Shown here: positions 1 to 39,577 of the stretch, in pieces | How positions within the stretch are numbered: the first letter of the stretch is position 1 | Layout: the number at the start of each line of letters is the position of its first letter | NCBI GenBank assembly: GCA_028694375.1 | Contig: JAQUTN010000005.1 | Location: 1 to 39,577 of the forward strand | DNA: 39,577 nt | DNA from: Bacteroidales bacterium | GTDB taxonomy: Bacteria; Bacteroidota; Bacteroidia; Bacteroidales; UBA1402 | Direction: 5' to 3' | Notes under the pieces: model-generated | What the model saw: the letters and a program-made list of their open reading frames with translations, nothing else | What the model was told of the DNA's origin: nothing | Database searches by the model: none | Made by a program: the position numbers and the translations under genes

Positions 1-338
1 CCCATCAATTTTTCACTGCTGTTTCCAACAAGCTTATTCTCGACAATCTCATTTATTTGCTCGAGAACAGGCATCCTCTCAGAATCCGCATTCCCGTCAT
101 TCCCGAGGTAAATTTCAATCAGGAAAATACGACTGAATGCCTGCGTTTCTTAGCGGCCCACCCAGGCAACATTCTGGGAGTAGACCTCTTACCCTATCAC
201 AATATGGCCAACCACAAATACCTGCGATTCAAAAAAGAGAATGCGCTGAGTTCGCTGCAAACACTGCCCAAATCGAGCTTAAAAACGATGAAGGAACAAT
301 TTGAGCGAGCCGGATTTGAAACAAAAATCGGAGGTTAA
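1..338 (+). CDS. Glycyl-radical enzyme activating protein, C-terminal part (5' end outside window)
   Basis: The reading frame is open from base 3, so the gene begins upstream of the window; only about 111 residues remain. The C-terminal hallmarks of the radical-SAM PflA-type activases are visible: a stretch reading RIRIPVIPEVNF, then LLPYHNMANHKY, then a short helical tail. The [4Fe-4S]-binding CxxxCxxC motif would lie upstream and cannot be checked. Family knowledge: these enzymes cleave S-adenosylmethionine and abstract H from a Gly of the partner enzyme. The partner is evidently the glycyl-radical enzyme starting 19 bases after this stop codon, so the pair is very probably co-transcribed. 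Substrate specificity is assigned only through that partner. Confidence 0.88.
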   Translation, partial: HQFFTAVSNKLILDNLIYLLENRHPLRIRIPVIPEVNFNQENTTECLRFLAAHPGNILGVDLLPYHNMANHKYLRFKKENALSSLQTLPKSSLKTMKEQFERAGFETKIGG

Positions 339-357
339 CCTTAATCCACATAGTTTT

Positions 358-2724
358 ATGATGACCGAACGTATTAAACAACTTCGCCGGAAAAGCCTGG
401 AGGCTGTCAACAGCATTAATGCCGAAAGAGCTTTACTGATTACAGAATTCTACAGCAAACACCTGGCATTTGGTGACTCTGTACCGGTACAGCGGGCCAA
501 GTCTTTGCAATATATTTTAAGAAACAAAAGCATCTGCATCAACGACAATGAGCTGATTGTGGGTGAACGCGGGCCGGCTCCCAAAGCAACTCCCACTTAT
601 CCTGAAATCAACGTGCATTCGCTGCAGGATCTTGATATTCTCGATACCAGAGAAAAGGTCTGGTTCCGTGTGGACAAAGAGACCCGAAAAGCTTATGAAG
701 ACCTCATCATTCCATTCTGGAAAGGACGTTGCAACCGCGACCGTGTTATGGAGAGCATGAGTCCAGAATGGCTGAACGCTTATCAGGCGGGCATCTTTAC
801 GGAATTTATGGAACAACGGGCTCCCGGCCATACGGTGGCAGGCTATAAATTGTTTCAAAAAGGAATGCTGGATATTCTCGAGGATATAAAGCAAAGCCGC
901 GCCAATATTGTCCCCTTGAACGATCCGGCCGCCTACGACAAGCTGGAGGAACTCAAAGCCATGGAAATAGCTGCCCATGCCATCATGGAATATGCCGAAC
1001 GCCATGCTCAGAAACTAGAGGAATTGGCTGCTGCCGAAACAAAGGAGACACGCCGTCGGGAATTGCTTAAGATGGCTGGCATCTGTCGTCGGGTTCCGGC
1101 TCATGCACCCTCCAATTTTCACGAAGTACTGCAACATTATTGGTTTATCCATCTCGGAGTGATCACCGAGCTCAATCCCTGGGATTCTTTCAATCCCGGA
1201 CGACTGGACCAGCACCTCTATCCTTTTTATCAGGCAGAAACAGCTGCCGGAAGCCTTAGCAAAGACCAGGCCATTGAAATCCTGCAATCTTTCTGGATTA
1301 AATTCAATAATCACCCGGCTCCTCCCAAAGTGGGCATCACCGCTCAGGAAAGCAACACCTACACCGATTTCTCACTGATCAATCACGGAGGTCTTACTCC
1401 CGATGGGAAGGACGCAGTGAACGAAATGAGTTTTATCCTGCTGGACGTAATCGAAGAAATGAGACTGCTGCAACCTAGTTCTATGGTGCAGTTAAGCGAA
1501 AAAAATCCCGACGCCTTTATTGAACGGGCCGTAAAAATCACCAAAACAGGTTTTGGGCAACCTTCTGTTTTCAACACCGATGCTATTATACAAGAACTTC
1601 TAAATCAAGGTAAAAGTCTCGAAGATGCCCGTAACGGAGGTTGCAGTGGTTGCGTTGAAGCAGGCGCTTTTGGCACCGAAAGCTATATTCTGACCGGTTA
1701 CTTCAACCTGCCCAAAATCCTGGAAGTAACCCTGCACGACGGTTTTGATCCCCGCACCGGGAAGCAAATCGGACTACATACCGGAGATGTGGATTCTTTT
1801 AGCTCCTTTGAATCTTTCCTGGTCGCTTACAAGGCTCAGGTGGAACACTTTGTTCGCATCAAGCTGGCCGGAAGCAACCTGATTGAAAGCATCTTTATGA
1901 AACACGTGCCCACTCCCTTCCTATCGTTATTCATAGACGATTGTGTTGCCAAAGGCATGGATTATGTAGGTGGGGGAACCCGCTACAATACCAATTATCT
2001 GCAGGGCGTGGGCCTGGGAACCATCACCGATTCACTGACTGCTGTCAAGTTGCATGTTTTCGACAACAAAAGCATAGCTTTCAGCAAGTTTGTCCAAGCC
2101 CTTGAAAACAATTTTGTCGGGGCAGAGGAGCTGCGTTACCAACTCTTGTACAAAACCCCAAAATACGGCAACGACGACGATGTGGCCGATGCTCACCTGG
2201 CCGAAGTCTTTGATATTTATTATCGTGCCGTCAACGGACATGTCAGCCCCCGGGGAGCCCAATACCGCATCAATCTTTTGCCAACTACCTGTCATGTGTA
2301 TTTTGGCAGCGTCATGCACGCCAGCCCCGACGGACGCAAATCGGGCCTGCCGGTTTCCGAAGGCATCTCTCCCGTTCAGGGAGCCGACAAAAAAGGGCCG
2401 ACCTCTGTACTGAAATCTGCAGCCAAAATCGATCATCTGCATACCGGGGGCACTCTGCTTAATCAAAAATTCAGCCCCGCTTTTTTTGAAAACGATGAGG
2501 CTATACGTAAGCTGGGGCAATTGATCAGGGCTTATTTCAAAATGAACGGCCACCACATTCAATTCAATGTGGTTGACGCAGAAACGCTGAGGGATGCGCA
2601 AAAACATCCCGAGCGCCATCAGGGCTTAATTGTTCGGGTGGCCGGGTACAGCGATTATTTCAACGACCTTGGTACCGATCTTCAAAACGAGATCATCCAG
2701 CGGACGGAACACGAGTCGATTTAA
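358..2724 (+). CDS. hypD: Glycyl-radical enzyme, trans-4-hydroxy-L-proline dehydratase (HypD) type
   Basis: 788 residues from the ATG at 358. The active-site loop reads GGCSGCVEAG, with Cys432 as presumed thiyl radical and Glu434 two residues on. The C-terminal radical loop is RVAGYSDYF with Gly763. Length, Cys, Glu and Gly positions fall within two residues of those I recall for Clostridioides difficile HypD (789 aa; C434, E436, G765). The following region (TGYFNLPKILEVTL, then RYNTNYLQGVGLGT) also resembles HypD rather than CutC, PflB or diol dehydratases. HypD dehydrates trans-4-hydroxy-L-proline to pyrroline-5-carboxylate, normally reduced to proline by ProC; no proC is in the window. The frame is open back to a TTG at 301 inside the activase gene, but 358 (or 361) fits the family better. 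An uncharacterised sister specificity is possible. Confidence 0.8.
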   Translation: MMTERIKQLRRKSLEAVNSINAERALLITEFYSKHLAFGDSVPVQRAKSLQYILRNKSICINDNELIVGERGPAPKATPTYPEINVHSLQDLDILDTREKVWFRVDKETRKAYEDLIIPFWKGRCNRDRVMESMSPEWLNAYQAGIFTEFMEQRAPGHTVAGYKLFQKGMLDILEDIKQSRANIVPLNDPAAYDKLEELKAMEIAAHAIMEYAERHAQKLEELAAAETKETRRRELLKMAGICRRVPAHAPSNFHEVLQHYWFIHLGVITELNPWDSFNPGRLDQHLYPFYQAETAAGSLSKDQAIEILQSFWIKFNNHPAPPKVGITAQESNTYTDFSLINHGGLTPDGKDAVNEMSFILLDVIEEMRLLQPSSMVQLSEKNPDAFIERAVKITKTGFGQPSVFNTDAIIQELLNQGKSLEDARNGGCSGCVEAGAFGTESYILTGYFNLPKILEVTLHDGFDPRTGKQIGLHTGDVDSFSSFESFLVAYKAQVEHFVRIKLAGSNLIESIFMKHVPTPFLSLFIDDCVAKGMDYVGGGTRYNTNYLQGVGLGTITDSLTAVKLHVFDNKSIAFSKFVQALENNFVGAEELRYQLLYKTPKYGNDDDVADAHLAEVFDIYYRAVNGHVSPRGAQYRINLLPTTCHVYFGSVMHASPDGRKSGLPVSEGISPVQGADKKGPTSVLKSAAKIDHLHTGGTLLNQKFSPAFFENDEAIRKLGQLIRAYFKMNGHHIQFNVVDAETLRDAQKHPERHQGLIVRVAGYSDYFNDLGTDLQNEIIQRTEHESI

Positions 2725-2750
2725 TCCGGGAATCTCTTTCTGCGCTAAGG

Positions 2751-4814
2751 CTATTTTTCTACTCGTATTCTGGCGTCTACCGCAAAGATGCCTTTGTCTG
2801 TTGCTATCAGGGGATTAATGTCCATTTCCTTGATTTCTTTGGCAAATCGCAAGAGGGTAGATAATCGGACTATTATGTCGGCGTATTGTTGCTCGCCCAG
2901 TCCTTTTTGCCCCCGCACTCCTTTTATAATGGGATAACTGCGAAGAGAACGGATCATGGAAAAAGTTTCTTCGTACGATAAGGGGGCCAGGCCATAGGAA
3001 ACGTCTTTGAGTATTTCGACAAAAATACCCCCAAGGCCGCAAAAAACCACATGTCCGAAACGATCTTCGTAATTGGCACCTATATAAAGCTCCTGCCCTT
3101 TTAACATGGGCTGAATCAGCAAGGCTGTGACTTCGGGAATATTCATCATACGTTCGTATTCCACTTGTAAATGTTCACTGCTGCGCACATTTAGGGCAAC
3201 GCCTCCAATGTCGGTTTTGTGTACCGGACCCACCACCTTCAAAACAACCGGATAACCGGTTTTTTGGGCAAAAGCCTTCAAGGCATCCACATCATCCGTA
3301 ACCAATTCGTCAACTAAAGGAATCCTGGCCAGATTCAGCAGCGAACGTACATCCTGTGGACTTAAAAAGCCACTGTAATCAAGATGATCTATCTTTTTAC
3401 GTACTTCGGGTACATCAACTCCATAGAGCTGTATATCTCGGCTGGCAGGGGTTGGTGTATTCAAGACCCGCGAAAGAGCCGTCCCCAGAGTCACTTCGTC
3501 CGAAAAATTGACGTGGCCCTTTTTAACAAAACTTTTCACTTCGGGGCCGGCTGTCACGATCGAGGGCAAGACCGGGAAAATCGGCTTGGAACATTCTTCC
3601 ATTTTTTTGTGCAAGACTTCGTAGGCATCGTAAACCTTGACCAAACCGGGGCTGCCAAAAATGACCATCATCAGGTTGATGTTGTCAAAATGTTTTTCAC
3701 AATAATCGATGGCTGTTGCCAGGTGTTCGGGAGTGCCTGTACCAACCAAATCGATGGGGTTGCCTACTGCCGCTCCGGGCAATAATTTTGTTTTCAATTC
3801 CTCTACTCTATCCCCTTCCAACAAGGGCACGTTGATATGTCCCTTCGACAAGGCATCGGCCAACATCACTGCCGGACCTCCGGCCTGGGTAATTATGGCG
3901 CAATTTTTCCCTTTGGCTTCTTTAAGGGTGAATATGCTGGCAACAGTGGTCAATTCCTCGCGACTGTAACAGCGTACGATGCCGGTTTTGCGAAACAAAG
4001 CCTCCACAGCTGAATCGCTGCTGGCAATGGCGGCTGTATGCGAGGAGGCTGCTCTTTTTCCGGAATCACTGCTTCCGGCCTTTATGGCGGCTATCTTACA
4101 GCCTTTTTTTATCAGCGAAGAGGCATGATACAACATTTTGTCAGGATTCTTAACTTGCTCCACATACAACATTTTTATTTTAGAATCGCGCAGGGGATCA
4201 AAATTCAGATCCATGTATTCCAGTACATCTTCTACCCCGTTTTGCTTGCTGTTTCCTACCGACCAGACCGAAGAAAAACGCAAGCCTTTCATCAGGGCCG
4301 ATTCTATGATAAAAAGGGCTGTGCCCCCGGAACTGGAAATAAAATCTACTCCTTCGTTATGAAATTCCGGAACCGGTTGCGTGAACACTCCATGGTAATT
4401 CATATTCATAACGCCTATGCAATTCGGACCAATCAGTGCTGTGTTGGTTTCCTCCACGATTTTGAGGAGCTGTTCTTCCAAAACAGCTCCTGCTTTGGTC
4501 TCTTCACCAAAGCCGGCTGAAACCACTATAAAAGCTTTGACATTTTTTTCTTTTGCCAGGATTTCAAGCATTGCCGGGCAGGCTGCCGCAGGAATAGACA
4601 GAATAGCCAGTTCTACCTCGGGGATATCTTTTATATTTTTGAAGTTTCTGAGGCCTTGAATGTCGCCCTCTTCTTTGTGATTCACGGTGTAAAGTTCCCC
4701 CCTGAACTTACCTTCGATAAGGTTGCGTACTATACGGCCACCGGGTTTATGTACGTTGTTTGAGCCGCCTACAACAACTATGCTTTTAGGATTGATGAGT
4801 TCTTGGTTAATCAT
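2751..4814 (-). CDS. Acetate/acyl-CoA ligase (ADP-forming), fused alpha-beta chain
   Basis: 687 residues. Order of domains: CoA-binding Rossmann domain (about 1-130, SIVVVGGSNN near the N-terminus), two succinyl-CoA-synthetase-like domains (about 150-460; phosphohistidine candidate His259 in AASSHTAAIA), then an ATP-grasp domain (about 480-687) with a second His532 in VHKTDIGGV. This is the single-chain form of the family that makes ATP from ADP, phosphate and an acyl-CoA, releasing acetate or another acid. The frame extends to 4874, but a TATATTTG promoter box at 4850-4857 lies inside that extension, so the ATG at 4814 is chosen. It converges on the HypD-like gene with a 26-base gap. Acyl specificity (acetyl, propionyl, branched or aryl) cannot be read from sequence. 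Confidence 0.88.
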   Translation of the reverse strand: MINQELINPKSIVVVGGSNNVHKPGGRIVRNLIEGKFRGELYTVNHKEEGDIQGLRNFKNIKDIPEVELAILSIPAAACPAMLEILAKEKNVKAFIVVSAGFGEETKAGAVLEEQLLKIVEETNTALIGPNCIGVMNMNYHGVFTQPVPEFHNEGVDFISSSGGTALFIIESALMKGLRFSSVWSVGNSKQNGVEDVLEYMDLNFDPLRDSKIKMLYVEQVKNPDKMLYHASSLIKKGCKIAAIKAGSSDSGKRAASSHTAAIASSDSAVEALFRKTGIVRCYSREELTTVASIFTLKEAKGKNCAIITQAGGPAVMLADALSKGHINVPLLEGDRVEELKTKLLPGAAVGNPIDLVGTGTPEHLATAIDYCEKHFDNINLMMVIFGSPGLVKVYDAYEVLHKKMEECSKPIFPVLPSIVTAGPEVKSFVKKGHVNFSDEVTLGTALSRVLNTPTPASRDIQLYGVDVPEVRKKIDHLDYSGFLSPQDVRSLLNLARIPLVDELVTDDVDALKAFAQKTGYPVVLKVVGPVHKTDIGGVALNVRSSEHLQVEYERMMNIPEVTALLIQPMLKGQELYIGANYEDRFGHVVFCGLGGIFVEILKDVSYGLAPLSYEETFSMIRSLRSYPIIKGVRGQKGLGEQQYADIIVRLSTLLRFAKEIKEMDINPLIATDKGIFAVDARIRVEK

Positions 4815-4849
4815 AGATTCAAGGTTTAAATAGCTAGCCGGACAAAGGA

Positions 4850-4857
4850 CAAATATA
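4850..4857 (-). promoter_or_regulatory. Promoter -7 box (TATATTTG) of the ADP-forming synthetase gene
   Basis: On the minus strand the bases read TATATTTG, matching the Bacteroidota TAnnTTTG consensus, with the ATG at 4814 about 35 bases downstream. No clear -33 TTG was found. It decides the start codon because the longer frame would begin upstream of the promoter. Confidence 0.55.
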
Positions 4858-4923
4858 ATTTTTTTTAGCTGCATAAATTGCTAGTAAGGATTTTTTGTCG
4901 GATATTTATCCAAAATCTATACT

Positions 4924-6306
4924 ATGTTTTCATCTCAAACTTATATTCAACGACGTAATACTCTTTGCAATTCACTGGACGAAGGTCTTGTTCTATTGAT
5001 GGGCAACAACGAAAGCCCTATGAACTACGCCGACAACACCTATCCATATCGGCAAGACAGCAGTTTTCTTTATTACATCGGGCTGGACGAGCCAGGATTA
5101 ATTGCCCTTATAGATATCAACGAAGCTCAAACTATCCTTTTCGGCAAAGAAGCAAGCATTGACGATATTGTATGGATGGGGCCTCAAACTAGTCTTGCCG
5201 AAAAGGCTCTTAAATCGGGCATTACAAAAAGCCTTGATTTCGATACTATTTATGATATTCTTAATAAAGCAAAAGCTCAGGGCAGAACAATCCATTTTCT
5301 CCCTCCTTATCGAGTTGACAATAAAATTTGGCTGTCTAAGGCTTTAGGTTTGCCAACTGAGGCATTGAAGGAGCTGGCATCCCTAAGTTTAATCAAAGCC
5401 GTAGTTCAACAACGTGAAATCAAATCCGAAGAAGAAATCGAAGAAATTGAAAAAGCAGTAGACACTTCGGTGGATATGCATGTCGCTGCCATTAAAACGG
5501 CCAGGCCGGGAATGAGCGAAGCACAGGTGGCTGCCGAAGTGCACCGTATTGCACTTGCTCAGGGCGGAAACATTTCTTTCCCTATAATCGCCACCGTAAA
5601 CGGCCAGACTTTGCACAATCACTATCACGGAAATATACTTAAGGAAGGCGATTTATTTTTGCTCGATGCAGGCGCTGAAACAACCAGGCATTATTCGGGA
5701 GATCTTTCAAGTACTTTTCCTGTCAGCAATACTTTCACACCTCTCCAAAAGATCATTTATGAAGCCAGTTTGAGAGCACACCGGGCTGCCGTAAACAGCC
5801 TGGCTCCCGGCAGTAGTTTTCGTGAGGTACATCGAGCTGCCTGTTTATCAATTATTGACAGCATGATCGGATTAGGTTTAATGAAGGGGGATCCTGCTGA
5901 TGCCTTTGAACAGGGAGCTCATGCCTTGTTTCTTCCCTGCGGCACCGGGCATCAAATGGGTCTGGATGTACACGATATGGAAGATCTCGGCGAATTATGG
6001 GTAGGTTACGACGGTGAGCCCAAAAGCACTCAATTTGGTTTAAAATCGCTTCGTTTTGCCAAGAAACTAAAACCCGGGCATGTTTTTACCATTGAGCCGG
6101 GCATCTACTTTATTCCCGAACTTATTGATTTATGGAAAGCAGAAAAAAAACACAGTGATTTTTTGTGCTGGAACGAAATTGAAAAATTCAGAAACTTCGG
6201 CGGCATACGTAACGAAGAAGATTATCTTATTACGTCAGGCAACTTTCGTCTGCTGGGAAACAAGCGAAAACCCATGACTGTCCGCGAAGTGGAGGCTCTG
6301 AGATAA
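4924..6306 (+). CDS. pepP: Aminopeptidase P family protein (Xaa-Pro aminopeptidase)
   Basis: 460 residues, usual length for the AMP_N plus M24 architecture. An N-terminal creatinase-like domain (about 1-165) includes YPYRQDSSFLYYIGL. The C-terminal pita-bread domain shows all five metal ligands in order: Asp248 (LLDAGAE), Asp260 (YSGDLSSTFP), His343 (GTGHQMGLDVHD), Glu391 (FTIEPGIYF) and Glu431 (GGIRNEEDYL). It removes the N-terminal residue from peptides with proline in second position, using two Mn(II) ions. No signal peptide, so it is probably cytoplasmic. It is divergent from the synthetase gene. No TAnnTTTG box was recognised just upstream, although the ATG at 4924 fits the family N-terminus. 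Confidence 0.92.
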   Translation: MFSSQTYIQRRNTLCNSLDEGLVLLMGNNESPMNYADNTYPYRQDSSFLYYIGLDEPGLIALIDINEAQTILFGKEASIDDIVWMGPQTSLAEKALKSGITKSLDFDTIYDILNKAKAQGRTIHFLPPYRVDNKIWLSKALGLPTEALKELASLSLIKAVVQQREIKSEEEIEEIEKAVDTSVDMHVAAIKTARPGMSEAQVAAEVHRIALAQGGNISFPIIATVNGQTLHNHYHGNILKEGDLFLLDAGAETTRHYSGDLSSTFPVSNTFTPLQKIIYEASLRAHRAAVNSLAPGSSFREVHRAACLSIIDSMIGLGLMKGDPADAFEQGAHALFLPCGTGHQMGLDVHDMEDLGELWVGYDGEPKSTQFGLKSLRFAKKLKPGHVFTIEPGIYFIPELIDLWKAEKKHSDFLCWNEIEKFRNFGGIRNEEDYLITSGNFRLLGNKRKPMTVREVEALR

Positions 6307-6380
6307 TACCCACAGCTTAAACTTCTATACTGAAAGTATCTGATAAGATTGTGAGTTTGATAATAAAGTAATCCTGTTGC

Positions 6381-6605
6381 TTAATTGTTTGTTGGCTCGT
6401 CTTTGTCCTCCTTTTTTTTACCTGGGACAAAACTCAGTAATAAACCCCCAAAAACCAAGCCCCATAAGGTACTAAGGTAAGGCGAGGATTTTATGGGACA
6501 GCTGCCACTCCGGCAACCTACAAAATACCAATAAAGAAATCCGCCTAAGGCGCCGAAAACGGCTCCAAGGATTATCCAGCTATTTTTTGAAAGAAATTTT
6601 TTCAT
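6381..6605 (-). CDS. Small DUF6132-like membrane protein
   Basis: 74 residues from the ATG at 6605; an in-frame ATG at 6626 would add seven residues. Two hydrophobic segments (about 8-26 and 46-60) flank a loop reading VGCRSGSCPIKSSPY, followed by a charged Lys/Asp/Glu tail. The GCxSGSCPI-type loop between two helices is the pattern I associate with DUF6132 proteins, common in Bacteroidota and without an established function. The two Cys could bind a metal or form a redox pair, but that is speculation. It points toward pepP and ends 74 bases from its stop codon. Not obviously in an operon. Confidence 0.7.
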   Translation of the reverse strand: MKKFLSKNSWIILGAVFGALGGFLYWYFVGCRSGSCPIKSSPYLSTLWGLVFGGLLLSFVPGKKKEDKDEPTNN

Positions 6606-6676
6606 ATTCAATTTTTTTTTAAACATAATGCTTTATTTAAACATTTATTATTACTTTTCGGCTCGAAATATAAATT

Positions 6677-6690
6677 CCCCCCAAGGGGGG
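6677..6690. repeat. Perfect C6-AA-G6 dyad upstream of the lipoprotein promoter
   Basis: Six C, two A, six G in an otherwise AT-rich intergenic region, 23 bases upstream of a TACTTTTG box. The two-base centre is too short for a relaxed hairpin, so a protein site or chance are the likely readings. Direct observation; function unknown. Confidence 0.4.
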
Positions 6691-6713
6691 TGAGGCACAT
6701 GCTGAACACACTC

Positions 6714-6721
6714 TACTTTTG
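6714..6721 (+). promoter_or_regulatory. Promoter -7 box (TACTTTTG) of the beta-helix lipoprotein gene
   Basis: Exact match to TAnnTTTG, 34 bases upstream of the ATG at 6756, predicting a leader of about 30 nt. No clear TTG at the expected -33 distance. Confidence 0.55.
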
Positions 6722-6755
6722 AACAAAAATACAACTCTTTTAATACTTTTATCTC

Positions 6756-8471
6756 ATGAAAACACTTAATTCTAAATGGAGCACGATTGCCATTATGCTT
6801 TCTGCTATCTTTTTATTTTCATCTGCCTGCGATCAGATACCCGAAATTGATCCTAATTTAATCGGTGCCGAAAACAGCCTAATCAACACACCGACCACCT
6901 GGGAAGCCAACTCCGTCAAGACCATTGACTGTGCTCTGATTATTAACTCCATCCTGACCATCGAAGAGGGCTCCACCATTAAATTCACAGAAAACGGCAG
7001 CCTTTTGATAGGCTCTTCTACTAATGCCGCGCTGGTGGCTGATGGTTCAGCCGAAAAACCGATATTGTTTACAGGAGCCCTCAGTGACGACGAAGGCAGT
7101 TGGTATGGCATTAGTTTTGGGGCAAACAATTTATCGAATACTACTGTTCTAAAAAATTGCACTATCCAGGGAGCCGGCAAAAACAACCAGCCGGCAATTA
7201 CTGTGGACAACACCAACATTTCGATGGATTCCTGTACAGTCAGGTACTGTATGGCTGAAGGTATTGATCTCAAAAACGATGGTGGTTTTAGCAATTTTCA
7301 ACACAACCACATTGCCTATTGCGGCAGTTACCTTATGGCAGGAGAGCCCAACCAGTTATTGGGACTGAACAACAACAACAGCTTTGTCGAAAACCTGGGT
7401 AAAAACCTGCTCATTAAATCCGGAGCTGTTTCTACAACAGGCAGCCTGACAAAACTCAATGTTCCCTACATTGTTCTGGGAACCCTGGATGTTCTGGGTG
7501 CGGAACTCAGCATAGAACCCGGGGTAAGCCTGCTGTTCGAAAGCAATTCTGAGCTTAAGGTCGGTGAAGGGCAATACGCGGCATTAATTGCAGAGGGCAC
7601 CGAACAAGAGCCTATTGTTTTTGGTTCCTCTGCTCAAACTCCACAAGCCGGCGATTGGATGGGAATAGGATTTTATTCATCAAATTCGTCCACAAAATCT
7701 ATCATCAAACATGCTATTATAGAATATGCCGGCAATTCCAGTTATTACGACGGAGCTATTCAGAACAATAGCGGGTTTGCCATGGAAAACACTACCCTGC
7801 GCCACAGTAATACGAACGGTATACTTTGTTACCAGGATGGATATTTTACCTCTTTCAAAAACAACACAATAGGTAACTGCGCCAAAGATCCCATTGTTAT
7901 ATGGGCCGAAAATGCGCACAGCATAGGTCTAAACAACACTATTACTGCCTCTGCCGGGATGGGGGTTAAAATTGAAGGCTCCTATGTTACCAAAGATGTT
8001 AGGTGGATTAAACAAAGCGTACCTTATATCATCAACGGCGGAATTACCATAACCACAGAAACCGGGAATGCAAAACTGAGCATAGATCCCGGGACTAAGC
8101 TGGCTTTTCAAAGTGGCGTAAAACTTTACGTTGCAGATAACGGAGCCTTATCTGCTGCCGGTAAAGCCGATTCTATGATTGTTTTCACCTCCAATGCCAC
8201 TACACCATCGTCCGGAGATTGGGCAGGAATTGAATTTCTGGAAGGCACCCGGGCCGGAACTCTGCTGGATTATTGCGTAGTTGAATATGCCGGACATTAT
8301 GATCTTTTCAATATCGGAATAAGCACATCCAATGTCAGTATAACAAATTCAATTATCAGGCATTCCAGCAAATACGGCATTTATATTCACTGGAACGATC
8401 CGGCCTACAGTCCTACTATTCAAAACAACAACTACGCAGGGAACGAATTTGATGTTTACTATGAGCAATAA
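6756..8471 (+). CDS. Lipoprotein with three tandem parallel beta-helix units
   Basis: 571 residues. An N-terminal hydrophobic segment (11-22) ends in a lipobox LFSSAC with Cys25, so it should be lipidated and membrane anchored. The rest consists of three units starting near residues 50, 235 and 423. Each begins with a strand-rich segment containing (I/L)xPG or (I/E)EG-S/T, continues with an ALxAxG-plus-P(I)(L/V)F stretch, and contains a W-x-G-I-x-F signature (W116, W301, W489). They then run into short N/C-rich coils such as NCTIQGAG and HAIIEYAG, typical of right-handed parallel beta-helices of the pectate-lyase fold. No catalytic residues of a known polysaccharide lyase were recognised. A binding or surface adhesion role is as plausible as carbohydrate degradation. 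Its own promoter and a downstream hairpin suggest a monocistronic gene. Confidence 0.8.
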   Translation: MKTLNSKWSTIAIMLSAIFLFSSACDQIPEIDPNLIGAENSLINTPTTWEANSVKTIDCALIINSILTIEEGSTIKFTENGSLLIGSSTNAALVADGSAEKPILFTGALSDDEGSWYGISFGANNLSNTTVLKNCTIQGAGKNNQPAITVDNTNISMDSCTVRYCMAEGIDLKNDGGFSNFQHNHIAYCGSYLMAGEPNQLLGLNNNNSFVENLGKNLLIKSGAVSTTGSLTKLNVPYIVLGTLDVLGAELSIEPGVSLLFESNSELKVGEGQYAALIAEGTEQEPIVFGSSAQTPQAGDWMGIGFYSSNSSTKSIIKHAIIEYAGNSSYYDGAIQNNSGFAMENTTLRHSNTNGILCYQDGYFTSFKNNTIGNCAKDPIVIWAENAHSIGLNNTITASAGMGVKIEGSYVTKDVRWIKQSVPYIINGGITITTETGNAKLSIDPGTKLAFQSGVKLYVADNGALSAAGKADSMIVFTSNATTPSSGDWAGIEFLEGTRAGTLLDYCVVEYAGHYDLFNIGISTSNVSITNSIIRHSSKYGIYIHWNDPAYSPTIQNNNYAGNEFDVYYEQ

Positions 8472-8558
8472 ATTGTCTTTGAACTCTTCCTTAACCCTGA
8501 CAAAATCTAAGGAAGTATAGGTTTTCAATTATTGGCTAAACGATTGATAATGTATGGG

Positions 8559-8590
8559 AAGGAGGATGTTTCTTTTTAGACATCCTCTTT
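8559..8590 (+). terminator. Hairpin terminator after the beta-helix lipoprotein gene
   Basis: AAGGAGGATGT (8559-8569) pairs with ACATCCTCTTT (8580-8590), an 11-bp stem with one G-T wobble and a 10-base T-rich loop, followed by CTTATTAT. It lies 88 bases after the lipoprotein stop and directly before the next promoter box. The U-tract is imperfect, so efficiency is uncertain. Confidence 0.55.
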
Positions 8591-8595
8591 CTTAT

Positions 8596-8603
8596 TATCT
8601 TTG
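8596..8603 (+). promoter_or_regulatory. Promoter -7 box (TATCTTTG) only four bases from a start codon
   Basis: Exact TAnnTTTG match. Four bases (CCGC) separate it from the ATG at 8608. With the usual spacing the transcript would start on or next to the A of the ATG, giving a leaderless or near-leaderless mRNA. It also excludes the alternative upstream start at 8554. Confidence 0.6.
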
Positions 8604-8607
8604 CCGC

Positions 8608-9528
8608 ATGAAAACAAAAAACACCATTTGTCGTCTCTACGGCATACAACACCCTATCATACAAGGCGGTATGGCCTGGTGTAGCGGCTGGAAGCTGGCT
8701 TCTGCAGTCAGCAATCAGGGAGGACTGGGCCTGATTGGTGCAGGTTCCATGCACCCTGAAACGCTAAGGGAACACATTCAAAAATGTAAGAATGCCACCA
8801 ATCGTCCCTTTGGAGTGAATGTGCCGCTGATGTATCCACGGGTAGATGAAATCATGCACATTATCCGTGATGAAAAAGTCCGTATTGTATTTACTTCTGC
8901 GGGTAATCCCAAATTATGGACCGAATGGCTACATCAGCACAACATACTGGTCGCTCACGTAGTTTCAAGTTCTAAATTCAGTATTAAATGTCAGGAAGCC
9001 GGAGTCGATGTCGTAGTAGCCGAAGGATTCGAAGCCGGAGGTCACAACGGGAAGGAAGAAACCAGCACTTTTTGCCTGATACCACGGGTACGCGAAGTCT
9101 GTTCTTTGCCTTTGATTGCTGCCGGAGGTATCTCTTCGGGCAGCAGCTATCGTGCTGCCCTGGCATTGGGCGCAGAGGGTGTACAAATTGGGACCCGTTT
9201 TGCATTGTGCATGGAAAGTTCAGCCCATCCTGAATTCAAACATTATTGCAGGAACTTGCAGGAGGGAATGACCCAATTGATGTTGAAGAAACTTTCACCT
9301 ACCCGTTTGGCTCTTAACGATTTTGCAAAAAGGCTGGCTCAGGCCGAAGATAAGGGCGCAAGTGCAGAGGAGCTCAGCGATTTATTAGGCAAGGGACGAG
9401 CCAAAAAAGGAATCTTTGAAGGAGATTTAAAGGAAGGCGCCCTGGAAATTGGACAATGCGCCGGTAGCGTACGCAAAGAAGAATCTGTGCAGGACATTTT
9501 TGAGGATATCCTGAGCAACAAGGCCTAA
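8608..9528 (+). CDS. FMN-dependent enoyl-ACP reductase (FabK) / nitronate monooxygenase family protein
   Basis: 306 residues. TIM-barrel flavoprotein of the PF03060 type: N-terminal PIIQGGMAW (16-24), AVSNQGGLGLIGAG (33-46), FGVNVPLM (68-75), AEGFEAGGHNG (138-148) with His146, AAGGIS (171-176) and GVQIGTRF (191-198), the phosphate-binding end of the barrel. The combination of PI(I/F)QGGMAW, GGLG(I/L)IG(A/G)G and EAGGHxG is what I recall of streptococcal FabK, so trans-2-enoyl-ACP reduction in fatty-acid synthesis is the favoured role. Genome annotation usually labels such proteins nitronate monooxygenase and the two cannot be separated with certainty here. A C-terminal extension (about 225-306) ends in GALEIGQCAG. 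The ATG at 8608 is set by the promoter box just upstream. Confidence 0.82.
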   Translation: MKTKNTICRLYGIQHPIIQGGMAWCSGWKLASAVSNQGGLGLIGAGSMHPETLREHIQKCKNATNRPFGVNVPLMYPRVDEIMHIIRDEKVRIVFTSAGNPKLWTEWLHQHNILVAHVVSSSKFSIKCQEAGVDVVVAEGFEAGGHNGKEETSTFCLIPRVREVCSLPLIAAGGISSGSSYRAALALGAEGVQIGTRFALCMESSAHPEFKHYCRNLQEGMTQLMLKKLSPTRLALNDFAKRLAQAEDKGASAEELSDLLGKGRAKKGIFEGDLKEGALEIGQCAGSVRKEESVQDIFEDILSNKA

Positions 9529-9564
9529 GTAGAACAAAACTTAATGATTATAGTTAAACAGGCC

Positions 9565-9595
9565 TTGCAAATTAGTATGTTTTAGCTTACCTTTG
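9565..9595 (+). promoter_or_regulatory. Promoter of the tRNA-Arg gene (TTG, 20 bases, TACCTTTG)
   Basis: A -33 element TTG at 9565-9567 and a -7 box TACCTTTG at 9588-9595 are separated by 20 bases, the spacing of the Bacteroidota housekeeping sigma factor. The box ends 14 bases before the tRNA. Confidence 0.7.
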
Positions 9596-9609
9596 CCGGC
9601 GCAAAAAAG

Positions 9610-9683
9610 GGACCGGTAGCTCAGCTGGATAGAGCAACAGCCTTCTAAGCTGTAGGTCTTGGGTTCGAATCCCAACCGGTTCA
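9610..9683 (+). tRNA. tRNA-Arg (anticodon UCU)
   Basis: 74 bases fold into a full cloverleaf. The acceptor stem pairs GGACCGG (9610-9616) with CCGGTTC (9676-9682), containing one G-T wobble, and the discriminator base is A. The D arm has GCTC/GAGC. The anticodon stem is ACAGC/GCTGT around the loop CTTCTAA, giving TCT at positions 34-36. The variable loop is AGGTC. The T arm has TTGGG/CCCAA around TTCGAAT. CCA is not encoded. This tRNA reads AGA and possibly AGG codons. It has its own promoter. Confidence 0.95.
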
Positions 9684-9998
9684 CTTTATCTCTTGTCTGC
9701 AAACCAATTTTCCGATTACTTAGCTCAAGCTTTTTCTTTTTATACCAAGTCTGCTTAGTTTTAGTTTGCGAACAACTATCTTTTCTTTTCAAACGAACCA
9801 TGTTCGTATTTTATTCTGCATTTTTATAGTAAGATTTTCTATTCAAATCTTCTTTGTTAAATCATCGTATTTGTAGGAGAATCAATCGTTTTTCAAAGAA
9901 AAACACACAAAATGCAGAAAAATGAACAAAAAAATTGCTTTTTTTGAAAATTATTAAATTTTAGTCCTTATCTTGCGCCGTCAAAATTTTTAAACAAT
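9684..9998. other. AT-rich non-coding gap between tRNA-Arg and the cold-shock gene
   Basis: 315 bases without a credible gene. It holds a 6-bp inverted repeat ACGAAC-CAT-GTTCGT (9793-9807), a weak AT hairpin AAGATTT/AAATCTT (9831-9851), and A/T tracts from about 9895 to 9960. A near-consensus box TATCTTGC (9969-9976), one base off TAnnTTTG-like spacing, may be the cold-shock promoter. A longer leader, as in many csp genes, is an alternative. No tRNA terminator was recognised. Confidence 0.5.
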
Positions 9999-10190
9999 AT
10001 GTACAACGGAAAAGTAAAATTTTTTAACGAGGCCAAGGGCTTCGGTTTTATCAAAGAAACGGAAACTTCAAAAGAGTATTTCGTACATGCCAATGGTCTT
10101 ATCGACCGCATCAAAGAAAATGACGAAGTCACTTTCGAACTGGAAGAAGGCAGAAAAGGATTAAATGCAGTAAATGTTAAATTGGTGTAA
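9999..10190 (+). CDS. Cold-shock domain protein (CspA family)
   Basis: 63 residues, nearly all a single cold-shock OB-fold domain. The RNA-binding motif RNP1 is KGFGFI (about 13-18) and RNP2 is YFVHA (about 27-31), both intact. Such proteins bind single-stranded RNA or DNA and act as RNA chaperones, often at low temperature or during transition to stationary phase. Slightly shorter than the 66-70 residues of the E. coli proteins, as is common in this phylum. It stands alone, with a strong hairpin terminator 30 bases downstream and a long AT-rich upstream region that may carry regulation. Confidence 0.95.
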   Translation: MYNGKVKFFNEAKGFGFIKETETSKEYFVHANGLIDRIKENDEVTFELEEGRKGLNAVNVKLV

Positions 10191-10220
10191 CATCTTAACA
10201 TACAACATTTAGTACGATTG

Positions 10221-10257
10221 AAAAAGCTGTGTCTCAAAAAAGAACACAGCTTTTTTT
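10221..10257 (+). terminator. Rho-independent terminator of the cold-shock gene
   Basis: AAAAAGCTGTGT (10221-10232) pairs with ACACAGCTTTTT (10244-10255), a 12-bp stem with an 11-base loop ending in a T7 run. A-tracts on the other side let it also serve the convergent TamL gene ending at 10270. Confidence 0.88.
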
Positions 10258-10269
10258 ATGCACAAATAA

Positions 10270-12606
10270 CTAGAAAGGATAGCCAATGGCCAAGTGTAGA
10301 GCAAAGTCGTTCCACTGATCGATGTGCTTAATCCTCCATCGATCTTCGGCACTAAGTCCCGAAGGGTCAAATACTTTCATGCCCGCATCAACACGAACCA
10401 AAAAGAAATTAAAATCAAAACGCAAACCCAGGCCTGCAGAACAAGCCAATTGCTTATAAAACTCATCGAATTGGAATTGGCCACCCGGCTGATTGTCGTA
10501 ATTGCGCAAGGTCCATATATTTCCAACATCAACAAACAAGCCGCCCTCGAGCACCCAAAATAATTTACTGCGCAACTCCGCATTGATATCCAGCTTAAGG
10601 TCTCCCGATTGATTCATGAAATCGATAGTACTAAGACTGCTTTTATATGATCCCGGCCCCAATGTTCTGACAGACCAGCCACGTACAGAGTTGGCTCCAC
10701 CCGAAAAATAACGTTTTTCAAATGGCAATATTTTTGAATTACCATAGGGATAAGCTACGCCCATACCAACACGATAAGCAAAACGATTGCGAGGATTCAG
10801 AACAACACTTCTTGTATATTCAAATTCTCCTTTTACATATTGCGAAAAAGGGATATTCCCTATGGTATAGGCCTGATTTCCTTCCTTTTCTGCTCCCAGT
10901 AAGGAATAAGCCAGGCTTAAAATATTACCTGCTGATTCTACATTGGCACGTATGGTAAAAAAAGTTCGGTTGGATACTCCAAAAGGAACACTGGAATAAA
11001 GAATTCCGTATTGAGTACGCAAAATAAAATGATCTTCGTAACTGTATTTTAAGTACGAATTATCGGTGAGATAATTCGCCTTAAAAGCAGAGTCCACCCG
11101 AGGCATATAGACATATGCCAGATCGAGCAAATTTAAATTCTGACGCAAACGCTGCTTTCTCCAGGTATACTCCACGGTACCGGCAGCCATTGTTCGTAAA
11201 AATTCCGGACGTGACAGGTTATCGTAACTGATTTTGAAATTAGTATTGGCGTCCACTCCCTTTTTGAATTCTCGGGATAAAAAAGGAATCTTAAAATCGG
11301 GAAACTGCAAACCAACCTCACCCCCAAACTCTGCATAATCGTTTAGGAATGAACTTGAGAGAGCCTCATAGGCCCCCCGTAAACTGGTACTGAATGTTTC
11401 TCCGCCTCTGAGCAAATTAAGATGCGAATAGGTCAATGTTCCGGCAACACCCAGATCGCCCGCTGTATTGGTGCCCTCTACATCCATGGAAATAATGTTG
11501 TTTTTCCCGGGGGTCAATACCAAATAACAATCCAGCTTTGCTTCCTTTCCGAAAATTGAATCGCTGGTGGCTATTTCCTCGAAACGAATATTGACATATT
11601 TCATATTCTGCATGGAGTTGAAGCGGGCATAGGTTCTGTTCACAGTTCTGGCATCGTAATAATCGCCGGGAGTAATCATACAATTATCTGCCAACACTTT
11701 TGGTTTAATAAAGGGTTTATCCCTATAAACCACGGCATAATTTTCGTAGGGTATGGAATCGTAATCCGATAGCGCCACAAAAGGGTTGGCAGCTCCCTGA
11801 AGACCCACATTTCGCAGATAAACAGAACTGGGCACATCCAACATAAAAAACACGTTGCGAATTCGAAATTGTTTGTGTGGTCCGTATTGAGAAATGCCCT
11901 CGCGGTTGCGCTGTAAATAAGGCTGAATGATCAGCCGGAGATCGACAAGATTCTTATTGAGGGTGCTATCTGCCTCAAAACTGAAATGATCTTTATTGAC
12001 AGCATAGTAACCATAGTTTCTGGCCCAGGATACCAGTCTGGAACGTTCTTCGTTGAGCAGGTTGGTGTCGAATTTGTCTCCTGTTCGCACAGGGGACAAA
12101 GACAAAGCGTCGTAAATAAGCATATGAAAAGGGTCCTGCGGATTTATCTCGGCAGTATAACTATTGATTCGATACGCCTGATTGGGACTGATGCTGTATA
12201 TTGTTCTAATTTTCCGGCCTTTGCTCACTACCCGGGTTTCCACGTCTGAATCAAAATATCCCTTGCTGAATAAATACCTCTCCATAGCCATGGCAGAGCG
12301 CTGAGTGAGCAATTCTTCATAAACCACCGGGGCTTCTCCTATTTTTCTAAGGCTGCGATTGATCCATTTGCTGGTATCCTGCCCTGATATGTTGTAAAGT
12401 CCCAGATTTATTCTGAATAAACCCCAGAAACGAGAATTCGGTTGCTGTCGCAGGTAATTTTTTAGCTCTTTTTTCGAAATTTCCTCGTCTTTAAGCTCTA
12501 TACTAGTAGCGGTTAGCAACTGTTTGTCTTCCGGCACATATTTGAGAGTATGGCAGGAGACAAACAAGAGAGAAACCAGCACATAAAAGAGTTTTTTTAC
12601 TCGCAT
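10270..12606 (-). CDS. tamL: TamL-type BamA/TamA-family outer-membrane lipoprotein
   Basis: 778 residues. The signal sequence ends in lipobox LLFVSC with Cys18, followed by HTLKYVPEDKQLL, the N-terminal signature of the Bacteroidota lipoprotein form of the Omp85 family. POTRA-like segments follow (about 35-330), then a C-terminal 16-strand barrel region (about 390-778). It contains a (V/I)RG motif (SVRGWSVRTLGPGSY) typical of the Omp85 substrate-guiding loop, and ends in an aromatic residue (IGYPF). The presumed role is insertion or translocation of outer-membrane or surface proteins with TamB. No tamB lies in the window. It is divergent from a SpoU methyltransferase gene, a neighbour pair I recall from Bacteroides. 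The start is supported by the promoter at 12627-12658. Confidence 0.87.
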   Translation of the reverse strand: MRVKKLFYVLVSLLFVSCHTLKYVPEDKQLLTATSIELKDEEISKKELKNYLRQQPNSRFWGLFRINLGLYNISGQDTSKWINRSLRKIGEAPVVYEELLTQRSAMAMERYLFSKGYFDSDVETRVVSKGRKIRTIYSISPNQAYRINSYTAEINPQDPFHMLIYDALSLSPVRTGDKFDTNLLNEERSRLVSWARNYGYYAVNKDHFSFEADSTLNKNLVDLRLIIQPYLQRNREGISQYGPHKQFRIRNVFFMLDVPSSVYLRNVGLQGAANPFVALSDYDSIPYENYAVVYRDKPFIKPKVLADNCMITPGDYYDARTVNRTYARFNSMQNMKYVNIRFEEIATSDSIFGKEAKLDCYLVLTPGKNNIISMDVEGTNTAGDLGVAGTLTYSHLNLLRGGETFSTSLRGAYEALSSSFLNDYAEFGGEVGLQFPDFKIPFLSREFKKGVDANTNFKISYDNLSRPEFLRTMAAGTVEYTWRKQRLRQNLNLLDLAYVYMPRVDSAFKANYLTDNSYLKYSYEDHFILRTQYGILYSSVPFGVSNRTFFTIRANVESAGNILSLAYSLLGAEKEGNQAYTIGNIPFSQYVKGEFEYTRSVVLNPRNRFAYRVGMGVAYPYGNSKILPFEKRYFSGGANSVRGWSVRTLGPGSYKSSLSTIDFMNQSGDLKLDINAELRSKLFWVLEGGLFVDVGNIWTLRNYDNQPGGQFQFDEFYKQLACSAGLGLRFDFNFFLVRVDAGMKVFDPSGLSAEDRWRIKHIDQWNDFALHLAIGYPF

Positions 12607-12626
12607 TCCCGATTTTCTTATAGTGG

Positions 12627-12658
12627 CAAATGTACATCATTCCAAGCAATGTTCACAA
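12627..12658 (-). promoter_or_regulatory. Promoter of tamL (TTTG, 21 bases, TACATTTG)
   Basis: On the minus strand a -33 TTTG or TTG ends at 12656 and a -7 box TACATTTG occupies 12634-12627, with 21 bases between. Predicted leader about 17 nt. Confidence 0.65.
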
Positions 12659-12697
12659 ATTCAAATGGATAAATTTCTGCAGACTGAATTTCTTTTG

Positions 12698-12705
12698 TAG
12701 TTTTG
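12698..12705 (+). promoter_or_regulatory. Promoter -7 box (TAGTTTTG) of the SpoU methyltransferase gene
   Basis: Exact TAnnTTTG match, 18 bases before the ATG at 12724. It is divergent from the tamL promoter with 63 bases between the two boxes. No good -33 TTG was seen. Confidence 0.5.
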
Positions 12706-12723
12706 TTTTTCTAAATAACACTT

Positions 12724-13485
12724 ATGCTGAGTAAAGCCAAAATCAAGTGGATACATTCGCTGGATCTTAAAAAAAACCGGACTGAACTTCATCTGTTTAT
12801 AGCCGAAGGCCACAAATTGGTAACAGAGCTACTGCCTCTTATGCCCTGCCGATTTTTGACGGCCACCAAAGAATGGTTGCAAAAGCACCCTGACATTGAG
12901 GCTGCTGAGATAATTGAAGCTTCAGAACAGGAACTCAGCAAGGCTAGCAATCAACAACATCCCCAGGATGTACTGGCCGTTTTTGAAATACCTGACAGAA
13001 AGCCTGATTTGAATTATTTAAAAAATAATTTATCGCTGGCGCTTGATAATATTCAGGATCCCGGCAATCTGGGAACCATTATTCGTACCGCCGACTGGTT
13101 TGGTATCAATACCCTGCTATGTTCCATCGGATGCGCCGACGCCTTCAATCCCAAAACCGTACAGGCCAGCATGGGTTCAATTGCCAGGGTTGCTGTTCAT
13201 TATCTTACACTGGAAGAATTCCTTCCCGCCTTAAACATTCCGATATTCGGCACATTCCTCGAAGGAAAAAATATTTATGAATTCCGGGATCTGCCAAAGG
13301 CAGCAGTGATATTAATGGGGAACGAAGGGCAGGGAATTTCGGATAAACTAAAACCCATAGTAAACGAAAAGCTGTATATACCAGAATATCCCTCCGGCTG
13401 CAAAAGGGCAGAATCGCTCAATGTTTCTATTGCAACAGGAATAATTTGTGCTGCTTTCAGAAAACCAAATCACATCAATTCCTGA
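12724..13485 (+). CDS. TrmH/SpoU-family RNA 2'-O-methyltransferase
   Basis: 253 residues. The three SPOUT motifs are present: DNIQDPGNLGTIIRTADWFG (108-127), LMGNEGQGIS (197-206) and ESLNVSIATGI (230-240), which together form the trefoil-knot SAM site. An N-terminal RNA-binding region (about 1-95) resembles the L30e-like substrate domain (IAEGHKLVTE). These enzymes methylate ribose 2'-OH in rRNA or tRNA; the target nucleotide cannot be told from the sequence. Its 3' end overlaps the convergent DUF4296 gene by 11 bases. Confidence 0.9.
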   Translation: MLSKAKIKWIHSLDLKKNRTELHLFIAEGHKLVTELLPLMPCRFLTATKEWLQKHPDIEAAEIIEASEQELSKASNQQHPQDVLAVFEIPDRKPDLNYLKNNLSLALDNIQDPGNLGTIIRTADWFGINTLLCSIGCADAFNPKTVQASMGSIARVAVHYLTLEEFLPALNIPIFGTFLEGKNIYEFRDLPKAAVILMGNEGQGISDKLKPIVNEKLYIPEYPSGCKRAESLNVSIATGIICAAFRKPNHINS

Positions 13486-14212
13486 CCGGGGTAAGCTCTT
13501 TCGATATTTGTTCTCTCAAAAAAGCTTTAGTCCCGGGAGGTTCCGGCTGTTCATTTATTGCAGGCTGCTTAAATTCAACAACTGTCCACTCGCAGCTGTC
13601 AGAGGAATAAGACCTTAACCAATAGGTGATTTCGTACCTTTTAAAATCGGTTAAGGGCAAGAGGTACAAACTGTCTGTCCCTGATACCACAGAATCGGGC
13701 ATGTAGACAGAATCGGGCACGGAAACAGAATCGATCGACCAAATCTTAAACCATTTGCTATAAGAAGCTGTATCGAGCACAGCGATCAACTGAGCCTGCT
13801 TCTGAGCCTGCTCACGTAATTGCGTCTGTAACTTTTCTCGTTCGTTCATTTCTTCCTGTAAAGCCTTCATATTAAGTTCCACCTGTGCATATATTTTGGC
13901 GTAAACCTTATATTGCTGGCTATAATGAGCCACTGAATTATAAAAAACCTCTTCGGAGATATGGTGTTTCTCTAAAATTCTGCTATAGGCCAGATCTTGA
14001 AAAAAATTATCTTCGAGTCCCCGGGACCAGTCTGTTTTTTTCTTTTTATCTACATTCTGCAACAAGGCTTCTGTAAGATAAACATCGGTCAGCACAGCCG
14101 CCATCTTTTTTTGCGAAAGCACCTTGCCTTCTTTTTGTCCGCAGGCGGTCAATACCGGGGGCAACAAAGCAAATAGTAAAACTTTGAACAGTATGATTCT
14201 GAACTTTTTCAT
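13475..14212 (-). CDS. DUF4296 lipoprotein
   Basis: 245 residues. The signal peptide ends in lipobox LTAC with Cys24. The next 90 residues (KMAAVLTDVYLTEALLQN and so on) match what I recall of DUF4296, including the short helix VFYNSVAHYSQQY. A charged coiled-coil-like stretch follows (about 110-145, rich in E, Q, R and K), then a C-terminal beta-rich region ending in VRN. Function unknown. Because it lies 11 bases after lspA in the same direction, it is probably co-transcribed with the peptidase that processes it. DUF4296 next to lspA is a recurring order in Bacteroidota as far as I know. Confidence 0.78.
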   Translation of the reverse strand: MKKFRIILFKVLLFALLPPVLTACGQKEGKVLSQKKMAAVLTDVYLTEALLQNVDKKKKTDWSRGLEDNFFQDLAYSRILEKHHISEEVFYNSVAHYSQQYKVYAKIYAQVELNMKALQEEMNEREKLQTQLREQAQKQAQLIAVLDTASYSKWFKIWSIDSVSVPDSVYMPDSVVSGTDSLYLLPLTDFKRYEITYWLRSYSSDSCEWTVVEFKQPAINEQPEPPGTKAFLREQISKELTPVRN

Positions 14213-14223
14213 ACGCAGGGTTT

Positions 14224-14877
14224 TCAGCTTGGGAGAGGAGAACCTGCCTTGTTTTTTTTGTGTTTTTTTCCGGTATCCTCGGCCAGATGAGAGCGATAAA
14301 AGATCAACAGTATCAGGATGCCGGTAGTAATAGAGGTATCAGCAATATTGAATACCGGTCTGAAAAACAAAAAATCACGGCCGCCCCAAATAGGTAGCCA
14401 ATTGGGCAAAGTCGTGTCAATCACAGGGAAAAACAACATATCGACCACTTTCCCGTAAAAGACCGGTGCATAACCACCGTCCTGAGGGAAAAATCCGGCT
14501 ACCTGTCCATAACTGTGATCAAAGATCAAACCATAAAACACACAATCGATCACATTGCCTAGGGCACCGGCAATAATAAGTGCAATACTCAAAATATAGC
14601 CTGTAGGGAATTGCTTTTTCAGGCTAATATGCACCAAATACCAAATCAACAAGCCGGCAGCAATCAGTCTGAACAAGGTCAGAAATATCTTGTCAAAAAA
14701 TTCCCAGCCAAAAGCCATGCCGTTGTTTTCGGTAAAATATATATAAAACCAATCAGTTACACGAATGCTTTCGTGCAACTGGAAATGCGTTTTAATGTAT
14801 ATCTTAACCGCTTGATCTACAATCAGAATGATCGCAATTAGTATAAACGCTTTCCATACTTTGGAAAGTTTTGCCAT
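14224..14877 (-). CDS. lspA: Lipoprotein signal peptidase II
   Basis: 217 residues with four hydrophobic segments (about 8-25, 65-85, 94-112 and 183-195). The two catalytic aspartates are visible: Asp111 in GALGNVIDCVFYG and Asp180 in VFNIADTSI. NNGMAFGW (51-58) is the conserved first motif. The protein cleaves prolipoproteins before the lipidated Cys in the inner membrane. It is longer than the E. coli enzyme (164 aa), with an insert at about 118-172 common in this phylum and a Lys-rich C-terminus. It sits between the DksA-like gene (2-base gap) and the DUF4296 gene. Two lipoproteins that need it lie within 3 kb. Confidence 0.96.
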   Translation of the reverse strand: MAKLSKVWKAFILIAIILIVDQAVKIYIKTHFQLHESIRVTDWFYIYFTENNGMAFGWEFFDKIFLTLFRLIAAGLLIWYLVHISLKKQFPTGYILSIALIIAGALGNVIDCVFYGLIFDHSYGQVAGFFPQDGGYAPVFYGKVVDMLFFPVIDTTLPNWLPIWGGRDFLFFRPVFNIADTSITTGILILLIFYRSHLAEDTGKKHKKNKAGSPLPS

Positions 14878-14879
14878 CC

Positions 14880-15257
14880 TTAAGACTTTATGTTTTTAGC
14901 TTCAATACTCAAGGTTGCGTGGGGAACCGCACGTAAACGCTCTTTGGGAATGAGTTTCCCGGTTTCTCTGCATATTCCGTAGGTCTTGTTTTCAATACGA
15001 ACCAAGGCTGCTTCCAGATTTTCGATGAATTTCATCTGACGTTGGGCCAGACGCCCGGTTTCTTCTTTCAACAAAGTATTTGCGCCTTCTTCAAAAACCT
15101 TGAAGATGGGAGAAGTATCCATCACGTCATTACCGTCCATATTGTTGATGCTTGCTTTTAATTGTTCATACTCATCCCTGGCCTTGTCCAGTTTTTTCTG
15201 AATTAACTGACGAAACTCTTCCAGTTCTGCATCTGAATAACGAATAATTTCTGACAT
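14880..15257 (-). CDS. DksA/TraR-family protein lacking the zinc-binding cysteines
   Basis: 125 residues: a long helical hairpin (about 8-90, rich in Glu/Lys) followed by a C-terminal finger YGICRETGKLIPKERLRAVP. DksA normally has CxxC then CxxC. Here Cys96 is kept but the partners are Thr99, Ser117 and Ala120, so zinc cannot be bound in the usual way. Cys-poor variants are known in other DksA-like families and are, as I recall, standard for this lineage. The likely role is binding in the RNA polymerase secondary channel. It is placed between ileS (105-base gap) and lspA (2-base gap), a conserved cluster. Confidence 0.85.
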   Translation of the reverse strand: MSEIIRYSDAELEEFRQLIQKKLDKARDEYEQLKASINNMDGNDVMDTSPIFKVFEEGANTLLKEETGRLAQRQMKFIENLEAALVRIENKTYGICRETGKLIPKERLRAVPHATLSIEAKNIKS

Positions 15258-15362
15258 GGTATATTGTATTTTATGGTTAATCTCATGTTTGAATTTTAAT
15301 CTGCGAATATAGCAAAAAAAACATCGACAGCAATAGAATTCAAGCCTATGATATCTAAAAAA

Positions 15363-18300
15363 TTATTCTGCTTTTAAGACTTTGATTTTTAGAGACATAT
15401 TATCCATGTCCAATTCTGTTCCATCCTCAAGCACCTCCACTTGTTGCAGGCTGAGGCCCAAAGTCTGAGTAGAGATATACTCTCCCCAATCTTCCATGGT
15501 TCCGGCAAAAGCCGGATTCTTTTCCATAAGAATATGGATGCGGTCGGTTATTTCAAAATTCCGGGCTTTGCGCAGGTTTTGAATACGATTCACCAGTTCA
15601 CGAGCCAGGCCTTCCCTTCTTAATTCCTCGGTAATACTAACATCGAGGGCCACAGTAAGCCGGCCTTCGTTGGCCACCAGCCAACCTGGGATATCTTCAG
15701 AGAGAATTTCCACATCATCTGCTTCAACTCTAAGAGTCTGCCCTTCCAGTTTAAGTAAGCAATAGCCATTTTTTTCAAATTCAGCAATGGAGTCTTGTTG
15801 CATTTCGCTCAAAATCCTGGCGGTCTGCTTCATGTTTTTACCACATTTAGGCCCCAGTTTTTTGAAATCGGGCTTTATGCGTTTTATCAGTAAGCCGCCG
15901 GCAGTATCTATAAACTTTAGTTCCTTTACATTGACTTCGTTTAAAATGAGCTCACGGACAGCCTCGATAGCCTCTTTTTGCGCAGCATCCAATGCGGGAA
16001 TCATGATGGTTTGCAGGGGTTGTCTTACTCTGATGTTCACTTTGCGCCTTAGAGCCAACACCATGGACGATATTTGCTGTGCCATCTGCATACGGTTTTC
16101 CAGGTCGCTATCAATTGCCTCGAAACGGCATTGGGGATAATCGGCCATATGGACAGATTCACAGGGCTCAGCCTTGGTCTTGGTGTTTAAATCCAAAAAC
16201 AGCCGGTCTGCGTAAAAAGGAGCAATGGGAGCCATCAGGCGGGATACAGTTTCCAGACATGTGTACAAAGTCTGGTAAGCCGAAAGTTTGTCTTTGGAAT
16301 AATCACCGCCCCAGAAGCGTTTACGGTTGAGACGAACGTACCAATTGCTTAAATTCTCTCCTACGAAGTCCGCTATTGCGCGTCCTGCTTTGGTGGCTTC
16401 GTAGTCGTTATAGTACTGATCTGTATCACGTATCAGGCTATTCAACTGTGAAAGTATCCAACGATCTATTTCAGGCCTTTCCTGCAAGGGAATTTGCTCG
16501 GCCTGATTGTCAAAACCATCCACATTGGCATACAAAACAAAGAAAGAATAAGTATTGTAAAGAGTACCGAAAAACTTACGTCTTACTTCCTCTATGCCTT
16601 CTTCGTCGAATTTCAAATTATCCCAGGGAGAGGCATTGGTAATCATATACCAACGCAGAGGATCAGAACCGTATTTTTCGATGGTACTGAAAGGATCTAC
16701 AGCATTACCCAAACGTTTTGACATTTTATTGCCATTCTTGTCCAGAACCAAACCATTGGATACCACACTTTTAAAGGCAACCGAATCAAAAAGCATAGCC
16801 GCAAGTGCGTGCAGGGTAAAAAACCAGCCACGTGTCTGATCTACTCCCTCGGCAATAAAATCGGCAGGATAACATTGGCCGGAATCAAAGGCCTCTTTGT
16901 TTTCGAAGGGATAATGAATCTGAGCATAAGGCATGGCACCGGAATCAAACCAGACATCAATCAAATCTGTTTCACGTTTCATGGCTTTGCCCGAAGGAGA
17001 AACCAACACAATTTCATCCACGTATGGACGATGCAGGTCTATTTTTTCGACCGAATAGTTTTCGGCCGTGTACAACCCGGGAACAAAATTCTTGTAGGGA
17101 TTTTTTTTCATAAATCCACACCTGACTGCTTTCTCTATTTCTTCGTACAGTTCGGCTACCGAACCGATACAAAGTTCTTCGCTGCCGTCATCGGTACGCC
17201 AAATGGGCAGAGGCGTGCCCCAGAAGCGGCTGCGCGAAAGATTCCAATCCTGCAGATTTTCGAGCCATTTACCAAAACGGCCCGTACCGGTGGAGCCGGG
17301 CTTCCACAAGATGGTCTGGTTGAGAGCTATCATTTGGTCACGACAGGCGGTCGTTTTTATGAACCAACTGTCCATGGGATAATACAGGATTGGCTTGTCG
17401 GTGCGCCAGCAGTGAGGATAATTGTGCACATGCTTTTCAATTTTAAAAGCACGGTTCTCCTGTTTCAGCATCACAGAGAGGTCTACATCCAGTGTGGTTT
17501 CAAATTCAGAGCCTTCCGGCATATATTCGTTCTTGACGTAACGGCCTGCGTAAGATGTGTACTTTTCTACGTTTACTCTACTCCTGACAAAGTCCGGATC
17601 AAGATCTTCCAATCTGAAAAATTTACCTCCGGAGTCCACCATGGGACGTTTGTTACCATCTTTATCGATTAATAAAAGAGGACTTATATTAAATTTTTTA
17701 GCAACAAACTGGTCGTCCGCTCCAAAAGTAGGGGCAATGTGTACAATGCCTGTACCTTCTTCGGTGGAGACATAGTCACCGCTGATCACCTCAAAGGCCT
17801 TTCCTGCAGGATTGACCCAGGGGATTAATTGCTCGTATTGTATGCCTAGTAATTCCTCTCCTTTATATTCTTGTTCCAGCACTTTGTAGGGAATACTCTT
17901 TTCACCTGCCTGGTAATGATCCAGAGACAAATTAGCTGATTTTGGACTGAAATGAGCAGCCAGCAAATCTTTGGCTAAAATATAGGTGGCCGGCTTTCCG
18001 GTATAGAAATTATAGCTTTGCACTGCTACATAGCTGATGGCCGGGCCCACACAAAGAGCTGTATTGGAAGGCAAAGTCCAGGGTGTGGTAGTCCAGGCCA
18101 GGAAAAAGGCTTCTCCGTGCCGGCTCCATTCCGGACGTGGATTTTTAATCTTGAACTGAGCCACACAGGTAGTGTCTTTAACATCCCTGTAGCAGCCCGG
18201 CTGATTCAATTCATGTGTGCTCAGCCCGGTACCGGCAGCCGGAGAATAGGGTTGTATGGTGTAACCCTTGTAGAGCAAGCCTTTTTTGTACAACTCCTTA

Positions 18301-18794
18301 AGCAGGTACCACAGTGTTTCGATATAACGATTGTCGTAGGTGATGTAGGGATCGGACATATCAACCCAATAGCCCATCTTACGGGTAAGATCTTCCCACT
18401 CGCGGGTGTATTTCATCACGTCTTTACGGCAGGCGGCATTATATTCGATGACGGAAACCTTTTTACCTATATCTTCCTTGGTAATTCCCAAAGCTTTTTC
18501 CACTCCCAGTTCCACGGGCAGGCCGTGCGTATCCCAACCGGCTTTGCGTTTAACTTCAAAGCCTTTCATGGTTTTGTATCGGCAAAAGATATCTTTTATG
18601 GTCCTGGCCATTACATGGTGGATTCCAGGCATTCCGTTGGCCGACGGGGGACCTTCGTAAAAAACAAAAGAGTCTCCTCCCTCCCTCAAAGTGGTACTTT
18701 TCTGAAAAAGATTATTGGACTCCCATTTTTCCAGCATCGATTTGTTGATGGCCGACAAATCAAATTCCGTGTACTCAGCAAATTTTTTTGACAT
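15363..18794 (-). CDS. ileS: Isoleucyl-tRNA synthetase
   Basis: 1143 residues, the long form of class I IleRS. The HIGH equivalent is GIHH (57-60, in GMPGIHHVMARTIKD). The KMSKS loop is KMSKR (690-694, in NGNKMSKRLGNAVDP). WFFTLHALAAML and the editing domain with TTTPWTLPSNTALCVGP are visible, and the C-terminal anticodon-binding part ends at SLKIKVLKAE. Length and KMSKR suggest the eukaryote-like type common in Bacteroidota. That type is less sensitive to mupirocin in other groups, but I infer nothing about resistance here. The start at 18794 fits the promoter box at 18824-18831. Confidence 0.97.
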   Translation of the reverse strand: MSKKFAEYTEFDLSAINKSMLEKWESNNLFQKSTTLREGGDSFVFYEGPPSANGMPGIHHVMARTIKDIFCRYKTMKGFEVKRKAGWDTHGLPVELGVEKALGITKEDIGKKVSVIEYNAACRKDVMKYTREWEDLTRKMGYWVDMSDPYITYDNRYIETLWYLLKELYKKGLLYKGYTIQPYSPAAGTGLSTHELNQPGCYRDVKDTTCVAQFKIKNPRPEWSRHGEAFFLAWTTTPWTLPSNTALCVGPAISYVAVQSYNFYTGKPATYILAKDLLAAHFSPKSANLSLDHYQAGEKSIPYKVLEQEYKGEELLGIQYEQLIPWVNPAGKAFEVISGDYVSTEEGTGIVHIAPTFGADDQFVAKKFNISPLLLIDKDGNKRPMVDSGGKFFRLEDLDPDFVRSRVNVEKYTSYAGRYVKNEYMPEGSEFETTLDVDLSVMLKQENRAFKIEKHVHNYPHCWRTDKPILYYPMDSWFIKTTACRDQMIALNQTILWKPGSTGTGRFGKWLENLQDWNLSRSRFWGTPLPIWRTDDGSEELCIGSVAELYEEIEKAVRCGFMKKNPYKNFVPGLYTAENYSVEKIDLHRPYVDEIVLVSPSGKAMKRETDLIDVWFDSGAMPYAQIHYPFENKEAFDSGQCYPADFIAEGVDQTRGWFFTLHALAAMLFDSVAFKSVVSNGLVLDKNGNKMSKRLGNAVDPFSTIEKYGSDPLRWYMITNASPWDNLKFDEEGIEEVRRKFFGTLYNTYSFFVLYANVDGFDNQAEQIPLQERPEIDRWILSQLNSLIRDTDQYYNDYEATKAGRAIADFVGENLSNWYVRLNRKRFWGGDYSKDKLSAYQTLYTCLETVSRLMAPIAPFYADRLFLDLNTKTKAEPCESVHMADYPQCRFEAIDSDLENRMQMAQQISSMVLALRRKVNIRVRQPLQTIMIPALDAAQKEAIEAVRELILNEVNVKELKFIDTAGGLLIKRIKPDFKKLGPKCGKNMKQTARILSEMQQDSIAEFEKNGYCLLKLEGQTLRVEADDVEILSEDIPGWLVANEGRLTVALDVSITEELRREGLARELVNRIQNLRKARNFEITDRIHILMEKNPAFAGTMEDWGEYISTQTLGLSLQQVEVLEDGTELDMDNMSLKIKVLKAE

Positions 18795-18823
18795 CTTCGC
18801 GTTCGTTATCCTAATTAAGGGCG

Positions 18824-18831
18824 CAAAGGTA
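18824..18831 (-). promoter_or_regulatory. Promoter -7 box (TACCTTTG) of ileS
   Basis: Minus-strand TACCTTTG, 29 bases upstream of the ileS ATG. It lies in the short gap after the TrmN6 gene, so ileS is transcribed separately from the cell-division operon. Confidence 0.6.
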
Positions 18832-18860
18832 CATTAAAAAAACGTACTATAAAAAGGGAT

Positions 18861-19598
18861 TTAAAGATAAAATTCTGATGTTAATGCCTTGAACTCAGGA
18901 GTATATTCACCTTTACTGTCTTCTATTTGCAATACCTGACGACAAATATCAGCCCGGGACTTGGTAAAAGACATCAGACAACGCTTAGGCTCTTTGCCCC
19001 GACGGTGTTCAATCTGACAGATAGTTGTAAGATAAAGCCGCTGACCCCAGCAGAGCTCTTCCATCAATTCTGCGGCTTCGGCTGGCACTATAAGGGCAAA
19101 GGTCCCTTGTTCGCCAAGGAGCCCGGCAGCGCTCATTGTCAACTGTTCAAAGCTCAACTTGTCACCATGGCGAGCCAGATTACGTGCATATATACTACCT
19201 TTCAGAGCATTCCTGTAATAAGGGGGATTGGAAACGATCAGATCAAACTGTTGCTCTTCGGGAAGAAAATTGTCGTTAATGCTTTCGGGGAAAGAGCCCT
19301 GAATAATTTCTATTCTTTCGGACCAGGGGCTCCGGGCAACATTCTCCTGTGCCTGCAAGGCCGCTTTAATGTCTTTTTCGATACCAAAAACCGAGGATGA
19401 GGGAAAACGCTGAGCCAGCATCAGTGCAATCAAACCGGAACCGCTACCTACATCGAGTATTCTTAAGCCGGCTGCTTCATTAAGTTCTAAGAATGGTTTT
19501 GCCCAGGCTCCCAGGAGCACTCCGTCCATGCCTACCTTCATGGCACAACGGTCGTGAAAAACTTCAAATTGCTTAAAACGGAAAGAGGAGGATGACAT
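18861..19598 (-). CDS. trmN6: tRNA1(Val) A37 N6-methyltransferase (TrmN6/YfiC-like)
   Basis: 245 residues, class I Rossmann methyltransferase: SAM site LDVGSGSGLIALMLA (48-62), acidic FGIEKD, and the amino-methyltransferase motif NPPY (124-127, in IVSNPPYYRN). The N-terminal FRFKQFEVFHDRCAMKVGMDG is the family's recognisable opening, and the protein ends with a short basic and aromatic region. It methylates N6 of A37 in tRNA1Val in E. coli; specificity here is assumed. It is the last gene of a three-gene co-directional run, with one base between it and the upstream membrane protein gene. Confidence 0.85.
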   Translation of the reverse strand: MSSSSFRFKQFEVFHDRCAMKVGMDGVLLGAWAKPFLELNEAAGLRILDVGSGSGLIALMLAQRFPSSSVFGIEKDIKAALQAQENVARSPWSERIEIIQGSFPESINDNFLPEEQQFDLIVSNPPYYRNALKGSIYARNLARHGDKLSFEQLTMSAAGLLGEQGTFALIVPAEAAELMEELCWGQRLYLTTICQIEHRRGKEPKRCLMSFTKSRADICRQVLQIEDSKGEYTPEFKALTSEFYL

Positions 19599-19599
19599 A

Positions 19600-19944
19600 T
19601 TATTGCTCGTTTTCTTTCTGATAGGAGGCCGAACGAAAAGCCACGTACAATTCAGTCACAGCCACTATCAACAGGATTGCCACCCAGGATTTGCTGTCAT
19701 TGAACATCAGATAAACAGCGAGTATGAAAACGATAGCGTTAAAAGCAAACAATCTGTTGAGTCGCTTGAGTCTGAAATCATTGCCTTTGTAGGCCGTAAT
19801 GGCACGATGAGCAATATACAGGATTACTCCGGCTGCAAAACTAAATCTGGCCCAGGCATATTGTTCCATTACCAAAACAGATGAAATCAGGATCAGTACT
19901 GCGGCCAGGATAAATAATCCGTCTTTAAGAGAGTTTTTGGACAT
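19600..19944 (-). CDS. Small four-helix membrane protein of unknown function
   Basis: 114 residues, not recognised. Four hydrophobic segments (about 9-25, 32-46, 65-80 and 84-100) with short loops and a basic loop (AYKGNDFRLKRLNR, about 50-63). The spacing (one base to each neighbour) shows it is in an operon with the DivIC/FtsB-like gene and the tRNA methyltransferase gene. That placement suggests a role in the envelope or in division, but nothing in the sequence proves it. Confidence 0.65.
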   Translation of the reverse strand: MSKNSLKDGLFILAAVLILISSVLVMEQYAWARFSFAAGVILYIAHRAITAYKGNDFRLKRLNRLFAFNAIVFILAVYLMFNDSKSWVAILLIVAVTELYVAFRSASYQKENEQ

Positions 19945-19945
19945 T

Positions 19946-20245
19946 TTATTCCAGTAAAAAAATTTCTTCGTTGTCTTTTTTCATCAGGTAGCGCTCACGG
20001 GCAATTTTTTCCAGTTCTTCGCTTCCTGTTCTCAAATCCTCAAGTTGTTCCAGGGCATGATCCCTTTCTTTTTCGTAGCTTCGTATCTCCTTGCGCAAAG
20101 CGCGTATTTTACGGTCGTATTGCATGCGCCTGATCAGGTTGTGTTCATCGATAAACACAATCAACACTCCGAACAATACCAAAACGATCAGGTATTTATT
20201 CAAATACGGCTTAATCTTTTCGTAAAACGCTAAAATCTTGCGCAT
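19946..20245 (-). CDS. Septum-formation initiator (FtsB/DivIC-like) protein
   Basis: 99 residues. A short cytoplasmic N-terminus (about 1-16) is followed by one transmembrane helix (about 17-32, YLIVLVLFGVLIVFI) and a coiled coil of about 40 residues (RKIRALRKEIRSYEKERD and on), ending in ARERYLMKKDNEEIFLLE. The YLMKKxxEE(I/V) ending is the FtsB/DivIC hallmark. It is expected to bridge early and late division proteins in the inner membrane. First gene of a three-gene run with its own promoter. Confidence 0.85.
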   Translation of the reverse strand: MRKILAFYEKIKPYLNKYLIVLVLFGVLIVFIDEHNLIRRMQYDRKIRALRKEIRSYEKERDHALEQLEDLRTGSEELEKIARERYLMKKDNEEIFLLE

Positions 20246-20265
20246 AAGTGGATTTATGAACAGGA

Positions 20266-20295
20266 CAAAATTACGAGAATAATCCGGATGCCCAA
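20266..20295 (-). promoter_or_regulatory. Promoter of the FtsB/DivIC operon (TTG, 19 bases, TAATTTTG)
   Basis: Minus strand: -33 TTG at 20295-20293, -7 box TAATTTTG at 20273-20266, 19 bases between. The box ends 20 bases upstream of the ATG. Confidence 0.6.
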
Positions 20296-20350
20296 GTATA
20301 TTCTGTATGAAAAATAGCAGCAGGAACTTCCTTTTTAAAAAAGCCTTATG

Positions 20351-20358
20351 TATCTTTG
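20351..20358 (+). promoter_or_regulatory. Promoter -7 box (TATCTTTG) of dnaX
   Basis: Exact TAnnTTTG match 27 bases before the ATG at 20386. It rules out the alternative non-ATG start at 20356, which overlaps the box. Confidence 0.55.
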
Positions 20359-20385
20359 TCCATCTTAGCCAGTAGCAAAATTAGT

Positions 20386-22125
20386 ATGGAAAATTATTTG
20401 GTTTCAGCACGAAAATACCGTCCGGACAACTTTAAATCGGTTGTCGGACAGAGCGCCCTTACAACAACTCTCCAAAATGCCATCAAAAACAAGCAGCTGG
20501 CACATGCTTATTTGTTTTGCGGCCCCAGAGGAGTTGGTAAAACCACTTGCGCCAGAATTTTTGCCAAAGCCATCAATTGCTTTCAGCCCAACAACCAGGG
20601 AGAAGCCTGCAACAAGTGCGAATCCTGCGTATCTTTCAACGAGCAACGTTCCTATAATATTCACGAACTGGATGCCGCCTCCAACAATTCGGTGGACGAT
20701 ATCCGTTCCCTGACCGAACAAGTGCGCATACCGCCTCAATTGGGCAAATACAAGGTTTACATTATCGACGAAGTACATATGCTCTCTTCCAGCGCATTCA
20801 ATGCCTTTCTAAAAACACTTGAAGAGCCTCCTTCACATGCCGTTTTTATTCTGGCAACCACCGAAAAGCACAAAATAATACCTACCATACTCTCTCGTTG
20901 TCAAATTTACGATTTTCACCGCATCAGCATCAACGACATCAGTGCCTACCTGCAATATGTAGCCGATTCCGAAGGCATCAAAGCGGAACCGGAAGCCTTA
21001 AACGCTATTGCCCTGAAATCGGACGGAGGCATGCGCGACGCCCTCTCTATTTTTGACCAGGTTTGCAGCTACGGAGAGGGTAAAATTACCTATCAGCATG
21101 TCATCGATAATCTGAACATTCTAGATTACGACTATTATTTCAGGTTGGTTGAAGCTTTTTTGAACGAAAACACTACAGAGGCCTTGTTGCTTTTTGATCA
21201 GATTTTGAACCAGGGTTTTGAAGGTCTACATTTCATTAATGGTCTGGCTTCTCATTGCAGAGATCTCATGGTGTCAAAAGATTCCCGCAGTATAAGCTTG
21301 CTGGAGCAAGCTGAGAGTGTGCGGGCCAAATACAGGATACAAGCCGAAGAATGCAGCATGAGCTTTCTGTTCAGAGCTCTTAAACTGAGCAACGACTGCA
21401 GTCTGCAGTATAACCTCAGCAAAAACAAGCGCCTTTTGGTGGAACTTTGCCTGATTCAACTTTGCCAGGGTGGCGAAGCAAAAAAAAAACAGGACAGCCT
21501 GAAAACCGATAAGATCCCGGCGGCTAAAGTCGACAAAAGTCCGTCTCCTGCGGCTGAAACCAAAACTCAGACAAATTTTTCTCCTGAATCAAAAACGACA
21601 ACTCAGACTAAATCCACATTTCAGACTAAGCCCACACTTCAGGCAAATCCTCAAACAAGCGTGGGATCGCTGCCCGGCCTGACTACCTCCATACGCCGAC
21701 GCAAAATGCAAGCAGAAGAATCTCAAGGCCCGGATGCGCCCAAAAAAGCAGCATTAAAGGCTGAGGAACACTTTAGCGAAGAGGATCTAATTAAAGCTTG
21801 GTTCCTTTTTGCCGGCACACTTAAGGAAGATCCTTATTTGTCGAACTCCATGAAGGCCTGCAAGCCTCGCTTGCTGAATAAGAGTGATTTCGAAATCGTT
21901 GTTTTCCACCCGCTGACTGCTCAACGGCTCGAGGCCATACGGGGAGAAATAGAAAATCGCTTACAACAAGACTTGCAAAACGCTAAAGTGCACATGCAGC
22001 TGCGAGTTAGTGAAGAGAATGAGTTAAAAAAGCCCTTAAGCCCTCAGGATCAGCTGGACGAAATGATCAAAAAGAATCCCAACCTGCAAGATCTGAAACA
22101 AAAATTAAATCTTGAATTAGAATAA
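20386..22125 (+). CDS. dnaX: DNA polymerase III subunits gamma/tau
   Basis: 579 residues. AAA+ clamp-loader core: Walker A GPRGVGKT (46-53), zinc-binding Cys65, Cys75, Cys78 and Cys81, Walker B with DEVH (128-131), and sensor-1 region ATTEKHKIIPTILSRC. A polar linker rich in Thr, Gln, Lys and Pro (about 365-450) contains irregular repeats of the TQTK / FQTK / LQAN type and leads to a C-terminal tail (about 460-579). I saw no programmed frameshift slip site, but did not scan every phase. It is part of the replicative clamp loader. It faces away from the FtsB operon. Confidence 0.96.
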   Translation: MENYLVSARKYRPDNFKSVVGQSALTTTLQNAIKNKQLAHAYLFCGPRGVGKTTCARIFAKAINCFQPNNQGEACNKCESCVSFNEQRSYNIHELDAASNNSVDDIRSLTEQVRIPPQLGKYKVYIIDEVHMLSSSAFNAFLKTLEEPPSHAVFILATTEKHKIIPTILSRCQIYDFHRISINDISAYLQYVADSEGIKAEPEALNAIALKSDGGMRDALSIFDQVCSYGEGKITYQHVIDNLNILDYDYYFRLVEAFLNENTTEALLLFDQILNQGFEGLHFINGLASHCRDLMVSKDSRSISLLEQAESVRAKYRIQAEECSMSFLFRALKLSNDCSLQYNLSKNKRLLVELCLIQLCQGGEAKKKQDSLKTDKIPAAKVDKSPSPAAETKTQTNFSPESKTTTQTKSTFQTKPTLQANPQTSVGSLPGLTTSIRRRKMQAEESQGPDAPKKAALKAEEHFSEEDLIKAWFLFAGTLKEDPYLSNSMKACKPRLLNKSDFEIVVFHPLTAQRLEAIRGEIENRLQQDLQNAKVHMQLRVSEENELKKPLSPQDQLDEMIKKNPNLQDLKQKLNLELE

Positions 22126-22207
22126 AAACCGCCAGGCACACATCAACTTAGGATTGAAATAAGAACCCGGGATTTTGCGAATTAAAACCAAGATTATTAA
22201 TTCCGAA

Positions 22208-22693
22208 TTACTTCAGCTGACGATTGAAGTTAATCATTTGTATTGCCGTTTTGGCAGCTTCGACCCCTTTGTTGCCGTGTATGCCGCCTGCCCGGTTTAA
22301 AGCCTGTTGCATATCGCTGGTGGTGAGCAGGCCAAAAACAAAAGGAATGCTTCCTTTGGCGTTCAGTTGGGCGATGCCCTGTGTAACTCCGGAACAAACA
22401 TACTCGAAATGAGGAGTTTCTCCACGTATCACACTTCCCAAAGCAATCACGGCATCTACAGAGGTAGTTGCTTCCATCCTGGCCGCCCCGTAAATTAACT
22501 CAAAACTGCCCGGAACCCAGGCAACCAGAATGTTTTCGGGATCAACTTTGTTGAGAGCTAAAAACTGACGGGCTCCGTCAAGCAACTTTACCGTAACATC
22601 GTAATTCCATTCGGATACCACAATGCCAATTTTCATGCCGGAGGCATCGGGCAGAGTATCAGGGTTGTATTCGGAAAGATTTTTAGTACTCAT
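22208..22693 (-). CDS. ribH: 6,7-dimethyl-8-ribityllumazine synthase
   Basis: 161 residues. Family motifs are present: VVSEWNYDV (25-33), GSFELIYGAARM (62-73), ALGSVIRGETPHFEYVC (84-100) with His95 as the acid-base residue, and GIHGNKGVEAA (137-147). It condenses the ribityl-pyrimidine with dihydroxybutanone phosphate in the penultimate step of riboflavin synthesis and normally forms a hollow capsid of pentamers. Its ATG overlaps the stop codon of the upstream TPR gene by one base, so the two are translationally coupled. Confidence 0.97.
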   Translation of the reverse strand: MSTKNLSEYNPDTLPDASGMKIGIVVSEWNYDVTVKLLDGARQFLALNKVDPENILVAWVPGSFELIYGAARMEATTSVDAVIALGSVIRGETPHFEYVCSGVTQGIAQLNAKGSIPFVFGLLTTSDMQQALNRAGGIHGNKGVEAAKTAIQMINFNRQLK

Positions 22694-23388
22694 TATTGCT
22701 GTAATCTCGTTCTTTCAATATACCTGTCAACATTCAGGCCTTCTTGTGAAAGCGGATAATTTTTCTTTATTTTTTGGTAAGCTTCGCGGGCTTTGTCGTA
22801 TTTGCCCAAGGCTTCGTAAACACGGCCTGCTTTCATTAAATAGACGGGAGCCAGTAGATTGTTGTCAGCCTGCCCCGCTCTCTCTAAATAGGGTAAGGCT
22901 TTTTGTAATTGGTCGAGTTCCACGTAACAATCGCCGATTGCTCCCGTCAACGAGGGCGAAACCATAACATCAACCGCATTGAGTTTTCTGAGCCTGTCGA
23001 TGGCTTTTTCGTAATCGCCCAGATGTTTGTAACATAAACCGGCATAAGCAGAAGCCAGTTTGGCCGTTTTGGTGATGCCGTAATTTTCGATAATGCCTTC
23101 AAAACCTATAAATTCATAATCATCTCCATAAAGGGCCAGTTCGAATGAATCAGTCGCAAAGTACTGTTCTCCACGGAAAATCATCTCCTGGGCTTCCTTT
23201 TCTTTAGGCCCCATATAACTGTTCCTGAAAAGCAGAATGCCACTTACCACCACTACGATAACCAACAAGGCTACCAAAAGGTTTTTCTGGTTGTTTTCTA
23301 TGAATTGTTCCGAACGGGTCAATACTTCGCCTACATTTTGCAGTTCATCTTGTTGACCGGCTTTTTTGGATGCATTTTTATTAGCCAT
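22693..23388 (-). CDS. Membrane-anchored TPR protein
   Basis: 231 residues. A cytoplasmic N-terminus rich in Lys/Gln is followed by one transmembrane helix (about 37-54) and a soluble domain with TPR-like helices. The clearest repeat is AYAGLCYKHLGDYEKAIDRL and a second is ALGKYDKAREAYQKIKK. The arrangement is like YfgM, a periplasm-facing TPR protein that works with the SecYEG/PpiD system, but the match is structural only. It precedes ribH with a one-base overlap, an order I recall from Bacteroides genomes. The frame is open to 23436, but a TACTTTTG box at 23423-23430 decides for the ATG at 23388. Confidence 0.8.
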   Translation of the reverse strand: MANKNASKKAGQQDELQNVGEVLTRSEQFIENNQKNLLVALLVIVVVVSGILLFRNSYMGPKEKEAQEMIFRGEQYFATDSFELALYGDDYEFIGFEGIIENYGITKTAKLASAYAGLCYKHLGDYEKAIDRLRKLNAVDVMVSPSLTGAIGDCYVELDQLQKALPYLERAGQADNNLLAPVYLMKAGRVYEALGKYDKAREAYQKIKKNYPLSQEGLNVDRYIERTRLQQ

Positions 23389-23422
23389 TTCTTTAATAAT
23401 TGTATAAGACAAATTTGGTGTG

Positions 23423-23430
23423 CAAAAGTA
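23423..23430 (-). promoter_or_regulatory. Promoter -7 box (TACTTTTG) of the TPR-ribH operon
   Basis: Minus-strand TACTTTTG 34 bases upstream of the ATG at 23388. The divergent recF box lies 42 bases away, so the two promoter regions overlap. Confidence 0.6.
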
Positions 23431-23472
23431 TAGCATTTCGTTCTATTAATAAAATTTCCGTGATTTTTTTTA

Positions 23473-23480
23473 TACTTTTG
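23473..23480 (+). promoter_or_regulatory. Promoter -7 box (TACTTTTG) of recF
   Basis: Exact match to TAnnTTTG, 25 bases before the ATG at 23506. It excludes the GTG at 23482 as a likely start. Confidence 0.6.
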
Positions 23481-23505
23481 TGTGCATTTCGTCCAAAATT
23501 CGTCC

Positions 23506-24606
23506 ATGTACCTGCAAAAGTTATCTATTTTCAATTACAAAAACATACAGGAGGCCAATATTGAATTTTCTCCCCGTTTAAATTGTTTTTTCGGCAATAA
23601 CGGAGTGGGCAAAACCAACTTTCTGGATGCCATACATTATCTTTCTTTTTGTAAAAGCCATACCAATCCAGTAGATTCTCAGAATATTTTTCACGAGGCC
23701 GACTATTTTATGCTGCAGGGCAGTTATATAATTGATGATAAAGAGGAGGAATATTATTGCGCTATGAAGCGCCGCCAAAAAAAAATATTCAAATTCAACA
23801 AAAAAGAATACGAACGCTTATCGGACCACATAGGACGCCTACCCTTGGTTATTGTATCACCGGCAGACGAAAATCTGATTCGCGAAGGCAGCGATGAGCG
23901 CCGAAGGTTTATGGACATCGCCCTTTCACAGTTTGACCACTCCTACATGGAGGCTCTCATGACTTACAATAAAACATTGTCTCAACGCAACGCCCTGTTG
24001 AAAAATGAGCAGATGAACAGAGAAGACTCTCTCTACGAAATGTACGATGCTCCCATGAGCGATTACGCCCGCTTGATTTATCAGAAACGCAACGAGTTCA
24101 TTGCTGACTTTCAGCCGGTTTTTGAACGCTTTTACCAGGCCGTTTCCGACCGCAGCGAGAGCATCGGTCTGCAATACATTTCACATCTTGAGCAGGGAGA
24201 TTTGCAGGAGCAGCTTCTACTTTCCAGAGAAAAAGACATCATTCTGGGCTATACTACCAGGGGCATTCACAAAGACGAACTCGAAATGCAAATCGACGGC
24301 TATCCCATCAAACGGGTTGGATCTCAAGGCCAAAACAAAAGTTACCTGATCGCTTTGAAACTGGCACAATACGAATACCTGAAACGAGCCGGGAAGAAAA
24401 AACCCATTCTTCTGCTCGATGACCTCTTCGATAAACTCGACGCTTCGAGGGTGGAACGCATCATTCATTTGGTTTCCAAAGAAGATTTTGGACAAATTTT
24501 TATTACCGATACCCACCGCGAGCACTTGAATATGATTTTACAGGCCAACGGTAAGGATTTTCGCGTTTTTCACATAGAAAACGCCTGCATTTGTCCTACA
24601 GAATAA
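23506..24606 (+). CDS. recF: RecF DNA replication and repair ATPase
   Basis: 366 residues, usual for RecF. Walker A GNNGVGKT (30-37) is followed by FLDAIHYLS. The ABC-type signature region GSQGQNKSYLIALKLAQYE and the Walker B LLLDDLFDKLD are clear, as is the D-loop-like region ending in TDTHREHL. RecF helps load RecA at ssDNA gaps with RecO and RecR. It is followed 7 bases later by the DUF721 gene; a recF/DUF721 pair is common around bacterial origins. No dnaA or dnaN is in the window, so the origin is not marked here. Confidence 0.96.
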   Translation: MYLQKLSIFNYKNIQEANIEFSPRLNCFFGNNGVGKTNFLDAIHYLSFCKSHTNPVDSQNIFHEADYFMLQGSYIIDDKEEEYYCAMKRRQKKIFKFNKKEYERLSDHIGRLPLVIVSPADENLIREGSDERRRFMDIALSQFDHSYMEALMTYNKTLSQRNALLKNEQMNREDSLYEMYDAPMSDYARLIYQKRNEFIADFQPVFERFYQAVSDRSESIGLQYISHLEQGDLQEQLLLSREKDIILGYTTRGIHKDELEMQIDGYPIKRVGSQGQNKSYLIALKLAQYEYLKRAGKKKPILLLDDLFDKLDASRVERIIHLVSKEDFGQIFITDTHREHLNMILQANGKDFRVFHIENACICPTE

Positions 24607-24613
24607 GAGCTGT

Positions 24614-24904
24614 ATGCGTAGAAAAAATACCCAACGTCTGGCAGAAGTGCTCAGTGAGGTGCTCAAGAATCAGTATCTCGAAGGCAAACTGAACGAAACG
24701 GCAGCAATCAGGCTTTGGCCCGAAGTTGTGGGCAAAGCGCTGGCTGAACACACAGATAATTTGTATTTTAAATATTCCGTCTTGTATGTACACGTAAAAT
24801 CGGCCATTATCCGCAACGAACTTATGCTGATAAAACCTCAGCTGATTAAGCGCCTGAACGAAAAAATAGGCAAGCCTGTGGTTAAGAACCTGGTATTGAA
24901 TTAA
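24614..24904 (+). CDS. DUF721/DciA-like protein
   Basis: 96 residues. The pattern RLAEVLSEVLKNQYLEGKLNE, then IRLWPEVVG, then LYVHVKSAIIRNELM and the final KPVVKNLVLN match the DUF721 fold. Family members such as DciA load the replicative helicase in bacteria without DnaC/DnaI, which fits the adjacency to recF. The N-terminus is short, so only the KH-like domain is present. It is in an operon with recF (7-base gap) and ends 12 bases before the convergent MarC gene. Confidence 0.85.
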   Translation: MRRKNTQRLAEVLSEVLKNQYLEGKLNETAAIRLWPEVVGKALAEHTDNLYFKYSVLYVHVKSAIIRNELMLIKPQLIKRLNEKIGKPVVKNLVLN

Positions 24905-24916
24905 ATAAGTTGTATT

Positions 24917-25504
24917 TTATTTGAGTTGATTGAGCAGGCCTTCCAGGTTGGCTGTGAATAATTTGACCGAAATTGCCAACAAAATAATTCCGAAGAATTT
25001 TCGAATGATGTAAATGCCGGCATGGCCAATGAGTTTTTCAATTCGTTTAATTCCCTTGAGGACCACAAAGACAACCAAAATATTCAGGAAGAGTGCTATT
25101 ACTATATTAATTGTTTGAAATTCAGCTTTTAACGAAAGCATGGTGGTAAAAGATCCTGCACCCACGATGAGAGGAAATACCAAAGGAACTATGGAAGAAA
25201 CCTCTGCCGGGCCTTTGTAGCGAAACACTTCGATATCGAAAATCATTTCGGCGGCCACCGCAAAAATCACTATTGCGCCTGCTACAGCAAAAGAAGATAT
25301 ATTTACCCCAAACAAAGCCAGCACACCATCACCCAAAAAGAAAAAAGCTACCAGAAGGGTAAACGAAATTAAAGAAATTTTGAGAGGAGGAACACCTCCC
25401 GGTTTTTTTTGCAAATCAATAATAATCGGGATTGAGCCAACAATGTCAATGATAGCAAACAAAACCATGAATGCGCTTAATATCTCTCTTAAATTGAATC
25501 CCAT
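24917..25504 (-). CDS. MarC family (UPF0056) membrane protein
   Basis: 195 residues with six hydrophobic segments. GxPIIIDLQKK-like residues (about 24-35) follow the first helix. A conserved central stretch (PLVFPLIVGAGSFTTML, about 107-123) is typical of MarC. The molecular role of MarC proteins is not established, and the name does not imply antibiotic resistance. The frame is open to 25561, but a TACTTTTG box at 25521-25528 points to the ATG at 25504. It is divergent from the cyclic-nucleotide-binding-fold gene. Confidence 0.86.
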   Translation of the reverse strand: MGFNLREILSAFMVLFAIIDIVGSIPIIIDLQKKPGGVPPLKISLISFTLLVAFFFLGDGVLALFGVNISSFAVAGAIVIFAVAAEMIFDIEVFRYKGPAEVSSIVPLVFPLIVGAGSFTTMLSLKAEFQTINIVIALFLNILVVFVVLKGIKRIEKLIGHAGIYIIRKFFGIILLAISVKLFTANLEGLLNQLK

Positions 25505-25520
25505 GGCGATAATTTTTTTA

Positions 25521-25528
25521 CAAAAGTA
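25521..25528 (-). promoter_or_regulatory. Promoter -7 box (TACTTTTG) of the MarC gene
   Basis: Minus-strand exact match, 16 bases upstream of the ATG at 25504, predicting a leader of about 13 nt. Confidence 0.55.
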
Positions 25529-25590
25529 GCGCATTTTCAGAAATCTTGAGTATTTTCGCAAAGGAATTATTTATACTCAAAAAATATAAG

Positions 25591-25989
25591 ATGTCAAGAT
25601 TTGAACTTTTTTTGAAATATCCCTTGTTTAAGGGAATGAGTATGGATGAGTTGTTTCCGCTTTTGACTAAAGTCAGCCTAGACTTCGACAATTATAGCAC
25701 CGGAGATATTCTCTTTGACAAAGATACTGTTTGTGAGAATTTGATCTTTTTGCTGGACGGCAGAGTGGAACTCGAAAACGAACAAAAGAAAAAACGCATC
25801 GCTCAAGGGCCGGAATTGATCGTCTTTACTCGTTTGTTTGGGCAGAACCGTCAAATGCCCCTAAGCGCAAAAGCCTTGGATAATTGCAGCATTATGCAGA
25901 TAGACAGGAAGTCCTTACTGTTTTTGATGCGCAACAGTCAGACCGTATTATGCAATTACCTCGACTTAATTACGGACCTGATTGTTTGA
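25591..25989 (+). CDS. Cyclic-nucleotide-binding-fold (Crp-like) protein without a DNA-binding domain
   Basis: 132 residues from the ATG at 25591. The N-terminus FLKYPLFKGMSMDELFPLL and the stretch YSTGDILFDKDTVCENLIFLLDGRVELE are the opening strands of a Crp/Fnr-type beta-roll, and a connecting helix (NSQTVLCNYLDLITDLIV) follows. Crp-type regulators continue with a winged-helix domain of about 80 residues. Here a stop codon follows and only 125 bases remain before the next gene. It is either a stand-alone sensor domain, a decayed regulator, or a truncation. No Cys cluster as in Fnr. The ligand is unknown. Confidence 0.72.
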   Translation: MSRFELFLKYPLFKGMSMDELFPLLTKVSLDFDNYSTGDILFDKDTVCENLIFLLDGRVELENEQKKKRIAQGPELIVFTRLFGQNRQMPLSAKALDNCSIMQIDRKSLLFLMRNSQTVLCNYLDLITDLIV

Positions 25990-26114
25990 ATCCGGCACCA
26001 ACAAACTCATTCCTTATTCTTTTTTCACTGCTTATAAAAAGCACTACTAAAAGCAGTCGCAACTTTATTGTTGCATAAAGTATTAATTAATAGAAGATTG
26101 ATAGAATTGACCAG

Positions 26115-28199
26115 ATGAAAACTAAATTATTTTTAATTATGACAGCGCTGACCGTTATTGGTCTTCAGGCCTCTAATCCCTTTTTGAGAAAATACAAAAC
26201 TCTGCACGAGACAGCCCCCTTCGAGGAAGTTAAAATTGAACATCTTCTTCCTGCCTATCAGGAGGCTATTCGACAACACGAAAAAGAAATTCAAAAAATT
26301 ACAGCCAGCAAACAGGCGGCATCTTTCGAAAATACCATTGAAAGTCTGGAACGCTCAGGCGATTTACTCGACAAAGTATCTGCAGTTTATTATACCTTGC
26401 TCAACAACCAAACCAGTGACGAGCTGATGGACCTGTCACAACAGATTTCGCCTCTGCTGTCTGAACATCACAACAATATTGTTCTGAACGAGGCTCTGTA
26501 CCAACGAATCAAGACAGTTTACGACAACAGAGAAAATTTAAACCTGAATACAGAACAAAGCCGCCTGCTTTGGGAAACCTATATGGACTTCCTCGACAGC
26601 GGAGCTACCCTGAAAGGCTCCGACCGCGAAAAATACAGGGAACTGAGCACCAAACTGAGTAAGCTTAGCCTGAATTTCGGCCAAAATGTGCTGAAGGCCA
26701 CTAATGCCTACTCAAAAATATTTACCGATAAAAAATTATTGTCCGGTATACCCGAAGATGTATTAAGCATTGCTGCCGAAAAAGCAAAAGCCAAAGGACA
26801 GGAAGGCTGGCTCTTTGACCTTACGGCTCCCAGTTACGGAGCTTTTTTGAAGTATGCCGACAACAGAGAGCTTCGCGAAGAAATGTACCGTGCTTACATG
26901 GGCAGAGCCCTGGAGGGAGAGTTCAATAATCAGCCCCTCATCAGGGATATTGTGAATACCCGCCTCGAAATGGCAAAACTTTTTGGTTATTCCGACTATG
27001 CTTCCTATGTGCTGCGCCGAAGAATGACCAAAAATCCCGAAACCGTTTACGGACTCCTGGATCAGCTAAGGGCAGCCTATTTACCACTGGGCGAAAGGGA
27101 ACTTTCGGCCCTGCAGGGATTTGCCTTGGGATACGAGAAAAATTTTATCAAACTGGAGGCTTGGGATTGGTCGTACTATTCGCAAAAACTCAAAGATCTG
27201 CAGTTTGATCTCAACGACGAAATGCTCAAACCCTACTTTAAGCTGGATAATGTAATAGAGGGTGTCTTCGGACTGGCCACCAAATTATACGGTCTCCGGT
27301 TCGAGAAAAACGAAAAGATTCAGGTTTGGCATAAGGAGGTGACAGCCTACGAAGTCTTTGATAAGGACGGTTCTTTCCTTGCCGTTCTTTATACCGATTT
27401 CCACCCCAGGGCCAGCAAACGTTCCGGAGCCTGGATGAGTGATATTAAAGCCCAACACAAAATTAAAAACAAGGATGTACGCCCACATATCACATTAACT
27501 ACCAATTTCACCCCATCTACCGCCGATAAGCCATCACTGCTTACTTTTGATGAAGTAACTACCTTCCTGCACGAATTTGGTCATACCCTGCACGGTATGC
27601 TTTCCAGCACCACCTATGCCTCGCTGGCAGGTACTAACGTTTACAGGGATTTTGTGGAATTGCCTTCACAAATAATGGAGAATTGGGCCACTAAACAAGA
27701 GTTCCTGAATACCTTTGCCGTTCATTACCAGAGCGGCGAAAAGATTCCGGCCGAACTGATCGAAAAAATAATCGCCGCCGATAATTTCAATGTGGGCTAT
27801 GCATGTTTGCGCCAGCTGAGTTTCGGCTATCTGGATATGGCCTGGCACGGCCTTCAAAAACCTTTCGAAGGAGATGTACGTCAATTTGAAAATCAAGCCT
27901 GGAACTCTGTCATACTGCTTGCGCAACCTCAGGAATCCTGCATGAGTACAAGTTTCAGCCATATTTTCTCGGGTGGTTATGCCGCCGGTTATTACGGATA
28001 TAAATGGGCAGAAGTTCTCGATGCCGACGCTTTTGAATACTTTACCGAAAAAGAGGTCTTCGATACTCAACGTGCTGCTTCGTTCCGCGAAAACATACTT
28101 TCCAGGGGTGGCACCGAAGATCCTTCGGAACTATATTTACGGTTCAGAGGTCGTGAACCCCGTATTGATGCTTTACTCAAACGCAACGGAATACAATAA
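26115..28199 (+). CDS. M3-family metallopeptidase (peptidyl-dipeptidase Dcp type), exported
   Basis: 694 residues. N-terminal signal-like segment (KTKLFLIMTALTVIGLQAS). The zinc motif HEFGH is at residues 486-490, with downstream FVELPSQIMENW supplying the third ligand. C-terminal YAAGYYGYKWAEVLDAD is the substrate-binding motif of M3 proteins. Oligopeptidase A, Dcp and neurolysin share it. Size and signal favour a periplasmic Dcp-like enzyme removing dipeptides from C-termini or cleaving short peptides. It is immediately followed by the dCMP deaminase gene, whose ATG begins at the base after the stop codon, so they are likely co-transcribed. Confidence 0.92.
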   Translation: MKTKLFLIMTALTVIGLQASNPFLRKYKTLHETAPFEEVKIEHLLPAYQEAIRQHEKEIQKITASKQAASFENTIESLERSGDLLDKVSAVYYTLLNNQTSDELMDLSQQISPLLSEHHNNIVLNEALYQRIKTVYDNRENLNLNTEQSRLLWETYMDFLDSGATLKGSDREKYRELSTKLSKLSLNFGQNVLKATNAYSKIFTDKKLLSGIPEDVLSIAAEKAKAKGQEGWLFDLTAPSYGAFLKYADNRELREEMYRAYMGRALEGEFNNQPLIRDIVNTRLEMAKLFGYSDYASYVLRRRMTKNPETVYGLLDQLRAAYLPLGERELSALQGFALGYEKNFIKLEAWDWSYYSQKLKDLQFDLNDEMLKPYFKLDNVIEGVFGLATKLYGLRFEKNEKIQVWHKEVTAYEVFDKDGSFLAVLYTDFHPRASKRSGAWMSDIKAQHKIKNKDVRPHITLTTNFTPSTADKPSLLTFDEVTTFLHEFGHTLHGMLSSTTYASLAGTNVYRDFVELPSQIMENWATKQEFLNTFAVHYQSGEKIPAELIEKIIAADNFNVGYACLRQLSFGYLDMAWHGLQKPFEGDVRQFENQAWNSVILLAQPQESCMSTSFSHIFSGGYAAGYYGYKWAEVLDADAFEYFTEKEVFDTQRAASFRENILSRGGTEDPSELYLRFRGREPRIDALLKRNGIQ

Positions 28200-28628
28200 A
28201 TGGACGAAAAACAAGACTTACTGGATAAACGTTATATGCGCATGGCCTTGATCTGGGCCGAGAATTCTTATTGTAAACGCAGGCAGGTTGGAGCTCTGAT
28301 GGTAAAAGATAAGCGCATTATTTCTGACGGTTACAACGGCACTCCCTCGGGTTTTGAAAATATCTGCGAAGACGATGAAGGCAACACCAAAGCTTACGTT
28401 TTGCACGCAGAAGCCAATGCCATAACCAAAGTGGCCCGGTCGCACAACAGCAGCCAGGGAGCAACCATTTATGTTACTGCCTGTCCTTGTATAGATTGCG
28501 CCAAATTAATCATTCAGGCAGGTATCGTAAGAGTAGTCTACGGAGAACCCTATCACGCAGAAGATGGTTTGAATCTTTTGCTGAGAGCAGGCATCGAAGT
28601 TTCCTTTTGCGATAAAAGTCTGCTTTAA
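28200..28628 (+). CDS. dCMP deaminase (ComEB-like)
   Basis: 142 residues. Cytidine-deaminase fold with zinc ligands His69 (in HAEANAI) and Cys97, Cys100 (PCIDC); Glu71 is the proton shuttle. The N-terminal RYMRMALIWAENSYCKRRQVGA is typical of dCMP deaminases. It converts dCMP to dUMP, feeding thymidylate synthesis, which links it to the folate enzyme two genes downstream. Start codon abuts the upstream stop. Confidence 0.93.
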   Translation: MDEKQDLLDKRYMRMALIWAENSYCKRRQVGALMVKDKRIISDGYNGTPSGFENICEDDEGNTKAYVLHAEANAITKVARSHNSSQGATIYVTACPCIDCAKLIIQAGIVRVVYGEPYHAEDGLNLLLRAGIEVSFCDKSLL

Positions 28629-28652
28629 TTTACTATTCAATAATCCCTGGCA

Positions 28653-30290
28653 ATGAAAAACCGGTATCAACTGTTTCTTATCATACTTGTTTGCGTGCTT
28701 ATAGGTATAACCATCGGTAATTTTGTTTCCCTCAGGCAACAAGACAATAAAGGCCTTACCGGTCTGGTTAGTTTTAATAAGCTGGACGCGCTGCTCAATC
28801 TTGTTTCTTCAAAATACGTTGAAGATGTTGACGAAAAAAAACTCATAGAAGGTCTGATTCCTCAAGTATTGTTGGAATTGGATCCTCACTCGATTTACAT
28901 TACTGCAGAAGAAATGGAAAGAGCCAACGAAGACATCGAAGGTTCTTTCAGCGGTGTGGGCATACAATTCAATATACGGGAAGATACCATACGAGTGGTT
29001 GCCGTCATTACGGGAGGCCCCGCCGAGCAAGCCGGTCTCAGGGCAGGTGATATGATTGTCAGTATTAACGACAGCAGTTTTGTGGGATCAACAATCACCA
29101 ACGAACGCGTGATGAAAACCCTGAGAGGCGAAAAAAACACTGATGTCAAAGTGGGGGTCCGCAGAAGAAATGCCGGCCGGGAACTCAGCTTTAATCTTAC
29201 ACGAGACGACATTCCGGTGAACAGCATCGATGCCTCATACAAGATTGGAGAAAACATTGCCTACATAAAACTCGGTAAATTTACCAGAACCAGCTACAAT
29301 GAGTTCTTGTCTGTTATCAGCAAAATGAAAGCTCAGGACAATTGCGACCGCGTTATTCTCGACCTCAGAGGCAACCCCGGAGGATTAATGGGTCCCGCAC
29401 TGGCCATTCTGAATGAGTTTCTGCCCCGCAACAGCCTGATGTTATATGTCGAAGGCAAAGCATACAAAAGAGAAGAAAGTTATTCCGACGGCAGAGGTTC
29501 CTGCCAGAATACACCTCTCATTGTGCTGATGGATGAATGGGCCGCCTCCTCGAGCGAAATCGTGGCCGGGGCCATACAGGACAACGACCGGGGGTACATT
29601 GTCGGCCGCAGATCTTACGGAAAAGGTCTGGTTCAGCAACAAATCCCGTTTAAAGACGGTTCTGCCATTCGATTAACTGTTGCACATTATTACGTGCCTT
29701 CGGGGCGCAATATTCAAAAACCTTTTGAAAAAGGCGATTTCGAAGATTACGAAATGGATTTGGTGAATCGCTATATGCGGGGAGAATTCGACTCCCGCGA
29801 CAGCATTCAACTGAGTGACAGTCTTATATACAAAACCAAAGGCGGACGTTTGGTTTACGGAGGAGGAGGCATTATGCCCGATTTCTTTGTGCCCATAGAC
29901 ACCACCGGTAGCAGTGAATGGTACAATACGGTGTTCAACCAAATGCTTCCTTATAACTTTGCGGCCAGCTACGCCGATCATCACCGTGAGCAATTGCTGG
30001 ATTTAAAAACTCCTGCCGCCTTAAAAGCATATCTACAAGAGCAAAGAGTCTTCGAAAGCTTTGTTGATTACACGGTAGCACAAGGTATTCCCAAAAACCC
30101 GAAGCAAATTTCCCTATCCAAAGAATTGGCAGCAACTCAGATTTTCGCTTATATAGCCCGAAATATTCTGGGGGAAGATGCTTTCTGGATGCTATTGCAG
30201 GAAAAAGATGCCACACTCACCAAAGCCATTTCGCTTATACAAAATCTTACTGCAAGTGTACCCGTTGACCAGGCACAGCAGGCTCAATAA
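28653..30290 (+). CDS. S41-family C-terminal processing peptidase (Ctp)
   Basis: 545 residues. A signal-anchor helix (about 6-25), then an N-terminal helical domain, a PDZ domain (about 95-180; AEQAGLRAGDMIVSI) and the protease domain. The Ser/Lys dyad is Ser301 in ASSSEIVAGA and Lys324 in SYGKGLVQ. GNPGG (about 240-244) is part of the fold. It cleaves proteins at or near their C-termini in the periplasm. A C-terminal extension of about 130 residues lacks a recognised domain and ends in a Gln/Ala run. It lies between dCMP deaminase (24-base gap) and 5-formyl-THF cyclo-ligase (6-base gap). Confidence 0.94.
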   Translation: MKNRYQLFLIILVCVLIGITIGNFVSLRQQDNKGLTGLVSFNKLDALLNLVSSKYVEDVDEKKLIEGLIPQVLLELDPHSIYITAEEMERANEDIEGSFSGVGIQFNIREDTIRVVAVITGGPAEQAGLRAGDMIVSINDSSFVGSTITNERVMKTLRGEKNTDVKVGVRRRNAGRELSFNLTRDDIPVNSIDASYKIGENIAYIKLGKFTRTSYNEFLSVISKMKAQDNCDRVILDLRGNPGGLMGPALAILNEFLPRNSLMLYVEGKAYKREESYSDGRGSCQNTPLIVLMDEWAASSSEIVAGAIQDNDRGYIVGRRSYGKGLVQQQIPFKDGSAIRLTVAHYYVPSGRNIQKPFEKGDFEDYEMDLVNRYMRGEFDSRDSIQLSDSLIYKTKGGRLVYGGGGIMPDFFVPIDTTGSSEWYNTVFNQMLPYNFAASYADHHREQLLDLKTPAALKAYLQEQRVFESFVDYTVAQGIPKNPKQISLSKELAATQIFAYIARNILGEDAFWMLLQEKDATLTKAISLIQNLTASVPVDQAQQAQ

Positions 30291-30296
30291 AACATC

Positions 30297-30845
30297 ATGG
30301 AGAGTCCGGCCGGGCAAAAACAACTACTGAGAAAAACTCTGCGCTTGCTGGCAAAACAACAGGACCCCGCAGAGCTCGAAAAGGAATCCAGGCTTATTTG
30401 TAACAGACTGGAGTTGAGTCCTGAGTTTAATAAAGCTCAAAGCCTCTTGTTGTATTACGCCTTACCTGACGAAGTGAGCACTCTGGAATTGATTCAGAAC
30501 TGGTATAAACAAAAAAACCTGCTGCTCCCTGTAATTATCGACGACAGCACTATGGTTTTACGGCTTTACACCGGGCAACAAAAAATGCAGCTCAACCGCT
30601 GGGGTATAGCTGAACCGATAGGTGAAGATTACGAGGATTATAACAACATCGATTTGGCTGTAATCCCCGGACTGGCTTTCGATAAACAAGGCTACCGGCT
30701 GGGGCGGGGTAAAGCGTATTACGATCGCTTTCTGTACCAACTCCGCTGCCCGGTGTTTGGCTTATGCTTTGCCTTTCGTTACCTTGATAATTTACCCCTG
30801 GAAGCCTGGGATATACCTGTTCAGCGAGTAATTAGCAGTCTTTAG
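30297..30845 (+). CDS. 5-formyltetrahydrofolate cyclo-ligase
   Basis: 182 residues, the normal length. N-terminal KQLLRKTLR binds ATP. Central VIPGLAFDKQGYRLGRGKAYYDRFL is the signature, with Ala where others have Gly-Gly before the Tyr-Tyr-Asp-Arg. It converts 5-formyl-THF to 5,10-methenyl-THF, using ATP. It is the last gene of a probable operon with M3 peptidase, dCMP deaminase and S41 protease. The gene ends eight bases before the convergent GH57 gene. Confidence 0.9.
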   Translation: MESPAGQKQLLRKTLRLLAKQQDPAELEKESRLICNRLELSPEFNKAQSLLLYYALPDEVSTLELIQNWYKQKNLLLPVIIDDSTMVLRLYTGQQKMQLNRWGIAEPIGEDYEDYNNIDLAVIPGLAFDKQGYRLGRGKAYYDRFLYQLRCPVFGLCFAFRYLDNLPLEAWDIPVQRVISSL

Positions 30846-30852
30846 AACGTAT

Positions 30853-32214
30853 TTATTTTGCTGTTTTAGTTTTCGAGTTGGATTTATCGGTTTTTCCTGT
30901 TTTCCTGGGCATTTCGGTATTATTCCCCTTTTTGCTTTTTTTGAGTTCTTTTTCCAGGGCGGCAATCTTAAGTTCCTGATTTTGAATTGTAGTCAATAAA
31001 GAATTCAACTCTTCATTTCCTACCGAAGAGGGGAACTGAGCTTCTACTCGCTCTGTAAAATCGCTCAGCACATTCATATAATTAATAAAAGCATCAAAGG
31101 GAGTCTCGTAGGGGCTGAAGTAACGATACAGGCCGCCATCCGAAAAATTCTTGGTACTCATGTAGTAAAAATGATCGCTAGTCTGCAGGTAATTCCAGTC
31201 CAGATGCAAGCGACGGTCTTTACTCATTCGCACTCTTTCGGCTATACTGTACAGCTTGTTGAAAGCTTCCTGCTGAAGATCGTTCCCCAACCAGGCACTT
31301 AAATCCCTCTCTTCGTCGGCCCAGGAAGTGGGATTGGGAACACTTATAGGTCCTGTTGCTTTTATCAGGCCACTGACCTCCGAAGGTGTCGAAAACTCAA
31401 TCCCTTTTTCAAAAGCGAATTTGGGCAGGGCTTTGAGGAATTCAAAAATGCCGCTTTCTTTGGACTGGAGGTTGCCAAAGGTCTCATAATTCATAAACAA
31501 ATTGATTACCTGCTCACTATCAGGCGTTTTGTGAATCCAATCGATAAACTTGTCTGCCACTAATGGATACTCGCTCCAGTTGTAATTGGAAAAACGGAAA
31601 GTTATATCGTCACTCAGTTTATTGTTTTTCAATAAGAGTTTCAGATTGGGATTCAATGCACTATGGTAGACAAAATTGGGGCTTTTCCAACCTAATATGG
31701 CTTTGGCTCCCTCGGCAATTATAGTTTTGTAACCCATGGAATAAATCAATTCTCCTATATCGTCAGAATAGACCAATTCGGTGTTTCTGAATGTTTTGGG
31801 TTTTTGGCCAAATAAGACTTCAATGCGTTTGCGGTGTTGAGTGACCTGATTTTTAAACTCCTTTTCGTCAATAATGGAAGACAACGAATGGGCATATGTT
31901 TCGCTTAAAAATTCAACCGCCCCTGTTTTGGCTAATTTCCGAAAACTTTCGATGACTTCGGGAGCGTATTGTTCCAGTTGATCCAAGGCTACACCCGAAA
32001 TGGAAAAAGCCACCCGGAATTTTCCTCCGCTTGCCTGAATCAAATCATAGATAATTTGATTGGCCGGTAAAAAAGAATTGACAGCGATACGCTGAAGTAT
32101 TTGCTCGTTGGTGAAATCGTCGTAATAATAATGATCTGCGCCTATATCAAAAAAGCGATATCTTTTGAGACGAAAAGGTTGATGAATCTGAAAATAAAAA
32201 CAAATCGTTTTCAT
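30853..32214 (-). CDS. Glycoside hydrolase family 57 protein, acid/base Asp replaced by Asn
   Basis: 453 residues. GH57 motifs in order: FQIHQPFRL (8-16), GAVEFLSETYAHS (98-110), FRNTELVYSDD (142-152) with presumed nucleophile Glu146, and FMNYETFGN (240-248). In GH57 the last motif normally begins with Asp, the acid/base (xDxExFG). Here position 242 is Asn (codon AAT). The C-terminal 50 residues form a Lys-rich coiled coil and tail with SKTKTAK at the end. The expected role is intracellular alpha-glucan hydrolysis or transfer, but catalysis is doubtful unless another residue serves. Third gene of a glycogen operon, 17 bases after the glycosyltransferase gene. Confidence 0.88.
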   Translation of the reverse strand: MKTICFYFQIHQPFRLKRYRFFDIGADHYYYDDFTNEQILQRIAVNSFLPANQIIYDLIQASGGKFRVAFSISGVALDQLEQYAPEVIESFRKLAKTGAVEFLSETYAHSLSSIIDEKEFKNQVTQHRKRIEVLFGQKPKTFRNTELVYSDDIGELIYSMGYKTIIAEGAKAILGWKSPNFVYHSALNPNLKLLLKNNKLSDDITFRFSNYNWSEYPLVADKFIDWIHKTPDSEQVINLFMNYETFGNLQSKESGIFEFLKALPKFAFEKGIEFSTPSEVSGLIKATGPISVPNPTSWADEERDLSAWLGNDLQQEAFNKLYSIAERVRMSKDRRLHLDWNYLQTSDHFYYMSTKNFSDGGLYRYFSPYETPFDAFINYMNVLSDFTERVEAQFPSSVGNEELNSLLTTIQNQELKIAALEKELKKSKKGNNTEMPRKTGKTDKSNSKTKTAK

Positions 32215-32231
32215 ATGGCATAATTTAATAA

Positions 32232-33497
32232 TTACTTTATTCCTAACAGGCGGTCGTAGATGGCCCTGACTTTATGTCCGGCATACTCCCATTTGATTTC
32301 GTCCACTTCTTTTTTGCCCTGAATTTTTAGAAATTCATACATGGCCGGATAACTGATTATTGAATATATGGCATCGGCCATGGCATCAATATCCCAATAG
32401 TCTGTTTTAATGGCATAATTCAAAATTTCGGCACATCCGGATTGTTTTGAAATAATGGAAGGGACACCAACCTGCATGGCTTCGAGCGGAGAAATCCCAA
32501 AAGGCTCCGAAACCGAGGGCATAATGTACACATCGCTTGATTTAAGCATTCTGTACACCTGGCGACCTTTCAAAAAGCCCGGGAAATGGAACTTATCAGC
32601 AATTCCCCTCTTGGCTACCAAGTTTATCATGGCCTCCATCATATCTCCGTTGCCGGCCATTACAAAACGAACATTAGAAGTTTTTTGCAAAACCCGGCTG
32701 GCAGCCTCGACAAAATACTCCGGCCCTTTCTGCATGGTGATTCTTCCCAAAAAAGTGACAACCTTTTGAGGAGTATGCCGCTCGGGTTCAATGTCTTCAA
32801 TTTGTTTGCTTACCGGCTCAACGGCATTGTGAACTGTAGACACTTTGCGGGGGTCCTGATGATATTTGCTAATTACGGTGTCTCTGGTCAGATTACTGAC
32901 ACAAATGATGTGATCGGCGTGATCCATACCGTTCTTTTCGATGCCGTAGACCTGTGGATTGACATTGCCCCGACTGCGGTCAAAATCGGTGGCATGGACA
33001 TGTATAACTAAAGGCTTTCCGCTGACATTTTTGGCATGAATACCGGCAGAATAGGTCAACCAGTCGTGAGAGTGAATTATGTCGTAATGTTCGGTACGGG
33101 CAATAACACCGGCACAAATGGAATAGTTATTTATTTCTTCCATCAGGTTGTCTGGATAACGTCCCGAAAACTCAATACAACCCAGGTCGTTGGTATAGAG
33201 ATATCTGAAATCGGCATAAATGTGGCCCCTCATATTGTAGTAATCTTGCGGACTCATGTAGGAACCGAAACGGTTCTCGAGATGTTCCCAGGAAACATCT
33301 CTCCAAACCACCGGTGTATTGCAGGCTCCAATTATTTTTAAAAAACTCTGGTCTTCATCTCCATGAGGTTTGGGAATAACAAAAACAACATCCATATCGG
33401 ACTGCGTGGCCATACCTCTGGTCAGTCCAAAACTGGCCGTTCCCAAACCGCCGAGAATATGTGGAGGAAATTCCCAGCCAAACATTAGTGCTCTCAT
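32232..33497 (-). CDS. GT4-type glycosyltransferase (glycogen-synthase-like)
   Basis: 421 residues. The N-terminal MRALMFGWEFPPHILGGLG is the start typical of glycogen synthase-like enzymes. The C-terminal domain carries FLGRITMQKG (249-258) with Arg252 and Lys257, and the EPFGISPLE motif with Glu331 and Glu339 spaced by seven residues. It belongs to GT-B fold retaining enzymes. In the Bacteroidota clusters this enzyme sits between a debranching enzyme and a GH57 gene, and glycogen or maltodextrin synthesis is presumed; the donor nucleotide is not known. Its ATG overlaps the debranching enzyme stop by four bases (ATGA). Confidence 0.88.
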   Translation of the reverse strand: MRALMFGWEFPPHILGGLGTASFGLTRGMATQSDMDVVFVIPKPHGDEDQSFLKIIGACNTPVVWRDVSWEHLENRFGSYMSPQDYYNMRGHIYADFRYLYTNDLGCIEFSGRYPDNLMEEINNYSICAGVIARTEHYDIIHSHDWLTYSAGIHAKNVSGKPLVIHVHATDFDRSRGNVNPQVYGIEKNGMDHADHIICVSNLTRDTVISKYHQDPRKVSTVHNAVEPVSKQIEDIEPERHTPQKVVTFLGRITMQKGPEYFVEAASRVLQKTSNVRFVMAGNGDMMEAMINLVAKRGIADKFHFPGFLKGRQVYRMLKSSDVYIMPSVSEPFGISPLEAMQVGVPSIISKQSGCAEILNYAIKTDYWDIDAMADAIYSIISYPAMYEFLKIQGKKEVDEIKWEYAGHKVRAIYDRLLGIK

Positions 33498-35452
33498 CCT
33501 TGTGTGGTATTAGCTGACATTACTTTGATTATTTGTTTTATCCGAAGTATCTCAGCAACACTCATGGCAAAGGAGACAGCACCTCTTCCCTTGTAGGGAG
33601 GATTGCCATCGTAAAGTTCTGAGATAGTGCCTATACCTCTGTCGGTCAGATCGTCTTCAAAACCATAAATAATGCGTTCCGCAAAGTCGAGTCCCCTGAT
33701 TTTATGAATTTTCAGATAAGCTTCAATATATGGTCCGATCAGCCAGGCCCAGGCGGTTCCCTGATGATAAGCCCAGGTCCTGCGGTTTTCGGATCCTTCG
33801 AATATGGGATTATATCCTGAACTTTTTGGGCTGAGGGTGCGCAAACCCTTAGGGGTGAGCAATTCCTTAGTGACTATATCCAGTACCTGCTTTTTTTGCA
33901 TCCTGTCCAAGGGAGAATAATCCAGTGATACAGCAAAAATCTGGTTAGGGCGTACACTCCAATCTACTGTTTTCCCATCCACAAAATCGTATAAATAACC
34001 GAAATCATTGCGGAAAGTTTCAATAAAAGAATCTCCGGCCTTCTGTGCAAGTTCTGAATATTGGGCTTGCAATTCCGATTTTCCGGTCAAGCCTGCCATC
34101 TCTGAGGCAAAGCAAAGTGCATTATACCACAGCGCATTAAATTCAACCAAATAACCGGTTCTTGGCACCAGAGCTTTGCCGTACATGGTAGAATTCATCC
34201 AGCTCACTGGCTGTTCTTTGCCTTTAGTAAAGAGCAAACCGTTATTGTGCAAAATAAGCTTCTCGTGATTTTTATTAATTATAAAATCGAGGCTGTCAAA
34301 AAGAAGTTTATTGTAATTCTCAGCGCATTTTTCAGCTCCCTGGTCTTTAGCATATTGTTGAACAGCCCATATCACCCACAACAAAACATCGGGGGCATCA
34401 ATTTCGGTAATAGCACAATCGGCTGCTTTGTGCTCCATGAAATTTCTAAGACTTTTTTCGCCGGTTTTCATTATAGCCTCAAACAAACCGGGATTTCCTG
34501 CAGCAAGGGTACAACCGGGAAGAGACACAAACATATCTCTGGCCCGGCATTCAAACCAGGGATATCCTGCCAAGAGGTAGCGTTGTCCGTCGGAATGCTT
34601 ATTGTAAAACTGGTAGGCAGCATTCTTTAAGCTATTGGTAAAACTGCTTCTTGGTGTGCGAAGTGCCTTTTCTTCATCAAACATTTTCCGCATAGCCGTA
34701 GGTTGGATAGCTGAAATACCGGCCGAAAAATATACACTTTCGCCTTTTTTTATGGCTAATTCAAAACAACCGGGAACATACAGATCTTCTTTGAAGTCAT
34801 AGCCTCTCTCCTGCTCTTTCATATACTCAACATTCCTGTACCAATCGGGAGAATACTGAAATTCATTTTTCGCAGATAGTTGCATATGCAATTCAGGATA
34901 ACCATTGTAAAGACATAGTTTAATTCCTTTGTCGATAAGCTGAAAATCTTTATTAATGTAGTTGTTTTCCCGGCAGAGATCATTTATGCTGCGAAATGCC
35001 AGAAAAGGCTTCAATCTGATCATGGTGGGAGAATGTGCTTCGAGCAGAGTATACTTTATCAGGATGCGGTTTTCGTGCGAAACAAATATTTTTTCTTTAG
35101 AAAGAATTACCCCTCCCACACGATATATTGTCGAAGGATTGGAATCACATTCAAACTCCCGAATGTATTTATGTCCCTGAGGGCTGTAATTATCCCCTTC
35201 ATATTTGTGTAAACCAAGATTGAATTCTGCTCCGTGTTGAATGACAGTGGTATCCAAAGACGAAACAAGCACATGATTTTTTCCGTCCAGTTCCGGCACG
35301 GGAATAACCAGCAAACCATGGTACTTTCTGGTATTGCAATCAACTATAGTAGAATAGCTGTAAGCTCCCGATTTGTTTGTTTGCAGCAATTCTTTGGTTA
35401 ACGATTGCTGCAAGTTGACCATAAGGGCTTTGTCAAATTTCAAATAGGTCAT
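33494..35452 (-). CDS. Amylo-alpha-1,6-glucosidase-type glycogen debranching enzyme
   Basis: 652 residues. An N-terminal beta-rich domain (about 1-260; YSYSTIVDCNTRKYHGLLV near the start) is followed by an (alpha/alpha)6 barrel (about 275-652) of the GDE C-terminal family: AGYPWFECRARDMF (295-308), TEIDAPDVLLWVIW (349-362), VSWMN (416-420), TGYLVEFNALWYNAL (432-446) and AYHQGTAWAWLIGPYIEAYL. It should remove alpha-1,6 glucose stubs left in glycogen. The Asn420 in WMN stands where bacterial and eukaryotic homologues have Asp (WMD), from memory. First gene of the cluster. Confidence 0.88.
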   Translation of the reverse strand: MTYLKFDKALMVNLQQSLTKELLQTNKSGAYSYSTIVDCNTRKYHGLLVIPVPELDGKNHVLVSSLDTTVIQHGAEFNLGLHKYEGDNYSPQGHKYIREFECDSNPSTIYRVGGVILSKEKIFVSHENRILIKYTLLEAHSPTMIRLKPFLAFRSINDLCRENNYINKDFQLIDKGIKLCLYNGYPELHMQLSAKNEFQYSPDWYRNVEYMKEQERGYDFKEDLYVPGCFELAIKKGESVYFSAGISAIQPTAMRKMFDEEKALRTPRSSFTNSLKNAAYQFYNKHSDGQRYLLAGYPWFECRARDMFVSLPGCTLAAGNPGLFEAIMKTGEKSLRNFMEHKAADCAITEIDAPDVLLWVIWAVQQYAKDQGAEKCAENYNKLLFDSLDFIINKNHEKLILHNNGLLFTKGKEQPVSWMNSTMYGKALVPRTGYLVEFNALWYNALCFASEMAGLTGKSELQAQYSELAQKAGDSFIETFRNDFGYLYDFVDGKTVDWSVRPNQIFAVSLDYSPLDRMQKKQVLDIVTKELLTPKGLRTLSPKSSGYNPIFEGSENRRTWAYHQGTAWAWLIGPYIEAYLKIHKIRGLDFAERIIYGFEDDLTDRGIGTISELYDGNPPYKGRGAVSFAMSVAEILRIKQIIKVMSANTTQG

Positions 35453-35675
35453 ATCAGTACTGTTTTGTGGATTGCGATTAATGATCCGCCTGAGTAATGA
35501 GTCTGGTAATTATGCAATAAAAACAACAGACGAAGATAGTTTTTTTTTGGTAATTCCCGGTTACAATGTCTTAAAATTTAAGACAAAAACTATATGTTTT
35601 ACGTCATCATTTGAGAGGTTTTCGGGCAGTTTTTGCTTTATCGCGGGGATATTGTTGGCTATTGAAGAATTTTAG

Positions 35676-35683
35676 TATTTTTG
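35676..35683 (+). promoter_or_regulatory. Promoter -7 box (TATTTTTG) of the Wzz-like gene
   Basis: Exact TAnnTTTG match with TTG at 35652-35657 at a roughly suitable distance (18-21 bases). It lies 39 bases before the ATG at 35723 and excludes the longer frame starting at 35681. Confidence 0.6.
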
Positions 35684-35722
35684 TATTCGCATTTTATACA
35701 TTTACTCACGACACTGTTTACT

Positions 35723-36715
35723 ATGGAAAAACAACAAAAGGAACTCAATCTTTCAGAACTGCTGGTGCTTTTATTCAAAGGCATCGGTAATATGATCAAG
35801 TGGCTGTGGAATCTTTTTATACAAGCATTGCGCCTGAGTTACCAAAAAAAATGGATTATTCTTGGATTCATCGTAGCCGGTCTTGTTTGGGGATATTTTG
35901 CTTCTACACCCGACAAACAGGTTCACAAAGCTGCCATAACCATCAACACCTTAATTAAAGGCAGTCACTACAGCAAAGATTTTATCAAAACCCTGAATGC
36001 CGATTGCGGAAAAAAAGACCGTGGCGATTTAGCCAAAAAGCTGAACATTACAAAAGAGGAAGCAGAAAAAATTGTCGCCATGGAATCCTACTATATTGTT
36101 GATGTGGGTGATGACGACATACTGGATCAGGTCGATTACAAAGAGCACTTTAAGGGCGACACCATCAATACATGGAGTAAAAATTTCTTATATGTAGAAA
36201 TCTTTTCCAAAGACGAAAAATCATTCCCGGCCATCCGAGACGGTATTGTCTATGCCCTAAATAACGATATTTCTGTTCAAAAAGAAAAATTATTCATGGC
36301 AGAAATCTATACGGGTTGGGTTTCCATGGTCGATGATGAATTGGTTAAAATCAATGATTTGCAATCAAAACTATTTGCCGAAGATGTAAGCAATGTCACC
36401 TCTTTGAGTTTAAGGCAAAAGCCCAAGGAACAACGTTCTGACCCCAATATAATGACCGTGCTGGGTGAATCAAAAGTACAAATGTTCACCGAAGACAAAA
36501 TCTACACTATGGGTGTTTTGAACAGCCATAAACGCTTGGTTAAAGAACTTGAGGAAGGCTCAATTAGGGTTGATTTACCCATTTTATACCTGGGCATATC
36601 GAACCCCCGATACAAAGTGATGATAATCCGGGCCTTCCTGGGCTACCTGCTGGGCTTGGGGCTCTGCGCCTACCTGGTAAACCGCAAAAAGATTCTTGCT
36701 TTTCTGGAAGCATAA
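35723..36715 (+). CDS. Orphan Wzz-like chain-length determinant family membrane protein
   Basis: 330 residues. Hydrophobic segments at about 44-60 (IILGFIVAGLVWGYFAS) and near the C-terminus (about 305-322, AFLGYLLGLGLCAYLV) flank a large, mostly helical domain (about 62-300), the two-helix layout of Wzz/PCP proteins. Short cytoplasmic N-terminus with LLVLLFKGIGNMIKWLWN, an amphipathic helix. A PxxPxxPxxP-type motif of the second helix was not obvious. No polymerase, flippase or glycosyltransferases for surface polysaccharide lie next to it. A Wzz-like fold is my best reading; function is not proven. Confidence 0.6.
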   Translation: MEKQQKELNLSELLVLLFKGIGNMIKWLWNLFIQALRLSYQKKWIILGFIVAGLVWGYFASTPDKQVHKAAITINTLIKGSHYSKDFIKTLNADCGKKDRGDLAKKLNITKEEAEKIVAMESYYIVDVGDDDILDQVDYKEHFKGDTINTWSKNFLYVEIFSKDEKSFPAIRDGIVYALNNDISVQKEKLFMAEIYTGWVSMVDDELVKINDLQSKLFAEDVSNVTSLSLRQKPKEQRSDPNIMTVLGESKVQMFTEDKIYTMGVLNSHKRLVKELEEGSIRVDLPILYLGISNPRYKVMIIRAFLGYLLGLGLCAYLVNRKKILAFLEA

Positions 36716-36717
36716 TT

Positions 36718-36756
36718 TTTTCGGGCAGTCAGTATCAATTACCGACTGCCCGAAAA
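36718..36756. terminator. 13-bp inverted repeat between convergent genes (possible bidirectional terminator)
   Basis: TTTTCGGGCAGTC (36718-36730) and GACTGCCCGAAAA (36744-36756) are perfectly complementary around a 13-base loop. It lies just past the Wzz-like stop codon and 44 bases before the end of the convergent hexomutase gene. The hairpin lacks a long downstream T tract in either direction, so termination is likely but not certain. Confidence 0.55.
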
Positions 36757-36800
36757 GCATAGCAGAGCTGTATTATTGTGACAGCCTGTTAATAATGACT

Positions 36801-38552
36801 CTACAAACCAAGAGATTTCATTATCTCTTTGAATTTTTCTTCGGCCAATTTGCATTTGGCTGAATAATCTGAGCGTGATCTCAGTACATCACGGACCTCA
36901 ATATAAAACTTAATTTTAGGCTCTGTTCCCGAAGGACGGATGGACACTTTAGTTCCGTCCAGGCTGAAATATTGCAAAACATTAGAGGTTTCCGGCATTT
37001 TAAGATCAAAACATTCTTCGCTTTTTGGCTTACATGCTTTCAGACTCATATAATCTTTAACCAGAATGACCGGAGAACCCGCCAGTTCATTCACCGGTTT
37101 GGATCTAAAATTTTCCATCATGAGCTTAATTTGCTCTGCCCCGGATTTCCCCTTTTTAACGACAGAAATGCCTTTTTCTCTCGAAAATCCGTATTCCATA
37201 TAGATGTCCAGCAACAATTCATACAGGCTTTTCCCCTGGTCTTTGGCCCACGCAAGTATTTCGGCCATCAAAGCACAGGACGAAACAGCGTCTTTGTCAC
37301 GCACAAAATCTTCGGGCAGAAAGCCGTAACTTTCTTCCCCGCCGCCTATATATTGCCGTGTGCCTTCAAATTCTCTTATTATGGCTGCTATCCATTTGAA
37401 GCCGGTATAAGTGTCAAACATATCTACCCCTTGCCTGTCGGCAATTTCTTTTATCAATTCGGTAGTAACTATTGTTTTAACAATATACTCTTTGCCACTT
37501 TCCAACATTCCCAGCTCGGAACGTCTTTTAATTAAATAATAGATAAAAATAAGGGCCGTCTGGTGTCCGTTGACCAGAATCCATTCTTCGCGGTCGTTTT
37601 TGACAGCTATGCCCAAGCGGTCGGCATCGGGATCGGAAGCCATTACAATATCGGCATCTACCTCGGCTGCTTTTTTCAATGCCAGCGATAAAGCGGCCGG
37701 CTCTTCGGGATTGGGCGAAATCACCGTGGGAAAGTCTCCGCTGACTACATCCTGTTCGGGCACATTGATGATATTTTTAAAACCAAAAGCCCTGAGGCAG
37801 GCAGGAATAATTCTGACACCGGTACCGTGGATAGGGGTGTAAACAATTTTTAGATCTTCGTGTTTTCGAATAGCCCCGGGAGATAAAGATATGGTTTTAA
37901 TTTTTTTGATGTATTCTTCGTCAATCTCGGCACCAATCAGCCGGATAAGCTTTTTATTTCCCTCAAAGCTAATAGAGCTGACATCCTTGATTGCCTGTAC
38001 CTCGTCAATAATATTGCTATCGTGGGGAGCCACCACCTGAGCCCCGTCATCCCAATAAGCTTTGTAGCCGTTGTATTCTTTGGGATTGTGCGAGGCGGTT
38101 AAAATAATTCCGCTTTGACATTTTAGATGACGTATGGCAAAAGACACTTCGGGTGTGGGACGTAAATCCTCGAATAAGTAAACATAAATGCCGTTGGCTG
38201 AAAAAATATCGGCACAGATTTCGGCAAACAAGCGGCTGTTGTTTCTGCAATCATGCCCGATTACTACAGAAATTCGCGGTAAATGGCCAAAAGATTTATT
38301 CAGGTAATTGGCCAAACCCTGAGTGGCAGCTCCAACCGTATACCGATTCATCCTGTTACTCCCGGGACCCATTATCCCGCGCAGTCCGCCAGTACCAAAC
38401 TCAAGATCTTTGTAAAAACATTCAATTAATTCTGTTTTGTCTTCCTTATCAAGCATAGCCTGAACCGCTGTCCTGGTTTGCACATCGTAAGCCTCAGTCA
38501 GCCAACTCTGAGCCTTGGCTGTGACTTCTTTTATCAACTGTATATTTTCCAT
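36801..38552 (-). CDS. Alpha-D-phosphohexomutase (phosphoglucomutase/phosphomannomutase)
   Basis: 583 residues, the long bacterial PGM form. The four sites are intact: phosphoserine loop TASHNP with Ser154, Mg site DPDADRLG (Asp307, Asp309, Asp311), sugar-binding GEESYG (405-410) and phosphate-binding RPSGTEPKI near residue 555. It interconverts hexose-1-P and hexose-6-P; glucose versus mannose is not separable, but the glycogen cluster nearby favours glucose-1-P. It ends 44 bases from the inverted repeat and starts 12 bases after the partial gene below, so both are probably in one transcript. Confidence 0.95.
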   Translation of the reverse strand: MENIQLIKEVTAKAQSWLTEAYDVQTRTAVQAMLDKEDKTELIECFYKDLEFGTGGLRGIMGPGSNRMNRYTVGAATQGLANYLNKSFGHLPRISVVIGHDCRNNSRLFAEICADIFSANGIYVYLFEDLRPTPEVSFAIRHLKCQSGIILTASHNPKEYNGYKAYWDDGAQVVAPHDSNIIDEVQAIKDVSSISFEGNKKLIRLIGAEIDEEYIKKIKTISLSPGAIRKHEDLKIVYTPIHGTGVRIIPACLRAFGFKNIINVPEQDVVSGDFPTVISPNPEEPAALSLALKKAAEVDADIVMASDPDADRLGIAVKNDREEWILVNGHQTALIFIYYLIKRRSELGMLESGKEYIVKTIVTTELIKEIADRQGVDMFDTYTGFKWIAAIIREFEGTRQYIGGGEESYGFLPEDFVRDKDAVSSCALMAEILAWAKDQGKSLYELLLDIYMEYGFSREKGISVVKKGKSGAEQIKLMMENFRSKPVNELAGSPVILVKDYMSLKACKPKSEECFDLKMPETSNVLQYFSLDGTKVSIRPSGTEPKIKFYIEVRDVLRSRSDYSAKCKLAEEKFKEIMKSLGL

Positions 38553-38564
38553 ACTCTTTTGGCT

Positions 38565-39577
38565 TTATTCTGCATTAAACTTCCATTCTCTATAACTTTC
38601 GTTGCCACACTTATCTTTCAGATAAATCTTCAGAATGTTGTCCACCGGCAACAAATGAATCCGCTTATCTTTAAGATCGGCTGTCAGAGTATTGGTTTTG
38701 TAATCGTATTCAAACAAAGCCCATTTACCGTTGATTGTACACCTGTAAGTCTCTAAACCCGATTCGTCGTCACGGATAAGTATGCGAATTAAAGAATTTT
38801 TTTGATTCTTTTCAAGTTGAGGGAGAAATATTTTTGGGGGCAGGCTGTCGCTTAATACTGTATAGCTCCCTAAGTTCGATATATAGCCTTCCATAAAACC
38901 CTTAGTGTAGCTTGCCTCTATGTATTCCGTCTTATTATCCGGCGATATTCCTGCCAGGTAATAGTGGTTCTTCTCCCATAATATATCGTCGTTAATCCTT
39001 ACACGGATAAAGGCAGCTTTATGCAGCGGAACGGTGGAATGATGTATAAGATGCAGTCCTGAGTAGAAGCGATAATTGTCAAACCCGGTATTCTCAACTT
39101 TCTCCGGAGGAATATATTCGTATTCAAAGGCTAGATTATTATAAAAAGAGGCTGCCGGAAACTCTAAATAAATATTTTCGGAAGCATAGGTGTTCTTGTA
39201 ATCGGGATAAAAAACCAGCATAGCAGTGTCCTCCCGGGGAATAGTCATTTGTCTGGCCTGCAAGCTAAATTCAAATTCTGTTTTATTGCCCGAAATGTCG
39301 TATAATTCATACAGAAAATGATATTCTTGCTCTTGATTTATTTCCACATAACCATTGTTGATCTTAAGCGGATAAATATCCAGCTCATTGAATGGCTCTA
39401 AATAAGATTTCATAATCCAGGAACGGTTTTGCACCCACTCTCCGTAATCGACCAGAGCATTCAGGTAACGGCTTTCGTCGAAAGAAAAGCGGCTGTTGTC
39501 TTGTTGAAATATTTCTTCTCCGTTCAGGAATAAGCGAATACGACTCAAACCATACAAATTACTGGTGCCGTTCATGT
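38565..39577 (-). CDS. C-terminal region of an M23-type peptidoglycan peptidase (5' end outside window)
   Basis: At least 336 residues, open at the right edge, so the N-terminal part, including any zinc site (HxxxD...HxH), is not visible. The beginning (LYGLSRIRLFLNGEEIF, then SFDESRYLNALVDYGEW) matches the linker and C-terminal beta-rich domain of the long Bacteroidota M23 peptidases as I recall them. The rest is an all-beta, Tyr/Asn/Lys-rich region. Two or more Ig-like units are plausible. If the assignment holds, the complete protein trims cell-wall peptides. The assignment rests on memory of this C-terminal domain alone and is moderate. Confidence 0.6.
   Translation of the reverse strand, partial: MNGTSNLYGLSRIRLFLNGEEIFQQDNSRFSFDESRYLNALVDYGEWVQNRSWIMKSYLEPFNELDIYPLKINNGYVEINQEQEYHFLYELYDISGNKTEFEFSLQARQMTIPREDTAMLVFYPDYKNTYASENIYLEFPAASFYNNLAFEYEYIPPEKVENTGFDNYRFYSGLHLIHHSTVPLHKAAFIRVRINDDILWEKNHYYLAGISPDNKTEYIEASYTKGFMEGYISNLGSYTVLSDSLPPKIFLPQLEKNQKNSLIRILIRDDESGLETYRCTINGKWALFEYDYKTNTLTADLKDKRIHLLPVDNILKIYLKDKCGNESYREWKFNAE

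Follow-up and report, generated by a model that had tools for sequence, protein, structure and literature searches.

The open reading frame at positions 6756–8471 on the forward strand of the window, i.e., the whole stretch of 39,577 nucleotides of Bacteroidales DNA analysed here, encodes a putative lipoprotein of 571 amino acids (aa) consisting of three related units, for which a beta-helix fold is well indicated, though not proved. The protein most likely acts, with a chance that we put at nearly even, as an outer-membrane lipoprotein whose beta-helix units bind glycans or other ligands without cleaving them. This non-catalytic binding is our leading reading because a lyase profile was not matched and genes for glycan enzymes were not found among the neighbours scanned.

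Unit structure and lipoprotein start

In off-diagonal local alignments of the protein with itself, scores of 205 were obtained for units 1 and 2 (47 identities in 158 columns), 196 for units 2 and 3 (50 in 144) and 123 for units 1 and 3 (38 in 127). With shuffle maxima for these pairs of 68, 66 and 77 and means of about 33–35, none of 1000 shuffles scored as high as any of the three observed values. The similarity among the three segments is significant and far above the shuffles, confirming the internal duplication that had been proposed in the sequence-only reading from the regular recurrence of motifs. As no tandem repeat was found at the DNA level, this duplication is old.

The unit of about 187 residues is laid out as a lead-in strand, I-x-PG, A-L-x-A-x-G, W-x-G-I-x-F and Y-A-G, and is shortened when last. 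The W-x-G-I-x-F signatures are correctly placed in the earlier reading (Table 1), with spacings of 185 and 188 residues, and the PG/EG segments are present in all three units (IEEG at 69, IEPG at 253 and IDPG at 443), the same pattern also matching IAEG at 278 within the A-L-A-G block of unit 2. Exact copies of AAL-A-G, however, are found only at residues 91 and 275, the third copy being GALSAAG. Likewise, the description as three tandem units stands as far as three related segments are present, whereas only units 1 and 2 have the full length of about 187 residues; unit 3 is shortened, ending at position 129 of a unit profile of 170 positions. As this profile was built from the window protein and its homologues L003 and L005, its matches in the window protein are by construction.

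Table 1. Positions of the gene, its parts and flanking elements in the window.
Feature	Positions	Strand	Evidence
Three-unit beta-helix lipoprotein gene, 571 aa	6756..8471	+	ORF, PF13229 match, dN/dS versus L003
Signal peptide and lipobox SSA-C, Cys25, residues 1–25 (predicted)	6756..6830	+	sequence pattern
Linker and N-terminal lead-in, residues 26–60	6831..6935	+	sequence
Unit 1, residues 61–228, WYGISF at 116	6936..7439	+	self-alignment, unit profile (by construction), model
Unit 2, residues 229–416, WMGIGF at 301	7440..8003	+	self-alignment, unit profile (by construction)
Unit 3, residues 417–571, WAGIEF at 489	8004..8468	+	self-alignment, unit profile (by construction)
Candidate Bacteroidota-type −7 element TACTTTTG (TAnnTTTG)	6714..6721	+	motif match
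Terminator-like hairpin after the gene	8554..8595	+	−22.8 kcal/mol, z −5.87, 0/200 shuffles as good

In line with the claimed lipoprotein nature, a pattern match places a lipobox, SSA-C with Cys25, at residues 22–25 after a hydrophobic stretch; the Ser at −3 departs from what we take to be the strict consensus, and the homologue from genome G008 has FAG-C. Sec export and subsequent lipidation at Cys25 would be expected, after which the lipidated protein would be moved to the outer membrane as its most likely location. In the export signal published for surface lipoproteins of Bacteroidota, acidic residues come after a polar or basic one close to the cysteine (PMC5080379). The mature start CDQIPEID of the window protein and L003 does not contain an acidic pair at +2 to +6, whereas such a pair is present in 12 of 20 sequences, all 12 belonging to the 18 other proteins (duplicates as well as L011, L021, L025 and L064, for which no lipobox was found, not being counted). 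Judged by these N-termini, surface exposure is plausible for many relatives and, because of the lacking acidic pair, uncertain for the window protein.

Family profiles, predicted fold and conserved residues

The beta-helix assignment is borne out by the profile search, in which the only Pfam family above its cut-off for the 571-aa protein is Beta_helix (PF13229, right handed beta helix region), matching three stretches at an E-value of 1.9e-12 and 47.6 bits (curated gathering cut-off 25.9). In NCBIfam, the best match listed was no better than E 0.1. This general Pfam profile of 158 positions, however, misses the unit of about 187 residues with its PG, A-L-A-G and W-G-I-F blocks, and the unit may be worth a profile of its own. 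Neither polysaccharide lyase (PL) or GH28 profiles nor the type IX C-terminal sorting domain (PF18962, TIGR04183) were listed up to E 1 in Pfam and NCBIfam; family profiles thus speak against a lyase identity.

A piece of 258 aa (residues 43–300, covering unit 1 as well as the beginning of unit 2) was modelled with AlphaFold2 from an alignment of the corresponding pieces of the window protein itself and its orthologue L003. The resulting model has strands only (mean pLDDT 70.8, pTM 0.64), with block-mean pLDDT values of 60–92 across the first 120 residues and values below 50 at residues 131–137, 148–163 and 172–175 of the piece, so that a single continuous helix and three separate helices are indistinguishable in it. 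A full-length model from two sequences was poor (mean pLDDT 51.2) and was used for no structural claim. In a Foldseek search with the 258-aa model, the best match had an E-value of 0.034, so that none reached 0.001. Upon structural realignment of 446 Foldseek chains, 129 reached a Z score of at least 8, the best neighbour having a Z of 11.0 at an rmsd of 6.9 over 230 residues, with rmsd values being large overall. The best 50 of these 446 chains are dominated by tailspikes, pertactin, pectin methylesterases, pectate lyases and AlgG, all of which we take to be beta-helix proteins. The modelled piece, being all-strand and having such neighbours, agrees with the fold originally read from the sequence. 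Among solved structures, the sequence search with the protein gave 0 matches up to E 10, and the four matches of the unit profile up to E 1, with an alpha-1,3-glucanase as the best at E 0.11, were taken as chance.

Pertactin, EtpA, Awp1 and SRRP among the structural neighbours would be in line with a putative adhesin attaching to host, particle or neighbour cells. This fold, however, is common to enzymes too and hence no pointer to adhesion, an adhesin profile was not matched in Pfam and NCBIfam, and the surface-exposure signal is weak in the window protein, so that we consider an adhesin quite improbable.

Across 80 unit rows, from which duplicates of one gene (L004, L033, L034, L046, L048, L060, L061, L064, L065 and L067) were removed, the columns conserved at 40% or more are mostly Gly, aliphatic, aromatic or Asn/Ser/Thr, as expected for a scaffold. 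The charged exceptions are Glu residues at profile columns 13 (50%) and 82 (48%), which are not accounted for by a purely structural reading. These two positions, conserved at about 50%, would fit a putative polysaccharide lyase or hydrolase attached to the surface, in which at least one unit cuts the polymer by means of an unusual active site while the other units bind it. Many structural neighbours are indeed PL1, PL3, PL6, GH28 and epimerase enzymes, and catalysis is also hinted at by a PF13229 cluster model having a lacto-N-biosidase as top DALI hit; this model is reported to resemble carbohydrate-binding pectate lyase adhesive domains, and potential catalytic functions are suggested (PMC9210967). 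However, the likeness of the modelled piece to PL6 alginate lyases, PL3 and PL1 pectate lyases, GH28 and the AlgG epimerase appears to be that of the general beta-helix fold, at about 8–14% identity in the structural alignments listed and with none of the PL or GH28 family profiles listed up to E 1. Moreover, no charged residue exceeds about 50% across the 80 unit rows and a glycan-enzyme profile was not found among the neighbours scanned, leaving an enzyme distinctly unlikely.

Relatives, selection and history of the unit

Compared with the 86% identical orthologue L003, the gene shows a dN of 0.081 and a dS of 0.811 (dN/dS about 0.1) and is under purifying selection; the corresponding dN/dS values of the neighbours are similar, with 0.083/1.03 (M24), 0.083/1.03 (FabK) and 0.065/1.22 (Omp85). 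At residues 26–60, both dN and dS are 0. This segment lies within a block at 6570–7230 that extends over the intergenic region into the 5′ part of the gene and is more like genome G001 (locus L060) than the flanking sequence is. Here, identity in 60-base windows is mostly 0.90–1.00, as against mostly 0.7–0.85 outside, with dips to 0.82–0.85 in the signal peptide and 0.85–0.88 at 7020–7109, and exact runs of 181 bases (6808–6988) and 108 bases (6636–6743) are shared. This block is most simply read as a short tract of recent recombination, while promoter constraint could be a cause for its intergenic part only.

In a set of 98 relatives plus the window's own genome, 47 of the 99 matched the protein; among 198 genomes sampled across the phylum, again with the window's own, 119 matched the unit alignment (A4). 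On these matches, the beta-helix module is widespread in Bacteroidota. Full-length matches are those in G001 (86%; this is the L003 stretch, from a Bacteroidales MAG) and G008 (49%), the only full-length homologues among 12 other members of the genus and family (G001–G012), and this paucity of close homologues weighs against the glycan-binding reading. G002, a genome of the same genus (99% complete) without a protein match, was considered as an empty site and rejected, as its contigs break at the locus: contig C10 runs 72 bases past the M24 orthologue, and the Omp85 orthologue starts 760 bases into C3. The genes for the beta-helix protein and FabK would thus lie in the unassembled part between the contigs, which makes their absence uninformative. 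In the viral collection, 25 stretches matched a pattern and none was confirmed, a weak negative from a single scan.

Within the window's own genome, the only other match of the protein search is L064 (7100–11605 of G000:C182), a frame of 1502 aa in which lamin-tail, CotH and Beta_helix domains are accompanied by a type IX sorting tail scoring below the cut-offs (22.7 versus 23 in NCBIfam, 23.1 versus 27 in Pfam).

With the unit profile, one to seven matched pieces per open frame were found in relatives, and many proteins with the same beta-helix unit have lipoprotein-like starts. In all of the 16 proteins with two or three units that were checked, among them the window protein and with duplicates removed, the last unit stops at position 117–136 of the 170 profile positions, while the 26 units preceding a last one end at 157–170. 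Judged from these alignments, the last unit is regularly shortened, as though it lacked the part that would join it to a next unit.

The same kind of protein, carrying the window's unit in two or three copies, is represented in other Bacteroidales and Bacteroidota by, for example, L006, L009, L015, L017, L066 and L092–L096. The last unit is shortened in the 16 checked (L092–L096 being outside that set), and the starts of those viewed are lipoprotein-like, for L092–L096 judged by eye since the pattern caught only one of the five. Unlike the window protein, several of these proteins have a clear acidic export signal, some appear to have multiplied their units independently, and in nine of the 16 (L006, L009, L011, L012, L015, L016, L017, L023 and L066) the first unit starts near residue 157–180 of the open frame, about 100 residues later. 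The window's unit is also present in very long Bacteroidales beta-helix proteins (L013, L014, L018 and L019, frames of 1,729–1,938 aa), with successive W motifs 187–192 residues apart in parts of L013, L018 and L019; these proteins differ in having more units and other spacings, for example, 396 in L014.

A tree of 42 units from the 16 proteins, in which 16 of 39 inner branches are drawn open, was calculated without L002, L013, L014, L018, L019, L021, L022 and L024–L032 (unit number too low or too high, or open ends). Units 1, 2 and 3 of the window protein, L003 and L005 each form a clade of their own (support 100/99, 98/94 and 95/92). Since the units of these three proteins cluster by position, the triplication predates the split of the two genera and, by this tree, is common to the window's genus and another genus of the family. 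Elsewhere, units cluster by protein, as seen for the three of L020 and the first two of L009; either independent duplication or sequence homogenisation is indicated by this pattern.

The varying number of units in relatives would be expected if length matters, as for a putative structural spacer or scaffold, i.e., a ligand-free rod that spaces an envelope partner or lends stiffness to the envelope, and the mostly structural nature of the conserved unit residues is likewise in its favour. However, the three closest homologues all have three units, each with its own sequence type, which suggests unit-specific roles and makes a spacer, our second reading, rather unlikely. In the favoured case of ligand binding without cleavage, the three in-line beta-helix units would form a rod or string, the exposed faces and loops of which would bind the ligand, the likeliest candidate being a glycan or another polymer of the surface. 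As the units within the window protein have diverged to 26–33% identity, these would probably be different faces rather than three equal sites.

Gene neighbourhood and significance of the unit

The earlier view of a monocistronic gene is supported, as the nearest upstream open reading frame (DUF6132-like, 6381–6626) is on the opposite strand and a terminator-like hairpin, from a scan yielding four sites versus 2.4 expected by shuffling, precedes the next gene. The match to TAnnTTTG, presumably the Bacteroidota-type −7 motif, is found 34 bases before the start codon. As this motif occurs 44 times in the 79,154 positions of both window strands, it is weak evidence and the element a candidate only. 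The stretch separating the divergent DUF6132-like gene from the beta-helix gene contains an inverted repeat, C6-AA-G6 at 6677–6690, which belongs to the run of 108 bases identical in G001. In the window, nothing except a tRNA was found with Rfam at gathering scores, matches upstream of the gene being weak and all far below these scores.

The listed start of the following FabK/NMO-like gene at 8554 falls in the hairpin. With TATCTTTG at 8596, 4 bases before an ATG at 8608, and with the best alignments of relatives outside the genus beginning at residues 19–23, the sequence suggests that this ATG is the real start, against which stands the G001 alignment beginning at residue 8.

By their Pfam matches, the neighbours encode an M24 peptidase, the FabK/NMO-like protein and an Omp85 protein. 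SusC/SusD profiles were not listed for the 16 window proteins scanned and glycan-enzyme profiles were not found among the neighbours scanned. As far as these profiles tell, the neighbour genes do not form a glycan-use locus, which weighs against the glycan-binding reading. The N-terminus of the Omp85 protein (10270–12606), LLFVSC, resembles a lipoprotein start, as is reported for TamL of Bacteroidota (PMC12045153), and a signal peptidase II gene is located nearby at 14224–14877.

The three-unit relatives L101 (G092:C8) and L102 (G078:C366), and also L065 and L067, adjoin genes for a TPR histidine kinase and a LytTR response regulator, arranged in tandem in one relative and divergently in the other. 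In fetched flanks, LytTR was found at 5 of 40 loci versus 0.98 expected (P 0.003) and at 4 of 12 three-unit loci versus 0.34 expected (P 0.0004), with loci hand-picked from the genome search matches, shorter open frames being preferred, and with observed and expected counts coming from different detectors (phmmer, PF04397). Without the two loci that had raised the idea, hand arithmetic gives 3 of 38 versus about 0.92 (P about 0.07) and, for three-unit loci, 2 of 10 versus about 0.28 (P about 0.03). The enrichment near beta-helix loci is suggestive and not established; in the window, LytTR was not found.

Taking unit and neighbourhood together, the unit of about 187 residues might be an undescribed module from which surface lipoproteins of Bacteroidota are built. 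It would have been multiplied in many lineages independently of one another, giving rods of defined length whose ligand faces differ from unit to unit, and in some lineages it would be under the control of the adjacent TPR histidine kinase and LytTR regulator. We regard this proposal as unlikely. A description of the protein or the unit was not found among the literature matches listed, which is not evidence of an undescribed unit.

The window protein belongs to a known, abundant class of Bacteroidota envelope proteins. While the single gene by itself changes little, an isolated observation is now placed in this large class, for which an assigned function did not emerge from the searches. Proof that the unit binds a defined ligand would allow many hypothetical proteins to be better annotated.
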